Shown here: piece by piece, positions 1-64,000 of the stretch
Layout of the letters: each line of letters begins with the position of its first letter
Position numbering within the stretch: the stretch's first letter is position 1
DNA from: Chloroflexus aurantiacus J-10-fl
GTDB taxonomy: Bacteria; Chloroflexota; Chloroflexia; Chloroflexales; Chloroflexaceae
Direction: 5' to 3'
NCBI RefSeq assembly: GCF_000018865.1
Contig: NC_010175.1
Span: 1,364,001-1,428,000 of the forward strand
Length of the DNA: 64,000 nucleotides
Position numbers and translations under genes: made by a program
Notes under the pieces: generated by a model
Database searches by the model: none
Seen by the model: only the letters and a program-made list of their open reading frames with translations
What the model was told of the DNA's origin: nothing

Positions 1-1613
1 CTTGCCCAGCTCAGCACCCAATCGCTCAGCAATGCCCAATCGTCGTTACTAATGGGTGCAGCGATAGGGATTGATCCTGCTGTGATTGTGCCTGATTCTT
101 CAGCCGCACGCACTGCATAGTAACTTTCCGGTGCAGCCTGAATTGCCTGTTGGAAGAAGGAGGTAGCCGCCTCATCACCCATCTGTTTCGCCACTCGTCC
201 GGCCCAGAATGCACCTAACGCCTGTCCGATCCCTTCTCCCCGCTCTGCCAGCAACCGCCAGAGTTCGCCGGCACCGGCCAGATCACCGGCATCGAAACGT
301 GCCAGGGCAATCCGATGCAACGCGGTCAGGCCAACCGTTGTTGTCGGATACCGTTGGCCGAGTTCGAGCCGGGTAGCGGTTGCCGCTGCGCTATCGCCAA
401 GCCGGTCGTACAACTGAGCCGCCCGGTCGAGGGCAATCGGCGCTCGCGGATCATCCGGCTGATCATCCGCATACTGACGGTAGAGCGCTGCTGCTTCGGC
501 GGTGGCCCCGCTCTGCCCGTAGGTTTGAATCCAGTCCAGCGCGGCCTGGCGAGCGGTATCACTGTCCGGCTCACGCTCGCGAGCCGCTGCCAGGTCAGCC
601 AATGCCCCCGCGAAATCCCCCAACGCACGCCGGGCCAACCCGCGCTGGCGCAGCGCTTCGCCGGGATTCTGCTCACGCGCCAGGGCAATATCGAGCATGA
701 CAATCACGTCATTCCAGCGTTCAACGGCGCGATAGGCCGCAGCCGCCGCAAACGGATCGAACTGCAGGTCGCCGGCAGCGCGGAGCGCATCTACGGCGCT
801 GACCGTCTCTGCCCCGGCAAAGGCTGCCAGTGCTTCACGGCGCAACGCATTGGCGGTCGCTGGATCACCGGCGGTTGCAGCCAGATCGGCTGCCTGGACC
901 AGCAGGCGTGCCCGGTAATCAGCCTGGGTGGCGAAGGACAGGATGTTGCGGGCGTAATCGATGGCATCGGGTAGCCGTTCCTGCGCAACGGCCAGCATCA
1001 TCGCCCGTTCGTAAGCAGCGGCACGCTGACCGGCGGCCATTTCACCGGCGGCGGCCCGCAGATAGGTGGTCTCGGCATCTGCCAGACGATTAAGCGCCTG
1101 CAACTGTGCAGCAGCCCGCATTGCTGCATACGGTGCCAGCGGGGTGTTCAGCGCTTCATATTGGGCATACGTGGCTACGGCGGCCTCGTGCATACCGGCA
1201 GCCTCATGGGCGCGCGCGGTCAGAAACAGGGCCGGCGCATACGCCGGTGTGCCCGGTACGGCGAGCAATGGCCGCAGCACCTCAGCCGCCGATGTCCAGC
1301 GCCCACGGTCGGCGAACGAACGGGCCAATAACAGGCGTGCCGGTGTTGTCTCCGGCGCAGCCGGGAAAACCTGCAACAACTGGCTGAGCAATTCGGCAGC
1401 GGTGTCATCATCACCAATCTCAAGCGCTGCCTGCGCTCGTTGCAGCAGATCGGTGGCAGTGATTGGAACGGCAGTTGGTGTTGCCGGTAATGGTTCAGGG
1501 GTCACAGTTGCCGATGATTGCGCCATGGGTGCCACGCAGGCGACCAGGTACATACAAAGCCAGCAGGTCAACAGCGCTGCGATACGCTGTCGAGACAACT
1601 GCATCAACGCCAT
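1..1613 (-). CDS. Lytic transglycosylase-type TPR lipoprotein, N-terminal part (runs off left edge)
   Basis: About 537 codons are open from an ATG preceded by AAAGGAG at 7-bp spacing; the C-terminus lies outside the window. Residues 8-26 form a lipoprotein signal peptide ending in the lipobox LVAC (Cys26), so the protein should be anchored to a membrane and exposed outside the cytoplasm. The rest is a long alpha-helical Ala/Leu-rich superhelix of TPR-like repeats. Near residues 468-505 it reads FWAGRVAKQMGD followed by ESYYAVRA, the typical linker just before the catalytic SLT domain of Slt70-type murein lytic transglycosylases. The catalytic domain itself is not visible, so peptidoglycan cleavage is inferred. 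An alternative is a TPR lipoprotein without the enzyme domain. Long open frames on the opposite strand here are shadows. Confidence 0.75.
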   Translation of the reverse strand, partial: MALMQLSRQRIAALLTCWLCMYLVACVAPMAQSSATVTPEPLPATPTAVPITATDLLQRAQAALEIGDDDTAAELLSQLLQVFPAAPETTPARLLLARSFADRGRWTSAAEVLRPLLAVPGTPAYAPALFLTARAHEAAGMHEAAVATYAQYEALNTPLAPYAAMRAAAQLQALNRLADAETTYLRAAAGEMAAGQRAAAYERAMMLAVAQERLPDAIDYARNILSFATQADYRARLLVQAADLAATAGDPATANALRREALAAFAGAETVSAVDALRAAGDLQFDPFAAAAAYRAVERWNDVIVMLDIALAREQNPGEALRQRGLARRALGDFAGALADLAAAREREPDSDTARQAALDWIQTYGQSGATAEAAALYRQYADDQPDDPRAPIALDRAAQLYDRLGDSAAATATRLELGQRYPTTTVGLTALHRIALARFDAGDLAGAGELWRLLAERGEGIGQALGAFWAGRVAKQMGDEAATSFFQQAIQAAPESYYAVRAAEESGTITAGSIPIAAPISNDDWALLSDWVLSWA

Positions 1614-1773
1614 ACGTGCTCCTTTCTACTCAGAGGCAGTATAGCATTTCTGGGTGTGTCAGGCCGGGCGGCAGGGTGAGTGGGTGAGCGAGCACTCCTC
1701 ACGCGATTCGTGGCGAGGGCGTGAGCTGATGCGCGCCGGAGGCGCGCGCTGCCAGGGGTGAGTGGGTATGCGA
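1614..1773. other. Upstream region of the Slt-like gene with a partial copy of the neighbouring repeat
   Basis: Non-coding. Positions about 1690-1760 repeat a block (CTCCTCACGCGATTCGTGG followed by GAGGGCGTGAGCTGATGCG) that recurs inside each 365-bp unit to the right, so the tandem array has a decayed partial unit on its left. Confidence 0.5.
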
Positions 1774-2067
1774 ATGAGACGGATATTTCTGGTTGGGGAT
1801 GAGAATGAACTAATCGGTACGTGTCGGAAGTGCAGGCCGCTACAGGTTGCGGGTGCGTCAGCAGCGCACGCTGCCAGGGGTGAGAGTGTGCATGCACTCC
1901 TCACGCGATTCGTGGCGAGGGCGTGAGCTGATGCGCGCCGGAGGCGCGCGCTGCCAGGATCAAATCAGGTACAGTCCAACGCCTGGCACGCGACCCACAA
2001 CGCACCCTTTCCCCCCTCGTTCACCGCATCCCTCGGATGTCAATGGGAACGGGCACACACACCCTCC

Positions 2068-2096
2068 GTAGGGGCGGGTTTAGAACCCGCCCCTAC
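2068..2096. repeat. Modular palindrome, core type A
   Basis: 29-bp inverted repeat: outer arms GTAGGGGC / GCCCCTAC, inner arms GGGTT / AACCC. Identical in layout to those at 2428-2456, 2792-2820 and 23380-23408. Confidence 0.85.
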
Positions 2097-2427
2097 TATA
2101 CCGACATCATGCAGGTGACACGCACGGCACGTCGCAAATGAGACGGATAGTTATGATTGAGGATGGGAATGACCTGATCGGTACGTGTCGAAAGTGCAGT
2201 TCGCTACAGGTTGCGGGTGCGTCGGCAGCGCACGCTGCCAGGGGTGAGAGTGTACATGCGCTCCTCACGCGGTTCGTGGCGAGGGCGTGAGCTGATGCGC
2301 ACCGGAGGCGCGCGCTGCCAGGATCAAATCAGGTACAGTCCAACGCCTGGCACGCGACCCACAACGCACCCTTTCAACCTCTCGTTCACCGCATCCCTCG
2401 GATGTCAAACGGGCACATACACCTCCC

Positions 2428-2456
2428 GTAGGGGCGGGTTCAGAACCCGCCCCTAC
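2428..2456. repeat. Modular palindrome, core type A
   Basis: Same 29-bp layout (GTAGGGGC, GGGTT, AACCC, GCCCCTAC) at the end of the second tandem unit. Confidence 0.85.
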
Positions 2457-2791
2457 GACCGACACATTCATGCATGCAGGTGACACACACGGCACGTCGC
2501 GAATAGGACGGATAGTTATGGTTGGGGATGGGAATGACCTGATCGGTACGTGTCGAAATGCAGGCCGCTACAGGTTGCGGGTGCGCCGGATGCGCACGCT
2601 GCCAGGGTGAGAGTGTGCATGCGCTCCTCACGCGGTTCGTGTCGAGGGCGTGAGCTGATGCGTGCCGGCGGCGCACGCTGCCAGGATCAAATCAGGTACA
2701 GTCCAACGCCTGGCACGCGACCCACAACGCACCCTTTACCCCCCCTCGTTCACCGCATCCCTCGGATGTCAAACGGGCACATGCACCGCCT

Positions 2792-2820
2792 GTAGGGGCG
2801 GGTTCAGAACCCGCCCCTAC
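2792..2820. repeat. Modular palindrome, core type A, abutting the MITE insertion
   Basis: Same 29-bp layout at the end of the third tandem unit. Its last five bases CCTAC belong to the target duplication of the element inserted at 2825. Confidence 0.85.
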
Positions 2821-2824
2821 GGAG

Positions 2825-3275
2825 CTATGCATTACCCACAACGCTATAGGTGCCATCTGCGCTTCTCATCAGGGACTATCGCCGCCTGTGTTCCCCCGGG
2901 CATCACTGCTCGGTACCAGCCCTGTCGTGATGCCGAAGCTATCCGGTTCATCCGCCCGTCGCCACAGGGATCACCGACGACACCCGGATGGACACCGTGG
3001 TGGCACACGGAGGTATCTTGCGGGATAGGTCAGGACTGGTGCTTCCCAGACAGGCGCTCATCCCCGCCGTGGGCACTGCTGCACCCTGATCGGGCATCAC
3101 CGGGTGCCAGCCAGCGACGATTGTCGTGCCGTGGATGACGGCAGCATCCCGTACCGGCAGTGGTAGGGGCGCACGGCCGTGCGCCCCTACCGGACACGGC
3201 CAAGGCGATCCCTGGTGGCCCGTGATACACCGATGCATCGTATCGACTACTAGGTGACTTGTGGGTAATGCATAG
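2825..3275. mobile_element. MITE-like non-autonomous element, copy 1 (451 bp)
   Basis: The ends are perfect 17-bp terminal inverted repeats: CTATGCATTACCCACAA at 2825-2841 and its reverse complement at 3259-3275. The element is flanked by a 9-bp direct repeat CCTACGGAG at 2816-2824 and 3276-3284, the signature of transposition. No transposase frame is present, so it would have to be mobilised in trans. A second copy of the same length and content lies at 44074-44527. The 9- and 11-bp duplications of the two copies fit an IS4-like transposase, but the family is not proven. Confidence 0.85.
3163..3190. repeat. Modular palindrome, core type B, inside the MITE
   Basis: Perfect 28-bp palindrome: outer arms GTAGGGGC / GCCCCTAC with inner core GCACGGCCGTGC. 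Confidence 0.9.
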
Positions 3276-3359
3276 CCTACGGAGCGAGAGGTGAGAAAGC
3301 CGGGCATGCAGTACTCACACACCATCTTACATCTACCCCTATTTCCTCTTCCCTCTCTC

Positions 3360-3458
3360 CTATTTCCTATCTCCTCCCTCCTATTTCCTATCTCCTCCCT
3401 CCTATTTCCTATCTCCTCTCTCCTATTTCCTATCTCCTCTCTCCTATTTCCTATCTCC
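3360..3458. repeat. 21-bp pyrimidine-rich tandem repeat (about 4.7 units)
   Basis: Units start at 3360, 3381, 3402, 3423 and 3444 with consensus CTATTTCCTATCTCCTCYCT plus C. Almost all bases of the plus strand are C or T. The array lies just past the 3' end of the glycosyltransferase gene and touches its last codons. Confidence 0.9.
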
Positions 3459-4497
3459 TATTTCCCCCCAACAACGCCCCAATCACCCGATCCCACGTAA
3501 TACCATCCACCAGCGGCCTGCCGGCACGACCGAGGCGTGCGGCAAGGGCAACATCACCGGTCAGTTGATCAAGATGACCGGCAATCGCTGCCGGGTCGGG
3601 CGGTGAAACGAGGCCATTTTCCCCGTGGCGGACGAACTCCAACACGCCACCCGCATCGTCGGTAGTGATGACGGGGCGAGCGGCACCGAATGCCTCGACC
3701 GTCGCAAAGCCGTAATCTTCATCAACCGGTGCGTAGTAGACGGCTCTGGCGTGGGCGTAGAGGTCAATCAACTCGTCGTCCGGCACAAAACCGCGAAAAC
3801 TGACCCGATCACCCAGCCCGTAGTCGGCAGCCAGACGCTGCAACCGTTCGCGATCAGGGCCGGTGCCGGCGATGATTGCCCGGACTGGCGAGGCAGTCTG
3901 TGCCAGCGCCGCCAGGAGCAGGTCGATCCGCTTGGCCCGATCAAGCCGGGCCGGAGAGAGGATGTAGTCGCCGTAGTCACCTGCCCACAATTTGCCAGCG
4001 TAGCGACTGGGCGGGTAGAGTGGTGTGCTGCTCAGGCCGTTGAAGCGTTCGAGACGCCGACTGACATTGTGCGAGATCGTGAAACGGGCCTGGCATTCGT
4101 TGAGGGCCCGGCTATCAATCCGAAAGATCTGCTCGCGGACTGCCCGGTGTGAAGGCGAACCGTCAAAATCGCTCAACGGCGTTCCATACCAGTCGTAAGC
4201 CTGCCGGTGCTGATGTACCAGCCAGAGCACTTTGCGGGCGTGGCGGATCAGGTACGACGGGAATTTGGTTGCAATCACCAGATCAACCGGCTCGCCGTTG
4301 ACGTGACTGATGTCGAGCAGGCGCCAGGCCAGGGCACTGTCGATGATGCGTTCTACCGGATGCCACTGAAACGGCAGCGCGACCACATCAACAGTATGGC
4401 CGCGGCGCTGCAACTCATCGCGCAGGCTTTCAACCAGATATTCAGCGCCACCACGAACGAACGGAACTTGCGTGGCACAGATCAGAATACGACTCAT
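3451..4497 (-). CDS. Glycosyltransferase family 4 (GT-B fold)
   Basis: 348 residues, normal length for GT4 retaining transferases. The N-terminal half opens with ILICATQVPFVRGGAEYLVE, where RGGAE matches the GGAE acceptor-side motif of this clan. The C-terminal donor domain has DYILSPARLDRAKRIDLLL and the EDYGFATVEA element (the E-x7-E motif). No signal peptide; a cytoplasmic or membrane-face enzyme that moves an activated sugar to a lipid, glycan or protein; the substrate cannot be read. The start codon overlaps the stop of the upstream coiled-coil gene by ATGA, so it is the third gene of a translationally coupled operon with a MoxR ATPase. Confidence 0.85.
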   Translation of the reverse strand: MSRILICATQVPFVRGGAEYLVESLRDELQRRGHTVDVVALPFQWHPVERIIDSALAWRLLDISHVNGEPVDLVIATKFPSYLIRHARKVLWLVHQHRQAYDWYGTPLSDFDGSPSHRAVREQIFRIDSRALNECQARFTISHNVSRRLERFNGLSSTPLYPPSRYAGKLWAGDYGDYILSPARLDRAKRIDLLLAALAQTASPVRAIIAGTGPDRERLQRLAADYGLGDRVSFRGFVPDDELIDLYAHARAVYYAPVDEDYGFATVEAFGAARPVITTDDAGGVLEFVRHGENGLVSPPDPAAIAGHLDQLTGDVALAARLGRAGRPLVDGITWDRVIGALLGGNRR

Positions 4498-4871
4498 GAT
4501 GACGATTGTTCTATCTGGTTGCGCAGGGCAGTCAGTTCGGCACGCAAAGCGGCGTTCTCGGCGGCTAACAGGCGGATAGCCCGCGCCGCGGTATCGTTGA
4601 ACGAATTTTGTTGTTCGACAATCGGGTTGATGTACCAGCGCAGATAGCGCCGTACCACTTTGTTGATCAACGCCACGACCTGCTCAAGCGGATTGCGGCC
4701 TTCCAGCGGCCAGTGGGCGCTGACAACCCGGGTGTACTCTAGCTCTTCCAGCACACGCTGCAATTCACGTTCGGTCGGTGTCGGTTCGGCTGCCGGCAAT
4801 GCAGCCCGCCGGGCACGCACCTCGGCCCGCAACGCAGCCAGGGTCGCTGCGACATCGATCTCTGCGCTCAT
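4494..4871 (-). CDS. Conserved small coiled-coil protein between MoxR ATPase and GT4 genes
   Basis: 125 residues. Residues about 1-50 are charged helical sequence (VRARRAALPAAEPTPTEREL). The middle has the phrase LRWYINPIVEQQNSFN, which I associate from memory with leader segments of bacterial glycan-biosynthesis methyltransferases and transferases. Residues about 95-122 form an LAAENAALRAELTALR coiled coil. No signal peptide or membrane segment. It overlaps both neighbours by four bases (ATGA), so the three proteins are probably made in fixed ratio. Function unknown; a scaffold or adaptor for the transferase is a guess. Confidence 0.7.
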   Translation of the reverse strand: MSAEIDVAATLAALRAEVRARRAALPAAEPTPTERELQRVLEELEYTRVVSAHWPLEGRNPLEQVVALINKVVRRYLRWYINPIVEQQNSFNDTAARAIRLLAAENAALRAELTALRNQIEQSSS

Positions 4872-5776
4872 GCCACCCCCACACTTGCGCGTTTCAGTAG
4901 CTCGTTCAGGCGTTGACCACGAACCTGAGCGATGTCGTCTTGATACTTCAAAATGGCACCGAGCGTATCCTCGACCGCCTGCGGCGTCAGTTCGGTTTGA
5001 TCAAGCGCCACCAGAGCAGTCACCCAATCGAGGGTCTCGGCGACGCCGGGCAATTTGTAGAGGTCCATCCGGCGCAACTCTTGCACCACCAGCACGACTT
5101 GCCGCGCCAGCCGCTCGCTGGCGCCAGGAACACGAGCCTTGACGATCTGTATCTCTTTGTCAAGAGTCGGATAATCCACCCAGTAGAACAGACAACGGCG
5201 CTTCAGCGCATCGTGTACTTCACGGGTGCGGTTAGAGGTGATGATCACCGTTGGCGGTACTTCGGCCCGGATGGTGCCGATCTCAGGAATTGAGATTTGC
5301 CAGTCGGAGAGCAGCTCAAGCAGAAACGCCTCAAACTCCTCGTCGGCGCGATCAAGTTCATCGATCAGGAGAATAGGTGGTTGATCACCGCGTGCCTCGA
5401 TTGCCTGCAACAAAGGCCGCTTGATCAGAAACTCCGGGCCAAAGATGCTTTGCTGGGCTGCGGTGTTCTGGGCGGCCCCCTGCGCTTCCAGCAGGCGAAT
5501 TTGCAGCATCTGCCGGGCGTAGTTCCATTCGTAGATGGTGGTATTGACATCCAGCCCTTCGTAGCATTGCAGGCGAATCAGTTCTCGCCCCTGCATGCGG
5601 GCCAGGGTTTTGGCAATCTCGGTCTTGCCGACACCGGCCTCACCTTCCAGCAGGAGCGGCTTGTTGAGCTTCAGGGCCAGAAAGATCGCAGTTGTCAGCG
5701 CACGGTCGGCAATGTAGGCATGCGCGGCAAGCGCAGCCTGTAGTTCGTCAATTGTCGCGAAAGAGGTATACGTCAT
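4868..5776 (-). CDS. MoxR/CoxD-type AAA+ ATPase
   Basis: 302 residues, typical MoxR length. Walker A is GEAGVGKT at residues 45-52, Walker B is ILLIDELDRADEEFE near 133-147, followed by a sensor-1 region VIITSNRTREVHDALKRRC with the arginine-finger segment. MoxR proteins act as chaperones that insert metals or mature complexes; the CoxD branch works with a von Willebrand factor A partner (CoxE). No such partner gene follows here; instead the stop overlaps (ATGA) a coiled-coil gene and then a GT4 gene. First gene of the operon; the minus strand upstream has TACAAT near 5820 as a possible -10. Confidence 0.85.
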   Translation of the reverse strand: MTYTSFATIDELQAALAAHAYIADRALTTAIFLALKLNKPLLLEGEAGVGKTEIAKTLARMQGRELIRLQCYEGLDVNTTIYEWNYARQMLQIRLLEAQGAAQNTAAQQSIFGPEFLIKRPLLQAIEARGDQPPILLIDELDRADEEFEAFLLELLSDWQISIPEIGTIRAEVPPTVIITSNRTREVHDALKRRCLFYWVDYPTLDKEIQIVKARVPGASERLARQVVLVVQELRRMDLYKLPGVAETLDWVTALVALDQTELTPQAVEDTLGAILKYQDDIAQVRGQRLNELLKRASVGVA

Positions 5777-5839
5777 AAGGTACGTGCTCCCGGCGTAATG
5801 TTTCTCATTGTATTGTACACCGACTCACCGGCCCGCCAT

Positions 5840-6508
5840 TCAACGGTACTGACGGGCAATTTCGTAAGGTGATACTCCGACCAGATATTGCAACCAGAGC
5901 CAGAAATCGTGGAGCAGTTGACGGACAATGCCGTTGGCGCGGAAGCGGCGGGCCGACGTTACGACTTGCGCCGGCACCACGTGAACCCGCGTCACAGCGC
6001 GCGCCCGCCGGAAGAGTTCGACATCTTCAAAGAGGGGCCAATCGGGGAATCCACCCAGTGCCGCGAAGAGATCACGCCGCAACACCATACACTGGTCGCC
6101 GTAGCTGGTAAGCAGAGAGTCGAACCACATTAACCGTGCGGCCAGGGCCAGCAGCCAATCGGGATCGTCGAACGAGAGACGGAATTTGGCTATCTGTACC
6201 TGTGGATCGGCGAACATTGCCTGCAACAACGTAAACGCATTGGCCGGCAAGCGCGTATCGGCGTGCAGAAAGACCAGCAGATCACCACCGGCCAGCGCAG
6301 CACCGGCATTGAGCTGACGACCACGACCACGCGGCGCGTTCACCACCTTCGCTCCGGCAGCCCATGCCAGTCGCGGTGTATCATCTTCACTCCCGCCATC
6401 GGCAACAATTACCTCGACTGTCGGATCGATCTGGCGTACTGCCTGGATACAGGTGGTGATCTGGGCAGCTTCGTTCAGTGCCGGAATGATCACACTTATC
6501 TTGAGCAT
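5840..6508 (-). CDS. Glycosyltransferase family 2, TIGR04283-like
   Basis: 222 residues. The start chosen is the ATG at 6508 with GGAGGAGCT directly before it; a longer frame upstream lacks a ribosome site and overlaps the previous gene. The protein starts MLKISVIIPALNEA, has VIVADGGSEDDT and the donor-binding FLHADTRLP (DxD-like), then FEDVELFRRAR. This is the compact GT2 subgroup often annotated TIGR04283. Substrate unknown. It lies 20 bp after the DNA methyltransferase gene and is probably cotranscribed with it. Confidence 0.85.
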   Translation of the reverse strand: MLKISVIIPALNEAAQITTCIQAVRQIDPTVEVIVADGGSEDDTPRLAWAAGAKVVNAPRGRGRQLNAGAALAGGDLLVFLHADTRLPANAFTLLQAMFADPQVQIAKFRLSFDDPDWLLALAARLMWFDSLLTSYGDQCMVLRRDLFAALGGFPDWPLFEDVELFRRARAVTRVHVVPAQVVTSARRFRANGIVRQLLHDFWLWLQYLVGVSPYEIARQYR

Positions 6509-6528
6509 AGCTCCTCCTGGCGAGAAGG

Positions 6529-7635
6529 TCAGCGGCGCTGGAACAGAAACAGATATTCGTGTTTGAAGACGTAAAAACCACCGGCCAGGGCCCGGTACCG
6601 CCACAGTTCGTTGCTGCCCCGCTTGCCCTGGGTGCCGGTAATATTCTTGACGATGATACTCTTCAGGCGAAAGCCGCAGGAGCGCACGGCTTCCATTGCC
6701 TGAAAACCGAGCGGATACCACTCGCCATGCCGGTACATGTCGCCGATGACCAGCACCAGATAGCGTTCGTGATCCAGCAGCCCGGCAATCCGTTCGGTCA
6801 GGATGGTCAGGCGCTGGAGAAACTCATCGACGGTCGGGGCATTCGAGAGATCGCGTGGATCGTCACTAAACCGGATAATGTCGTGGTAGGGTGGGTGGAG
6901 CAAGACCAGTTGTACCGTACTGGTACCGTAACGTCGCAGCAGATCGGCAAAATCCACCGTCAGACTATCGCCCTGCTCGATAACCGCAACAGTCGGATGT
7001 GGAGTCGGCTCGGCAGCCAGCAACTCCTCGACATGGCGCACCATCGCCGGCTGAAGTTCCACCCCTATCGCATTACGGCCCAGACGTCGGGCTTCGATCA
7101 GCGTTGTTCCTGAGCCGGCAAACGGGTCAAGCACCCATTCACCAGGGCGGGTGTAGCGACGGATGAATTGATGGGGAATCTGCGGGACGAAATTCCCCCA
7201 GTAGTCGGCGCGGTGAACACCGGAGCCATCACGGCGCTCGATTAACCAGAGGCTATCGGTCAGAATGTCGTCATATTCTTTCCAGCGCCGCAAATCGATA
7301 TCGCTGTCCGGCGCAAAGCGCGGGCCGTCCAACGAGCGTTGCAGGCGGTTAAGGTAGTAATGTGCCCGCTCCAATGTTTGGGCGGCAGCGATCTGTTCCA
7401 GTTCCGCCTGCAAAACCTCTGGCGTAAAGCGGATGGCCTGATCATCGGCAGCGTGCAATGGATCGTGTTCGTCCAGCAACCGCTGTTGCACCTGTTCCAG
7501 TCTGATCCGCAGTTCACCTGGGGTTGGCGCAGCGAACAACCAGGCGATCACCGCCGTCAACTCCGCTCGATTAAGCAACCACTGGGGCGAATCCGCATGA
7601 GACGGCGACTGGGCCGAGGACGAACGTTCTGTCAT
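6529..7635 (-). CDS. DNA methyltransferase (N4-cytosine / N6-adenine class)
   Basis: 368 residues. The AdoMet-binding motif I is DPFAGSGTTLIEARRLGRN near residues 170-190, and the catalytic motif IV appears afterwards as LHPPYHDIIRF (a DPPY variant with His for Asp). Before motif I stands YWGNFVPQIPHQFIRRYT, common in this COG0863-like group. The N-terminal 120 residues are predicted helical and may recognise DNA. No endonuclease gene is adjacent, so it appears to be an orphan methylase. The His-for-Asp change makes activity less certain; an RNA target is an alternative. Confidence 0.75.
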   Translation of the reverse strand: MTERSSSAQSPSHADSPQWLLNRAELTAVIAWLFAAPTPGELRIRLEQVQQRLLDEHDPLHAADDQAIRFTPEVLQAELEQIAAAQTLERAHYYLNRLQRSLDGPRFAPDSDIDLRRWKEYDDILTDSLWLIERRDGSGVHRADYWGNFVPQIPHQFIRRYTRPGEWVLDPFAGSGTTLIEARRLGRNAIGVELQPAMVRHVEELLAAEPTPHPTVAVIEQGDSLTVDFADLLRRYGTSTVQLVLLHPPYHDIIRFSDDPRDLSNAPTVDEFLQRLTILTERIAGLLDHERYLVLVIGDMYRHGEWYPLGFQAMEAVRSCGFRLKSIIVKNITGTQGKRGSNELWRYRALAGGFYVFKHEYLFLFQRR

Positions 7636-7725
7636 GGGCGACTATTCCTGTCGGGCAAATCGGCTATTACTGGTAGTGTAGCATAAAATCAGCCGGATCG
7701 AAAATCTGCAACCATCCGATTGGTA

Positions 7726-7734
7726 TGCTATAAT
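7726..7734 (+). promoter_or_regulatory. Extended -10 promoter of the uracil-DNA glycosylase gene
   Basis: TGCTATAAT, i.e. TGn plus consensus TATAAT. It sits inside GGTATGCTATAAT (7722-7734), identical over 13 bases to the promoter before rpsF. The -35 region is poor, as usual for extended -10 promoters. Confidence 0.65.
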
Positions 7735-7770
7735 ATAAATTGGTAAAGCTGAACATGCGAGGGTAAGCGC

Positions 7771-8403
7771 GTGACAGCCGATCATACACTATTTGCTATT
7801 GCGCAAGAGGTGCAACACTGCACCGCCTGTAATCTGCACAAAGGACGTACTCGTGCGGTGCCCGGCGAGGGGCCGGCAAACGCACGTATTATGTTGATTG
7901 GCGAAGGGCCGGGCTATCACGAAGACCGGCAGGGTCGTCCGTTTGTTGGCCCTTCTGGCCAGTTCCTGACCGACCTGCTGGCCCTGGCCGGTCTGCGGCG
8001 CGACGAAGTGTATATTGCGAATGTTGTGAAATGTCGTCCGCCCCAGAACCGTGATCCCGAACCAGAAGAAATTGCGACGTGTACGAAACTGTTTCTGATG
8101 CGCCAGATTGCGGCCATTGATCCGGCAGTGATTGTGACGCTAGGGCGCTTTTCGATGGGTCTGTTTTTGCCCGGTGAACGGATTTCGCGGATTCACGGTC
8201 AACCGCGTTATGTTCAGGGGCGATTAATCGTGCCGATGATCCACCCGGCGGCTGCGCTTCATCAGCCGCAGAACCGGCCATTGCTCGAAGCCGATTTTCG
8301 CCGCCTGCCCGACATTCTGGCCGAAGCCGAGCGGCAACGAAAGATGGCTTCGACTCCAGCACCACAGCCCGACGAGCCGCCAGAGCAACTCCGTCTCTTC
8401 TGA
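7771..8403 (+). CDS. Uracil-DNA glycosylase, family 4 (Fe-S)
   Basis: 210 residues from GTG with GAGGG before it. Four cysteines for a [4Fe-4S] cluster are in place: Cys17, Cys20, Cys88 and Cys104. Motif A is GEGPG (residues 44-48; GEAPG is usual), followed by FVGPSGQFL, and the C-terminal motif is MIHPAAALH. Family 4 enzymes excise uracil arising from cytosine deamination and are common in thermophiles. The last 25 residues are a Pro/Glu-rich tail ending EQLRLF. Own extended -10 promoter upstream. Confidence 0.92.
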   Translation: MTADHTLFAIAQEVQHCTACNLHKGRTRAVPGEGPANARIMLIGEGPGYHEDRQGRPFVGPSGQFLTDLLALAGLRRDEVYIANVVKCRPPQNRDPEPEEIATCTKLFLMRQIAAIDPAVIVTLGRFSMGLFLPGERISRIHGQPRYVQGRLIVPMIHPAAALHQPQNRPLLEADFRRLPDILAEAERQRKMASTPAPQPDEPPEQLRLF

Positions 8404-8439
8404 CCATTGGCCGCAAGTCGCCAGCAATGCGACGATTCA

Positions 8440-9027
8440 ATGTCACAGAACTATCGCCTCGCGCCGGCAGGACGGCGTGACAACCTATTGATGATTGCCG
8501 TGGCAATGATCCTCTGGGTCTTTGCGGTGTGGAGTATTTCCAGTACGCTCCGGCTGAGTCTGCATCCCGCCGCATTTCTGTCTGATCTGCAACGGCTTCT
8601 GGCCCAACCGCCGGCACTTGAGCAGACTGTGCCGGCACTGCTGATGCTGGTGCTGGTTGTGGCCACACCCCTGCTGATCTGGAACCTGATCGCCGAATGG
8701 GACGCGACGTTTCGCCCGGAAGCAGAGGGACTTCAGTACGAAACGCTGGGTGTTCGTTTGTGTTATCCCTGGCACGTGATGAGTGCTCTTCAGCCACACC
8801 CGGTGACACCCGATGAAGCGGCTGTGATTCTGTGCTGGTACGATCCGGCTGAGACGATAGCCAATCCGCTGCGCCGCTGGCTGCATCGCCAGACCCATGG
8901 CCGCCAACGCCTGATCATTGGTGCCGGGATTGAACGACGGGCGGAACTGATCAGGGTCATTCAAGAAGAAATGGTGCGTGTGCGATCACGCGCTACGACA
9001 GACGCAGTACATGCGCCGGCATCTTGA
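8440..9027 (+). CDS. Membrane protein with two TM helices and PH-like domain, function unknown
   Basis: 195 residues from the ATG at 8440; a TTG at 8407 in frame is possible, and neither has a good ribosome site. Two hydrophobic segments (about residues 16-36 and 66-90) are joined by a short external loop, followed by a cytoplasmic beta-rich region (FRPEAEGLQYETLGVRLCYPWHV) resembling the start of a bacterial PH domain. It follows the glycosylase gene after 36 bp and may be cotranscribed. The same plan (two TM, then a PH-like beta domain) occurs in the gene at 54674-55591. Confidence 0.65.
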   Translation: MSQNYRLAPAGRRDNLLMIAVAMILWVFAVWSISSTLRLSLHPAAFLSDLQRLLAQPPALEQTVPALLMLVLVVATPLLIWNLIAEWDATFRPEAEGLQYETLGVRLCYPWHVMSALQPHPVTPDEAAVILCWYDPAETIANPLRRWLHRQTHGRQRLIIGAGIERRAELIRVIQEEMVRVRSRATTDAVHAPAS

Positions 9028-9088
9028 TGCCGACAACAACCAAAAGGGACGTTCAGGGTTCGGGTATGCCCTGTCAATATACGTGCGT

Positions 9089-9112
9089 AAGGCGCCTGCG
9101 CTGGAGCGCCTT
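9089..9112 (+). other. Hairpin in the RNase J leader
   Basis: Stem AAGGCGC (9089-9095) / GCGCCTT (9106-9112) followed by TTGT. Could end the upstream transcript weakly or be part of the rnj leader. Confidence 0.45.
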
Positions 9113-9140
9113 TGTAAGCGAATATCTGGATACAACAGAA

Positions 9141-9181
9141 AGGAGTAGGGATCGTCTGCACAACGATCCTGGTAGAAATCT
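9141..9181 (+). promoter_or_regulatory. Shine-Dalgarno-like site and hairpin just before rnj
   Basis: AGGAG at 9141-9145 lies too far from the start codon, but a perfect stem GGATCGT (9149-9155) / ACGATCC (9163-9169) stands between them. Folding would bring the site close to the ATG, or the weak GGTAG nearer to the ATG is used. RNase enzymes often control their own leaders; that is inference here. Confidence 0.4.
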
Positions 9182-10852
9182 ATGGCCAAACAACGTCTCC
9201 GTGTGATTCCACTCGGTGGCGCCGGGGAGGTCGGTCGGAACATGTGGGTGGTCGAGTATGGCGATGACATCGTCATTCTTGACTGTGGTGTCATGTTTCC
9301 CGATGCCGATATGCTCGGTGTTGATCTCGTGTTGCCCGACATTACCTACTTACGCGAGAAGACGGATCATATTCGCGGTATTCTCCTCACCCACGGTCAC
9401 GAAGACCATATCGGCGCCGTGCCACATCTGATCGCCGATTTAGGTTTTCCACCGATCTACGGTACCAAACTGACCCTGGGCCTGCTTGGCAATCGGTTGC
9501 GCGAACATCGTTTGCACGATAAGGTGACGACCGTTCAAATCAATGAACGGGTGCCGTTTCAGGTTGGTCAGTTCAATGTCGAAGCCTTCCACATTGCCCA
9601 CTCCATCCCCGATGCAGTCGGGTTTGCCATTACCACACCTGCCGGTCTGCTGGTCTACCTGACCGACTGGAAGCTCGATCACACGCCGGTTGATGGCCGA
9701 CCAACCGATCTGGAGAAGATTGCCGAACTTGGTAATCGCAAGCCGCTGGTGCTGGTAACCGATTGTGTACGGGTTGAATCAAAAGGCTACACCCCCAGTG
9801 AAGCGACTGTTGGTGAAGCCTTTGATAATATCTTCGCTACCGCACCGGGCCGGATCATTGTCGCAACCTTCGCCTCAAACATCAGTCGAGTGCAGCAGGT
9901 AATCGACTCGGCAGAGGCGTATGGCCGTAAAGTGATGCTGGCCGGGCGGAGTATGGAGACCAATGCCCGCATCGCCTTCGAGTTAGGCTATTTGCGGGCC
10001 GATGAGAGCACCATCATCCGTCCGCACGAAATGTCGGCCTACCCCGACGAGGAGATTGCCATCGTCTGCACCGGTAGCCAGGGTGAGCCAATGTCGGCCC
10101 TTAACCGCATGGCCAACCGTGACTATCCGAATGTCAAGATCAAACCCGGCGACACCGTAGTGCTCTCGGCTACGCCGATTCCCGGCAACGAGGTGAGTGT
10201 CAATAAGGTGATCAACAACCTCTTCAAGCTGGGGGCTGATGTGATTTATGGCCCTGAAGCACGGGTCCACGTCTCCGGGCACGCCGCGCAGGAAGAGTTG
10301 AAGCTGGTGCTGGCGTTGCTGCGCCCCAGTTACATTGTGCCCTTCCACGGCGACTATCGCCACCTGATGCTTTACCGCAAGCTGGCGACAACAATTGGCG
10401 CGGTGCCCGACAGTGAGCGGGTGCTGCTGGCCGAAGGGGGCACGATTATGGAGTTCTCCCCCGGCTTCGGTAAGATTACCGGCAAGGCCCCGGTTGGGTA
10501 TATCTACGTTGATGGTACGACGGTTGGTGATGTGGGCAATGTGGTTGTCCGTGATCGCCAGTTGCTGGCTAAAGACGGTATGCTGATCGTGGTGGTGAGC
10601 ATTGATAGCGCCACCGGTCAGCTCGTTGCCGGGCCAGACGTGGTCTCGCGTGGCTTCGTCTATATGCGCCAGAGCCAGGATTTGATCGAGGCCACCAAAG
10701 AAACGGTGCGCGCTGCCCTGGCCAACCGCAATGGCAGCAACCCGGTGGACGCAGCCTACATCAATCGCAAAATTCGCGATGTGGTGAGCGAATTCCTCTA
10801 CCGCGAGACGCGGCGGCGGCCAATGGTACTGCCGATGGTTATGGAAGTGTGA
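9182..10852 (+). CDS. rnj: Ribonuclease J
   Basis: 556 residues, full length for RNase J. The metallo-beta-lactamase motif HGHEDHIG is at residues 71-78, with further metal-site signature YLTDWKLDH and the beta-CASP motifs around VATFASNISRVQQ and HVSGHAAQEELKL. RNase J combines 5'-exonuclease and endonuclease activity on RNA, with roles in mRNA decay and rRNA maturation. The C-terminal 100 residues match the usual RNase J tail. The leader has two hairpins. It is followed by a perfect inverted repeat shared with the convergent dcd gene. Confidence 0.95.
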   Translation: MAKQRLRVIPLGGAGEVGRNMWVVEYGDDIVILDCGVMFPDADMLGVDLVLPDITYLREKTDHIRGILLTHGHEDHIGAVPHLIADLGFPPIYGTKLTLGLLGNRLREHRLHDKVTTVQINERVPFQVGQFNVEAFHIAHSIPDAVGFAITTPAGLLVYLTDWKLDHTPVDGRPTDLEKIAELGNRKPLVLVTDCVRVESKGYTPSEATVGEAFDNIFATAPGRIIVATFASNISRVQQVIDSAEAYGRKVMLAGRSMETNARIAFELGYLRADESTIIRPHEMSAYPDEEIAIVCTGSQGEPMSALNRMANRDYPNVKIKPGDTVVLSATPIPGNEVSVNKVINNLFKLGADVIYGPEARVHVSGHAAQEELKLVLALLRPSYIVPFHGDYRHLMLYRKLATTIGAVPDSERVLLAEGGTIMEFSPGFGKITGKAPVGYIYVDGTTVGDVGNVVVRDRQLLAKDGMLIVVVSIDSATGQLVAGPDVVSRGFVYMRQSQDLIEATKETVRAALANRNGSNPVDAAYINRKIRDVVSEFLYRETRRRPMVLPMVMEV

Positions 10853-10864
10853 TTGTGGTTGCGA

Positions 10865-10895
10865 GCGAGACGTTGTGGTTGCCACAACGTCTCGC
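10865..10895. terminator. Perfect 14-bp hairpin between convergent rnj and dcd
   Basis: Stem GCGAGACGTTGTGG (10865-10878) and its complement at 10882-10895 with a 3-nt loop. There is no strong T-run on either side, so termination is likely but not classical; it would serve both strands. Confidence 0.65.
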
Positions 10896-10899
10896 GGCT

Positions 10900-11460
10900 T
10901 TACGGATCGATCCGCGGCAGCACGATCCCCGTCTGTCCCTGATATTTACCCTTCTTGTCGGCATACGACACCTCGCACGGCTCGTCACTCTCCAGGAACA
11001 AGACCTGCCCAATGCCCTCGTGCGCGTAGATGCGCGCCGGGAGCGGGGTCGTGTTGCTAATTTCAATCGTGACATGGCCTTCCCATTCCGGTTCGAGCGG
11101 GGTAACGTTGATGATGATGCCGCAGCGGGCATACGACGATTTGCCGATCACGATACAACTCACCGTGCGGGGAATGCGAAAATACTCCAGCGATTGCGCC
11201 AGCGCAAACGAGTTCGGTGGAATATCGACGTAATCGGCACGAATATCAACAAAGGAGCGCGGATCAAATTGCTTCGGATCGACAAGGGCGTTGTAGACAT
11301 TGGTGAAGACTTTGAAGTGGTCGGTGACGCGCATGTCGTAACCATACGAGGTCAGACCATACGAGATGACCCCCCGGCGTACCTGGTGATCAACGAACGG
11401 CTCAATCATGCCGTGTTCGAGTGCCATACGGCGAATCCAGCGATCTGATTTAATTGGCAT
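10900..11460 (-). CDS. dcd: dCTP deaminase
   Basis: 186 residues, usual length. It opens [13 protein letters not shown] and carries the Dcd/dUTPase-fold motifs [21 protein letters not shown] (catalytic region) and [17 protein letters not shown]. The enzyme converts dCTP to dUTP, feeding dTMP synthesis; the bifunctional dCTP deaminase-dUTPase type cannot be excluded. AAGGAG stands 8 bp before the ATG. Having a uracil-DNA glycosylase gene close by is functionally neat but the two genes are not in one operon. Confidence 0.95.
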
Positions 11461-11559
11461 CGGTGACTCCTTACGGTTGGTGAATGCTGCTTTCCAGCAT
11501 ACAATCTCTGCCTGAAAAGAACATTACAGCTCGATTTTTATTCAGGTACTGCTCGCCGC

Positions 11560-12660
11560 TCATCGCGCCATCTCCTCGTAGACGGCGACGTGACGACGGG
11601 CGATGGCTGCCTGTGTGAACGAATCCAGCACCCGTTGCCGTCCGCGCCGGCTCAGGTCGTGCCAGAGATCGGGATGTTCGATCAAGCGCATAAGTGCTGA
11701 CTGCAACGCAGCGACATCGCCTTCGGGAAAGACGATCCCGGCGTCGCCGATAACGTGCGGGATTTCGCCACACGTCGATCCAATCACCGGCACGCCACAG
11801 CTCATCGCTTCAATCAATACCCGCCCAAACTGCTCTTTCCAGTTGGCCTGTGTGCGCGACGGCAAGACCAGCACATCAAGATCACGCATCGCTGCCGGCA
11901 CCGCAGTACTGCTCACTGCCGGCCTGATCTCAAGCCGCTCGCTCACCCCCAGTTCTGCCGCCAGTTTTTGCAAGCGTGTGCGCTCGATCCCATCACCGAT
12001 CAGCCGCAGCCGGACACTGGACGGCAGACCGGCCAGCGCCTGCACCAGATCGGCTACCCCTTTTTCCGGCACCAGCCGGCCAACGTAGCCGACAATAAAG
12101 GTTGAGCGCCGGCGCTCTGCATCACGTGGCGTGAAGAGGTCGGGATCAACCCCAAACTGGGGGATAATGCTGAGCGGCCCTTTGTAGCCGTGACGGCGTA
12201 AAATGGCTGCCGCTTCCTGGTTCCCGGCAATCGCGTGCGCGGCGTGGCGCAGGTTGTAGCGTTCAAACCAGGAGAACGGTGGTGGGTAGCGCCGATCAAT
12301 GTTGGCCCAGTTGTAGAAACAGCACCGTGCACCGACCGCCAGTCCGACCCGCATGGCCAGAAAGGTAGCGAGGTTAAAACTCTCTTCATCAATGTGGAAG
12401 ACCTGTGGCCGCAGGCGGGCGAGCAGCGGACGTAAGCCGGGGTAGAAATGAATATGATGATGACCATTCCAGACAATAGGCACTGTGAGCAGGGTATAGC
12501 CGTCGGTGAAGCGCCGTTCAAGAGGGATAAGTCCAACCCGCGGTTCACGCCAGCCGTCTGGGGTCAGAACGGTCAACTCTACCCCAAGGCGAGCGATCTC
12601 CTCCAGCTTGCGCTGGTAGGCCCCGGCGACCACGGCCTTCGAGAGCATGACAACACGCAT
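11560..12660 (-). CDS. Glycosyltransferase family 4
   Basis: 366 residues, GT-B fold. The donor domain has VGYVGRLVPEKGVADLVQAL, LRLIGDGIERTRLQKLA and the E-x7-E element EQFGRVLIEAMSCGVPV. The N-terminal half contains FHIDEESFNLATFLAM and the aromatic stretch YNWANIDRRYPPPFSWFERY, seen in bacterial transferases of exopolysaccharide or glycolipid synthesis. No ribosome site better than GAGA was found before the ATG. It stands alone between dcd and the VOC gene; a 100-bp gap to dcd separates the units. Acceptor unknown. Confidence 0.85.
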   Translation of the reverse strand: MRVVMLSKAVVAGAYQRKLEEIARLGVELTVLTPDGWREPRVGLIPLERRFTDGYTLLTVPIVWNGHHHIHFYPGLRPLLARLRPQVFHIDEESFNLATFLAMRVGLAVGARCCFYNWANIDRRYPPPFSWFERYNLRHAAHAIAGNQEAAAILRRHGYKGPLSIIPQFGVDPDLFTPRDAERRRSTFIVGYVGRLVPEKGVADLVQALAGLPSSVRLRLIGDGIERTRLQKLAAELGVSERLEIRPAVSSTAVPAAMRDLDVLVLPSRTQANWKEQFGRVLIEAMSCGVPVIGSTCGEIPHVIGDAGIVFPEGDVAALQSALMRLIEHPDLWHDLSRRGRQRVLDSFTQAAIARRHVAVYEEMAR

Positions 12661-12828
12661 AAGCGAATATCTCGACGTAGTAGATAACCAGGTAAGCGAT
12701 GTCCGGCCAATCCCGGTGGCATTATATCAAGTTCTTGCCCCACGAAGGGTGCGACCCGTGGATGGCAGCGGATGGGCATGGGCGGGGGCAGTCCAGCTTC
12801 TGGCCGGTCACAGATGGCTGAAACTGCG

Positions 12829-13209
12829 TCAACCCTCGTCGAACGGATGGAGAAACCGCTGCACTTCTAGCCGATAGCCATCGGGATCGCGGGCAAAGAA
12901 GTGGTAGATGCGATAGCGCGGGTTTTCGCGCGGTGGGCCGTCGGTGGCAATACCGGCGGCAACCAGCCGCTCGTAGATTGCATCAACCTCGCTGCTGACA
13001 ATCGTCAGGATGAGACGGTCATCGGCAATCGCCGGCTCAGTGCGCTGACACAAACCGAGGTAACCACCCCGCGCTACCCGGTAGATATGAATCCCACCCT
13101 GATCCAGCACCAGCGGCAGGCCGAGTGCATCGGCGTAACACCGTGCACTCGCCTGCAAATCGGTGACCGGGATGAAGGTGATGGCTGCCGCGTAAGGATG
13201 CTCATCCAT
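12829..13209 (-). CDS. VOC-family (glyoxalase/bleomycin-resistance fold) protein
   Basis: 126 residues with the paired beta-alpha-beta-beta-beta modules of vicinal oxygen chelate proteins: ITFIPVTDLQASARCYADALGLPL at the start and FFARDPDGYRLEVQRF at the end (the Glu of LEVQ is the usual metal ligand). Substrate not predictable. The ATG overlaps the last 8 bases of serC, so it is translated from the serC message. Confidence 0.85.
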   Translation of the reverse strand: MDEHPYAAAITFIPVTDLQASARCYADALGLPLVLDQGGIHIYRVARGGYLGLCQRTEPAIADDRLILTIVSSEVDAIYERLVAAGIATDGPPRENPRYRIYHFFARDPDGYRLEVQRFLHPFDEG

Positions 13210-14284
13210 GGCGTTTGGCGAAGTCTTGCATAAAGTCGGCCAGGGCTGCCGCCGACTCCGGCGCGACCGCGTTGTACAGCGATGCGCGAATGCCGCCTAC
13301 CGAACGATGACCGGCCAGCCCGACCATCCCGGCGGCCTGGGCTTCATTCAGAAATTGCTTTTCCAGTTCGGGCGTGGGCAGACGGAAGGTTACATTCATC
13401 AGCGAACGTGCTGCCGGCACCGCGTGACCGCTGTAGAAGCCATCGCTACCATCAATCGCGGCGTAGACCAGTGCCGCCTTGCGGGCGTTCCGTTCGGCCA
13501 TCGCCGCCAATCCACCCTGATCCTTGATCCACTCCAACACCAGATTCACCATATACACCGCAAAGACGGGTGGCGTGTTGTAAAGCGAATTGTTTTTGGC
13601 GAACGTGGCATAGCGCATAATGACCGGCAGGTCTTTGCGTCCGCGCTCGATCATATCCTGCCGAATCACGACCACAGTAACACCCGCCGGCCCCAGGTTC
13701 TTCTGCGCACCGGCGTAGATCAGCGCGAAGCGCTGCGCCGGGAATGGCCGCGAGAGAAAATCACTGCTCATATCGGCGACCAGCGGTACCGAACCGAGAT
13801 CGGGCAGCTCAGCCGGCCACTGCACCCCCTGAATCGTCTCGTTAGTGGTAAGGTGGAGATAGGCCGCCTGTGGGTCAGGCGTAATGGCATCGATGGACGG
13901 CAAACTGCGGTAGCCATCGGCGGCTGTGCTTGCCAGCAACCGCACCGCACCGACCCGCTGCGCCTCTTCATACGCCTTCTCGCCCCAGGTACCGGTGACG
14001 ATATACTCAGCAGTGGCACCGGCAGGCAACAGGTTGAGCGGGATCAGGGCAAATTGCATCGAGGCGCCGCCCTGCATAAACAACACGCGATAATCGTCAC
14101 CCAGACCCAGCAGCGCCTTCAGATTGGCTTCCGCTGCCGCATTGATTGCCTCGTATTCCTTGCTGCGATGACTTATTTCAAGAACGGACATCCCACAGCC
14201 GTGGTAATCAGCCAGTTCCGCCTGCGCACGTGCGATTACGTCAGGCGGCAACGCTGCCGGGCCGGGATTGAAGTTGTGAATCAT
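13202..14284 (-). CDS. serC: Phosphoserine aminotransferase
   Basis: 360 residues, standard SerC length. It starts MIHNFNPGPAALPPDVIARA and contains MSVLEISHRSKEYE, LFMQGGASMQFA and the PLP-lysine segment YAGAQKNLGPAGVT. SerC makes 3-phosphoserine from 3-phosphohydroxypyruvate and glutamate in serine synthesis. AAAGGGGG lies before the ATG. It is followed without a gap by the VOC gene and diverges from the FAD oxidoreductase gene across an 86-bp intergenic region holding both promoters. Confidence 0.95.
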   Translation of the reverse strand: MIHNFNPGPAALPPDVIARAQAELADYHGCGMSVLEISHRSKEYEAINAAAEANLKALLGLGDDYRVLFMQGGASMQFALIPLNLLPAGATAEYIVTGTWGEKAYEEAQRVGAVRLLASTAADGYRSLPSIDAITPDPQAAYLHLTTNETIQGVQWPAELPDLGSVPLVADMSSDFLSRPFPAQRFALIYAGAQKNLGPAGVTVVVIRQDMIERGRKDLPVIMRYATFAKNNSLYNTPPVFAVYMVNLVLEWIKDQGGLAAMAERNARKAALVYAAIDGSDGFYSGHAVPAARSLMNVTFRLPTPELEKQFLNEAQAAGMVGLAGHRSVGGIRASLYNAVAPESAAALADFMQDFAKRHG

Positions 14285-14370
14285 GATGTCCCCCTTTATC
14301 CTTTCGAGCAGGCTCGCTGTGAAACATAGTATACTCGAAATGGTAACGTGCTTACCTAGAAGGAAGGAGT

Positions 14371-15654
14371 ATGCAGGTACTTGTTATCGGCGGCGGTGTC
14401 GCCGGTCTGGTGTGTGCGCGGACACTCCACCGCAAGGGGTATGAGGTAACTCTGATCGAAGCCACCGATGGTCTCGGTGGCCGGGTGCGTTCTGATCAGG
14501 TTGATGGCTTTATCCTCGACCGTGGCTTTCAGGTGCTCTTTACCGCGTATCCGGCGGTACAACGGCAACTTCAGCTCGCGGCGTTAGACCTGCGGGCATT
14601 CGATCCAGGCGCGATTGTCGTCTGGCAAGGCCGTCACTTCGTGTTAACCGATCCACTCCGGGATCGCGATCCTGCGGCACTGGCCGGAGCTGTACTGGCA
14701 CCGGTCGTTCCCTTCAGCGATAAACTCCGCACCCTCCAGGTGGCGTTGCGCATGCGCCGGCACACGATTGATGACCTGCTGGCCGGCCCGGACCGCACCA
14801 CGATTGAAGAGTTACGGGCACTGGGGTTTAGTACCCAGATGATTGACCGCTTCTTCCGCCCCTTCTTCGGCGGCATCTTTCTGGATCGTTCGCTACAAAC
14901 CAGCGCCAAGTGCTTCCGGTTCAACTTCAAGATGATGAGCGACGGTGAGACGGTGGTGCCGAATCGGGGGATGGGCGCAATTGCCGAACAGCTCGCTACT
15001 GACTTGCGCACAGCCGGACGCATACGGCTCAATACACGGGCGGTGGCATTGGTAGAGGAATCTGGCAGGGTGTGCGGCGTGCGTCTCGCCGACGGCAGTA
15101 CAATGATGGCCGACGCCGTCGTCCTGGCGACCCCGGCCCCCGAAACAGCCCGCCTCAGCGGTTTACCGATGCCGGAAGGCCAGCTCGGTTCGGCGTGTGT
15201 CTGGCTGGCCACCCGCCAGCCGCTGTATCGGGGCAAGAAGCTGATCCTGAATGCCGACGAAAAAGCCTTTGTCAACACCCTTGCCCCCATGAGTGCAGTG
15301 GCACCGGGCTATGCGCCCACCGGCTGGCATCTCTACGCCGCAGCGATCCTCGGCGTTCCCGAACAGGACGACAGCACGGTCGTCGCCCGCGCGATGGTCG
15401 ATCTGAATCGCATGTTCATCAACGAAGCCACAGCCACCACTGCGCTGGCGAATGCCCGTATCCTGCGGGTTGACCGGATTCCGTTCAGTCAGTTCCGCCA
15501 ACCACCCGGCCTGCACCCCAACCTGCCCGACAACCGAACCGAACGGCGTGGTCTGTATCTGGCCGGGGAAGTGACGGAAGCCAGTAGCATCAATGCTGCC
15601 CTGCTCAGTGGCGAACGTTGCGCAGAGGCGATCCAGGCCGATCTACCACGCTGA
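14371..15654 (+). CDS. FAD-dependent amine-oxidase/protoporphyrinogen-oxidase-like protein
   Basis: 427 residues. The N-terminal Rossmann dinucleotide motif is VIGGGVAGLVCARTL, followed by LIEATDGLGGRVRSD, the classic GG-motif of the amine oxidase / phytoene desaturase clan; the C-terminal FAD contact is LYLAGEVTEASSINAALLSG. AAGGAAGGAG stands just before the ATG. Substrates of this subgroup are varied (amines, carotenoids, porphyrinogens); nothing local fixes it. Cytoplasmic, no signal peptide. Confidence 0.85.
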   Translation: MQVLVIGGGVAGLVCARTLHRKGYEVTLIEATDGLGGRVRSDQVDGFILDRGFQVLFTAYPAVQRQLQLAALDLRAFDPGAIVVWQGRHFVLTDPLRDRDPAALAGAVLAPVVPFSDKLRTLQVALRMRRHTIDDLLAGPDRTTIEELRALGFSTQMIDRFFRPFFGGIFLDRSLQTSAKCFRFNFKMMSDGETVVPNRGMGAIAEQLATDLRTAGRIRLNTRAVALVEESGRVCGVRLADGSTMMADAVVLATPAPETARLSGLPMPEGQLGSACVWLATRQPLYRGKKLILNADEKAFVNTLAPMSAVAPGYAPTGWHLYAAAILGVPEQDDSTVVARAMVDLNRMFINEATATTALANARILRVDRIPFSQFRQPPGLHPNLPDNRTERRGLYLAGEVTEASSINAALLSGERCAEAIQADLPR

Positions 15655-15728
15655 CAACACGTCCGGGAACAGCTATAATGCATCTAACCGTAGATGCGGT
15701 GGCGGTGCGCAAGGGAAGGAGTCGTTCC

Positions 15729-16343
15729 ATGATCAACTATGGCAGCAAGAAGGACGAGGGCGAGGCGGGCAAGGGGGTCGGCGAAGCACTGCGTTCGATG
15801 AGCGATCAGATCGGTCGCCAGGCGCAAGAGATTAAGCGGTTGCAGGAAGCACTTGAGGCAGCGCAGCAGGATGCCGCAGCCGCCGAACAGGCTCGCAAGG
15901 CATTGGCCGAGGCCGAAGCACGGCTGGCGCAGATGGAGGCTGAACTAAAACGGTTGCGCGATCAACAGGCCACAGCCAGTACCGGCGGCAAAACAGTGAG
16001 TCCAACGGCGTCCGCCACCGACATCGGTGGGGCCATCGGTGCGCTGGGCAGCAGTGGCGTGGTCAAGATCGGCCCCAGCACCCCGGCAGCCACCCCCACA
16101 ACCGGCGGCTTACAGGTTGGTGGTGTGGCGTATGTGCAGAAGGCCGGCGGCAAGAATCTGCGCCTGCGCAGCGCCCCTGGCCTCGACTCAACCGTCCTCG
16201 ACGGCCTGCCCCCCGGCACCCAACTCACGCTACTGGCCGGCCCGCAAGAGAAAGACGGTTATCCGTGGTGGCAGATTCGCACAACCGACGGGCGCGAAGG
16301 CTGGGTCGCCGGTACCGAACTGGTCACCAGCCCGGAAGGTTAA
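15729..16343 (+). CDS. Coiled-coil protein with C-terminal bacterial SH3 domain
   Basis: 204 residues from the ATG at 15729 (GAAGGAG 8 bp upstream); an open extension upstream lacks a site. Residues about 10-90 are a highly charged coiled coil (QAQEIKRLQEALEAAQ). A Thr/Ala/Gly linker follows, then an SH3b domain at about 135-200 (LRLRSAPGLDSTVLDGL and WWQIRTTDGREGWVAG). SH3b domains usually bind peptidoglycan or partner proteins; there is no signal peptide, which is odd for a wall binder. The preceding GCTATAAT near 15671 could be its -10. Confidence 0.75.
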   Translation: MINYGSKKDEGEAGKGVGEALRSMSDQIGRQAQEIKRLQEALEAAQQDAAAAEQARKALAEAEARLAQMEAELKRLRDQQATASTGGKTVSPTASATDIGGAIGALGSSGVVKIGPSTPAATPTTGGLQVGGVAYVQKAGGKNLRLRSAPGLDSTVLDGLPPGTQLTLLAGPQEKDGYPWWQIRTTDGREGWVAGTELVTSPEG

Positions 16344-16553
16344 GACAGGGGTCGTCCGTCTACTGCCAGATAGGATGTAGTTACCTCGCGTGGGTTGGAG
16401 TGCGGGAGCGTGGCTTTTGCAGTTGCCATGCATGATACCGGGCAATGTCGCATCGGTTATTCTGCCGGTCACGGGGATAACATACGTTTTCAGGATCATC
16501 TGGCTGGGCGATGATGATTACTGAGATAAATCTGGTAGCCCCGCCTCACACCC

Positions 16554-16581
16554 GTAGCGGCGACGCATGCGTCGCCCCTGC
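16554..16581. repeat. Modular palindrome, core type C (outer arms decayed)
   Basis: Outer arms GTAGCGGC / GCCCCTGC around the perfect core GACGCATGCGTC. Confidence 0.7.
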
Positions 16582-16584
16582 AGG

Positions 16585-16613
16585 GAGGGGGCGGGTTCTG
16601 AACCCGCCCCTAC
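16585..16613. repeat. Modular palindrome, core type A
   Basis: GGAGGGGGC, GGGTT, AACCC, GCCCCTAC; only 3 bp from the previous palindrome. Confidence 0.7.
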
Positions 16614-16703
16614 GCACCGGTAACACACCTGAAAACGCTTCAGCACGAGGATCACCCCTGGCACACTGTTGAGCAAAATGTGGTGCAACGTCGCACCTGC
16701 TCG

Positions 16704-17954
<1,251 letters not shown>

Positions 17955-17990
17955 AGTTCCCTCTCATCATGGTCTGGCCGTACCAGTGCA

Positions 17991-18794
17991 TCAGGCGGCC
18001 TCGTCGGTTGGCTGACGCCGCACCGGAACCGGTACCGGCTCCAGATCACGACTCCGCTCAACCTCCTCCAGCACCTCAACCCCGTAGTATTCGCTCAAGA
18101 TATTGTCAACCAGGCGTCCGTCACGCAGACCGATCACCCGATCCATGTGCCGGCCAATCTCCGGATCGTGGGTAACAATCACGATAGTTCGCCCCTGTTC
18201 GCGATTGAGCTGGCGAAAGAGCGCCATAATCTCGGCCCCGGTGCGTGTATCGAGGGCACCGGTTGGCTCGTCGGCCAGAATAATCGCCGGATCATGCACC
18301 AGTGCCCGCGCAATCGCCACCCGCTGCTTCTGCCCGCCCGACAGGGTGTTGGGCAGGTTATTGAGCTTGTGGCCCAGACCGACCGCTTCCAGAGCTGCGC
18401 GCGCCCGTTCGGCCCGTTCGCGCGCGCCGACCCGACCATACACCAGTGGCAACTCAACATTTTTCTGCGCCGTCAGACGGGGCAACAGATTAAAGTTCTG
18501 GAAGACGAAGCCCAGTTTCCGATTGCGAATCCGGGCCTGTTCCTGGCGGTTCAGGCGCGAGACATCAACGCCATCGAGGATATACTCGCCACTTGTCGGG
18601 CTGTCGAGCAACCCGATCAGCGTCATCAGCGTACTCTTACCACTCCCCGATGGCCCCATAATGGCGACCATCTCGCCCTCTTCAATTGTCAGGCTAATAT
18701 CGTCCAGCGCAACAAATTCGCCATCGCCGGTTGGGAACGTCTTGCGAATATTGCGCAACTCAACAATTGGCCGGCCTCGATATTCAGTCGTCAC
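17991..18794 (-). CDS. ABC transporter ATP-binding protein (MacB/LolD type)
   Basis: 267 residues from GTG with GGAAGGAG 8 bp before it. Walker A GPSGSGKS at 47-54, signature LSGGQKQRVAIARAL, Walker B IILADEPTGALD, H-loop VTHDPEIGRH. About 40 extra residues follow the core domain (EVERSRDLEPVPVPVRRQP), likely a tail contacting the partner. Powers the adjacent permease; operon of efflux type. Confidence 0.93.
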   Translation of the reverse strand: MTTEYRGRPIVELRNIRKTFPTGDGEFVALDDISLTIEEGEMVAIMGPSGSGKSTLMTLIGLLDSPTSGEYILDGVDVSRLNRQEQARIRNRKLGFVFQNFNLLPRLTAQKNVELPLVYGRVGARERAERARAALEAVGLGHKLNNLPNTLSGGQKQRVAIARALVHDPAIILADEPTGALDTRTGAEIMALFRQLNREQGRTIVIVTHDPEIGRHMDRVIGLRDGRLVDNILSEYYGVEVLEEVERSRDLEPVPVPVRRQPTDEAA

Positions 18795-18818
18795 AGTGGC
18801 ACTCCTTCCAGGATTTGA

Positions 18819-20579
18819 TTAGCGCACAACAACCTGCTCGCCTTCGGCCAGACCACTCTTGATTTCGACCAGACCGTTGGCCTGCAATCCAACCAGGACG
18901 GCCCGCTCGCTGATGGTGCGCTGCCCATTTTCATCGGTGGTGACAACCTGAACCATGGTCTTGGCACCTTCATTGCGAAGAGCAGTCACCGGCACCTGCA
19001 AGACATTGCTGCGCGTGGCGGCAATAATCGCAGCCGTGGTGGTCATCCCGGCACGCACCGGTTGACCGGACGGATCAAAGGCAACGGTCACGCGATAAGC
19101 GGTAACGGCACTGGTACCGGCGGGAAGCGGCTCGATGTTCACCACCTCACCGCGGAATGGCGGCCCCTGCAGAGCATCAACGGTCACCTCTACCGGCTGC
19201 CCAGGCGCAACCCGCGCCACATCAACTTCATCAACCGTCACTTTCACCAGATAGCGACTGACATCAATCAGGACAATCGGGGTCTGACCACTGACCGCTT
19301 CACCCGCCGAAACATTCACAGCGGCCACCACACCGGCAAATGGTGCGCGCAGCGTAGCCTCTTCCAGGCGGATGCGGGCCGCTTCGAGTTGCGCCTGAGC
19401 CTGGGCCAGGCGAGCTTCGGCGCGGGCCAGATCGCTGGCGCGTGGATCGGCAGTCAATTGGGCAAGACGGGCTTGCGCCGCAGCGAGTTGTGCCTGCTGG
19501 GCAGCAATCGCATTCTGCCGTGCCGCACCGGTCAGACGGGCCAGCTCGGCCTCGGCCCGCGCCAGTTGCGCCCGGGCCGCCGCAATGGCATCGCTGTCAG
19601 GGCCGGCCAGAATAGCATCGAGATCGGCTTTTGCGCTGGCTACCCGTGCCTCAGCCGCCGCCAGACCACTCACCTCATTTTGCACCGCCGTCTGATACGC
19701 GATTTGGGCCTGGGCTAATGCAGATTCTGCATCGGCCAATGTTCGTGCCGCTCGCTCGAACGCGCGTTCAAAATCGCGCTGCTCGGTCTCATTGAGAGAG
19801 CGTCCAGTGCGCGGATCGGTACCATTTGCCTTCACATGCTCCCAATTCCAGTAGGCATCACTGTATGCACTCTGAGCGTTACGCAAAGCATTGGCCTGAG
19901 CTTCTACTCGTGCCAGGGCCTCAGATTTAGCCGCCGAGAGCAGGTCGCGCTGCCGCTCAAGTTCGGCCTGGGCCTGCACCAGAGCTGCTTCAGCGCGCAC
20001 CCGTTGCTCATTCGTAGCCCCGTTCAGCAACTTCTGCAAACGCTCACGGGCTTCGGTCACCGCAGCCTGCGCAGCCGCAATATCTGCCGGCGTCACATTG
20101 GTCTGCGTCTGCGCCAGCCCGGCCTGAGCAGCGGCGACCAGCGCCTCGGCCTCAGCCCGTTGTTCGGGCGTTGCCCGCTCGCGTAGCGCCTGCAAATCGG
20201 CCTGAGCCAGAGCAACGGCTGCCTCAGCCGCTGCCACATCGGCCCGCAACTGGCGGTCATCAAGGCGCAGCAACGGATCACCCGCCGCAACCTGCTGCCC
20301 GACCGTCACCAGCACCTCTTGCACCCGACCACCGAGCGTCAGGCTCAACTCAGCGGTCTGGTTCGGTTCAACCGAACCGGTAGCATTAACGGTCAACCGC
20401 AAATCGCCACGGGTTACCGGGGCCAGACTGAGACCGGCCAGCGGATCGGCCGTCGATGCGGCAGTGAAACGAACAACAACCGTCGCGATAACTGCAATCA
20501 AAAGGCCGGCCGCAATCCACACCGGCCAGGGGAGACGGGGTAAACCAAAACGCGGTCGAGACTGGGGTAACGTGCTCAT
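18819..20579 (-). CDS. MacA/HlyD-like membrane fusion (adaptor) protein
   Basis: 586 residues, longer than usual MacA (about 370). An N-terminal TM anchor (residues about 17-41) is followed by a lipoyl half-motif, a very long Ala/Gln/Arg-rich helical hairpin (about 110-400, many AQAELA repeats), the second lipoyl half (LRAPFAGVVAAVNVSAGEAV) and beta-barrel domains. It should bridge the permease to the cell envelope. The long hairpin suggests a wide envelope or self-contained conduit. ATG overlaps the TetR stop (ATGA). Confidence 0.88.
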   Translation of the reverse strand: MSTLPQSRPRFGLPRLPWPVWIAAGLLIAVIATVVVRFTAASTADPLAGLSLAPVTRGDLRLTVNATGSVEPNQTAELSLTLGGRVQEVLVTVGQQVAAGDPLLRLDDRQLRADVAAAEAAVALAQADLQALRERATPEQRAEAEALVAAAQAGLAQTQTNVTPADIAAAQAAVTEARERLQKLLNGATNEQRVRAEAALVQAQAELERQRDLLSAAKSEALARVEAQANALRNAQSAYSDAYWNWEHVKANGTDPRTGRSLNETEQRDFERAFERAARTLADAESALAQAQIAYQTAVQNEVSGLAAAEARVASAKADLDAILAGPDSDAIAAARAQLARAEAELARLTGAARQNAIAAQQAQLAAAQARLAQLTADPRASDLARAEARLAQAQAQLEAARIRLEEATLRAPFAGVVAAVNVSAGEAVSGQTPIVLIDVSRYLVKVTVDEVDVARVAPGQPVEVTVDALQGPPFRGEVVNIEPLPAGTSAVTAYRVTVAFDPSGQPVRAGMTTTAAIIAATRSNVLQVPVTALRNEGAKTMVQVVTTDENGQRTISERAVLVGLQANGLVEIKSGLAEGEQVVVR

Positions 20580-21220
20580 GCCTGTACTGCTCCTGCTGAA
20601 GAATTGGGCGTAGTGGACTGGCCAACGCCGTGCAAAAAGAGATCGACTAACAGAGACGGGGAGACGCTACCCACCCACTGCGCCATCGGATTGGGGGGAG
20701 CCATCTCGTGAAAGGTTTCACAGAGACTGAGAAACAGCATCGCTGCTGTCGCCGCCGAAAGATCACTGCGGATCAAACCGGCGGCAATTGCTTCGTCCAT
20801 CACCCGGGTAAGGGGGGCAAACAAATGCCGGTAAAAGGCAACACTCAACCTGGCCCGGGCCGCGTCACCGAGATGCTCCATCATCTCGTGGCGCATCATC
20901 CGCATATCGCCTTCATAGTCCATCAGCACCGTTGCCATAGCCTGAAGACGCTCGTTCAGTGGGCGGTCAGCGCCAACCAGATCGGTTAGCGGCTGGTGCA
21001 TTGCTGCCAGCACACGCAACCCCATCTGCACAAAGAGTTCTTCCTTGTCGCTGAAGTAGTAGTAGAGGGTTGGCTTGGTAATACCGGCAACCTGAATAAT
21101 GTCGTTGATCGAAACTGCCCGATAGCCACGCTGCATAAAGAGCTGCGCTGCCACATCGAGGATGCGGAGCGCGGTGGGGCTATCGCTAATACGCGGATCG
21201 GGCAGCAGGGTTTGTTCCAT
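20576..21220 (-). CDS. TetR-family transcriptional regulator of the efflux operon
   Basis: 214 residues from the ATG at 21220; a TTG three codons upstream is possible. The HTH at about 35-60 reads YRAVSINDIIQVAGITKPTLYYYFSDKEELF, with typical TetR signature. The C-terminal domain is the variable ligand-binding part. It is the first gene of the operon and its stop overlaps the adaptor start. A 16-bp palindrome 29 bp upstream is the likely operator, so autorepression relieved by a transported compound is inferred. Confidence 0.9.
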   Translation of the reverse strand: MEQTLLPDPRISDSPTALRILDVAAQLFMQRGYRAVSINDIIQVAGITKPTLYYYFSDKEELFVQMGLRVLAAMHQPLTDLVGADRPLNERLQAMATVLMDYEGDMRMMRHEMMEHLGDAARARLSVAFYRHLFAPLTRVMDEAIAAGLIRSDLSAATAAMLFLSLCETFHEMAPPNPMAQWVGSVSPSLLVDLFLHGVGQSTTPNSSAGAVQA

Positions 21221-21248
21221 AACTTTCAACAGTCTCGTCTAACTAATT

Positions 21249-21264
21249 CTTACCGACCGGTAAG
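21249..21264. promoter_or_regulatory. Putative TetR operator
   Basis: CTTACCGACCGGTAAG, a perfect inverted repeat with a 2-bp centre, 28 bp upstream of the regulator start. Shape and half-site resemble known TetR-family operators. Confidence 0.7.
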
Positions 21265-22362
21265 TAATATACCACGATGAACAATCATTGTCAATGCTTT
21301 GCAAATATTTTGTCGATAAATCCTTCAGGTGATACAAACGCTTGCGCGAAGACGTGAACCTTCAAATAACTCAAGTTGTCACCCGTGCTATGAGCAGGCT
21401 GTTGAGTCTGACTGTCAGGATGAATAACACGACGTTGCATTCAACACCGTATGGCGCAACCGCGTGAACGATGTGGATCGTAGCCAGTTCCTATGGATGT
21501 GTTATGTCACGCCTCACAGAAGCAACCCGGGTTATACTCATCCTCTGAGTCCTCTGTGCCTCTGTAGTGGTAAAGGTAGCAACTTGGGTTCGGATTTCAT
21601 CCCCGTGCTGAAGTGCCACCCGCAAGCCGCCGGTAGGCCGTCGCAAACGCAGGCGCAATGATCGCTCCGGTGTGGCGTCAGCGTAATCGTTAGATTGCGA
21701 GCCGAGACTTCTATCACGCCAGATGCAATGTGGCACCAGGCGACGCGGGGATTGGCGCACAGAGTGGGGACGGAGGCGTTGGTGCAGGTGCGTCCTACCT
21801 GTCAGTATTTTTATTACCGAATTCTTATTGAATAGTCAGGACGACATTGGTGACATTGACACAGGTGAATCCTACCGCGGCGGTAGGGGCGACGCATGCG
21901 TCGCCCCTACTGACCATCGTTAGCGTAATCACATCTGACTCAACGGAAGGCATGAGCGGAAACACACCCCGCACTGACGACTCCCGCCCTCGGCGGGGGC
22001 AGGTTGGGGTGGGGGCATTCGTGCAGAGTGAGTCATACTGCGGCGGTAAGGACACCCGGCTGTGCGCCTCTACCATCGTTAGTGCAATCACACCACTGAG
22101 CGCTGCAATAGCGTGCGCAAGCAAGGGTTCCGCATTCACCGTGCTCGACTCCAGGCGTTGTTTGTACCGACCACGGATGCGACATCCGTGATCGCCACGA
22201 TCATCTAGTCTTAGTCTGCGGAAGATGAATGCGATGACTTCCAGTAATCCGGTGAATCCTGGATGTGAGGAACACGGCTGTACCAACTGCACGAACGTGC
22301 AGAAAATGAAGGTGGACGCAGATGGAGCCTGCGCCCACCCTACTATTCTTCAGGGTCGATCC
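21265..22362. other. Gene-poor intergenic region with diverged repeats
   Basis: No convincing gene. Around 21540-21580 the minus strand reads CCACTACAGAGGCACAGAGG followed by ACTCAGAGGATGAG, a type of sequence that I recall as scattered in many bacterial genomes. Between 21850 and 22100 two imperfect copies of a block (YCTAC or TCATAC, GCGGCGGTA, then CATCGTTAGYG and AATCACA) occur, the first holding the palindrome at 21883-21910. Peptides such as VGATHASPL from this area are translations of that palindrome. Confidence 0.55.
21883..21910. repeat. Modular palindrome, core type C
   Basis: Perfect 28-bp palindrome: outer arms GTAGGGGC / GCCCCTAC, core GACGCATGCGTC. Confidence 0.9.
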
Positions 22363-22698
22363 TTAAAACAACGACCGCTGATTACCGCGCATCTTACTGA
22401 AACACGAACTACAGTAGACGGGCTTAGTGCCGCGTGGTACGAATGGGACAGTCGTCTCTTGACCACAACTGGCGCACGTCACCCGATAATTAACACGCTC
22501 GCGATTCGCCGGAGCGGCTGTCGGTCGTCGCCGTTCAGACGCCTCGCTCATTTGAGACTTACGCGCCTTGCGGCAAGCCGGACAACGTACCGGCTCATTC
22601 ACAAAGCCTTTGGCGGCGTAAAACTCTTGTTCTCCCGCTGTAAAGACGAAATCCATCCCGCAATCCCGACAGGTCAGGGTTTTGTCTGCGAAGCTCAT
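22363..22698 (-). CDS. Zinc-ribbon protein with two Cys4 ribbons
   Basis: 111 residues, GAGGAG 9 bp before the ATG. First ribbon: CRDCG near residues 10-14 and CPACRK near 39-44. Second: CASCG near 75-79 and CSSC near 95-98. This two-ribbon layout is a common small bacterial family of unknown role (probable zinc-ribbon domain plus CxxC_CxxC ending). A basic, Pro/Ala-rich linker joins the ribbons. Nucleic-acid or protein binding is plausible but unproven. It stands alone between two repeat-rich gaps. Confidence 0.8.
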   Translation of the reverse strand: MSFADKTLTCRDCGMDFVFTAGEQEFYAAKGFVNEPVRCPACRKARKSQMSEASERRRPTAAPANRERVNYRVTCASCGQETTVPFVPRGTKPVYCSSCFSKMRGNQRSLF

Positions 22699-23054
22699 GG
22701 CTCGCTACTCCTCTAGCACAACAACGAAGGGTTCGTGGCCGGTGTGGGGTTGCGTTGCGTCCGAACTCGACCGAGAGGAGGCTCAGAGGGGATCGCTAGC
22801 GCGTACCAGATCCGTACCATTCTTGAATATTGATTATACCAAATTTTGACTATTGTGAGAAGTTAGATTTTTGCATCTTCACTATCCTGGTGTCACATAT
22901 TTGAAGTGTGGATGCAGTGCTTCCGCAACAACCGCATGACGGGGAACCGGGTGTGAAGACCATCTGGCGTGGGCTGCGCCGCCTGCACGACATCGTCGCT
23001 CGCCGGTAACTCCTACGCACAACTCCACCTGCTGCTGGTAACACATGATGTGAT

Positions 23055-23071
23055 GTATGGGTAATGCATAG
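23055..23071. mobile_element. Solo end of the MITE family (decayed remnant)
   Basis: TATGGGTAATGCATAGCC matches the right terminal repeat of the elements at 2825 and 44074; the preceding CTGCTGGTAACACATG also resembles that end. No partner end was found. Confidence 0.55.
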
Positions 23072-23235
23072 CCTGGCGAGGGCAGGTTGGGGGGCGATTC
23101 GAGAAAGACAATCTCATCGAGCACCACATTGGCTGCTGCCAGTACCACCCGCCACTTATCCAACTGTTCGATCCACAGCGGTTTCCGACGCAGAACGTGG
23201 GGTGAAGGTTAGGGTTGATGAGGCGGGGAACCCGC

Positions 23236-23263
23236 TTTGGGGCACGGCATGCCGTGCCCCTAC
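23236..23263. repeat. Modular palindrome, core type D
   Basis: Core CACGGCATGCCGTG with right arm CCCCTAC and a decayed left arm TTTGGGGC. The following GGGCGTCCAGCG also follows the half-palindrome at 44691. Confidence 0.75.
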
Positions 23264-23379
23264 GGGCGTCCAGCGATACATCATTCAGTGCAGCACCAGA
23301 GGTATTGCTGAATAGTAGCGGTACGGTATGCGCGGGACAACCCTGGTCGAGGCGATCTATACGCAGAAGCGCCGCATGC

Positions 23380-23408
23380 GTAGGGGCGGGTTTAGAACCC
23401 GCCCCTAC
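23380..23408. repeat. Modular palindrome, core type A
   Basis: Same 29-bp layout as 2068-2096. Confidence 0.85.
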
Positions 23409-24273
23409 GGTGTCATGGACGGAGGGATGGCAAGCGCCTTCGTCAGCGACTGGTGTCTCGCGATGGACTGGTGACGTGCAGCGTTGGACGAAATGAATTT
23501 CGTCAACGCCTGGACGGAGAACAGGAGCGAGCGCTGGTGTCAACCGCTGGTGCATCCCTGTTGCGGGCCGTGGTACAGTCACGTTGTTTGAAGTGCGGCA
23601 GCATGACTGTTTCATCAGCCGCGCTTCGTGCCAGGCGCATGTCATGTCGTTCACCCTACCGGTCACGGGTATGCCGTGTGCTATCGTCACGATCATGTAG
23701 TCTGTCAGTAATGTCAGGAGATAACTTCCAGTCAACACACCTGCTGCCGTATCGGGAAGCTCCAGCACGATCTGCTGATCTCCCCTCTTCCGCTGGACGG
23801 AAGAAGACCAGGGGTGAGAAGAATGCTGTCACCTTGCCACCAATTTGGACAAAAAGTCTAATCCTCTCTACCTGGATATTGGCAATCCTGTCTATTGGCA
23901 ACTCCATGAAGGCCTGTTATCATACCATCACCAATGAGTGCACAATCTGGTGAATGCCACGATGCATGGATAGCGAGGGGGTGAACGTGCGTAATGCGGG
24001 CATCTCCTGCGATGTTGCAGTTTAGAGCCGCAAACGCAAGAGAGAGAAATGGCTTCTGGATAGACTTTATCATCAATCCTCAATTTGTCAGTTGTTTACA
24101 AGTCCATAGCGGGCACTCTGTAATGCCTGCAATCGCGATGGTGCTCAGACGGCCTGCAACGAGGCAGAGGCGGATGGTTTGTGCAAATGTTACAAGTGCA
24201 TGGAGCTGTTTTTAGAAGATCATTCCATGCATCACATGCAATCGCTTAGGTATAGGTTAAAGGAGCAGTTCTC

Positions 24274-25689
24274 ATGAAGCTTGCATGGCGCACAAAGATC
24301 GGTCTCGGTCTTGGGTTTGGCCTTGGTCTCTGGCTGGTGGGTACCGGACGCGCTTTTGCTCAGGAAGGGCCAACCACTGCTGAACTGGCAGTTGCAATGA
24401 ATACCTTCTTCCTGATTGTTGCCGCAGCGCTGGTCTTCTTTATGCAGGCCGGGTTCGCGATGTTGACCGCCGGCTTGACCCGCTCGAAGAACACAACCAA
24501 CATCCTGTTCAAGAACCTGATGGATTTCGTGATGTGTTCGATTGCCTTTTGGGCAGTCGGCTGGGGGATCGCATACGGTACTTCAGCGGGTGGATTTATC
24601 GGCACCGATCAATTCTTCCTCTCGCCGGTTACGGCTGAAGGTGAAGTGCCGGTGATGGCAAGCTGGTTCTTCCAGGTCGTGTTTGCCGGTACGGCTGCAA
24701 CGATTGTGGCCGGGGCAATGGCCGAACGCACGAAGTTTGCGGCGTATCTGATCTACAGCTTCATCATCTCGCTCTTCATTTATCCGGTTGTCGTCCACTG
24801 GGTCTGGAGCGGCGCCGGCTGGTTGAATACCTACAGCGGCAGCACCGAGGGGAACTGGGGCTTCACCGACTTCGCCGGAAGCACGGTTGTCCACAGCGTC
24901 GGAGGCTGGGCATCACTGGTTGGTGCGATGATCCTCGGCCCGCGTCTTGGCCGCTTCGGCCCCGATGGCAAGCCCCGTGTTATCCCCGGTCACAACATGT
25001 CACTCGCTGCGCTGGGCACCTTCATCCTCTGGCTGGGCTGGTTCGGCTTCAACCCCGGCTCGCAACTGGCAATCGCTTCACAGGCTAATGCCGATGCGGT
25101 GGCATTGGTTGCCGTTACGACCAATCTGGCCGCAGCCGCCGGTGCTCTGGGTGCTCTCTTCACCGCCTGGCTGCGCTATGGCAAGCCCGATCTTGGTCAG
25201 ACACTGAACGGTGTGCTTGGTGGTCTGGTCGCGATCACCGCTGGCTGTGCCTACGTTGATCCGCTCTCCTCGATCATCATTGGTTTCATCGCCGGTCCGA
25301 TTGTCGTCTTCTCGGCAGAACTGCTTGAGAAGCTCAAGATCGACGATCCGGTTGGCGCAGTTCCGGTACACCTGGTTAACGGTATCTGGGGTACGCTGGC
25401 GGTCGGTCTGTTCGCATCCGTCCCCGGTAACACCGGTACGACCGGCCTGTTCTACGGCGGCGGTCTGACCCTGCTCATCTCGCAGTTCGTTGGTGTTGTC
25501 GCTATCGGTTTGTGGACGGTTGCAACCGCTGCGTTGATGTTCTTCGCCATCAAGGCTACCATTGGTCTGCGGGTTAGCAAGGCCGAGGAAGAGGCTGGTC
25601 TCGACATCGGCGAGCACGGGATGGTTGCCTACCCGGATCTGAGCGGTGCTCCGGCGGGTGGTGAAGTGAGTGGCGCTCTGGCCCGATAG
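24274..25689 (+). CDS. amt: Ammonium transporter
   Basis: 471 residues from ATG with AAAGGAG before it. A signal-like first helix ends at AFAQ, as in cleaved Amt proteins. Eleven further TM helices follow, with Amt signatures DFAGSTVVHSVGG (first pore His) and GAVPVHLVNGIWGT (second pore His) and NLMDFVMCSIAFWAVGWG. It conducts ammonium across the cytoplasmic membrane. No glnK/glnB PII gene is adjacent, unlike many bacteria, so PII control would come from elsewhere. Confidence 0.95.
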   Translation: MKLAWRTKIGLGLGFGLGLWLVGTGRAFAQEGPTTAELAVAMNTFFLIVAAALVFFMQAGFAMLTAGLTRSKNTTNILFKNLMDFVMCSIAFWAVGWGIAYGTSAGGFIGTDQFFLSPVTAEGEVPVMASWFFQVVFAGTAATIVAGAMAERTKFAAYLIYSFIISLFIYPVVVHWVWSGAGWLNTYSGSTEGNWGFTDFAGSTVVHSVGGWASLVGAMILGPRLGRFGPDGKPRVIPGHNMSLAALGTFILWLGWFGFNPGSQLAIASQANADAVALVAVTTNLAAAAGALGALFTAWLRYGKPDLGQTLNGVLGGLVAITAGCAYVDPLSSIIIGFIAGPIVVFSAELLEKLKIDDPVGAVPVHLVNGIWGTLAVGLFASVPGNTGTTGLFYGGGLTLLISQFVGVVAIGLWTVATAALMFFAIKATIGLRVSKAEEEAGLDIGEHGMVAYPDLSGAPAGGEVSGALAR

Positions 25690-25717
25690 TAAGCGAAATT
25701 TCCCTCCTCCTTGCGCG

Positions 25718-25744
25718 ACCCCTCCTCTATGGCAGAGGAGGGGT
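25718..25744. terminator. Terminator hairpin between convergent amt and ECF genes
   Basis: Stem ACCCCTCCTCT (25718-25728) / AGAGGAGGGGT (25734-25744), 5-nt loop, followed on the plus strand by TTATGTT. Confidence 0.75.
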
Positions 25745-26551
25745 TTATGTTGCAGTGGTAAACCAGAAGCGCTCGCGAAAACGGCGCAGTTCTTTCAGCA
25801 CAACCCGCCCCAGCAGTGCAATCAAAATAACGTTCCCAAGTGCCCGTACCGCATCCCACGCCAGCGACGTGACGATATAGAAGCGGAGATATTGCTGAAT
25901 TGTTGCCGCCAGACCACTGCCCGGTAGCCAGCCCAATTCGCCGGGCGGCGCAAACGGCCAAAACCACAGATTCATCAAGGCACCAAAGAGAAAGCCCCAA
26001 ACGTAACCAAAACCGCCAAGAAGCACAACCTCGCCCCATCCCCCAGGACGGAATCGTCGTCCCAGTGGTGCCAAAAAACCGGCGCTCATGCCCATCCAGC
26101 CACTCACGAACATCTGAAACGGCAACCACGGGCCTACGCCCCCGGTCAGTAGTGCCGAGACCAGCAGGGCCAGGGTGCCAATCAGAAAGCCGAAACGCGA
26201 TCCATACGCATAGCCAATCAGGATGATTAGAAAAAAGAACGTAGGCGAGTCTGCCGGCCCCGCCGGTAGACGCAAGATCGCTACGACCCCTGTGAGCACA
26301 CCCAAAATAGCGACCATACGGGTATTGAGCCGACCGGCACTGAGTTCGGCAATTAACAGGACAAGCAGTGCCGGGCCGAGAAGGGCGAAAAAGATCGGGG
26401 CTGTGGTGGCATGTGCCTGGGTGAATCCGGTTTCGGCACGGCCCAGAAAAAAGGGGTAGAGAAAAGCTATCACACCGAGCAGGCAGATCAGACCGAAGAC
26501 AACATCACCTGCGAGGGTTGCTATACGTTGAGCGCGTGGGGTTGACATCAT
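25745..26551 (-). CDS. ECF transporter S component-like membrane protein
   Basis: 268 residues, 6-7 hydrophobic segments. The central LLTGGVGPWLPFQMFVSGWMGM matches the GGxGPWxPFQM signature of substrate-capture (S) components related to cobalamin or queuosine-type ECF uptake. The C-terminal ELRRFRERFWF is basic and cytoplasmic. No EcfA ATPase or EcfT gene is near, so a shared energising module elsewhere is inferred. Vitamin substrate unknown. Confidence 0.75.
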   Translation of the reverse strand: MMSTPRAQRIATLAGDVVFGLICLLGVIAFLYPFFLGRAETGFTQAHATTAPIFFALLGPALLVLLIAELSAGRLNTRMVAILGVLTGVVAILRLPAGPADSPTFFFLIILIGYAYGSRFGFLIGTLALLVSALLTGGVGPWLPFQMFVSGWMGMSAGFLAPLGRRFRPGGWGEVVLLGGFGYVWGFLFGALMNLWFWPFAPPGELGWLPGSGLAATIQQYLRFYIVTSLAWDAVRALGNVILIALLGRVVLKELRRFRERFWFTTAT

Positions 26552-26671
26552 CGTAACGCCTGTCTTCGCAAAGCCTTGTCCGGGAGCAGTGTCGCAACGT
26601 CCGTCAGTACCGACTGTTCCAGATCATACCGCATGTCCGGTTAACATCCTGCACCCATGACTATCGCCAAC

Positions 26672-26910
26672 GCATTGCCAGGGCTGGCAGCGCGACCCTC
26701 CGCCAGAACTGGCAGTGCGATCCTCCGCCAGGACTGGAAGCACGCGCCTCCGCCAGGACTGGAAGCACGCGCCTCCGCCAGGACTGGAAGCACGCGCCTC
26801 CGCCAGGACTGGAAGCACGCGCCTCCGCCAGAACTGGCAGTGCGACCCTCCGCCAGGACTGGAAGCGCGCGCCTCCGCCAGGACTGGGAGCGCGCGCCTC
26901 CGGCGCGCCG
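26672..26910. repeat. 25-bp tandem minisatellite (about nine units)
   Basis: Units begin with CCTCCGCCA at 26697, 26722, 26747, 26772, 26797, 26822, 26847, 26872 and a partial one at 26897. Consensus CCTCCGCCAGGACTGGAAGC followed by ACGCG; variant units have GAACTGGCAGTGCGA. There are no unique spacers, so it is not CRISPR, and 25 bp is not a codon multiple. Confidence 0.92.
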
Positions 26911-27462
26911 AAGCGCGAGCCTGGATCAGCGCACGACAGCAGGAGCCATCCTGTACCGGCGCCTTCCGCCTCCAGCGGGGGCGGGTTGGGGTGGGGGCGT
27001 GCGCAAATCACCACGGCGAGCAGCACACACACCACACGCTCACTACTCATCACCCTGGCCCTCTACCTGAGCGTGAATGAATGAAACCGGTCAGTGTGCC
27101 TGCACCTGCGACAACCCACCAGCGATTCGCCAGTGGAACGCCCACTGTGGTATAGCCTCTCGCCTGGTCCGTATATCGTGTTGTCGGTTTGCGTGCCGAT
27201 GCATAGCGCCCGCACCCACGATGCTGCCGGTCGTCACTGGTCATAGGCACGACATGCGTGCTCGTCACTACTCACCGTAGCACCGCAGCGTACCACGCCT
27301 CATCACGCTGCGTCCCTGCCACCCTGGTTTGTATATCACCACGCAACCATTGCCGGCATAGGGAGATGGTATCTCTGTGCCCTCCATGTCTCAGTGCTAA
27401 AAACCACAGATCGAGGGCGTCATCTCTCCGTTTATCTGCCTTGCAGAAATATGATGATAAAA

Positions 27463-27542
27463 TGGCAAAAATTTCCAACATAAGTATTGACAATTACCAA
27501 TTGAGATGGTAATATCTCTATCAGATTGGCAAATATTACCAA
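27463..27542. promoter_or_regulatory. Promoter with three operator-like inverted repeats
   Basis: TTGACA (27487-27492), 17 bp, TAATAT (27510-27515). Inverted repeats of one half-site type surround it: TGGCAAAAATTTCCA at 27463-27477, TTACCA-N7-TGGTAA at 27494-27512 covering the spacer, and TTGGCAAATATTACCAA at 27526-27542 in the early leader. A dedicated repressor or activator is inferred, possibly the DUF2089 product. Confidence 0.65.
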
Positions 27543-27564
27543 CCAAGTAACGAGAGGAGTTCCT

Positions 27565-27774
27565 ATGATGCGCGACCTCTACCACCACGAGCAACTGTAC
27601 GCTCGCGAGATGCAGGAACGTGTTGCCGGTGTCGCATCACTCCACCAGCCTCCGCGTTCGCCCATCGCTCGTCGCCTTGCCCGCTGGTTCGGCTTGCGCT
27701 TGATTCGGTTTGGTGCCTACCTGTTGCGCTACGCTGCGGATCGACGCTCTCGCCATCTTACCTATGCCCGCTAA
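27565..27774 (+). CDS. Small basic protein, first gene of the DUF2089/DUF4097 operon
   Basis: 69 residues from the ATG at 27565 (GAGAGGAG 6-7 bp upstream). It is rich in Arg and His with an amphipathic middle (LARWFGLRLIRFGAYLLRYAADRR), likely to lie on a membrane or bind nucleic acid. No family recognised. It is 11 bp before the DUF2089 gene and shares its promoter. Confidence 0.7.
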   Translation: MMRDLYHHEQLYAREMQERVAGVASLHQPPRSPIARRLARWFGLRLIRFGAYLLRYAADRRSRHLTYAR

Positions 27775-27785
27775 CGGAGGTTGCT

Positions 27786-28166
27786 ATGTATCCACTACTG
27801 ACCCGTGACCCCATCACCGGTGGTGAGTTAATCGTCACCCGTCTCGAATCACCTGAGAGCGGCATTGTCATCGAGGGTCGTTTTAGCCTGGGCTGGATTG
27901 GTCGTCTCTCGCCTGATCAGCTTGCATTCGTTGAGTTGCTGGTCAAGAATCGCGGGAATATTCAACGCCTCGCCGCTGAACTCGACATTGCCTACAATAC
28001 GGCCCGCGCTCGCCTCGATGAAATTGTTGCTCTGCTCGGCGGTACACCTGAACAGGAACCGCGGGTTGATCGGCGTCAGATTCTCGACCGGCTTGCTGCC
28101 CGCGAGATTTCGGTCGAAGAGGCCTTGCGTCTGCTAAAGGGAGCTGACCATGAACAGCGCAAATGA
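27786..28166 (+). CDS. DUF2089-family putative regulator lacking the zinc-ribbon cysteines
   Basis: 126 residues; GGAGG before the ATG. The fold follows DUF2089: N-terminal DPITGGELIVTRLES, then IEGRFSLGWIGRLSPDQLAFVELLVKNRGNIQRLA and the helix-turn-helix AAELDIAYNTARARLDEI. In most family members the first segment is a Cys4 zinc ribbon (CPxCG); here every cysteine is replaced. The last 30 residues (REISVEEALRLLKG) form a SHOCT-like helical pair repeated in the next two genes. Probably a DNA-binding regulator of its own operon. Confidence 0.8.
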   Translation: MYPLLTRDPITGGELIVTRLESPESGIVIEGRFSLGWIGRLSPDQLAFVELLVKNRGNIQRLAAELDIAYNTARARLDEIVALLGGTPEQEPRVDRRQILDRLAAREISVEEALRLLKGADHEQRK

Positions 28167-28515
28167 AGAACGGCACCGGATTCTGCAAATGGTCGAGCAG
28201 GGGCAACTGTCGGCTGCGGAAGCTGCGCGTCTGCTCGATGCCCTGAGTGCCGATCCCCGGCCAATCGAGCGCAGTCAGGCGCGTCTGGTGCGCATTCGCG
28301 TCACCGATCTCCCTTCCCAACGCCTCAAAGCGTCGGTAGCTATTCCGGTGAGCCTGATTAATGTTGGTCTGCGCCTCGGCGCTCGGCTGGCTCCGCAATT
28401 GAGTGGTAGTGCCCTGGAAGAGCTGATCCGTAGCGTGGAACGTGGAACTACCGGTCTGTTGCTGGAATGGCAGGATTTGGAAGAGGGCGAACGGATTGAG
28501 ATTGTGATCGAATAA
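28150..28515 (+). CDS. SHOCT-like domain protein of the DUF4097 operon
   Basis: 121 residues. N-terminal RHRILQMVEQGQLSAAEAARLLDAL is the SHOCT-like / YvlB N-terminal helical pair. The rest is a short alpha/beta domain (VSLINVGLRLGARLAPQL) without TM segments, ending in acidic residues. It overlaps the DUF2089 gene by 17 bp, so translation is coupled. Similar helical pairs in LiaX/YvlB proteins take part in cell-envelope stress signalling. Confidence 0.75.
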   Translation: MNSANEERHRILQMVEQGQLSAAEAARLLDALSADPRPIERSQARLVRIRVTDLPSQRLKASVAIPVSLINVGLRLGARLAPQLSGSALEELIRSVERGTTGLLLEWQDLEEGERIEIVIE

Positions 28516-28556
28516 CCCCTGGTACAACCGTAGTCTTCACCATGAGGAGGGTTTGC

Positions 28557-30290
28557 ATGAAACAACGGCTTTCGGTTGATCTGCCGGTAACACTTATCAT
28601 CCAGTCGGTTCACGGCGATCTTACGATCCGAGGCTGGACTGAACCGCTGATCGAATGGCAGAGTGATGATCGACAGGTGACGGTGACTGCGCAAGCCGAT
28701 GGTCTGGTTGTCAGCCCGTGTACTGACGATCTCCAGCTTGCGGTGCCAGAGACTGCTGATGTGCGGATCGTCGTGATCCACGGTGATGCCCGTGCCCAGA
28801 ATCTCTATCGCCTTACCGCCGAGCGTGTTGAGGGAGATCTTTCGCTGCGCCAGATTACCGATCAGGCCACCATCGGCTCGCTCGAAGGTGATCTCACGGC
28901 AACGACCGTCGCTGAATTGAGCGTCACTGCTGATGTCCACGGTGATGTCTCACTCACTGAGGTTCCAGTCGTCCATTTGGCTGGAGTGGCGGGTGATGTG
29001 AATGGGCGTGGTGTGTTGAGCCTGACCGTCAATCGGGTTGATGGCGATCTTGAGGTGGCCGGTTTGAGCGAGCAGTTACGGGTCGGTAACGTGAATGGCG
29101 ACGTTGAACTTACACTCACCGGTACCGCCGATGTGCAGCTTGATCGTGTCAACGGTGATCTGACACTCACAGGACAGGCCCGTCGCGTGCAGTGCCTGGC
29201 GGTGAGCGGTGATGTTGATGCCTCCGAAGCCCAGATCGATCAGTTCACGGTTGAGACGGTGGCCGGCGATGTTGAAGCAGGAACTATCACCAACGGTCGG
29301 ATGGTGACGATTGGTGGTGATTTGGAACTCAACAATGTCACCGGTGACCTGACAGTCAGTCATGTCGGAGGTGACTGCGTTGTCAAACAGGCTGCCGGCA
29401 ACGTTATGATCACGGCTATTGGTGGTGATCTCCGTCTTCATGCCGCTGCCACAGCCGGTAGCACCATACGGGCCCAGGTTGGCGGTGATGCAGTCATCGT
29501 GCTCCCCGAAACGCCTGATCTGACCATCAACGCGGTTGTCGGAGGTGAAGTGAGTGGGATTGAAACCCGACCTTCAATACCCGGTCAGATGCTGGAGTTG
29601 CGCTATGGTCAGGGGAACGCCAGCATCCATCTGCATGTGGGTGGTGATCTCGCGATTAAAGGCGCAGGTCAGGTCGATTCGTTCAGCAGTATCGGTGCGC
29701 AGCTTGGGCAAGAACTGAGTGAGCTTGGCCGCGAATTGGGGCGCGAGCTAAGTGAACTGGGGCGTGAACTGGCCGCCGAGTTGCGAAGTGCGCTAGCCGG
29801 CGACGATCCGCGTGCGGGCGAGCGTGCCCGTGCGGCGGCTGAACGCTTCGCCGAGCAGGCCCGGCGCTGGAAAGCCGAGTCCGGGCCAGAACGGGTGCGC
29901 GTTAAGATCAATCAACGCGAGTGGCGTCTTGATCCCGAACGGATCGAGCGTATTAAGGAACAGGCCCGTCAGGCTGCGGCTGCCGGTCTGAATGGAGCAC
30001 TTGAAGCGGTCGAACGGGCGCTGAGTCGGATTCAGTCGCCACCACCGCCGCCCCCGGCTGCGCCAAATCCGCCGCCACCACCGCATCCGCCGGCAGCGCC
30101 ACCACCACCACCGCATCCGCCGGCAACCGGGCCAACAGTGCAGCTTCGCCCTGTCCCGTCACAGCCCCCGATGAGTGAGGCCGAACGAGAACAGCAACGG
30201 GCTTCGATCTTGCAGATGGTTGCCGATGGTCGTATCTCGCCGGCAGAGGGTGATTTGTTGCTGGCCGCTCTCGATGAGGATCGAGGTTAG
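28557..30290 (+). CDS. DUF4097 beta-helix protein with proline linker and C-terminal SHOCT-like domain
   Basis: 577 residues; the ATG at 28557 is preceded by GAGGAGGG, better than the ATG at 28542. Residues about 10-370 are strand repeats built on 'GD(V/L)' turns (VHGDLTI, VEGDLSL, VNGDVEL, IGGDLEL) forming a right-handed beta solenoid of DUF4097 type. Then a charged helix with three SELGREL repeats (about 380-410), a polyproline stretch (PPPPPAAPNPPPPP) and the C-terminal RASILQMVADGRISPAEGDLLLAAL, homologous to the previous two genes. No signal peptide, so probably cytosolic. LiaX-like architecture in Gram-positive bacteria binds envelope signals; the exact role here is unknown. Confidence 0.85.
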   Translation: MKQRLSVDLPVTLIIQSVHGDLTIRGWTEPLIEWQSDDRQVTVTAQADGLVVSPCTDDLQLAVPETADVRIVVIHGDARAQNLYRLTAERVEGDLSLRQITDQATIGSLEGDLTATTVAELSVTADVHGDVSLTEVPVVHLAGVAGDVNGRGVLSLTVNRVDGDLEVAGLSEQLRVGNVNGDVELTLTGTADVQLDRVNGDLTLTGQARRVQCLAVSGDVDASEAQIDQFTVETVAGDVEAGTITNGRMVTIGGDLELNNVTGDLTVSHVGGDCVVKQAAGNVMITAIGGDLRLHAAATAGSTIRAQVGGDAVIVLPETPDLTINAVVGGEVSGIETRPSIPGQMLELRYGQGNASIHLHVGGDLAIKGAGQVDSFSSIGAQLGQELSELGRELGRELSELGRELAAELRSALAGDDPRAGERARAAAERFAEQARRWKAESGPERVRVKINQREWRLDPERIERIKEQARQAAAAGLNGALEAVERALSRIQSPPPPPPAAPNPPPPPHPPAAPPPPPHPPATGPTVQLRPVPSQPPMSEAEREQQRASILQMVADGRISPAEGDLLLAALDEDRG

Positions 30291-30408
30291 AGGGTGTTCT
30301 ATCAAATCTGGCAAGATACAGGTATGCATGTGCTCCAATCTGCCCATCATCCAACGCTCACTTGCACAATATGTATTTGTCAGAAGCAGATCACCGGTGC
30401 TAACAGCA

Positions 30409-30764
30409 TATCCGCGCACATCCGCCAGACCCGCGTCCATCCGTGTGCTGCGGATGATACACGGATACTCGCGGATGCAGCGGATATGCGCGGATCACCC
30501 TCCTGCCGTACCATAGCGTGAGGCACCCAGCAAATCCGCGCACATCCGCCAGACCCGCGTCCATCCGTGTGCTGCGGATGATCCCCACGAATACTCACGG
30601 ATGCATCGGATATACGCTGATCACCCTCCTGCTGGTACCATTGCGTGAGGCACCCAACCCATCCGCGTGCACCCGCCAAACCCGCGTTCATCCGTGTTCT
30701 GAGGATGACCACCACGGATGCTCACGGATGCAGCGGATATGCGCGGATCACCCTCCTGCCAGGG
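30409..30764. repeat. Three tandem units of about 125 bp
   Basis: Units start (TCCGCG) at 30411, 30535 and 30662. Each runs TCCGCGCACATCCGCCAGAC, CATCCGTGT, CGGATGCAGCGGATA and GATCACCCTCCTGC. Within a unit CGGAT and ATCCG words recur in both directions, so RNA or single strands could fold extensively. Confidence 0.85.
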
Positions 30765-30800
30765 CCTTACCGTATGACGTGACCTGTTTGCGCACATACC

Positions 30801-30828
30801 GTAGGGGCGCCGCATGCCTCGCCCCTAC
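30801..30828. repeat. Modular palindrome, core type C variant
   Basis: Outer arms GTAGGGGC / GCCCCTAC intact; core GCCGCATGCCTC is slightly mismatched relative to GACGCATGCGTC. Confidence 0.75.
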
Positions 30829-30835
30829 CCGTACC

Positions 30836-31636
30836 TCATGTTCTGGATGCTGCCTCAACCCGCATCACCAGTTCGACCAGCGCCAGATTAAACTCTGCTG
30901 GCCGTTCAATCGCACTGAGATGGCCGGCGTGTGGAATCACGACGAAACGACTATCGGCAATCGCATTGTGCATCACCTGCGCTTCAGCAGGGGGGGTGAG
31001 AGCATCTTCCGCACCGACGACAACAGTTGTCGGCACCCGAATCTCGGCCAGCAGCGGCGTCGAATCGGGGCGAGCCGCCATGGCGTGGAGAGCCGCGGCA
31101 ATCCCTTCTGGTGGATTCGCCGCAGCGATACTCAGCAGCTCGGCCCGTAGCGCCTCACTTGCCCCCGGTGCTACCAGATTGGGTAACATTCGTCCGGCCA
31201 GTGCCGCACTTCCCTCTTCCAACGCAATCCTGGCATTAACGGCCCGTGCTGCCCGCGTCTCCTCACTATCGGCAGTTGCCCGGGTATCGGCCAGCAACAG
31301 GCCGCTGATCCGCTCTGGTGCCCGCAGCAGCAGAGCGAAGGCAATGTAGCCTCCCATTGACAAGCCGGCCAGCACTGCCCGTTCGATGTTCAGGATATCG
31401 AGTAATGCCAGGACATCCGTTGCATAGTCATCGAGCGACTGTGGCAGCGGTGTCGCCGGCGAGCCGCCAAACCCGCGTAGATCAGGGGCAATCATACGCA
31501 TGCGATCACCCAATGTACTCAATTGCGCCCGCCATAGTGCCGCACTCAGCGGAAAGGCGTGCAACAAGACGACCGGTTGTCCACTTCCTGCATCATCGTA
31601 GCGTAGTTGCACACCGTGGGGGAGGGTCACGTGCAT
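30836..31636 (-). CDS. Alpha/beta hydrolase
   Basis: 266 residues from the ATG at 31636, which has GGAGG 7 bp upstream; the longer frame lacks a site. Nucleophile elbow GLSMGG (Ser about residue 94), acid in GAEDALT and His in HAGHLSAIE complete the triad; the oxyanion segment is LLHAFPLS. Resembles 3-oxoadipate enol-lactonase and other small esterases. Substrate unknown. No signal peptide. Confidence 0.88.
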   Translation of the reverse strand: MHVTLPHGVQLRYDDAGSGQPVVLLHAFPLSAALWRAQLSTLGDRMRMIAPDLRGFGGSPATPLPQSLDDYATDVLALLDILNIERAVLAGLSMGGYIAFALLLRAPERISGLLLADTRATADSEETRAARAVNARIALEEGSAALAGRMLPNLVAPGASEALRAELLSIAAANPPEGIAAALHAMAARPDSTPLLAEIRVPTTVVVGAEDALTPPAEAQVMHNAIADSRFVVIPHAGHLSAIERPAEFNLALVELVMRVEAASRT

Positions 31637-32067
31637 TGGTACCTCCGTTTCTGAGCCGATATTCAACCAGTGCAATGCGTTTGGTAAACGCCTGTTAGCG
31701 TGTTGCCGGACATCGGGATGACTGCATGATACACCTCCATGACGTCAGACAACACACGTAGTCCAGGCTTCTGTCTGTGCTTGGGAGTTACCCTTGCCGG
31801 TTGTCATACAAGTATACGCGAAACATACCGCATGGTTTACTACAGGGAGAACAATCTGCATTAGATGACGTCTGCGTTCTAAACCGGGTGCGATACTGGT
31901 TGCCATTCGGTAGGAAGATGGGATATCGCCTGCCAATCCCCCGGCAGCACGACAGCATAGACAGGCATAAGTGAACAGAGTGCGGAAGGCTGGCTTCCGC
32001 ACTCTGTTCTACAAGCAGGCACTGATTAAGGGGTTGTGCAACCGATTCTTACCGCTGTACGTGGTGA
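31637..32067. other. Intergenic region
   Basis: No gene seen. Contains the perfect hairpin at 31973-32009 near the end of the DUF4388 gene. Confidence 0.5.
31973..32009. terminator. Perfect 16-bp hairpin downstream of the DUF4388 gene
   Basis: Arms GAACAGAGTGCGGAAG (31973-31988) and its complement (31994-32009), 5-nt loop. No T-run follows on either strand, so it could also be mRNA end protection. Confidence 0.5.
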
Positions 32068-32697
32068 CTACTGCTGCAAGATAGACAAGAGATAGTCGAT
32101 AGACGTTGTCGGCACTGATGGTGTTGCAGCCTGCATGTTCTGGTGCGATTCCACCGGTCGCAACGGCACAGAGACAAGATCGACGATCTGCAAGTCCATT
32201 AACTGAACGATGCCCTCAACCACATCAATCGCCGACCAGTGCAGATCAGTTGCAATATCCGACAGACTCTTACGACCGTCGATGGCCTCAAGCAGCAAAT
32301 GCAGCGCAACACTTGCCCGCTGCAACGCTTCTTCGCGGGTGACCTTCAGTGTCGGTACCAGTTGCAGCGAAGCAACTTTGTGCCAGATCCGCCGCCACCG
32401 CAACGCCATACGCTCAGCGTAGCGGATCATCGTCTCGATATCGCCCCATATCGATTGCTGATTACTTCTGGCACCGCTGCTGACGTTGAACGTGCCTTGC
32501 TGGACATTGAGCAGAATGCCTAGCGCTTCTGTCCCTATTTGTCCCTCGCACTCAACGTGGTACATTTGACCATTGGTGAAGAATATTCGACCGGAACGCT
32601 CTCCCTGAATATCGAGCGAGCCAGAGAGGGAACTGTATGCAGCGAGATCAATCAACTCACGTAATGGTACCTGTTGTAACGAACCGTGTAATGCCAT
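32068..32697 (-). CDS. DUF4388 (PATAN-like) domain protein
   Basis: 209 residues from the ATG at 32697 with AGGAGG 7 bp upstream. It opens MALHGSLQQVPLRELIDLAA and continues GSLDIQGERSGRIFFTNGQMYHVEC, the standard DUF4388 start. The C-terminal 90 residues are helical, with LLEAIDGRKSLSDIATDLHW like a winged-helix region. Such proteins act in signalling and gliding or polarity control together with GTPases or response regulators in Chloroflexota, Deinococcus and myxobacteria; none of those is adjacent. Confidence 0.82.
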   Translation of the reverse strand: MALHGSLQQVPLRELIDLAAYSSLSGSLDIQGERSGRIFFTNGQMYHVECEGQIGTEALGILLNVQQGTFNVSSGARSNQQSIWGDIETMIRYAERMALRWRRIWHKVASLQLVPTLKVTREEALQRASVALHLLLEAIDGRKSLSDIATDLHWSAIDVVEGIVQLMDLQIVDLVSVPLRPVESHQNMQAATPSVPTTSIDYLLSILQQ

Positions 32698-33076
32698 CGT
32701 GGGCCTCCTGGGCACAACTGAAGGATAAGATGGGATGCCCTTTAAAATTGGTTATACCACAACTCAGCAGCCACAACAATGTGACCATAGTCCAGTTATA
32801 GAAGAAGTCATCATAGTACCGGTTTTGGTAACGCCCGTCTCTCCATTCCAGCACACGATGTTGTGTGCATCGAAGGCTGAATGTGCAGTGCGCAGACCAT
32901 AGCGGATCGCACGCCGCTGAACGGCATGCCTTCCACGTGGCCGCACGAGCTTGGATTGGCAGACACACGGTATGAGTTGGAACATCCCGTAAACCTCATC
33001 CCTTCGGAAAAAGAAAGAAGGGTAACACTGTGCAGTTACCCTTCTTCCGCTCGAGAGCTGATCTGTGCGGCCTGTC
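32698..33076. other. Intergenic region with ctaA terminator
   Basis: No gene; holds the minus-strand terminator at 33006-33045 and the DUF4388 promoter region. Confidence 0.55.
33006..33045 (-). terminator. Intrinsic terminator of ctaA
   Basis: On the minus strand: stem AGAAGGGTAAC (33045-33035), 8-nt loop, GTTACCCTTCT (33026-33016), then TTCTTTTTCC. Classical hairpin plus T-tract 31 bp after the stop. Confidence 0.88.
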
Positions 33077-34045
33077 CTACGCAGAGCGTGCCGGTGACGA
33101 GACGGACACCGGCTGTGGGACACGTTCCTCGCCGGGCCGAGCGAGGAGAGTTGCGCTTAGCAACACCAGCGCCAGCCATGCCAGATCGGCGAAGAGCAGA
33201 TGCACCAGTTGCATCCACACCGGAGCCTTCAGGATAACGTTTATTGCACCCAGAAAAATCTGACCAACAAAGATCGCAGCAGTAGCCCACGCCAGTCGGC
33301 GCGTTGTTGGTGACGGATCGTAGCGCACTGCCCGTTGGGCAAGCGAAATCATTGCCAGGCCAACCAGTGTGCCCAAGACCGGGTGGATAATTCGCATCCA
33401 TACCAGGGGATGACTATCACGAGTGATCGACTGCGATACACCGCCAGGCAGCACGCCCAATTGCAAGAGGGTGTCACCCAGAGCCGTTATTGCACCACTC
33501 GAGCCTACCAATGCCGTGCCGACCAACGCTGCGATCAACATACTTAACAGACCACCTTTACCACGCAGGTCAGGAGCTGGCTTACCACTGGCGTACCAGG
33601 CCGTAAGCGCCATTGCTCCAATCAGCAGAAATGTATTGACGAGGTGCAGTCCCAATGATAAGGCGCGCGTCAGTGATGCATCGTGAGCTACCAGTCGGAA
33701 GAGCACCAGTGCTGCTCCGATCAGCGACTCGACAATCATAAATATCATCGTTGCAATCGCCGCCCGCCGTGCCGGATGGCCGGCAGCAAACAGTCGTAAG
33801 GCCCAAACCAGTAACCCTATCGTCAACAGCAGGGCAATGCCACTCGTTACGCGATGAGAAAACTCGATGAGCTGAGCAGTATCGGGTGACCGCGGTATCA
33901 CCTGACCGTCACAGAGCGGCCAGTGATCGCCACAACCGGCACCAGAGCCGGTTGCCCGCACGAATGCGCCCCACATAATTACCAACAGGTTGTATCCAAC
34001 ATTGAGCCATGCAAAATTGACAAAGGCACGATGCCGGGGATCCAT
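33077..34045 (-). CDS. ctaA: Heme A synthase (CtaA/Cox15 family)
   Basis: 322 residues, eight TM helices. The first loop has RATGSGAGCGDHWPLCDG with the conserved cysteine pair, and the heme-ligand histidines occur in EFSHRVTSG, HLVNTFLL, RIIHPVLGTLVG and QLVHLLFADL. CtaA oxidises heme O to heme A for cytochrome oxidase in the cytoplasmic membrane. GGGAGGAAG precedes the ATG. ctaB (heme O synthase) is not in the window. Implies an aerobic respiratory option. Confidence 0.93.
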   Translation of the reverse strand: MDPRHRAFVNFAWLNVGYNLLVIMWGAFVRATGSGAGCGDHWPLCDGQVIPRSPDTAQLIEFSHRVTSGIALLLTIGLLVWALRLFAAGHPARRAAIATMIFMIVESLIGAALVLFRLVAHDASLTRALSLGLHLVNTFLLIGAMALTAWYASGKPAPDLRGKGGLLSMLIAALVGTALVGSSGAITALGDTLLQLGVLPGGVSQSITRDSHPLVWMRIIHPVLGTLVGLAMISLAQRAVRYDPSPTTRRLAWATAAIFVGQIFLGAINVILKAPVWMQLVHLLFADLAWLALVLLSATLLARPGEERVPQPVSVSSPARSA

Positions 34046-34152
34046 GCAACTTCCTCCCGCCGCGACCGTGTTGGCGCGGATTGCAAGAACTATGTGACAT
34101 TTCGCACTTCATTCTAGCATGACCCTCGCGTAGCGTGCAGTGAACACCGTGT

Positions 34153-34158
34153 TATAAT
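34153..34158 (+). promoter_or_regulatory. -10 element of the M20-like gene
   Basis: Consensus TATAAT 44 bp before the start; no clear -35. Confidence 0.45.
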
Positions 34159-34201
34159 TCGTTCACTAAACGCAAATGTGTGAGCAAGAGGGGGCATCTT
34201 G

Positions 34202-35533
34202 GTGACTGTCCATGCACCGCCGTCAATTGAGCAGCTTGTTCAGATCTTGCGGTACCTCTGCAAGCAGCCATCGACTGCCGGTCAGATCGATGAGTTGCGC
34301 ACAATGGCTGAACATATCGCCCTTCTTGTGCGTCGGTTAGGCATGCATGTGCGCATTGCGGCTACCGATACCGCACCGGTGATTATTGCTCATCGGTCAG
34401 GACGACGGCCACAGACCCTTTTGCTCTATCATCACTACGATACGCCACCAACCGGCCCGTGGCGACACTGGTCACACGAACCGTTTGATATTGCTGAACG
34501 TGATGGTCGTGTATTTGGACGTGGTGTAGCCGGTGGCAAAGGTGCCCTGGCAGCGCATCTGGCAGCCCTGCAGACCATTCTGCACCGTGAAGGGGAATTG
34601 CCGTGTGGGATCACCCTGGTCATTGAAGGGGCAGCTACAACGGGTAGTTCTGGTCTGCAAGAAGCCCTGCACGCGCATAGTGATCTGCTGCAATGTGACG
34701 CGATCCTGGCCAGTGTTGGTGACCGCGATGCTACCGGTACGCCTATCTGCGTGAGTGGTAGTAAAGGCTGGATCCGTCTGCGTCTGAGTGCGCGTGGGCC
34801 GGCGTATCCCTTGCCAACCGGCTTTGCCGCCAGCGTTGCCAATCCGCTCTGGCGGCTGATCTGGGCCCTGGCTTCTCTCAAGGGTGATGATGAAGATGTG
34901 CGGATCGAGGGGTTTTACGACGCGGTTGAAGGTCCGTCGCGCAATGATAATGCGGTGATCCGACAACTGCAACTGGCCTCGGCTGCACGACGGGATGCCT
35001 GGCGGATCGATCAGTTTCTTTTCGGTATCGACGGTGCAGCGTTGAGTCGCTCGGAAGTGACGCTCCCCACCTGTAATGTGAGTAGCATCACCGTTGAACC
35101 ATCCGGTGAGACACCCGTTATCCCTGCACAGGCGACGGCGCTACTCGATATTCAGTTGGTACCCCATCAACAGCCGGATGCGATTGTGGCATTGATACAG
35201 CACCACCTGCACGAGAAGGGGTTTCCTGACATTGTGATTGAGCGGTTGCCTGGCGGGTATCCCCCGTTAATGACTGCGACCGATAATCCCTTCGTGACGC
35301 AGGTGACTGCTATCGGCGCAACCGTATTTGAACGGCCACCGGTGGTTGTGCCGGCTGGCCCATACACGGTGCCTTTCAGCTTACTGGTTGGCCATCACCC
35401 AATCCCAACCGTGAGCCTTGGCCTGACACCGGTTGTCAGCGCGACCTTTGCTCCCGATGAATACATTCCGATCACCGACCTGAGTCGTCATAGTCGTTTG
35501 CTGATCGAATTACTCGACCAGTTGTGGCGGTAA
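34202..35533 (+). CDS. M20-family metallopeptidase homologue with eroded active site
   Basis: 443 residues from GTG (GAGGGGG 7 bp upstream; a TTG one codon earlier is possible). Overall fold and length fit M20 dipeptidases/carnosinases. The first metal motif is kept: YHHYDTPP with His78 and Asp80. The rest is lost: GRGxxDDKG reads GRGVAGGKG (bridging Asp is Gly111), EGxEExGS reads EGAATTGS (catalytic and metal Glu are Ala/Thr), and the late HxPxE reads FAPDEY. The reading frame is intact with normal codon use, so it is a conserved-looking pseudoenzyme rather than a decayed gene. It may bind peptides or act as a partner subunit. Confidence 0.82.
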   Translation: MTVHAPPSIEQLVQILRYLCKQPSTAGQIDELRTMAEHIALLVRRLGMHVRIAATDTAPVIIAHRSGRRPQTLLLYHHYDTPPTGPWRHWSHEPFDIAERDGRVFGRGVAGGKGALAAHLAALQTILHREGELPCGITLVIEGAATTGSSGLQEALHAHSDLLQCDAILASVGDRDATGTPICVSGSKGWIRLRLSARGPAYPLPTGFAASVANPLWRLIWALASLKGDDEDVRIEGFYDAVEGPSRNDNAVIRQLQLASAARRDAWRIDQFLFGIDGAALSRSEVTLPTCNVSSITVEPSGETPVIPAQATALLDIQLVPHQQPDAIVALIQHHLHEKGFPDIVIERLPGGYPPLMTATDNPFVTQVTAIGATVFERPPVVVPAGPYTVPFSLLVGHHPIPTVSLGLTPVVSATFAPDEYIPITDLSRHSRLLIELLDQLWR

Positions 35534-35733
35534 GTACTTCCAGGAGCACGGTCACATTCTACTGCGTCGCTGCCGGTATATTAAACGTAGGCACCCCACT
35601 GCATAACAATCCCATTTCGGTAATACACGTTCCTCATCGTATGAACGCACAGACACGACACAGCACAGGTAACGTGCATCCATCAGGGATTGGCGCTGCG
35701 GAATGCGCGACGTATTAATATCGGTGATAACTT

Positions 35734-36069
35734 CTATTGATTGCGATACGCAGCTAAGGCTGTTTCTCGATCAGGATAGATCTTAAACAGCGTATCGAAG
35801 CGGCTCTTACGGAAAATTTCGGCAATCTGTGGCTGCAAACCGTACAACCGTAGATCACCACCCAGTGGTTGAATGGCGCGCAGGTTGGTCAAGAGCATGC
35901 GCAGGGCCAGGCTGGCCACGAAGTTGACCTCGGTCATGTCCGCAAGCACCTTACCGCGATGCTGATTAATAGTGTCTGCCAATTCCTGCTCGATGGTTGC
36001 AATCCCGGCTGCATCAAGGCGAGCCGGAAGCTCAATGATGAGCACATCATCTACATGCTCGGTCTTCAC
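35734..36069 (-). CDS. STAS-domain anti-sigma-factor antagonist
   Basis: 111 residues from GTG. STAS fold: DVLIIELPARLDAAGIATIEQEL, then LADMTEVNFVASLALRMLLTN, where Ser53 sits at the phosphorylation site though the preceding Asp is Ala. Such proteins are phosphorylated by an HATPase kinase and reset by a PP2C phosphatase; both domains are in the upstream gene. Separated from it by 170 bp, so it may also have its own promoter. Confidence 0.88.
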   Translation of the reverse strand: MKTEHVDDVLIIELPARLDAAGIATIEQELADTINQHRGKVLADMTEVNFVASLALRMLLTNLRAIQPLGGDLRLYGLQPQIAEIFRKSRFDTLFKIYPDRETALAAYRNQ

Positions 36070-36239
36070 GCCGAAGTCTCTCTTTCTAGCGGGTTTTCAC
36101 CGCTATGCAACTATTGAGGGTACGGTTATTATAGCATGCCATGAACCTGTCTTAGAACAGGTAGTATAGCAATCAGGATACCGTCTGATACTCTCTGAAT
36201 ATCGTAGTGAGTATCAGGTTTTCTGGCAATCCCTTGACG

Positions 36240-37931
36240 TTAAAGCTGACTATCAGACAGACGTTCCACAATCAGCAGGGTAATATCATCAGCCTGTGGT
36301 GCACCGGCAGCGAATGTGTCAACCGCTGCGACGACTGCCGCCACCAGATCGGGGGCAGGGTGGTGGCAGAGGGTTTGCAGGCATGCCTGTAAACGGGCAT
36401 CACCAAACAACTCACCGGCTGGATTCATCGCTTCGGTAATCCCATCGCTGAAGGCTACCAGCTTCTCGCCGGGCTGTATCTGCAACTCATACACCTCATA
36501 CGTTTGCCCAGACACAATGCCGATTGGTAATGAGCCTTCGTGTAGTTCTTCTGCCACATCGCCATTGCGGGCAATCCGCAATGGTGGGTTATGCCCGGCA
36601 TTGATGTATGTTATTGTACCACTGAGCGGATCAAGCAGGCCATAGAACAGAGTGATGAACATATTGGCATCACCGTGCTCACGGCAGATATAGTCGTTGG
36701 TCAGACTGACAGCGTGAAGGAGAATAGACGTATTGATGCTACCGGGCGACTGCGACATCCCTACAGCCTGCGACGCCGCTCGCAGCAATGATCGACTCAA
36801 CGCCACAAACAGGGCAGCCGTTACCCCTTTGCCACAGGCATCGGCCACCACCAGGCCGACTCTGCCATCGGGAAGGGTAATGGTATCGAAGAAATCACCA
36901 CCCACAGCCTGCGCCCCGCGACTGAACCCGGCAATACGCCAGCCGGCTGGTTGCGGTAACACCCGTGGTAAGAAAGACTGCTGAATACGGCGGGCAACAT
37001 CCAGCTCCTCTTCGAGGCGGTTCAGCCGAATCAATTCCGCCTGTGCAGCCTGTAATTGCTGATACGCCGCCAGGAGTTCGGCATTCTTGCGTTCGAGATC
37101 ATGAATCATGCGCTGATTGGTATTGCGTACCCGACTAACGATACTGCGTAGCATCGTCATTGCCAGGGCCGGACTGGAGCCGATCAAGGTGGCAAACACC
37201 GCTTCATTCAGCGCAACCAGGCGACTCGGTTCAATTGCCCGTACAGTTGCCGACCGTGGACTCTGGTCAATCAGGCTCATCTCGCCAATGATTTGGCCGG
37301 CGTGAAAGACCTCTAGCCGCAACTCGGTGCCGTTAACGAACGTGATTACCTCTACCGCACCGCTCAAGATCACGAAGCATTCGTTGCCCGGATCGCCCTG
37401 ATGAAACAATATTTCACCGGCGGCAAGGCGGCATTCGGCCAGACGAGGGGCTAACTCGGCCAGAATCGCTTCAGGTACTACCTGAAAAAGCGGCAAACTC
37501 CGCAAGCGATCCAGCATCGTCATTGTTTTGGTTACGATTAACTCGTTCCAGCCACTTGCCGGATCGTGCCGGTACTGGAGGGTGTCAGCGTATTCGCGCA
37601 CAAAGAAGAGGCCAAGACCACCAATAGTACGTTGTTCAACCTCCCTGCCCAGATCAGGTGGTGGTGCGTCGTGGGGATCGAAGGGGTACCCTCGATCACG
37701 AATGATGATAGTCAGCACACCCTGTTCATACTGGCACAACAACTGAATCTGATCGCGGTTTTGTTCATCGTAGCCATACTTGACAATATTGGTAGCGACT
37801 TCTTCGATCACCAGTCGCAACAGATAGACATAATCGTGGGGTAATTGCCAATCGGCCTCCAGCGTATCGCTGAAGGCCAACAGTTCAGTTACCGCGTTCC
37901 AATCGGCGAAGACACTGATCTGTCGCTGCAT
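36240..37931 (-). CDS. Partner-switch protein: HATPase, cNMP-binding and SpoIIE-type PP2C phosphatase domains
   Basis: 563 residues. Domain 1 (about 1-135) is an RsbW-like HATPase with EEVATNIVKYGYDE, DRGYPFDP and GLGLFFVREYAD. Domain 2 (about 140-265) is a cyclic-nucleotide-binding domain (GEILFHQGDPGNECFVILSG). A coiled coil (270-320) leads to the PP2C/SpoIIE phosphatase (about 325-563) with metal aspartates in AVGGDFFD, VADACGKG, FSDGITEA and ADDITLL. Kinase-like and phosphatase activities are in one chain, gated by a ligand. It acts on the STAS protein downstream by inference. Starts 8 bp after the HEAT gene. Confidence 0.9.
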   Translation of the reverse strand: MQRQISVFADWNAVTELLAFSDTLEADWQLPHDYVYLLRLVIEEVATNIVKYGYDEQNRDQIQLLCQYEQGVLTIIIRDRGYPFDPHDAPPPDLGREVEQRTIGGLGLFFVREYADTLQYRHDPASGWNELIVTKTMTMLDRLRSLPLFQVVPEAILAELAPRLAECRLAAGEILFHQGDPGNECFVILSGAVEVITFVNGTELRLEVFHAGQIIGEMSLIDQSPRSATVRAIEPSRLVALNEAVFATLIGSSPALAMTMLRSIVSRVRNTNQRMIHDLERKNAELLAAYQQLQAAQAELIRLNRLEEELDVARRIQQSFLPRVLPQPAGWRIAGFSRGAQAVGGDFFDTITLPDGRVGLVVADACGKGVTAALFVALSRSLLRAASQAVGMSQSPGSINTSILLHAVSLTNDYICREHGDANMFITLFYGLLDPLSGTITYINAGHNPPLRIARNGDVAEELHEGSLPIGIVSGQTYEVYELQIQPGEKLVAFSDGITEAMNPAGELFGDARLQACLQTLCHHPAPDLVAAVVAAVDTFAAGAPQADDITLLIVERLSDSQL

Positions 37932-37939
37932 GCCAACCT

Positions 37940-39031
37940 CTACACGGCTAATGGTTCGGTTGGATGGCGACCAGGGGAAAGCGGCAGGGTGGCTCGTAAT
38001 TTACGCAGCCGAGTAATGGCATCCACAGCAGCTTCGTGAACATTGGGGTCAGTATCGTCGACGGCCTGGGTTAAGGCATTGAGGACGGTTGTGGTTGCGG
38101 CTGCCACACCCAACCGCCCCAGCGCGCGCGCTGCTGCTTCGCGAGCGTAGGCGTCAGCATCAGAGAGCATGGGGAGCAGGTGTTCAATCATCTGGGCCGT
38201 ACCGGCCAGTTCTCCCAACTGACTCACCACCAGGGCTGCTGCCGAGCGCACGAAACTATCGGGATTGTCGAGACATTCAATCAGATGATCGAGGAGTTGT
38301 GGCGAGACGATCCGGTCACGCAATTGACCCAGCGTGCGGGCAGCGGCGAAGCGTGTCTCCAGATCGCAATCATGGATCGCCAGTCGGATCAGCGTTTTGA
38401 CCAGAGGTTGCGGCGGTATCCCATTAATCAGGCCGAGCATACGCGCCGCAGCCGCACGCACATGCGAGGCGCTATCACTCAAACCGTCATGCAGGAGCAC
38501 CAGATCTGCCGCTGTGTAGTGACCCTCTCGCACGCGCAGACGACGAATCGCTTCATAGCGACTTTGCCAGCCGGGGTCTTGCAATTGACGGCGTAACTGT
38601 TCAAAATCACCGCTCTCGAAGGTGTCGAGTTCGGCCAGCAATGTCAGCCGTAACCACTCATCACGTGAACTATTGAGGCGCTGCCGGGCGAGATGCAGCA
38701 CCTGTAACGCCAGCAGGATTTCTTCGACGGTCAGGCGAAGTTCCGGGCGTGAACGTAATTCGCGCTCAATCAGATGGGCAAGCTGGTAACGCCAGCGGCT
38801 GGCACGGCGGACAATGTGATTGGCACCGGGGCCACGTGAAATCTCGGCCAGTGCCAACACAGCGGCAACCGGCTCTTCCTGGAAGGCAGCAAGAAATGGT
38901 TCAAGCGCACGCAGGGCAAGGTATCCAAGCACACTACTCACGCCGGCAATTTGTATCTCTTGCCGGGGGTTGCGGGCAAAGGTTGTGAATCGTTCGGCAA
39001 CCCGCTGCCGCCATGTCTCTCGATCAAACAT
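37940..39031 (-). CDS. HEAT-repeat protein, first gene of the partner-switch operon
   Basis: 363 residues, AAAGGGGG 7 bp before the ATG. At least five HEAT-type helical pairs between about 190 and 350 (SHVRAAAARMLGLI, LETRFAAARTLGQLRD, SFVRSAAALVVSQLGEL, AYAREAAARALGRLG, PNVHEAAVDAITRL). N-terminal 150 residues are helical without clear repeats. No signal peptide or TM. Likely a scaffold for the phosphatase; the operon order HEAT, PP2C, STAS supports a shared pathway. Confidence 0.82.
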   Translation of the reverse strand: MFDRETWRQRVAERFTTFARNPRQEIQIAGVSSVLGYLALRALEPFLAAFQEEPVAAVLALAEISRGPGANHIVRRASRWRYQLAHLIERELRSRPELRLTVEEILLALQVLHLARQRLNSSRDEWLRLTLLAELDTFESGDFEQLRRQLQDPGWQSRYEAIRRLRVREGHYTAADLVLLHDGLSDSASHVRAAAARMLGLINGIPPQPLVKTLIRLAIHDCDLETRFAAARTLGQLRDRIVSPQLLDHLIECLDNPDSFVRSAAALVVSQLGELAGTAQMIEHLLPMLSDADAYAREAAARALGRLGVAAATTTVLNALTQAVDDTDPNVHEAAVDAITRLRKLRATLPLSPGRHPTEPLAV

Positions 39032-39209
39032 TGGCAGCCCCCTTTCTTCCCTGCGTCATTGTAGTAGAACGATGATATTTCTATTTTTAGTATATCATAC
39101 CGTCATAGTATTGCACAGTACTTTAGTACTATTCTTTGATTGCAGAAACATTACAGACGCGATTGCTGCTGTCATATGGTAAGATATGCCGGGAAGTAAG
39201 TCTCTGTGG

Positions 39210-39410
39210 ATGATGTATATGAATTCAACACCGGAAGATCCCGATGTTACAACCAGTATTCGCCGAGTACGTCGGGGTTGTGTCATGATGGCAATCATCG
39301 TTATTGCCATGACCATTTTTCTGATCAGCGCAACCGGCAATCTCGCGTTTTCGTTATTACTACTTGTCGCAGGAGCACTGCTGGCGCTGGCTTTCTTTGT
39401 AGTACGGTGA
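39210..39410 (+). CDS. Small two-helix membrane protein
   Basis: 66 residues if read from the ATG at 39210; ATGs at 39186 and 39219 are alternatives and none has a strong ribosome site. A charged N-terminus with an Arg cluster (SIRRVRRGC) is followed by two hydrophobic helices (MMAIIVIAMTIFLIS and LAFSLLLLVAGALLALAFFV). A possible promoter is TTACAG-N17-TATGGT (39151-39179). Function unknown. Confidence 0.6.
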   Translation: MMYMNSTPEDPDVTTSIRRVRRGCVMMAIIVIAMTIFLISATGNLAFSLLLLVAGALLALAFFVVR

Positions 39411-39418
39411 GGCCATTC

Positions 39419-39577
39419 ATGTCGCCAACCTATCGTCGGGCACTACTGGCTGTGCTGGGACTGGTCTTTGTGATCATCTCCATTGTTGTTGCTTTCCAGC
39501 AACCTTTCGGTCTGTGGCACTGGCTCTGGCTGTTGCTGGCCGGGTTGTGCCTGTTTGCGATCCGTCGGCAATCGTAA
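39419..39577 (+). CDS. Small two-helix membrane protein
   Basis: 52 residues; TGAGG, partly the stop of the previous gene, lies 7 bp before the ATG. Two hydrophobic helices (LLAVLGLVFVIISIVVAF and LWHWLWLLLAGLCLFAI) with a basic tail RRQS. Eight bases after the previous small gene, hence one transcript. Function unknown. Confidence 0.6.
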   Translation: MSPTYRRALLAVLGLVFVIISIVVAFQQPFGLWHWLWLLLAGLCLFAIRRQS

Positions 39578-40008
39578 CTGCTTGTTCACCTGTCCAACGC
39601 TCTGTTTCTGTTGCATCACGTCCATCTGGCCTGACGACGACGTGTGGTTCCCGCCCTTCCGGTTAAGACCCCGGCAGGGCGTGCCGTGATTCCCATCTGC
39701 TTGCTACACCGCCTTCACCACAATATTTCCCCATCCCCGCGACATCGACAACCAGCTACGGTAGCGCGCGCTGAACCGTCATGGTTTACAAACACCTTAC
39801 AATTGTTGACAAGCCTATTCGCAAGCTACCGCTGATATGTTATAATCAGAACCGAAAGCGTGCGCCTGATAACCTGATATTATGTTGATATAATACCAAA
39901 AAACCGACACCACATCTGTTCTTTCGGACAAATGTTTCAGGCTTAGATCGCCTTTCTGCCTTCGTCCAACTGTGTTAAGTGTAAATTGTTTTGAAAGACG
40001 AGTACGCC
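39578..40008. other. dnaE upstream region
   Basis: No gene. The last 200 bp are AT-richer and hold the promoter at 39838-39846 and another TATAAT at 39889-39894. Confidence 0.5.
39818..39846 (+). promoter_or_regulatory. Promoter of dnaE
   Basis: TTCGCA (39818-39823), 17 bp, TATAAT (39841-39846) with the extended TGn element at 39838-39840. Confidence 0.6.
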
Positions 40009-43000
40009 ATGCACGACTTTGTTCATCTGCATGTCCACTCTGAATACAGCCTGCTCGATGGCTATGCCACAACGAAAGGCATTACCCAGCGTGCTGCCGA
40101 ATTGGGGATGGACAGTATCGCCCTGACCGATCACGGGGTGATGTACGGCGCGATGGAGTTCTACGAGGCGGCGAAAAAGGCCGGTATCCGCCCGATTATC
40201 GGTGTCGAAGCCTACATGGCCCCCGGCTCACTGAGCGACCCGATGACAAAAGGGGCAAAAAACTATTTTCATTTGCTGTTGCTGGCCCAAAATGAGGTGG
40301 GATACCGTAATCTGGTGAAACTCACCACGCGCGCCCATCTTGACGGGATGGGAAAGGGTGTGTTTGCCCGCCCCCGTATCGACCGGCAATTGCTGGAAGC
40401 GCATCACGAAGGCCTGATCGTTACCTCGGCCTGTCTGGCTGGCGAGGTGTTGCACTATCTGAAAGCGGGAGACCGTCGTGCAGCCGTTGAAACCGCCGCA
40501 TATTACCGTGACCTGCTCGGCCCCGACCGTTACTATCTTGAGTTGCAACTGCATGACAATACCCCTGAACTCGAGCCGCTGAACGATGAGTTAGTGAAGA
40601 TCGGGCGCGAACTGGGTATTCCACTGGTAGCCACCAGTGACGCGCATTTCGTCCGTCCAGAAGATAAAGCAACCCAGCACAAGATTATGGCGATGGGGAT
40701 GAATATGACCTACGCCGAGTTTTGTGCTCGTGAATACGCGATGGACGAGAGCTACCATATCTTGTCGGGCGAGCAGATGTGGGAGCGGTTTAAACGCTAC
40801 GGTACTGAACCGCTGGAAAACACTCGTCGCATCGCCGATATGTGCCGGTTGAAGCTGGAGTTTGGACGGGTTCAGTTGCCGGTCTTTGAGTTACCGCCGG
40901 GCCACGATGCCGCCTCATATCTACGCCTCGTGTGTGAAGAGGGTTTGATGCGCCGGTTCAATGGTCAGCCACCTGCTGAGTATATGAATCGGTTGGCGTA
41001 TGAACTGGATGTGATTAATCAAACCGGCTTCCCTGATTACATGTTGATCGTATGGGATTACGTGAAATTTGCCCGTTCACGCGGTATCCCCTGTCTGCCG
41101 CGTGGATCTGCCGGTGCATCGCTCGTGCTCTACGCCCTCGGCATCACCGATGTCGATCCGGTCAAGAATAAGCTGCTCTTCGAGCGTTTCCTCTCGCCCG
41201 AACGTCTGGAAATGCCCGATATTGACACCGATTTCGCCGACTCGCGCCGCCAGGAGATTCTTGACTATATCGCCGATAAGTACGGGCGGGAGAATGTTGC
41301 GCAGATTATTACCTACGGTACGCTCGGGGCCAAAGCGGCCATTCGCGATATGGGCCGTGTGCTCGGTCTCGATCCCGGTGAGGTAGATCGGGTCGCCAAA
41401 CTGATTCCAGCGTTACCGGTTGGCACCACCATCGCCCAGGCCCTTGAGCGCGTCCCAGAGTTGAAGCAGATCTACGAAACCCAGCCCCACCTGCGCGAAC
41501 TGATCGATGAGGCACAGAAGGTTGAAGGCCGGATGCGGTCAGTTGGCACGCATGCCTGTGGCGTGGTGGTCAGTCGAACACCGCTGGCCGAGCTGGTGCC
41601 CCTGCAACGCACGACCAAAGACGAGAATGCGTTGATGGCTGCGTTTGAAGGGCCGACCCTGGCCAAGATGGGTCTGCTGAAGATGGATATTCTCGGTCTA
41701 ACCAACCTTTCCGTGGTGGCCGAGGCCCTCAAGTATATCGAGCAGACGACTGGCCGGCGGATGTGGCTTGATGAAATTCCACTTGATGATCCAAAGGTTT
41801 TTGAGGCATTAGGACGAGGCGAAACGAAGAATGTCTTCCAACTAGAATCGGCGGGAATGACGCGCTACCTGATGCAATTGAAGCCAACCCGCGTTGAAGA
41901 CCTCTACGCCATGGTGGCGCTCTATCGCCCCGGCCCACTTGAGCAGATTCCAGTCTATATTCAGAACAAAAATAATCCATCCCAGATCCGCTATCTCCAC
42001 CCCGTGCTCGAACCGATCCTGTCCGACACCTACGGTGTGATCGTCTATCAGGAGCAGATTATGCAACTGTTGCAGACGGTCGCCGATTATACGCTCGGTC
42101 AGGCCTATATCGTTATCAAGGCGATCAGCAAGAAGAATCGCGAACTGATGGCCGAAAATGAGGCTATTTTCAAGCAAGGGTGCCAGCGCAAAGGCATTAG
42201 TAAGGAGATTGCCGATCAGCTCTGGGAGTTGATCTTGCCGTTCGCCGGCTATTCGTTTAACCGACCGCACGCCACGCTCTACGGTTTGCTCAGTTATCAG
42301 ACCGCCTGGCTAAAGGTGAATTATCCGGTCGAGTATATGACCGCTGTGCTGACCGGTGCGGGTGGCGTAATTGAAGATGTGACGAAGGCGGCACTCGAAG
42401 CACGGCGTCTGGGTGTGGCAGTACTGCCCCCTGATGTCAACCGCTCGCACAAGGGCTTCACTATCGAACCACTTGCCCAACCGTTGCCGCCGGGCGTAAC
42501 CCACCAACGCGGTATTCGCTTTGGCTTGATGGCAATCAAGAATGTCGGCGAAGGGCCAGTAGAAGCGATCATTGCTGCACGCGAGGCAGGTGGCCCCTTC
42601 CAATCGCTGGAAGACCTCTGTGCGCGCGTTGATCGCCACGCGCTGAACAAGCGTACCCTGGAAAGCCTGATCAAAGCCGGTGCACTCGACTCGCTCCCTG
42701 GCACGCGCCGCCAGAAGCTGGCAATCCTCGATCAGGCCGTCAGCGCCGGGATCGAAGCCCAGAAGGCGCGTGAAATCGGCCAGAGTAGCCTGTTTGATAT
42801 CTTTGGTGAAGCAACCACCGCCAATCCGGTGGTGGCCCGTATTCCGTTGCCGCTGATCGTCGAGAGTCCTGCCGATCAGAAAGAGGTGCTGCTCTGGGAA
42901 AAGGAGCTGCTCGGATTGAATATTTCCGATGATCCCATCGCTAAGGCCCTCGAAGGTGTCGATCTCAGCGGTGCTACCGAACTTGGTTCGATTGATGCTG

Positions 43001-43755
43001 AACATATCGGAGAGACGCTCACCTTCGTGGGAGTGCTGAGTGGGGTGCGTCGGATTGCGACAAAGAAGGGCGAGACGATGCTGGTCGCCAATCTTGAAGA
43101 TTTGACCGGCAGCATCGAGATAGTGGTCTTTCCAAAGGTGCTGGCGAAGTACGCCGATCTATTACAAAATGACGCTGTAGTGCGGATTACGGCAAAGGTT
43201 GATAACCGTCGTGATACACCCCAACTGGTAGTCGATCACGTGGAAACGCCCGCGTCAGTAGATCAGACAACAAGCGCCCAACCGCTTGAAATGGATCTGG
43301 AAGGGGTAAGCGATGATCTGAACGGCGAAGGCGGTGTGGAATTGCCGGCGCCACCGGTATCGCCAGCACCAGCACCAACTCCTACCCCGGCTCCGGCATC
43401 TCCGCCGCCGGTCAGACCGCCGGTTGTGCGCACCCGCCAGCCGGTCAAGCTCGCCAGTAATGGGAATGGTCATGGCGGTCACCATGCACCAGAACCGCCA
43501 CGGGTTGACGGGCCGCCGGCGCGTAATCTACGCATCTACCTGCCGCGTAGCCACGATTTTGATGCCGATATTGCATTGATGCAGCATGTCCACACGATTC
43601 TGAGCAGCAGTCATGGTAATGACCAGGTCACACTGTATCTGCCAAATGGGGTGGGCATGGTCGTCTTACAGTCGCAGCATACCATTACCCTCTCCGATGC
43701 CCTGGTTGCCGAACTGAAGCAGGTGCTTGGCCCTGACCGGGTGCTGGCGATGTAA
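40009..43755 (+). CDS. dnaE: DNA polymerase III alpha subunit
   Basis: 1248 residues from the ATG at 40009, giving the family start MHDFVHLHVHSEYSLLDG; the upstream TTG extension is not needed. PHP domain first (His6, His8, His10), then the C-family polymerase with catalytic Asp404 and Asp406 in MPDIDTDFAD, helix-hairpin-helix region near 830, and an OB domain near 990-1070 (LTFVGVLSGVRRIATKKGE). An unusual Pro/Ala-rich linker (about 1105-1150) separates a terminal 80-residue domain. Replicative polymerase; no intein. It appears to be monocistronic with its own promoter. Confidence 0.96.
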   Translation: MHDFVHLHVHSEYSLLDGYATTKGITQRAAELGMDSIALTDHGVMYGAMEFYEAAKKAGIRPIIGVEAYMAPGSLSDPMTKGAKNYFHLLLLAQNEVGYRNLVKLTTRAHLDGMGKGVFARPRIDRQLLEAHHEGLIVTSACLAGEVLHYLKAGDRRAAVETAAYYRDLLGPDRYYLELQLHDNTPELEPLNDELVKIGRELGIPLVATSDAHFVRPEDKATQHKIMAMGMNMTYAEFCAREYAMDESYHILSGEQMWERFKRYGTEPLENTRRIADMCRLKLEFGRVQLPVFELPPGHDAASYLRLVCEEGLMRRFNGQPPAEYMNRLAYELDVINQTGFPDYMLIVWDYVKFARSRGIPCLPRGSAGASLVLYALGITDVDPVKNKLLFERFLSPERLEMPDIDTDFADSRRQEILDYIADKYGRENVAQIITYGTLGAKAAIRDMGRVLGLDPGEVDRVAKLIPALPVGTTIAQALERVPELKQIYETQPHLRELIDEAQKVEGRMRSVGTHACGVVVSRTPLAELVPLQRTTKDENALMAAFEGPTLAKMGLLKMDILGLTNLSVVAEALKYIEQTTGRRMWLDEIPLDDPKVFEALGRGETKNVFQLESAGMTRYLMQLKPTRVEDLYAMVALYRPGPLEQIPVYIQNKNNPSQIRYLHPVLEPILSDTYGVIVYQEQIMQLLQTVADYTLGQAYIVIKAISKKNRELMAENEAIFKQGCQRKGISKEIADQLWELILPFAGYSFNRPHATLYGLLSYQTAWLKVNYPVEYMTAVLTGAGGVIEDVTKAALEARRLGVAVLPPDVNRSHKGFTIEPLAQPLPPGVTHQRGIRFGLMAIKNVGEGPVEAIIAAREAGGPFQSLEDLCARVDRHALNKRTLESLIKAGALDSLPGTRRQKLAILDQAVSAGIEAQKAREIGQSSLFDIFGEATTANPVVARIPLPLIVESPADQKEVLLWEKELLGLNISDDPIAKALEGVDLSGATELGSIDAEHIGETLTFVGVLSGVRRIATKKGETMLVANLEDLTGSIEIVVFPKVLAKYADLLQNDAVVRITAKVDNRRDTPQLVVDHVETPASVDQTTSAQPLEMDLEGVSDDLNGEGGVELPAPPVSPAPAPTPTPAPASPPPVRPPVVRTRQPVKLASNGNGHGGHHAPEPPRVDGPPARNLRIYLPRSHDFDADIALMQHVHTILSSSHGNDQVTLYLPNGVGMVVLQSQHTITLSDALVAELKQVLGPDRVLAM

Positions 43756-43812
43756 GCACGGTGAGGGTAAGCATTCGCGGTTGGGTGGTTGACGCGGAAA
43801 TTAGGAAATTGA

Positions 43813-43849
43813 GTAGGGAGCACGGTATACGGCATGCCGTGCCCCCTAC
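43813..43849. repeat. Modular palindrome, core type D with central duplication
   Basis: GTAGGGAGCACGG, then TAT, then ACGGCATGCCGTGC and CCCCTAC. It starts 58 bp after the dnaE stop and may act as its terminator. Confidence 0.6.
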
Positions 43850-44073
43850 TTTGTACTGTCACATCAGGTTGCGCTGTCGTATCTACATCCCGCTCCCAGC
43901 GGGCGGACTGGAGCAGGGGCGTGTCACATAGCACCGCTGGGAGCTGTGAACACGTGACATACCATACTAGAACTTAAAAGCTGTGCTGTCGATCTCCCAG
44001 ACTGTCGCACAGACGCATGAACGCTTGCCAATCACCACGACAGCCTACCCTGCGCCCAACCCGTTGGTATGGG

Positions 44074-44527
44074 CTTTTCATTACCCATAATTCTGTAGTC
44101 ACCCGCTGCATTCTTCATCAGGGACTATCCCAGCGTGCACTCCTCCGGACATCACCGCTCGGCACCAGCCCTGTCGTGATGCCGAAGCTATTCGGTTTAT
44201 CCGCCCGTCGCCGCAGGGATCACCAACGATAACCAGATGGACACCGTGGTGACGGACGGGGGTGTCTTGCCAGGTGGGGTAGGACTGGGTGCTTCCCAGA
44301 CGGACGCTCATCCCCGCGGTGGGCGCTGCTGCACCCTGATCGGGCATCACCGGGTGCCCGCCGGCGACCATTGGCGTCCTGGGGATGGCGTCAGCATCCC
44401 GCACCGGCATTGGCAGGGGCGCACGGCCGTGCGCCCCTACCGGGCACGGTCAGGGCGATCCCTGCTAGCCCGTGACACGACCGATGCACCATACTGGCTA
44501 CCTGGCAACATATGGGTAATTGCATAG
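44074..44527. mobile_element. MITE-like element, copy 2 (454 bp)
   Basis: Alignable with copy 1 along its length (shared AGGGACTATC, CCAGCCCTGTCGTGATGCCG, ATCCCCGC, CTGCACCCTGATCGGGCATC). Ends CTTTTCATTACCCATAA and (right, reversed) CTATGCAATTACCCATA. Flanked by an 11-bp direct repeat GTTGGTATGGG at 44063-44073 and 44528-44538. No transposase. Confidence 0.85.
44413..44440. repeat. Modular palindrome, core type B, inside MITE copy 2
   Basis: Outer arms GCAGGGGC / GCCCCTAC with the perfect core GCACGGCCGTGC; one outer mismatch compared with 3163-3190. Confidence 0.85.
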
Positions 44528-44618
44528 GTTGGTATGGGGGAGAGCAGCTTCGTTCGTGTCATCATAGACTGGATTGATTGCCTTGCCTGCGCATCATGCG
44601 CGTCTCGCGTCGTTTGGA

Positions 44619-44646
44619 GTAGGGGCACGGCATGCCGTGCCCCTAC
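44619..44646. repeat. Modular palindrome, core type D
   Basis: Perfect 28-bp palindrome: GTAGGGGC / GCCCCTAC around ACGGCATGCCGT. Confidence 0.9.
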
Positions 44647-44849
44647 GACTCCCGGCGTACCAGGTAAGTAAGACGCAGGTGTCGCCCCTACGGGCGTCCA
44701 GCGGTGCATCGTTCAGGTGCAGTATCGGGGTCATCGTTGACTGATGTGTCACGACCAGATTTGATATCATCCAGTTCTGAAGCGGATTCTGGTCACAACA
44801 ATTTGAGAGTGCTACAATACGTAAAATAACCGCTAGCGGAGAGATTGCT

Positions 44850-46919
44850 ATGACAACACAACGTGTTCGTGGTTGCTGCCCGCATGATTGCCCCGATACC
44901 TGTGCCACCATAACGGAAGTGCGTGATGGACGGGCAGTCGCGTTTTATGCCGATCCTGAACATCCGATCACCCAGGGCTGGCTGTGTGCCAAAGTCCGTC
45001 CGTACCTCGAACGAGTGTACAGTCCTGATCGGCTGCTCTACCCACTCCGTCGGGTAGGACCAAAAGGCAGCGGACGCTGGGAACGGATAAGCTGGGACGA
45101 AGCGATCACTACCATCGCAGAGCGCTGGCAGGCAATTATCGCCGAATACGGTGCTGCTGCGATCCTGCCCTATTCGTACAGCGGCACGCTGGGTTTGCTG
45201 CAAACGGCGATTGTTGATGCCCGCTTGTGGAACCGGATGGGAGCCAGCGGTCTGGATCGAACGATCTGCTGTGCTGCTGCCCACGCTGCTGTCTATGCCA
45301 CGCTCGGTGCCCGCCGCAGTCCTGACTACGACGACCTGCGGCACAGCCGGCTCATAATCCTTTGGGGACATAATCCGGCCAGTGCCGGCCCTCACGCAAT
45401 GCCGTTTATCCGTCAGGCACAGCGTGCCGGTGCCTATGTGGTGGTGATCGATCCACGACGGACGGCTACCGCTCGCTCTGCCGATCTCCATCTGGCGATC
45501 AGGCCGGCAACCGATGGGGCGCTGGCCTTGGGCATGATGAATGTCATCTTCGCTGAAAACCTGCACGATGAGGCATGGTTAGAAGCGCATACGGTTGGCT
45601 GGCGTGAATTGCGCGCGCGGGCTGCCGAATATGATCCCGAACGGGTAGCAACCATTACCGGACTGCCGGTATCAACCATCATTGAACTGGCCCGTCGCTA
45701 TGCAACCACCAAACCGGCTATCATTAAAACAGCCGACGGTATTCAACGCCATCAGAATGGTGGTCAGACCTTCCGGGCACTCCTTTGCCTGCCGGCGGTT
45801 GTGGGACAGTACGGTGTGCGTGGCGGTGGCCTGGCCTATTCCACCGGCGGTTATGCAACGTGGGATGCGGAAGCCGTTGGTCATGCCTCTGAATGCCCAC
45901 CAGTACCGCGGACTGTCAATATGAACCGTCTTGGCGCGGCTCTCACCGGCGAAGTAACCGATCCGCCGATCATGTCCCTCTTTGTCTACTGCGCTAACCC
46001 TCTCGCTTCATCACCCAATGCCGGCCTCATCGAACAGGGGTTGCGGCGTGAAGACCTCTTTACCGTCGTCCACGAACTCTTTATGACCGATACGGCCCGC
46101 TACGCCGATATTGTCTTGCCGGCAACCAGTCAACTCGAACACCTCGATCTGCACCGTGCCTATGGCCATCGTTATCTCACGCTTAACCAACCGGCAATTG
46201 CCCCCTTGGGGGAAGCGAAGAGCAATTGGGACGTGACCCGCTTGCTGGCGCAGGCGATGGGCTATAGCGAACCGTGGCTGCACGAGAGTGCGGAAGAGGC
46301 GATCCGTGGTGTCCTCGATGCCTCGCGGGCACGCAATCCATTTCTGGCCGGCATCACCTTTGAACGTCTGCAACAAGAGGGAACCATCCGGCTCACACTG
46401 TCACCAGAGAACGAAGTGCCGTTTGCTGATGGTCACTTCCCAACCCCATCAGGCAAAGTTGAATTGTGGAGTGCGACCATGGCGGCTCAGGGGCTTGATC
46501 CGCTTCCCCATTATGAACCACCGGCTGAGTATGTCGCACATCCGCCGGAGGAGGGATGGCTAACCCTCATCTCAGCCGCTGCTCACCATTTTGTCTCGTC
46601 AAGTATGGCCAACCAGCCCAGTTTGCGGGCAAAAGAGGGAGAACCGACTATCGAGATTAATCCGGTCGATGCTGCCGCGCGCAACATTCGTGATGGTGAC
46701 GTTGTCGTTGTCAGTAATCAACGAGGGCAGTGCCATCTGCGTGCAGTTGTGAGTACCAACGTACCGCCCGGTGTTGTCTCTGCGGTCAAGGGCCACTGGC
46801 CTTCACTCTCGCCCGATGGGCGAAATGTCAACTGGACAACTCCCGATGCACTGGCCGATCTGGGTGGACAGAGCACATTTCACAGTAATCGGGTACAGGT
46901 CTGGCCATCACGCATCTGA
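44850..46919 (+). CDS. Molybdopterin-dependent oxidoreductase, DMSO reductase family
   Basis: 689 residues. An N-terminal [4Fe-4S] site is formed by Cys10, Cys14, Cys18 and Cys46 (CCPHDCPDTC and GWLCAK). Molybdopterin domains follow, with LIILWGHNPASAGPH and VVVIDPRRTATARSADLHLAIRP; the C-terminal cap domain begins near EGWLTLISAAAHHFVSSSM. The likely Mo-ligand region reads RTICCAAAH, i.e. Cys rather than selenocysteine. No twin-arginine signal, so cytoplasmic. Substrate unknown; related proteins include formate dehydrogenase-like and thiosulfate/polysulfide reductase-like enzymes. A mocA-like gene lies 6.5 kb downstream. Confidence 0.9.
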   Translation: MTTQRVRGCCPHDCPDTCATITEVRDGRAVAFYADPEHPITQGWLCAKVRPYLERVYSPDRLLYPLRRVGPKGSGRWERISWDEAITTIAERWQAIIAEYGAAAILPYSYSGTLGLLQTAIVDARLWNRMGASGLDRTICCAAAHAAVYATLGARRSPDYDDLRHSRLIILWGHNPASAGPHAMPFIRQAQRAGAYVVVIDPRRTATARSADLHLAIRPATDGALALGMMNVIFAENLHDEAWLEAHTVGWRELRARAAEYDPERVATITGLPVSTIIELARRYATTKPAIIKTADGIQRHQNGGQTFRALLCLPAVVGQYGVRGGGLAYSTGGYATWDAEAVGHASECPPVPRTVNMNRLGAALTGEVTDPPIMSLFVYCANPLASSPNAGLIEQGLRREDLFTVVHELFMTDTARYADIVLPATSQLEHLDLHRAYGHRYLTLNQPAIAPLGEAKSNWDVTRLLAQAMGYSEPWLHESAEEAIRGVLDASRARNPFLAGITFERLQQEGTIRLTLSPENEVPFADGHFPTPSGKVELWSATMAAQGLDPLPHYEPPAEYVAHPPEEGWLTLISAAAHHFVSSSMANQPSLRAKEGEPTIEINPVDAAARNIRDGDVVVVSNQRGQCHLRAVVSTNVPPGVVSAVKGHWPSLSPDGRNVNWTTPDALADLGGQSTFHSNRVQVWPSRI

Positions 46920-46969
46920 CAGCATCGTGACATTCCCTTCACAGCACAACCATGAAAGGAGTGGGTGTC

Positions 46970-47647
46970 GTGAAGCGGCTCGATTGGGGAAAAACCGGTC
47001 AGTCGATGACTGAAATTACCATTCTGTTGGCACTGGTGGCAGCAGTAGCGATTTCCGGCTTAATGCTCACCGGTGAAGGCACCCGTGATGCGCTCTGTCG
47101 GGCAGCAAGTGCGTTCGGGAGCACCTGTGGCGATCTGTTTCGCGACGATTTTTCCAATCTCAATAACTGGACTATTCAGAACGGACGCTGGCAAATTCGT
47201 GAGGGACGCCTTTGCATCGATGGGCCAGGGCGGATCTATCGCTCATTTGATCGCAGTGACTACGTGATCGATGTCAGCCTGGCCCGTCTGACCAGAGGGA
47301 ATGGCTATGGCCTCTTCTTCCGCGACTCGGGTGGGCCAAAATTCAATGGCTACTCGTTCCAGTATGATCCGGGCTACGGGCGAGGGGCATTCATCATTCG
47401 CAAGTGGATCAATGGTAATGAGCTGGCAGTGCCGATTGCCCGCGTAGAGGCACCCGCCGGCTACGATTGGTATGGCTCAGATCGCACAGTGCGCCTGGAG
47501 GTACGCGGGAATACATTTGTTGCCTCTGTCGATGGTCAACCGGTTGTTCAGGCGCGTGATAGCAGTTTTAATCAAGGCGGTATCGGCTTCCGCAGTTGGG
47601 ATGCATCGAGTGCCTGCTTCGATGATGTGAGTGTGCGCAGGCCGTGA
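46970..47647 (+). CDS. Pilin-like N-terminus fused to a concanavalin/LamG-like domain
   Basis: 225 residues from GTG at 46970, with AAAGGAG 8 bp upstream; the ATG at 46952 would overlap that site. Residues 9-35 read GQSMTEITILLALVAAVA, like the class III/Flp or TadE-type prepilin segment (G-Q-S, Glu at +5/6, then a hydrophobic helix). Residues about 62-225 form a beta-rich domain (FRDDFSNLNNWTIQNGRWQI, YGLFFRDSGGP, GGIGFRSWDASSACFDDVSV) typical of DUF1080/LamG-like sugar-binding folds. An envelope-displayed adhesin is inferred. Followed 30 bp later by a membrane-anchored protein. Confidence 0.75.
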   Translation: MKRLDWGKTGQSMTEITILLALVAAVAISGLMLTGEGTRDALCRAASAFGSTCGDLFRDDFSNLNNWTIQNGRWQIREGRLCIDGPGRIYRSFDRSDYVIDVSLARLTRGNGYGLFFRDSGGPKFNGYSFQYDPGYGRGAFIIRKWINGNELAVPIARVEAPAGYDWYGSDRTVRLEVRGNTFVASVDGQPVVQARDSSFNQGGIGFRSWDASSACFDDVSVRRP

Positions 47648-47677
47648 GGACGTGGCAATGTTCTCGAAGGTGGCATT

Positions 47678-48130
47678 ATGACCGACGAACAGCGATCATC
47701 ACAACCGCCACAGGGGCAATTTGATCCCGATTACTATGTGCAATGGCAACCACCGGTTATTCCACCAGGCCAGGGACGACGAGTGGTGCGGATCGCGATT
47801 GTCTTCTTGAGCGGTGTGCTGGTACTTATCGCTTTGATTGCACTCTGGCGGAGTAATCTGATAGCTCTGCCCGGTGGTCGGGGTGATATTGTGGGGCGAG
47901 TAGCAGCACCGGCCGAGGGAGCAGTGGTCTTTACCGGGACAGATTTCACTGAAATTCCGGTTGCAGCGGATGGCAGTTTCATCGTGCGTGGTGTGCCTTC
48001 AGGACGGCAAATACTCTACGTTGCGTTTGCCGGCACGGCCTGGGAAGTTGCGGTTGACGTGCCCAATCAGGGAACGGTTGATGTGGGTGTAATTACGGTT
48101 CAGCCAACTGCCGAACCGGTGCAGCGGTAA
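47678..48130 (+). CDS. Membrane-anchored protein with carboxypeptidase-regulatory-like beta-sandwich
   Basis: 150 residues. A cytoplasmic Gln/Pro-rich N-terminus (1-33), one TM helix (about 36-60, VVRIAIVFLSGVLVLIALIAL), then an extracytoplasmic domain starting GDIVGRVAAPAEGAVVFTGTDF and VAADGSFIVRGVPSGRQILYVAF, the pattern of CarboxypepD_reg-like Ig folds. Probably works with the preceding pilin-like/LamG protein at the cell surface. Confidence 0.7.
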   Translation: MTDEQRSSQPPQGQFDPDYYVQWQPPVIPPGQGRRVVRIAIVFLSGVLVLIALIALWRSNLIALPGGRGDIVGRVAAPAEGAVVFTGTDFTEIPVAADGSFIVRGVPSGRQILYVAFAGTAWEVAVDVPNQGTVDVGVITVQPTAEPVQR

Positions 48131-48228
48131 ACAGGTGGTGCGGTCGCTAATCGGCACTGATAACTATAACTATCAACCTCATAGAGCGAACGCACTACTG
48201 ATCACGATTGTCGTTTCGTTGGACGCCG

Positions 48229-48313
48229 TTATCCCCAATCTATCCACGACACCCTGTCGTAATGTGGATAAGTGAACGAAAATTGTGGATAACTTTTGCA
48301 TAGCGGTGGATTA
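48229..48313. promoter_or_regulatory. Cluster of DnaA-box-like sites with 21-bp spacing
   Basis: TTATCCCCA (48229-48237) and CTATCCACG (48240-48248) in one orientation; TGTGGATAA (48263-48271), TGTGGATAA (48284-48292) and GGTGGATTA (48305-48313) in the other. Two match the consensus TTATCCACA exactly. The last three are spaced by exactly 21 bp, two helical turns. No dnaA or dnaN gene is nearby. Confidence 0.75.
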
Positions 48314-48435
48314 CAGATTGATAACACACTATCGTTCTGATCCATCTCGATATCAAATCTGGCAGTGTCTGTAGCACGTGGTTCGGCGGTCAGCAGCATG
48401 GTTTCCATACTCCAATGGAGCGTGCATGATGTTCC

Positions 48436-48640
48436 ACTAGAACGTATCTCTTAAAGCTGTGCTGTCGTGCTACCAGCCTGTCGCACAGGCTCATAAACGC
48501 TTGCCAATCACCACGACAGCCTACCCTGCTCCTGGCCCGTTGGCAACGCGCAGCTCCGGTCGTGCCATCACGCGCTGGATGGGTTGCCTTGCCCGCTTGT
48601 CATGCGCATGTCGCGGCGCTTGGCGTGCGGCAGCATGGCT
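48436..48640. repeat. Repeat R2, copy b (uninterrupted)
   Basis: Aligns with both halves of copy a around the MITE at 44074-44527; the junction here reads CCCGTTGGCAACG with no insertion, giving the empty-site state. Confidence 0.8.
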
Positions 48641-48841
48641 GCCACACCAGTCGTGCTCACGATCCGGCACGGGTCACGCCGTTGCCCCTGCCGGTCACGA
48701 GGATGCTGTGACTGCTCATCACGATCAATGAATGAGATAACTTCTAGCTTCGTTCTATTCAGTTCCTTGCCAACAATGTATTCTATGCTATGCTTTGAGT
48801 GAGCAGTATCACCACACGTATAGCCATGGTCGCAAAACCTT

Positions 48842-50083
48842 ATGACCGTCATCCTGTTTGAAGATGAACTCTGGCGCCATTTTGCTACGCTTGTTCAGGC
48901 CCGTCCGGTCTTTGAACTTCGCTGTGGGGCATTTTCAACCCGTGAACGGGTTGCCGCCATTCTTGACCAACCGGCTTACGGTCTCTGTCGTGCCCACCTG
49001 ATGCCCCACTTTGGCCCTGCCGGTGGACTGGCCGAATTGCTGGCCCGAAGTGATCCGGTCATCTTCGTGAATGGTCGGGCCCTCAATCTGGAGTGGTTGC
49101 CGGCACTTGTCTGTGAGCCGATCAACACTGCCTACATTGCCAGTGAAACGCTCCTCGGTGCTCGCGTATCGCCGGCTCTGGCCAGTGCAATCATCTATTA
49201 TCTTCGTGAGCAGCAGGCTGAAGCCGCACGTGACGAGTTGCTGCGCTTTGCCCGGATGCGCGAGTTGCAACTCACTGCACCACTGCTGAGCTATCCCTGG
49301 GATCTCATCACTCAGGCCGGCGAACAGCTCATTCGTGATGAACCATTGCTGGCCCGTCGGTTACCGCTGTTGACAACCGATGCACCTCACGTCATCGCCC
49401 ATGGCAAGCGGGTCTACGTCGATCCGACGGCGCAACTGGCCGGGCCAATCGTGTTTGATAGTCGCGACGGGCCGGTCTTCGTCGAGGCAGCGCAGATCGA
49501 GCCATTCAGTTACATTCAGGGGCCGGCCTACATTGGCCCAGGCACCCTGATTGCCAGTGCTCGTATCCGTGCCGAAACCTGTATCGGGCCGGTGTGTCGG
49601 GTTGGCGGTGAGGTGGAGGCGTCGATCATTCACGGCTATTCCAACAAACATCACGATGGCTTTCTCGGTCATAGCTGGCTAGGGGAATGGGTGAATATCG
49701 GGGCAATGACGACCAATTCCGATTTGAAAAACAACTATGGTTCGGTGCGCGTGCTCCTCGAAGGCATCGGCCAGATCGATACCGGTATTCTAAAGCTGGG
49801 CTGCTTTCTGGCCGATCACGTGAAGCTGGGGATCGGTCTCCATCTGACCGGTGGAACGATGATTGGTACCGGATCGAATGTCTTCGGTATGCATAGTGCG
49901 CCAAAAAACGTTCCCCATTTCACCTGGGGCGGCGAGGTCTTTCGCGAGTACCGCATTGATACTATGATCAGCGTAGCTCGTATCGTAATGGCACGGCGGA
50001 AACGCGAGCTGACGCCCAGTTACGAGCAGGTGCTGCGCAAGGCTTTTGAGATAACGCAACCAAGTCGTGATGGTCTGGGATAG
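48842..50083 (+). CDS. GlmU-like sugar-nucleotide acetyltransferase with left-handed beta-helix
   Basis: 413 residues. The N-terminal third (ILFEDELWRHFATLVQARPVFELRCG) matches the TIGR03991-type leader; it lacks the LAAGxGTRM nucleotidyltransferase loop, so pyrophosphorylase activity is doubtful. Residues about 215-375 are hexapeptide repeats (YIGPGTLIASARIRAETCIG, WLGEWVNIGAMTTNSDLKNN, VKLGIGLHLTGGTMIGTGS) forming a left-handed beta-helix with the acetyl-CoA/sugar site. Probably acetylates a sugar phosphate for envelope glycans. Stop is 3 bp before selA. Confidence 0.85.
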   Translation: MTVILFEDELWRHFATLVQARPVFELRCGAFSTRERVAAILDQPAYGLCRAHLMPHFGPAGGLAELLARSDPVIFVNGRALNLEWLPALVCEPINTAYIASETLLGARVSPALASAIIYYLREQQAEAARDELLRFARMRELQLTAPLLSYPWDLITQAGEQLIRDEPLLARRLPLLTTDAPHVIAHGKRVYVDPTAQLAGPIVFDSRDGPVFVEAAQIEPFSYIQGPAYIGPGTLIASARIRAETCIGPVCRVGGEVEASIIHGYSNKHHDGFLGHSWLGEWVNIGAMTTNSDLKNNYGSVRVLLEGIGQIDTGILKLGCFLADHVKLGIGLHLTGGTMIGTGSNVFGMHSAPKNVPHFTWGGEVFREYRIDTMISVARIVMARRKRELTPSYEQVLRKAFEITQPSRDGLG

Positions 50084-50086
50084 ACA

Positions 50087-51445
50087 ATGACGTTCCGCGC
50101 CTTACCCAGTGTTGATAGACTCATCCGCGCCGTCCGCAGCGACGGGGCCGATATGCCGCACGAACTGGTGCGTGAGGCTGCCCGTGCTGTTCTCAACGAG
50201 GCGCGGACATCTATCAGTGCCGGTCATCCGCCACCCGATCTGTCTACGCTGGTAGCGGCTGTCCAGGCGCGCCTGCGCGCAGATGTGACACCCAGCCTGC
50301 GTCCGTTGATCAACGCCACTGGGGTCATCATCCAAACCAACCTCGGTCGGGCGCCGTTGAGTGCTGCGGCTTGTGCGGCGATGCAGGAAGTCGGCAGCGG
50401 TTACAGCAATCTCGAATACGATCTGGCTCAGGGCGAACGTGGTTCGCGTCACGTTCATCTCGAATCGCTCCTCGTTCAGCTTACCGGCGCCGAGGCAGCC
50501 CTGGTCGTGAACAACAACGCCGCTGCCGTCTATCTGGTGCTCATCGCCATGGCTGCCGGACGCGAAGTGATTGTCTCACGTGGGCAGGCAGTAGAAATCG
50601 GTGGTGGCTTCCGCATTCCCGATGTCTTACGGGCAAGCGGCGCTCTCCTGATCGAAGTTGGCACGACCAACCGCACCTATGCCCGTGACTATACCGCGGC
50701 CATCACCGAGCGCACCGCTCTGATCTTGCGCGTCCACACCAGTAACTTTCGCCTGATCGGGTTCGTCCACGAACCACCTCTCGCCGAGTTAACCGCGGTT
50801 GCCCATACCCATGGTATACCGCTGCTCGATGATCTGGGGAGCGGAACTCTGATTGATACCCGTCAGTTTGACCTGCCGCCTGAGCCAACCGTGCAGGAGA
50901 GTGTTGCTGCCGGTGCCGATCTGGTGACATTTTCTGGCGATAAGCTGCTCGGTGGGCCGCAAGCCGGTATCATCGTCGGGCGTCGTGAGCTGATCGCCAG
51001 ACTGCGGCGTCACCCACTTGCCCGCGCCTTACGGGTTGATAAGTGTACGATTGCCGGCTTAACCGCGACCCTGCACAGTTATCTGCGTGGCACTGCCCTA
51101 CGCGAGATTCCGGTCTGGCAACTGATCAGCACCCCGTTGAGCGCATTGCAGGCGCGCGCAGAGCGTATTGCCGGCGCCCTGCGTGCTGCCGGCATTCCGG
51201 CGCAGATGGTGGATTGTGCCAGTGCGATTGGTGGCGGTTCACTCCCCGGTGCAACGCAACCCAGCGCCGGTGTCGCTCTGCCCCCTGTTGGCTGTGGGGC
51301 TACCGTGCTGGCGCACCGGCTGCGCATGGCCAATCCACCGGTGATAACCCGGATTGTTGATGATCAGGTACTGTGCGATCTCCGTAGCGTTTTTCCACAC
51401 GAAGATACCACCCTGATCAATGTCGTGCGTGAGGTCTGGCAATGA
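50087..51445 (+). CDS. selA: L-seryl-tRNA(Sec) selenium transferase
   Basis: 452 residues, standard length. The PLP-dependent core has INATGVIIQTNLGRAPLS, SRHVHLESLLVQLTGAEAALVVNNNAAAV, LDDLGSGTLID and the PLP-lysine motif FSGDKLLGGPQAG. SelA converts Ser-tRNA(Sec) to Sec-tRNA(Sec). No selB, selD or selC is in the window and no in-frame TGA Sec codon was recognised. The stop overlaps the start of the mocA-like gene by ATGA, a tight coupling. A SelA-like aminotransferase with another role is possible. Confidence 0.88.
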   Translation: MTFRALPSVDRLIRAVRSDGADMPHELVREAARAVLNEARTSISAGHPPPDLSTLVAAVQARLRADVTPSLRPLINATGVIIQTNLGRAPLSAAACAAMQEVGSGYSNLEYDLAQGERGSRHVHLESLLVQLTGAEAALVVNNNAAAVYLVLIAMAAGREVIVSRGQAVEIGGGFRIPDVLRASGALLIEVGTTNRTYARDYTAAITERTALILRVHTSNFRLIGFVHEPPLAELTAVAHTHGIPLLDDLGSGTLIDTRQFDLPPEPTVQESVAAGADLVTFSGDKLLGGPQAGIIVGRRELIARLRRHPLARALRVDKCTIAGLTATLHSYLRGTALREIPVWQLISTPLSALQARAERIAGALRAAGIPAQMVDCASAIGGGSLPGATQPSAGVALPPVGCGATVLAHRLRMANPPVITRIVDDQVLCDLRSVFPHEDTTLINVVREVWQ

Positions 51446-52047
51446 AAATCTACGGTCTCCTGCTGGCTGCCGGCCAATCTTCTCGTATGGGGCAACCCAA
51501 ACAGCTCCTATCCTGGCGTGGTCGCCCGTTAGTGACGTATATCGCCAGCGAAGCTCTCGCCAGTCACCTGGCCGGCCTGACCGTGGTCGTGGGTGCTGTC
51601 GAGGCAGCCGTGCGTACCGCCGTACACAATCTCCCCCTCACCATCATCACAAATCCAGCCTACAGCGCCGGCTTAAGCACCTCGCTCGTAGCCGGTCTGC
51701 GTGCCTTACCCGACGATGCCGCTGCTGCGATGGTATTGCTGGTTGATCAGCCCCTGGTCACTACCCGGTTGATCAACCAGCTCCTCAGTGCCTATCAGGC
51801 AACCCCCGGTGCAGTAGCGCTCGTTCCGTTGTACCAGGGTCAGCGTGGCAATCCGGTCATCATTGCCGCCTCACTCTTCCCCGAACTCTACACCCTGCAC
51901 GGCGACACCGGCGCCCGTGTCATCTTTCGCCGCTACGCAGATCGGGTTATCGAGCTGGAAGTTGACGATCCGGCTGTAGTTACCGATGTTGATACCCCAA
52001 CTGCCTGGGAAGCGCTGACGCAGCAAGAGAGTGAACAGACCCCCTGA
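51442..52047 (+). CDS. mocA: MobA/MocA-like molybdenum-cofactor nucleotidyltransferase
   Basis: 201 residues. The nucleotide loop LLLAAGQSSRMGQPKQLL starts the protein; VLLVDQPLVTTRLINQLL carries the metal-binding Asp, and GQRGNPVIIAA and VVTDVDTPTAWEAL complete the MocA pattern. MocA attaches CMP to molybdopterin for xanthine-dehydrogenase-type enzymes. Coupled by a 4-bp overlap to selA; in some bacteria MocA-like proteins accompany selenium-dependent molybdenum hydroxylases, so a Se/Mo link is worth testing. Other NTP transferases of this clan remain possible. Confidence 0.82.
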   Translation: MKIYGLLLAAGQSSRMGQPKQLLSWRGRPLVTYIASEALASHLAGLTVVVGAVEAAVRTAVHNLPLTIITNPAYSAGLSTSLVAGLRALPDDAAAAMVLLVDQPLVTTRLINQLLSAYQATPGAVALVPLYQGQRGNPVIIAASLFPELYTLHGDTGARVIFRRYADRVIELEVDDPAVVTDVDTPTAWEALTQQESEQTP

Positions 52048-52062
52048 CACCATATCAGTCAA

Positions 52063-52114
52063 GGTATGCTATAATCGCGTGATGTCACGGGGAGCGTGAA
52101 TCGGGAAGCTCCCC
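52063..52114 (+). promoter_or_regulatory. rpsF promoter and leader hairpin
   Basis: Extended -10 TGCTATAAT at 52067-52075, inside the GGTATGCTATAAT word also seen at 7722. Then a hairpin GGGGAGC (52089-52095) / GCTCCCC (52108-52114) with a 12-nt loop, in the place where S6 leaders often carry an autoregulatory site. Confidence 0.6.
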
Positions 52115-52194
52115 AATAGTCTTTCTGTTTCGCCATCTCGCCGGAGCGCGCTGCCGGTGATGCAATGAGCGAAACATCGCCAGAGGAGGATTTT

Positions 52195-52602
52195 GTGCGC
52201 GAACGTCGTCGAGAGTACGAACTGGTTGTTATCATCAACCCATTGTTTGCCAACGAAGAAGGCATTACGGCGAATATTGACCGGATCAGACAGACTGTTG
52301 AGCAACTCGGCGGGAAGATTAACACGGTGAGCCAGTCGTCGCCGTGGGGACGCCGCAAGCTGGCGTATCCCATTCGGGAATACGTGACCGGTGAAGCCAG
52401 CCGTCGTAAGTTCACGGAAGGCTATTACGTCTTCTTCACCCTCGAATTGAGTGCGGCAAAGGTTGCCGAACTCGACCGGGCTATCAGGTTGAATGATAAC
52501 ATTCTCCGCCACCTGCTGGTGCTGGTCGAAGAGAAATCGGTTCAGGTGACACCTGTCGAACCGGCAGAGTCGGAAACAGAGGAAGCGCCGAGTGAGGCAT
52601 AG
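52195..52602 (+). CDS. rpsF: 30S ribosomal protein S6
   Basis: 135 residues from GTG at 52195 with AGAGGAGG just upstream; the ATG at 52165 would put that site inside the gene. Sequence RREYELVVIINPLF, SSPWGRRKLAYPIREYVTGE and GYYVFFTLELSAAKVAELDR is typical S6. The C-terminal acidic tail (ESETEEAPSEA) is long, as in several phyla. First gene of the rpsF-ssb-PPIase group; rpsR, its usual neighbour, is missing here. Confidence 0.95.
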   Translation: MRERRREYELVVIINPLFANEEGITANIDRIRQTVEQLGGKINTVSQSSPWGRRKLAYPIREYVTGEASRRKFTEGYYVFFTLELSAAKVAELDRAIRLNDNILRHLLVLVEEKSVQVTPVEPAESETEEAPSEA

Positions 52603-52654
52603 GCGTTTACCGGTGTGCTGGTAGCGATTGGGACAACTGTGGAGGGAAGACGCC

Positions 52655-53071
52655 ATGGCGCGTGATCTGAATAAAGTGATGATTATTGGTCGTCTTGGCG
52701 TCGATCCCGAACTACGTTACACCGCATCCGACGCACCGGTCGCTACGTTTCGTGTTGCTGCCAGTCGCCAGTGGCGTGACCAGAATGGCGATCTGCACGA
52801 TGAGACCGAATGGTTTAATGTTGTTGCCTGGAATCGATTGGCTGAAATTTGCCACCAATATCTGAGTCGGGGCGCACGGGTGTATATCGAGGGCCGCCTG
52901 CAAACGCGAACCTGGGAGGATGCGCAGAGTGGTCAGACCCGTTCACGGGTTGAAGTGATTGTGCAGGATATGATTTTGCTCGATCAGCGTCCATCCCGTT
53001 CTGATGAACCGTCGCGCGGCCCTCGCCGTGAACCACCGCCCGATATTGGCGATGATGATATTCCGTTTTAG
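52655..53071 (+). CDS. ssb: Single-stranded DNA-binding protein
   Basis: 138 residues from the ATG at 52655 (GGAGGGAAG upstream). OB fold at 1-105 (LNKVMIIGRLGVDPELRYT, ETEWFNVVAWNRLAEICHQYL, ARVYIEGRLQTRTWED). A short Arg/Pro linker and the acidic tip DDDIPF, which docks SSB partners. Second gene after rpsF, 3 bp before the PPIase gene. Confidence 0.95.
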   Translation: MARDLNKVMIIGRLGVDPELRYTASDAPVATFRVAASRQWRDQNGDLHDETEWFNVVAWNRLAEICHQYLSRGARVYIEGRLQTRTWEDAQSGQTRSRVEVIVQDMILLDQRPSRSDEPSRGPRREPPPDIGDDDIPF

Positions 53072-53074
53072 CCT

Positions 53075-54628
53075 ATGTCACAAACACCCAAACCGCCACG
53101 GAGCGCACCGTCATCGGCGCCAACCCCTGTGCCGCGGCGTCCATCACGTCGCCGCATGGAAGAAGAGCGCCGTCAGCGCCTGATTATTATCGTAACAGCG
53201 AGTGCGCTGGTCATCGCTCTGCTCGCCGTTGCGAGCGGATTGATCTACGAGCAGCTCTGGATACCCAGCCGACCGGTCGCCCAGGTTGGCTCAGTTACGT
53301 TAACCCGTAGTGATTACTGGCGTGAACAGCGCATCGCATACGCCCGGCAGATTATCCAGAATTTTCAGTTGCTTGATCTCTTTGGTAACAATCCCCAGAT
53401 TGCGCAGCAGTTCCAGGGCCGCAGTATCGTGATCGATCAGCAGATCCGCGCGTTGCGCCGGGCTGAAGTTGATCAGCAAGTGGTGTCGGAATGGATTGAT
53501 CGCCAGATCAAGCAGCGGGCAGCCGGGGAATTCGGTATTACTATTAATGATGATGAGGTCATTCAGAATATCGTTGCCGATCTTGGCTTCATCTTCATTC
53601 CACCACTACCCGAACCGACACCGACGCCCGATTCTAATGTCACCCCAGAACCGACGGTCGATCCGGCGGCAACGGCGACACCAGAACCAACCGCAACTCC
53701 ATCGCCAACCCCTGGTGGTCCAACCCCGACCCCAGAGCCGTCACCGACACCGGTGCCTACCTTCACCCCAGAACCGACGCCGCTACCGGCTGAGGCACGG
53801 GTGCAGTTTGATCAGATTATCGATGAGGTGTTTCGCCGCTACGAACTCGAACTGATCGTCACCGAACGTCAGCCAGAGTTAAGCAAAGACGAATTCCGGC
53901 AGGCGTTGCTCGATCAGTACCGGGAGCGGTTGCTTAACGAGCAGATTCAGGCCCGGCTGGTACCCGAAGATGGCTTCACCTACAAGACAGAGGCAGAACG
54001 GGTTAGTGCACGCCAGATCCTGGTTGCCGTTACCCCCCCGGCTGAGGCGACTCCAGAGCAGATTGAAGCAGCGTTTGCAGCGGCTTTACCTGCGGCACAA
54101 GAGATTGTTGCGCAGCTTCGGAATGGTGCCGATTTTGCTACACTGGCCGCCGAGCGCTCTGACGATATTGGATCGCGTGAGAATGGCGGTGATATTGGTT
54201 CGTTCGACCGGAATGGCTTTGCCGATAATGGTGCAACCTATCCGCCGGAGCTGGTAGCGGCTGCCTTTAGCCTGCCGGTCAATCAGGTCAGCGATCCGAT
54301 CCGCACCCAGTTTGGCTGGCATATCCTGGAAATCACCGATCAAACGATCCCCTCCCAGGAAGAACAACTTAGCCAGGCCCGCACCGAGGCGTTTGACCGC
54401 TGGATCGCTGAACAGCGGGCAGCCGCCGATGTCCGTCGTTTCCCCGAACCAACACCAACACCGACGCTGGCGCCGACCGAACCGGTACCAACACCGGTAC
54501 CCACGTATCTGCCAGGCCCACCGACGCCATTCCCAACGCCAACGCTGGCGCCGACGGTCGAGATCACCGCAGAACCCACGGCAGAAGTAACGCCAACACC
54601 AACGTCGACTGCAACCACAACACCGTAA
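53075..54628 (+). CDS. Membrane-anchored parvulin-type peptidyl-prolyl isomerase (PrsA/SurA-like)
   Basis: 517 residues. A Pro/Arg-rich cytoplasmic start, one TM helix (about 36-58), a SurA-like N domain (60-180), a Pro/Thr linker ([19 protein letters not shown], about 182-232), and a parvulin domain at about 305-435 ([43 protein letters not shown]). A second Pro/Thr tail ends the chain. It should fold exported proteins outside the membrane. Three bases after ssb, unusual company for an extracytoplasmic chaperone. Confidence 0.88.
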
Positions 54629-54636
54629 CGCTCACA

Positions 54637-54663
54637 CGTGCCGGAGCGCCTGGCTCCGGCACG
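54637..54663. terminator. Hairpin after the PPIase gene
   Basis: Perfect 11-bp stem CGTGCCGGAGC (54637-54647) / GCTCCGGCACG (54653-54663), 5-nt loop, no T-run. Weak terminator or mRNA boundary element. Confidence 0.5.
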
Positions 54664-54673
54664 CAAATGACCT

Positions 54674-55591
54674 ATGCAACGCTGGCCACCAATTCCATCC
54701 TCAAGAGTCTGGATCAGCCTCGCGCTCGCCGTGCTGAGTCTCATCGGTGCCGGTTGGTTGATAGTGCGCCTCGCTACCAGACTAACCGGATCACCAGAAC
54801 AATGGCCCATCGATGGCTTGCTCTTTGGTGAAGCAATGCTGGCGCTTGGGCTGATCATCCTCGCTGTCGTGCTCCTGTATCGGTTTGGCGCTGCGCTTAC
54901 ACTCCGCTATAGCCTTGATCGCAATGGTCTGTACGTCTCATGGATAGGCAGTCGCGCAATCATCCCGCTCAATATGATTGATCGCATCGAACAGGGTGCT
55001 CTGGCGATTGGCGACTGGCGTACTGCGTTTGCCAGCATCGGCTATTACCATGGACGAGTGAAAGCGCTGGATGGAACAGTCATCCACCGTTTTACTACCC
55101 GTCCGCTGGCCGAGGCACTGGTTATCTACGCCGGTCAGGAAGCCTACGCGATCTCGCCTGTTGACCAGGAAACCTTTGTCCAGGAGCTGGAGCAACGGCG
55201 TCGCCTGGGTGCCATACAGACCCTGGCGCCCGGTGTTCAGGTTGCCCGCTTTCTGGTCTACGACTTTTGGGCCGACCCGGTGATTCGCCAGATTCTTCTC
55301 AGTACGTTTGTGCTGAACCTGCTGCTCTTCGGTGTGCTGGCGTTTATCTATCCAACCCTACCGGCGCAGATTGAGTGGCGGGGTGATCAGATTGGTGCGG
55401 CAGCCGAACTTGTGCCACGGGTGCGTATCTTCTTTCTGCCTGTTGCAGCCCTGATCATCGCCTTGCTGAATCTGGCCGGTGGACTGATCGTGTATCGTCG
55501 TAGCCCCCTGGCAGCCCGGCTCTGGCAGGGATTTTCGTTGGGTGTGCAAATCTTCTTTGCCATCGCTGCGGCGGCTGTGCTGGGATCGTGA
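54674..55591 (+). CDS. Multi-TM membrane protein with bacterial PH-like domain
   Basis: 305 residues. TM helices at about 12-34 and 52-74, a PH-like beta domain (about 78-180, YSLDRNGLYVSWIGSRAIIPLNMIDRIEQG), then two more TM helices in the C-terminal part (about 205-230 and 248-300). No enzyme motif. Starts 10 bp after the hairpin behind the PPIase gene. Architecture recalls the gene at 8440-9027. Function unknown. Confidence 0.7.
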   Translation: MQRWPPIPSSRVWISLALAVLSLIGAGWLIVRLATRLTGSPEQWPIDGLLFGEAMLALGLIILAVVLLYRFGAALTLRYSLDRNGLYVSWIGSRAIIPLNMIDRIEQGALAIGDWRTAFASIGYYHGRVKALDGTVIHRFTTRPLAEALVIYAGQEAYAISPVDQETFVQELEQRRRLGAIQTLAPGVQVARFLVYDFWADPVIRQILLSTFVLNLLLFGVLAFIYPTLPAQIEWRGDQIGAAAELVPRVRIFFLPVAALIIALLNLAGGLIVYRRSPLAARLWQGFSLGVQIFFAIAAAAVLGS

Positions 55592-56290
55592 TCCGGTAGT
55601 ATCGCCGCAGAAGAAGCAGCTTCATACTACCTCTTCCTCAACAGGCTGTATTGTGCTGACATCATCCCCGTGCTGAAGCATCATCAGGCGTGCCACCGGC
55701 GCACGCTGGTACGTCGTCACCGTATGGGAGCGTTGGCATAGCGCACCCGTGCTCAGGTGCGGCGTTAGGGTCATCGGTGGCGAGCGTGTCACGCATGCGC
55801 TGCTCGCAGCGGTGATCTGCGATATGCACCCGCTCTAACCCGTGCCTGCTGGAGGCGGGAGACGCCAGTACAGGATGGCATCCGCTGTCGCATGATGGTA
55901 GGTGTGCAATTCACCGTTGGGAAGGGTAGACGTGCGGTTTCAGGTGGTGGACGAGCCAGCGGCGCGTGCTCCTATATTACACCAGATTTGCTATCAGGGG
56001 TATCTCAATAACAATATGTTGCGGTAGCAAATAATTGTCTTGACAGGTTTCAATAGAACGTGTTACGATCACAATCATCGAACGGGGAATTTTCCACATG
56101 TGCAAGGGTGCACTACGCAATTGATACGGATGTGCTTGACCTGAGTTAAGAAAGGAGGGATGTATACCATTCTCTGACTCACACCCTACTCACCCAAAAA
56201 CCGTTTCTGTCCGGCGTAGTGCGGCTTTGCCGGTGTTCCTCGCTTCGAGTGTTTTGTTCGCCTGACAGATACCTTTCAAGGAGTGTTGCG
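55592..56290. other. 700-bp intergenic region before oppA
   Basis: No gene. Around 55660-55700 a phrase CATCCCCGTGCTGAAG also occurs at 21600, so a diverged repeat is present. The oppA promoter lies at 56040-56069. Confidence 0.5.
56040..56069 (+). promoter_or_regulatory. Promoter of the opp operon
   Basis: TTGACA (56040-56045), 18 bp, TACGAT (56064-56069). A leader of about 215 nt would follow. Confidence 0.55.
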
Positions 56291-58075
56291 ATGAATTTGC
56301 TTTACTGGCGTCGCTCGCTCGCACTGGCTCTCCTGTTTGGGTTACTCTTACCCATCCTCGCAGCCTGTGGCGGTGGTTCCACGCCGGCAGCTCAACCGAC
56401 AACGGCCCCCGCCGAGCAACCAACAACCGCTCCCGCCGAGCAACCAACAACCGCCCCCGCTGAACAACCAACTGCCGCGCCGGTTGCCGGCACTGCGCAA
56501 CCCGGCGTTCTGCGCCTCGTGACCGGTTCTGAGCCGGAGAACATCGATCCACAAAAATCGAGCTTCGTCAACGAGATTCAGTTCATCATGATGGCCTATC
56601 AGGCGCTGATGACCTTCGATCTCGATATGAATCCTATTCCTGGAGCTGCCGAAAAGGTTGAGGTTTCAGAAGACGGTACCGTCTACACATTCACCTTACG
56701 GCGCGATGGCAAGTACAGTGATGGGACACCGCTGACGGCACGTAACTTTGAATACGCCTGGAAGCGTCTGGCCGATCCTGAGACTGCCGGTGAGTACCAG
56801 TCGCTGCCGTGTGGCATCATCAAAGGCTACAGCGAGTACAGTGCCGCTGCGTGCCAGGGTCTGTCGATGGAAGAGGTCATGCAGCTCGATCTCGAGAAGC
56901 TGCGCGACGAATTTGGCGTCAAGGCCATCGATGACTACACGCTGCAGATCGAGCTGGTCGCACCTGCTCCCTACTTCCTCAGCATGGCAGCCCTCTGGAT
57001 TGGCGCACCGGTGCGTGAGGAGGATGTTGCGAAGGGTGACGACTGGTGGTACTACCCGGAAAACTACATCGGTAACGGCCCGTTTGTGCTCAAGGAGTGG
57101 GAGCACGACAGCAAGGCAGTGTGGGAGCCTAACCCCAATTACGTCGGTCCGCTGGGTCCGGTCAAGCTCAAGCGGGTTGAGTACTACATGATCACCGACG
57201 GTCAGGTAGCGTTCCAGGCTTATCAGAACGGTGAGATTGACATCCTCGGTGTGGGTGCCGAAGACCTGGCAACCGTTCAATCTGATCCCGTCTTGAGCAA
57301 GGAAGTAATTGACGTACCCGGTTCGTGTACCTTCTACTTCGGCTTCAACCTGGCGAAGCCACCGTTTGACAACAAACTGGTGCGGCAGGCATTTGCCCAG
57401 GCGCTCGACCGTGAAGCGTATGTACGCGATGTCTTCCAGGGTCTGGGGACACCGACCTACAGCTTTATTCCACCCGGTTTTCCTGGGTACCAGCCTGATC
57501 TGAAGCTGTGGGAGTTTAACCCGGAGAAGGCGAAGCAGACGCTCGCCGAAGCCGGCTATCCGGATGGGCAGGGGCTGCCTGAAATCCGGCTTACCTATTC
57601 AGGTACGGCACGTAACAATGCTCGCTTCGAGTGGGTAGCCAACCAGTTCAAGCAGAATCTGGGGATCGATGTGATCCTTGATCCGATTGATCCGACAGCC
57701 TTTGCTGCGGCCACCAAGGACAATCCGCCGCAAATGTTCTCGCTCGGCTGGTGCGCCGACTACCCCGATCCGCAGAACTGGATCTCGTTGTTCCAGACCA
57801 ACGGTCTGCTCAGCGCACGGGTGAACTACTCGAACCCGCAACTTGATGAGCTGGTGCGCCAGGCTGACGTTGAGCAAGACCCGGTGAAGCGGGCCGAACT
57901 GTACGCTCAGGCGCAGAGGATTCTGGTCGAAGATGCACCGGTGGTCTTTATGCTCAACAACGGTGGGCCGGTACTGGTGAAGCCATACGTGAAGGGTATC
58001 ACACCTGACACCATCACCCCACTCGATTACTGGCTTGGCTTCTTCAACCTGCCCAACGTTGATGTCCAACCATAG
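56291..58075 (+). CDS. ABC transporter substrate-binding lipoprotein, family 5 (OppA/DppA type)
   Basis: 594 residues from the ATG at 56291 (AAGGAG 8 bp upstream); the longer frame is rejected. Lipobox LAAC with Cys26, then a linker of three near-identical AEQPTTAP repeats. The body is the SBP_bac_5 fold (GVLRLVTGSEPENIDPQKSS, YTFTLRRDGKYSDGTPLTA, WEPNPNYVGP, VRQAFAQALDREAYVRDVF). Binds peptides or similar oligomers outside the membrane. Followed by oppB and oppC. Confidence 0.92.
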   Translation: MNLLYWRRSLALALLFGLLLPILAACGGGSTPAAQPTTAPAEQPTTAPAEQPTTAPAEQPTAAPVAGTAQPGVLRLVTGSEPENIDPQKSSFVNEIQFIMMAYQALMTFDLDMNPIPGAAEKVEVSEDGTVYTFTLRRDGKYSDGTPLTARNFEYAWKRLADPETAGEYQSLPCGIIKGYSEYSAAACQGLSMEEVMQLDLEKLRDEFGVKAIDDYTLQIELVAPAPYFLSMAALWIGAPVREEDVAKGDDWWYYPENYIGNGPFVLKEWEHDSKAVWEPNPNYVGPLGPVKLKRVEYYMITDGQVAFQAYQNGEIDILGVGAEDLATVQSDPVLSKEVIDVPGSCTFYFGFNLAKPPFDNKLVRQAFAQALDREAYVRDVFQGLGTPTYSFIPPGFPGYQPDLKLWEFNPEKAKQTLAEAGYPDGQGLPEIRLTYSGTARNNARFEWVANQFKQNLGIDVILDPIDPTAFAAATKDNPPQMFSLGWCADYPDPQNWISLFQTNGLLSARVNYSNPQLDELVRQADVEQDPVKRAELYAQAQRILVEDAPVVFMLNNGGPVLVKPYVKGITPDTITPLDYWLGFFNLPNVDVQP

Positions 58076-58097
58076 TCGGCGTTCCTGAAGCCCTATC

Positions 58098-58127
58098 GGT
58101 GGCGCGAGATAACCTGCTCGCGCCACC
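58098..58127 (+). other. Intercistronic hairpin between oppA and oppB
   Basis: Perfect 11-bp stem GGTGGCGCGAG (58098-58108) / CTCGCGCCACC (58117-58127) with an 8-nt loop. Such hairpins can protect the abundant binding-protein mRNA from 3' decay and limit permease expression. Confidence 0.65.
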
Positions 58128-58132
58128 AGAGC

Positions 58133-59143
58133 ATGCCTATGACAGCCTATATCATTCGGCGCATTCTGTGGAATATCCCCGTTCTCATCATTGTTGGCTT
58201 TATTACCTTCGGTATTGCCAAGCTAACACCGGGTGGGCCATTCGATACCCAACCTGAACGGCGGCAGCTCTCGCCGCGGGTTGAAGCAATTTTGCGTGAG
58301 CGCTTTGGGATGGATTTGCCGTTCTGGCGGCAGTTTACCCGCTATATGTTTTTTGATATTGTGCCCGATACGCGCACCGGTGAATGGAAGATTCAATGGG
58401 GTGCCATTGCCGGGAATCTCGGCCCAACCTACGCTTCACGCGGAGCGCGGACGGTACAGCAGGAATTGTTTGAAGGCACACCATCCCGACCGAGTAAGTT
58501 TTATTATTCGGCACGTCTGGGGTTGCAGGCACTGGCCTTTGCCGTTGTGTTTGGCATTCCGCTTGGTATCCTGGCAGCATTACGACAAAATACCTGGCTT
58601 GATTATCTGCTCTCACTCTCATCAACCATCTTTGTTGCGTTGGGAACACTGATTACCAGTCTGATTCTGGTCATTATCTTTGCCGTCATCCTCAACTGGT
58701 TTACGGTTATTCCAGACTGGAATGATCCGATCAAGCCGTGGGTCTTGCCAACCGTCGCGCTTGGTTCGACCAGCATGGCATTCATTGCCCGCCTGACGCG
58801 GGCCAGCGTGCTGGAAGTGAAGCGTCAGGACTATATTCGCACTGCGCAGGCAAAAGGACTGGCCGGCCACGTGATTATCTGGCGTCATATGCTGAAAAAT
58901 TCGTTACTGCCGGTGGTGACTATTCTGGGGCCGGCGCTGGCCGGTTTGATTACCGGTACCCTGTTTGTTGAAACTATCTTTCAGGTTCCCGGTATGGGTC
59001 GCACCTTCGTTGACGCCATCGGTAAGCGTGACTATTCGATGATTATGGCCGGATCGCTCATCTATGTCTTTTTCCTGGGCATTGCCAATTTACTGGTCGA
59101 TATTGCTTACGGTATTCTTGATCCACGTATTACCTACAAGTAG
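58133..59143 (+). CDS. Oligopeptide ABC transporter permease (OppB/DppB type)
   Basis: 336 residues (ATG at 58133; the ATG at 58139 is equally possible). N-terminal TM followed by a long external loop, then five TM helices. The cytoplasmic EAA loop reads DYIRTAQAKGLAGHVIIWRHML, near residue 235-256, typical for OppB. The extra segment in the external loop (about 75-125) is longer than in E. coli OppB. Pairs with oppC. Confidence 0.92.
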   Translation: MPMTAYIIRRILWNIPVLIIVGFITFGIAKLTPGGPFDTQPERRQLSPRVEAILRERFGMDLPFWRQFTRYMFFDIVPDTRTGEWKIQWGAIAGNLGPTYASRGARTVQQELFEGTPSRPSKFYYSARLGLQALAFAVVFGIPLGILAALRQNTWLDYLLSLSSTIFVALGTLITSLILVIIFAVILNWFTVIPDWNDPIKPWVLPTVALGSTSMAFIARLTRASVLEVKRQDYIRTAQAKGLAGHVIIWRHMLKNSLLPVVTILGPALAGLITGTLFVETIFQVPGMGRTFVDAIGKRDYSMIMAGSLIYVFFLGIANLLVDIAYGILDPRITYK

Positions 59144-59154
59144 TGAGGAACAGT

Positions 59155-60132
59155 GTGACTTCATCGGCCAGACCACTGACAAATCCTATCGACCTTCAGA
59201 ACTTAAATACGAAACCGCGTAGCTTGTGGTCAGATGCACTACGCCGGCTGCGCCGTAATCGGGCCGCAATGGTAGGGTTGCTGGTTATTGTGCTGTATGT
59301 GATTGTTGCAATTGCCGCACCGTGGCTGGCACCCTACAACCCTGTTCAGCAAATCCCGAACAACAGTTTACGTCCACCGGCCTGGGTAACCGATAATCCG
59401 GCCCGGATGGGGGTGCCGGAGCATCTGCTGGGCACCGATACCCTGGGCCGCGATGTGCTATCGCGCTTAATGTATGCGATCCGGGTCTCGCTGATTGTCG
59501 GGATTGTGCCACAATTTGCCATTCTGCTGATTGGTGTCACCATCGGCTTAATATCGGGCTTTGCCGGCGGTTGGCTCGATAATCTGTTAATGCGGTTTAC
59601 CGAGATTGTAGCCGCCTTCCCGGATTTGCTGTTCATCATCGCGTTATCAACCGCATTTCGCGAAACGTGGCTGGGCCGTACCTTTAATGGCCTGTTGCTG
59701 ATTTTCATTGCGGTGTCGCTGGTCAGTTGGACCGGCATTGCCCGGCTGGTACGCGGTCAGGTGTTGTCGTTGAAGGAGAAGGAGTTTGTAGAGGCGGCCC
59801 GCACCATCGGCGTGCCTACGCTGGCCATCCTCTGGCGGCATATTTTGCCCAACACTCTGGCTCCGATCATTGTGTCCACGTCGTTTAGCATTCCGGCGTT
59901 GATCAGCGCCGAAGCTGTACTGACTATTCTCGGTGTCGGGATGCGCCCCTCGCTCGATCCCGATAATCCGTTCCCTACCAGTCTGGGTGTGATGCTGACT
60001 GAAGGCTACAACAATCTATCATCCGGGCCGTGGTTGCTCAGCTTTCCGGTGATTTTGATCGCCGGTCTGATGCTGTCGTTCACCTTCCTCGGCGATGGAT
60101 TGCGTGATGCGCTCGATCCGCGTGAACGGTAA
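59155..60132 (+). CDS. Oligopeptide ABC transporter permease (OppC/DppC type)
   Basis: 325 residues from GTG at 59155 (GAGGA upstream; a GTG at 59143 overlaps the oppB stop). OppC_N segment (ALRRLRRNRAAMVGLLVIV), HLLGTDTLGRDVLSRLMY, and the EAA loop EFVEAARTIGVPTLAILWRHI. Six TM helices. No ATPase gene (OppD/OppF) follows; the transporter must borrow one from elsewhere. Confidence 0.93.
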   Translation: MTSSARPLTNPIDLQNLNTKPRSLWSDALRRLRRNRAAMVGLLVIVLYVIVAIAAPWLAPYNPVQQIPNNSLRPPAWVTDNPARMGVPEHLLGTDTLGRDVLSRLMYAIRVSLIVGIVPQFAILLIGVTIGLISGFAGGWLDNLLMRFTEIVAAFPDLLFIIALSTAFRETWLGRTFNGLLLIFIAVSLVSWTGIARLVRGQVLSLKEKEFVEAARTIGVPTLAILWRHILPNTLAPIIVSTSFSIPALISAEAVLTILGVGMRPSLDPDNPFPTSLGVMLTEGYNNLSSGPWLLSFPVILIAGLMLSFTFLGDGLRDALDPRER

Positions 60133-60352
60133 GAGAGCAGGTTCCCTCGCCGTGGGTGGCAGAAGCGTAGCAGCAGCATTTCCGCCCCGCACGCAATGCT
60201 GCACATTTCGGAGAGGATACCGTTGCCAGATGGGATTGCCCGTGGTGCATGGGTATGCTGCGGCAGCCACGCTGCCGCAGCAGCCGTGATCACGATCAGG
60301 TACGGGGGCAGCGGGAACCATACGTCACCGCCGGTTCCCGCCCCCAGACCCC
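60133..60352. terminator. Two hairpins between convergent oppC and acyl-CoA dehydrogenase genes
   Basis: First: GCTGCGGCAG (60257-60266) / CTGCCGCAGC (60272-60281). Second: GCGGGAACC (60311-60319) / GGTTCCCGC (60333-60341), extended by GGGGG / CCCC outside. Neither has a T-run; joint stop region for both strands. Confidence 0.55.
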
Positions 60353-61522
60353 TCAATACAACCGTACCTTGTAACCAACCTGCTTGAGCAGCTCGCTGGC
60401 AATCACGTGGCGCTGAATCTCATTGGTACCCTCAAAGATGCGGGTTACGCGGGCATCGCGGTACATCCGCTCCAGGGGCAGTTCACGTGAGAAGCCCATG
60501 CCACCGTGAATCTGAATCGCCTCGTCGATGATCTGGCTGGCCATCTCGGTGCAGTAGAGCTTGACGATGCTGCTTTCGAGCGTCGCCTGCTGACCGGCGT
60601 CAACCCGACGGGCACAGTCGTAGACGATCTGCTCCATGGTGTAGAGCTTCACCGCCATATCGGCCAGCTTGAATTGCAACGCCTGAAATTCGGCAATCGG
60701 GCGCCCGAACTGATGGCGCTCAACCATGTACCGGCGGCTCAGTTCAAAGGCTTCCTTCGCCGACCCGATGCTGCTTGCGCCCAACCCACAGCGCCCGATG
60801 TCGAGCGTGCGCATCGCGAGCGGAAAGCCCATACCGACCTGACCGAGCACATTTTCTGCCGGAACCCGGCAATCCTCGAAGTAGAGGCTGGCCGTGTGCG
60901 AGGCGCGCAAGCCCATCTTCTCTTCCACCTTCCCGACCCGGAAACCGGGCATGGTCTTCTCGACGATGAAGGCAGTAATACCACCACGCGCACCGAGGTT
61001 CTTGTCGGTTGCGGCAAAGACCACGATGACATCGGCAAAGCTGCCGTTGGTGATCCACATCTTCTGACCGTTGATCACCCACTCATCGCCACGTCGTTCG
61101 GCGGTCGTCTGAATGTGAGCCGCATCTGAGCCGGCATTGGGTTCGGTGAGCGCCCAAGCGCCCCACTTCCGGCCTTCGATCAGGGCACGAAGGTAGGTCT
61201 CTTTTTGCTGCTCGGTGCCACCGAGATAGATACTCATCGCCGCCAGTTGCGAATGAGCACCAATGATGGTGGCATGGCTGGCACAGACCCGGTTCAGTTC
61301 TTCCATCAACACGCAGTAGCCGGTAATGCCCAGCTCAAGCCCACCGTACCGTTCGGGGAAGGGTACGCCAAGAAACCCTAGCTCAGCCGCTTTCTTCATC
61401 GTCTCGAAGGGCACGCGCTCCTCTTCATCGATGGCACGTGCAATCGGGCGAATCTCTTTGTCAACGAACTCACGCACCGCCTGTCGCAGCATCTTGATCT
61501 CTGCACTGTGCTCGTACTCCAT
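60353..61522 (-). CDS. Acyl-CoA dehydrogenase
   Basis: 389 residues, the usual length of soluble ACADs. FAD/substrate motifs: WALTEPNAGSDAA, VINGQKMWITNGSFAD, and the catalytic-Glu region RIFEGTNEIQRHVI. The nearest types are short/branched-chain and short-chain (butyryl-CoA-like) dehydrogenases. Oxidises an acyl-CoA at C2-C3, passing electrons to ETF. GAAGGGAG before the ATG. No other beta-oxidation gene is adjacent; substrate not assigned. Confidence 0.93.
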   Translation of the reverse strand: MEYEHSAEIKMLRQAVREFVDKEIRPIARAIDEEERVPFETMKKAAELGFLGVPFPERYGGLELGITGYCVLMEELNRVCASHATIIGAHSQLAAMSIYLGGTEQQKETYLRALIEGRKWGAWALTEPNAGSDAAHIQTTAERRGDEWVINGQKMWITNGSFADVIVVFAATDKNLGARGGITAFIVEKTMPGFRVGKVEEKMGLRASHTASLYFEDCRVPAENVLGQVGMGFPLAMRTLDIGRCGLGASSIGSAKEAFELSRRYMVERHQFGRPIAEFQALQFKLADMAVKLYTMEQIVYDCARRVDAGQQATLESSIVKLYCTEMASQIIDEAIQIHGGMGFSRELPLERMYRDARVTRIFEGTNEIQRHVIASELLKQVGYKVRLY

Positions 61523-61626
61523 TGTCGTAGCTCCCTTCGTTCATACAATACCTGCCATCAACCGAACCTGACTGCCATCTATCCCAAGACGGATCAGAGA
61601 AGATGCTACCAACTGGTCAGTCTGTT

Positions 61627-63384
61627 TCACGTTGCGGATGCAGTTTGATCACGCGATACTGTGCCATTCACCACCGGCAAAATCAATACCGACGGATGGG
61701 CAGCATCGTGATAAATAGACTGTTCCAGCGGTGAACCACCGTTTCTCTGTCCATAAGGGCTATGATCACCGGGATGCGGCCCCCATCGCGGACTGCCGCC
61801 ACCGGTCACCTGTAAACGCAGGCGATGCCCGCGCCGAAAGCGCTGGGCAGTTGCTGAGAGATCGATCTCGATACGGCGTGAGCCATCGGGCTGGCATTCG
61901 CCAATGTCTGGCCGCACACGAATGATACCATCGCAAATGTTAATACTCCGCCCATCGGGGTAGACATCGCACAGCCGACCGACAACATCGAAAAAGGGGC
62001 GATCACTCTTGACATAGAGGACCAGGCGCACCGGCCCGATCACATCTAGATCGGCAGTAAGCGGGGGACTGGTAAATGTCAACACATCACTCCGCGCCTC
62101 AAGCGCACGTTGATCACGTGGCCCGGCCAGCGGACTCAGGACGGCACCGCCAATCGATGGCGGCGGATCGGCAGGATTGTAGCAAAACCTGCTCGGTTGC
62201 GCAGCGGCCGGTGGTGGTTGCCGGTCAAGCCCCCGTCCTGGCTGGAGAAAGTAGCGGTGCAGGGTTGCCGGTGGCGGCCAGAAATCCATCTCGTGCCACT
62301 CGTTACTGCCCATAAGTTTAAGCCACACCGGTCGGCGGGCCAACAACTCGCGTTTGCCCTTCAGATGAGCGTCAAACCACCACAACCCCTCGCGCATCCC
62401 TTCCAGTGGTTGTGAAAGACCGGTATGCGCCAGTGGCAGAATCGTCAGGTATGGACGCTTACCGGCTGCGACCAGCGCCGCGTAATCGGCCAACTGGCCG
62501 GAGAGAAAAATATCGTACCAGCCGGCAACCAGATGGACAGCAGCGTCAATCCGGTGCAACTGACGATGCATATCAACCCGCGACCAGTAGGCGCCCTGGG
62601 GATCGGTATCGGTGAGCCAGCGCTGGAAAAAGGATACCGGCGCACCGGTCGCGATAGTATCGGCTGTGGCGTAAGGCTGGTGATGAAGAGCGCGATCCAG
62701 AATCCGCTCGCCGACCACAAACACTCGCCACAGCGCAGACAGGTCGAGGTTATGACGGTGGCGGTCAGAGGCATCGATCAAAAAGACCCAACGCAGCGTT
62801 GACTCGAAGGCGAATGCACCGCCGGGATAGAAGAGTGGCGAGAAGCGGGCACTGGTCATGATTGGGACAATCGCCTTCAGATATGGCGGCCCATCAATCG
62901 CCAACCCCCACTGCGCATAGCCGACATAGCTCGGCCCCCACAAGCCAAGATTGCCATCGAACCAGGGTTGGGCAGCAATCCAGTCCATCGTCGCCCGCCC
63001 ATCGGCAGCTTCATTCACAAACGGCTCAAATTCGCCTTCAGAGCGGTAACGCCCGCGTACTCCCTGCACGATCACGTTGTAGCCACGTTCAGCAAAGAGC
63101 ATACAACCGGTATGCTCAAAGACACCCAGCGGGCCAAGTTCGCCGGGACGACCGTAAGGTGTACGGATGAGAATCGTCGGGTGTGGGCCACCTGTGCGTG
63201 GGGCATAGTGGTCAGCGTAGAGGGTGACACCATCGGGCATACGAATAGGAATGTCACGCACCACCCGGACGGCATATTCAGCGGGGCGCAAACCAAGGAG
63301 CCTCGCCAGTAAAGGGCGACGTAGAGCGAAGAGCGTTGCTGCCGTTACTCCGGCTCCAGCCAGCGACCAACCGATCCAGCGCAT
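61627..63384 (-). CDS. CocE/NonD-family hydrolase (X-Pro dipeptidyl-peptidase-like)
   Basis: 585 residues. A short N-terminal hydrophobic segment (about 4-25, GWSLAGAGVTAATLFAL) may anchor it. Peptidase S15 core: DIPIRMPDGVTLYADHYAP, nucleophile elbow GLWGPSYVGYAQW (Ser about residue 150) and VAGWYDIFLSGQLADY; C-terminal jelly-roll domain (LVLYVKSDRPFFDVVGRL, HRLRLQVTGGGSPRW). Cleaves acyl, amide or ester bonds; substrate unknown. GGAG 6 bp before the ATG. Confidence 0.9.
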   Translation of the reverse strand: MRWIGWSLAGAGVTAATLFALRRPLLARLLGLRPAEYAVRVVRDIPIRMPDGVTLYADHYAPRTGGPHPTILIRTPYGRPGELGPLGVFEHTGCMLFAERGYNVIVQGVRGRYRSEGEFEPFVNEAADGRATMDWIAAQPWFDGNLGLWGPSYVGYAQWGLAIDGPPYLKAIVPIMTSARFSPLFYPGGAFAFESTLRWVFLIDASDRHRHNLDLSALWRVFVVGERILDRALHHQPYATADTIATGAPVSFFQRWLTDTDPQGAYWSRVDMHRQLHRIDAAVHLVAGWYDIFLSGQLADYAALVAAGKRPYLTILPLAHTGLSQPLEGMREGLWWFDAHLKGKRELLARRPVWLKLMGSNEWHEMDFWPPPATLHRYFLQPGRGLDRQPPPAAAQPSRFCYNPADPPPSIGGAVLSPLAGPRDQRALEARSDVLTFTSPPLTADLDVIGPVRLVLYVKSDRPFFDVVGRLCDVYPDGRSINICDGIIRVRPDIGECQPDGSRRIEIDLSATAQRFRRGHRLRLQVTGGGSPRWGPHPGDHSPYGQRNGGSPLEQSIYHDAAHPSVLILPVVNGTVSRDQTASAT

Positions 63385-63841
63385 GTGCCACTCCGCTATG
63401 CCTTACTTTATAACACAATGCGTCATTGATGATAGCACAGCAGGGCGGTTGCTGTCAACGGTACGAGAAAGTGGATGCCCGGTGGAATGATCGAACGTGA
63501 CGGTGCCGCATTTGCCCGGTGATAGTCGTAACCAACCAGATCGGCTAACGATACATTGCCACTACCTGAATCACTTATCCCAACCAGCGGATGAAGTAAT
63601 ACAATGTCGGGATGATTCAATAGCAACAGCGCCCAATCTCGATTCCGACAACGAACGACAGTACCAGGCTACATGCGCCGGGCTTCCTGCGAGAGGTTTC
63701 ATACCGCTCTTGATACATTGTACCGATGGTGCAGCAAGACCGAGACGCAACACCTATCGACATAACCGCGAGGGGCATGCTATAATTTGAAAAACAACTG
63801 ACAGTGTAGTCACAACGACGGCCTGACAAAGGAGTTTGGCC
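63385..63841. other. Intergenic region between divergent CocE and CBM48 genes
   Basis: No gene. Right end holds the promoter of the CBM48 gene; otherwise nothing recognised. Confidence 0.5.
63757..63786 (+). promoter_or_regulatory. Promoter of the CBM48 gene
   Basis: TCGACA (63757-63762), 18 bp, TATAAT (63781-63786) with extended TGC before it (63778-63780). Confidence 0.65.
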
Positions 63842-64000
63842 ATGATTGCGAAACAGCCCGGCCCCGCCGGAAAAGTACGAGTGACGTTCTCGCTCCCTGC
63901 CTCATTGTGGGCCGACACAATCTACCTCGTCGGCGACTTTAACGGCTGGAATCCTCACGCTACCCCGCTCCGCGCAACCGAACATGGCTGGATGATTACG
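63842..64000 (+). CDS. Start of a CBM48 (glycogen-binding, isoamylase N-terminal) protein, cut by the right edge
   Basis: 53 codons visible from the ATG, with AAAGGAG 9 bp upstream. The sequence KVRVTFSLPASLWADTIYLV followed by GDFNGWNPHATPLR is the CBM48/AMPK-beta-type glycogen-binding motif. Whether it is a stand-alone small protein or the start of a branching or debranching enzyme cannot be seen. Confidence 0.8.
   Translation, partial: MIAKQPGPAGKVRVTFSLPASLWADTIYLVGDFNGWNPHATPLRATEHGWMIT

Follow-up and report, generated by a model that had tools for sequence, protein, structure and literature searches.

Results

A 454-bp element inside an R2 repeat

The window analysed here is a stretch of 64,000 nucleotides (positions 1364001-1428000) of the single-contig, 5,258,541-base genome of Chloroflexus aurantiacus J-10-fl. 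Between a gene that ends at 43755 and another that starts at 44850 lies an intergenic element of 454 bp, which on direct reading starts with CTTTTCATTACCC and ends with GGGTAATTGCATAG (Table 1). From their sequences, we take the upstream gene to be dnaE and the downstream gene to encode a molybdopterin oxidoreductase. The ends of the element are imperfect inverted repeats of 19-20 bp, and perfect 11-bp direct copies of GTTGGTATGGG bracket it. The sequence-only reading had proposed that the element splits a copy of a repeat, R2, and carries an 11-bp duplication; the coordinates and the perfect repeats, read directly, confirm this.

The longest ATG-initiated frame within the element has 103 aa. 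The element is predicted to encode no transposase, and its interior has no homology to the interior of the insertion sequence (IS) that has the same ends. Like other MITEs, it is short, with inverted ends, a duplication and dispersed copies that share their ends with an IS; that IS (genome 766523-768006) carries a damaged transposase. Rfam at gathering thresholds gave no match within window positions 43000-49500. Another copy of the same subfamily, near the start of the window, has the 9-bp word CCTACGGAG duplicated on either side (2816-2824 and 3276-3284).

A short palindrome of the type GTAGGGGCACGGCATGCCGTGCCCCTAC, resembling REP-type sequences, occurs at 44619-44647 and at 23239-23264, and similar words are found within the 454-bp element and in congener genomes, chiefly G001. 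Self-comparison of the window also revealed local direct repeats with periods of 21, 25 and more bp at 1692-2822, 3338-3465, 26677-26902 and 30404-30760.

Table 1. Positions in the window of the element, its host repeat and related features.
Feature	Window positions	Strand	Remarks
R2a, left part; copy of the R2 MITE with IS5-type ends TAGAACYTATTTCA	43967-44073	+	
Left 11-bp target duplication copy, GTTGGTATGGG	44063-44073	.	direct reading
Probable IS50-type MITE, 454 bp, non-autonomous	44074-44527	+	terminal inverted repeats, target duplication, further genomic matches
Left terminal inverted repeat, CTTTTCATTACCCATAATT	44074-44092	+	IS50-subgroup end signature at 7/7 positions
Right terminal inverted repeat	44508-44527	-	one T more than consensus
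Right 11-bp target duplication copy, GTTGGTATGGG	44528-44538	.	direct reading
R2a, right part	44528-44635	+	R2 similarity stops at ~44635, short of the R2 right end
R2b, uninterrupted R2 MITE	48437-48747	+	311 bp; right end degenerate
MITE copy of the same subfamily	2825-3275	+	451 bp; 83% identical to the copy at 44074-44527
Relic, 3' end of IS50-type parent	22932-23071	+	transposase residues about 423-460 (last ~35)
Terminal repeat (right end) of the relic	23053-23071		

The host repeat

The left and right ends of R2, CTAGAACTTATTTCA and TGAAATAGGTTCTAG, are inverted repeats. Among 20 R2 loci (L031-L050), examined together with their flanks, a loose scan located both ends in 12, at a spacing of 283-385 bp; the clearest copies measure 327-356 bp. 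With at most one mismatch, the end pattern TAGAACYTATTTCA is found at 85+79 sites in the genome (1+0 for the reversed-pattern control), and at 0 or 1 per genome in seven other Chloroflexus genomes (controls 1-4). Ends of this type also stand ~857 bp apart around DDE_Tnp_1 transposases at six loci (L169, L175-L178 and L182). The 258-aa protein of the 857-bp element, classified at one of the six loci, matches the NCBIfam family transpos_IS5_3 (E=4.9e-33). R2 and this IS5-family element have ~18 bp in common at each end and little else, and TA, by eye, adjoins the ends of several R2-type copies.

R2 resembles IS5-family derived MITEs in having the ~18-bp ends of an IS5-family element. It differs from them in that its interior is unrelated to the IS, and about 250 bp of that interior are common to the largest IS50-type MITE subfamily. 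R2 is a mobile MITE family with inverted ends of its own rather than a neutral repeat, so that at this locus a member of one MITE family has entered a member of a second.

Near R2b, about 100 non-coding bp (48227-48326), upstream of a gene that starts at 48842, match all seven congeners at 77-83% identity (over 70 bp only in G001). This stretch holds two TGTGGATAA words, which resemble DnaA boxes.

Occupied and uninterrupted R2 copies

R2a (43977-44067) and R2b (48453-48543) are only 87.9% identical across their best 91 bp, so the pair alone cannot fix the history of the site. Once the element and one copy of the duplication are taken out, the remainder of R2a is colinear with R2b and with 19 further copies of R2; all 20 are uninterrupted and have neither element bases nor a duplicated target word at the site. 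At the insertion point the joined R2a reads GTTGGTA-TGGGG-GAGAGC where other copies read, for instance, GTTGGCA-GAGAGC; these 5 additional bp are absent from all 20 copies, and the last four bases of GTTGGTATGGG lie within them. When the 85-bp joined site was used to search the whole genome, the five matches were the two halves of R2a and three weaker R2 copies.

Because of these 5 extra bp, R2b is an inexact empty version of the site: it is a diverged paralog of R2a that approximates the state before insertion. The sequence-only reading had described R2b as continuous at 48436-48640: the continuity holds, and the repeat extends to ~48747. It had also treated the two repeats as an internal before/after comparison, which stands as one of occupied and unoccupied R2 and gives way as to exactness, R2b being paralogous and different by 5 bp. 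Leftover element ends in R2b, named in that reading as the outcome that would overturn it, were sought in the alignment, and none was found.

The comparison would run the other way if the element had formerly been in R2b and a deletion, precise or imprecise, had removed it. Cut-and-paste elements do leave their donor sites, and the divergence of the pair leaves room for such a history. We consider it extremely improbable, given that R2b and the 19 other copies read straight through and that the 85-bp search found no other copy having the R2a site.

No orthologous empty site was found for 42700-49500 among eight Chloroflexus genomes (this one included). The two genes that flank the insertion are at least 130 kb apart in two single-contig congeners and on different contigs in five drafts, so these genomes offer no orthologous intergenic site for comparison. 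For another insertion with an 11-bp duplication (genome 2267545-2267993), an empty site was likewise not recovered in the seven congeners, which near this locus conserve only the upstream 400-450 bp, plus short matches the size of a palindrome. When the flanks were joined at 30 sites, 17 had an open frame exceeding 150 aa and 13 had no such frame, which is uninformative in GC-rich DNA.

Copy number, end consensus and MITE groups

Searching the C. aurantiacus genome with the 454-bp element as DNA query gave at least 34 matches; the counts are lower bounds, since scores were computed for 40 of the 54 candidates. Counting the query, at least 16 matches reach 120 bp, and at least eight are near full length; two of the 15 further matches of at least 120 bp are halves of one split copy. 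The expansion looks old, because the longer matches are only 72-85% identical to the element. In the seven congeners the longest match has 50 bp and runs across a palindrome.

The end pattern CTATGCATTACCCAYA, with up to two mismatches, occurs at 161+169 = 330 sites in the genome (3+4 = 7 for the reversed-pattern control), and at one or two sites in each of the seven congeners (controls 0-3). With up to three mismatches, 253 ends (134 left, 119 right) were collected from 410,401 fetched bases that had been chosen mainly around exact ends; the genome total at this threshold is 390, and the control 41. These ends give the 19-bp consensus CTATGCATTACCCAYA-N-S-T; the search pattern imposed positions 1-16 but left free position 19, where 85% of the ends have T. 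The flanks are GC-rich, and CCAGCGG/CCGCTGG lies within 20 bp of 49 of 234 distinct ends, compared with 1.2% of the fetched background and 0.6% of window positions.

Eighty-nine adjacent end pairs and the copy at 44074-44527 make up 90 elements, which fall into four groups of 74, 9, 5 and 2. The 44074-44527 copy belongs to the group of nine, and the group of two consists of transposase-bearing elements. The interior of the IS is common to no MITE group among these 90 elements; beyond the ends, a few matches of 19-21 bp, at chance level, are all that MITE interiors have in common with it.

At four loci, tandem arrays were seen in which every unit begins or ends with an IS50-type end: ten left ends at ~374 bp (L157, genome 3832234-3836063, the whole flanked by a 9-bp duplication, CCCAGCGGG), five left ends at 384 bp (L142, 3001755-3003291), seven right ends at 239 bp (L123, 2112614-2114048) and three left ends at 677 bp (L166, 4823275-4824629). 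The Porphyromonas gingivalis MITE with a minisatellite (PMC4596501) is similarly a MITE that carries an internal repeat expansion. The arrays here differ in that they repeat the element end plus further sequence.

Length of the target duplication

Perfect duplications at the 89 adjacent pairs measured 4 bp in three cases, 7 bp in three, 8 bp in four, 9 bp in 12 and 11 bp in two, and 65 pairs had none; the corresponding means with shuffled flanks were 1.05, 0.46, 0.60, 0.41, 0.09 and 83.9. A wider set allowed inward-facing ends up to 4 kb apart and comprised 202 pairs (201 from the scan, plus the 44074-44527 copy added by hand; nested and array pairs share ends). In this set duplications of 7, 8, 9, 10 and 11 bp numbered 3, 6, 16, 3 and 5, against shuffled means of 1.17, 2.15, 1.98, 0.40 and 0.44, and the observed counts were reached in 107, 13, 0, 7 and 0 of 1000 shuffles, respectively. 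The survey bears out the proposal, made from the 9- and 11-bp duplications in the window, that the length varies, since 9, 10 and 11 bp all exceed the shuffled expectation. The same IS50-type end thus appears to be used with staggers of 9, 10 and 11 bp across many copies. The 164 of 202 pairs with no perfect duplication of at least 4 bp count against this reading; they may reflect decay as well as recombination among the copies.

At genome positions 3311334-3312832, a member of the 44074-44527 subfamily has been interrupted in its turn by a 1039-bp element that carries the same ends and whose borders, GGTGGCGGAC and GGTGGTGGAC, form a 10-bp duplication with one mismatch. This split member provides an independent internal comparison of occupied and unoccupied sequence.

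An 11-bp duplication could conceivably be a 9-bp one whose element ends were misplaced, or the GC-rich flanks might agree by chance. Because each length aligns the flanks in its own way, coincidental neighbouring bases can extend a 9-bp duplication to 11 bp only where the ends have been misplaced. Among the five 11-bp words, CCCCCGCTGGG and CCCCCAGCGGG are GC-rich and of a kind that recurs in the flanks, and these two could be coincidence; for an 11-bp case in another genome (L193, below), a 9-bp duplication next to ends longer by one base is an alternative reading. The remaining three words (GTTGGTATGGG, GTGAAGGAGCC and CCTACTACCAC) are not of the GC-rich kind, and 11-bp duplications recur in two of 26 pairs from other genomes. 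As to the ends, C stands first in 98% of the 234 distinct ends, although these were picked by a C-initial pattern, and moving the boundary of the 44074-44527 copy one base outward pairs G with G, which are not complementary. Misplaced ends or chance therefore seem to us a highly improbable account of the 11-bp class.

A candidate transposase source

An IS with the ends of these MITEs (copy A; L190, genome 766523-768006) is 1484 bp long, has both 16-bp ends without mismatch and is flanked by the 9-bp duplication GTTCCCCCC. Its transposase frame, with one in-frame TAG read as X, falls into the IS4 family of NCBIfam (E=1.8e-123), contains the Pfam domains Tnp_DNA_bind and Dimer_Tnp_Tn5 (the Tn5 DNA-binding and dimerisation domains), and matches the Tn5 transposase among PDB entries (E=8.6e-48). 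For the IS50 subgroup of the IS4 family, Table 1 of PMC2266710 gives an end signature CW------Y---CA-A--W-, a size of 1350-1550 bp and duplications of 8-9 bp. Copy A agrees in size, end signature and its 9-bp direct repeat. The signature is present at 7/7 positions at both of its ends; seven of nine ends checked score 7/7, and the other two 6/7.

A second copy (copy B; L188/L212, genome 21936-23100) is shortened and decayed, with further stops. A single uninterrupted transposase frame was found in neither, copies A and B having the same TAG, which is read as decay. The two are 72% identical over the aligned C-terminal part, and yet have the TAG in common. In seven relatives the corresponding codon specifies Tyr in five (L193, L195, L197, L198 and L273), Asp in one (L194) and Ser in one (L196). 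By eye, the Y-(2)-R-(3)-E-(6)-K motif reads Y-R-E-N in copy A, and Y-R-E-K in the decayed copy B and in the intact transposase of L273. No intact source transposase was located in the C. aurantiacus genome, and a relic in the window preserves the 3' end of an IS50-type parent (Table 1).

A transposase other than the IS50-type one might move the element, the ends being convergent. The MITE and the IS have no internal homology, and the genome contains 25 DDE_Tnp_1 matches, in a survey that covered the DDE_Tnp_1 family only. Only two of these 25 loci, both IS50-type, are bracketed by the MITE ends, whereas six others have R2-type ends. The ends of the IS50-type element are identical to those of the MITEs over 16 bp, and sequence of an IS50-type transposase stands beside the same end at four of 79 loci listed from other genomes. 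We regard a different enzyme as very improbable. At one DDE_Tnp_1 locus (L167), a complete IS50-type end pair lies beside, not around, the transposase match. Five further loci (L185, L186, L187, L189 and L191) were considered as IS50-type sources and rejected, as each has another transposase by eye and is without IS50-type ends.

The family might still be active, with the TAG read through or an intact copy complementing. The TAG persists in both transposase copies despite a protein difference of 28%, so that TAG-bearing copies may have moved, and relatives have Tyr, Asp or Ser at this codon. We think this unlikely, because copy A lacks the K of YREK, copy B is shortened and has further stops, and the longer matches to the 454-bp element are as diverged as stated above.

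The same ends in other genomes

Across 158 genomes of the class, matches to the IS50-type transposase were found in 20 (C. aurantiacus included), and in none of the seven congeners. The exact 20-bp end CTATGCATTACCCAYAASTC is present in at least 79 stretches from other genomes, in 21 record sets as judged by accession prefix. They include Anaerolineae, Roseiflexus, Zipacnadia, Bacillota, Singulisphaera and two Thermoplasmatota MAGs, although MAG labels may be contaminated. The intact L273, one of these loci and from an Anaerolineae MAG, is an IS of 1474 bp with a stop-free transposase of 456 aa that is 60% identical to the local one; its flanks have only 6 bp perfectly in common. An automatic test for both ends and a duplication, applied to L193-L196, was passed by L193 alone, a more distant relative of 1748 bp with the 11-bp duplication CACGTTGTGGG (alternatively 9 bp, with ends one base longer). 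The ends of L196 and L197 are recognisable, and neither has a perfect duplication by eye.

At 26 end pairs from other genomes, duplications of 9 bp were found in four, 10 bp in two, 11 bp in two and 6 bp in one, and the remaining 17 had none; the shuffled means for 9, 10 and 11 bp, with unshuffled draws included, were 0.17, 0.08 and 0.09. Sixteen small MITEs (159-262 bp) from these loci belong to several groups by sequence; their similarity to the local elements is confined to stretches of 23-33 bp at the ends.

A core common to two MITE families

Of the 90 IS50-type elements, 55 have an interior that matches R2 at its positions ~98-350. All 55 are in the group of 74, and none is in the group of nine, in the group of five or among the two ISs. 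The match reaches at least 150 bp in 50 of the 55 elements, at 74-85% identity. In an alignment of two R2 copies with eight IS50-type elements, the common core is bounded on both sides by unrelated ends, and therefore a core of ~250 bp is carried by MITEs with the ends of two transposase families.

Discussion

We conclude that the 454-bp element is very probably an IS50-type MITE that was pasted in trans by a Tn5-type transposase into R2, leaving an 11-bp duplication. The ends, the duplication, the uninterrupted paralogs, the copy number, the matching IS with its transposase here and elsewhere, and the 9-11-bp spectrum are observed directly. In the mechanism that we envisage, a Tn5-type DDE transposase supplied in trans would have bound the ~19-bp ends, excised the element and pasted it into an R2 copy. 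The cuts would have been staggered by 11 bp, and gap filling would have produced the direct duplication. The cut-and-paste chemistry and the action in trans are our inference. The link between the MITE and this transposase lies in the ends and the duplication length, because the interiors share nothing with the IS. Further findings weigh against this explanation: 11 bp exceeds the tabulated 8-9 bp, most end pairs have no perfect duplication, R2a has its 5 extra bp, and neither an intact local source nor an orthologous empty site was found.

The mechanism is ordinary for the class, in that a non-autonomous element is moved by an IS50-type transposase. The system here is like the IS50 (Tn5) subgroup in transposase class and domains, size, end signature and a duplication of about one helix turn. 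It differs in that the local transposase copies are damaged and the targets are GC-rich with CCAGCGG/CCGCTGG. As short elements with only the terminal repeats in common with an IS4-family element, these MITEs resemble IS4-family MITEs and mobile insertion cassettes. MIC231, the mobile insertion cassette of IS231, belongs to the IS231 subgroup, and the elements here have IS50-subgroup ends. The duplications here reach 10-11 bp, compared with the 8-9 bp tabulated for the IS50 subgroup (Table 1, PMC2266710), and a passage in PMC8557372 describes Tn5 transposition as giving 9-bp duplications.

Since both located transposase copies are damaged, mobility has presumably largely stopped in this genome, and its IS50-type MITEs are probably now without an intact source. 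The intact transposase of L273 is an enzyme with which the question of the stagger could be tested.

We found no earlier description of these elements in the open-licence literature. In the C. aurantiacus genome paper (PMC3150298), 'insertion sequence' occurs 0 times and 'transpos-' once, in a sequencing method; passages of PMC5771137 name Chloroflexus only in a reference. As far as this literature search shows, the assignment, the sizes of both families, the 9-11-bp spectrum across genomes and the common core are new.

From the perspective of MITE evolution, a broader scenario may be considered, which we hold to be possible but rather doubtful. One IS50-type system, with a near-invariant 20-bp end found in records of Chloroflexota, Planctomycetota, Zipacnadia, Bacillota and Thermoplasmatota, may have repeatedly made unrelated DNA into MITEs, with a stagger that, unlike that of Tn5, is inherently loose at 9-11 bp. 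In C. aurantiacus it may also have exchanged cargo with the IS5-type system, which would place the ~250-bp core under two unrelated transposases. The MITEs of this species would then be modular cassettes in which the ends evolve apart from the interiors, each family inserting into or absorbing the other.

Two MITE families have expanded strongly in C. aurantiacus and are lacking in seven other genomes of the genus. The core shared between MITEs with different ends provides a concrete case that bears on how MITE interiors are acquired.
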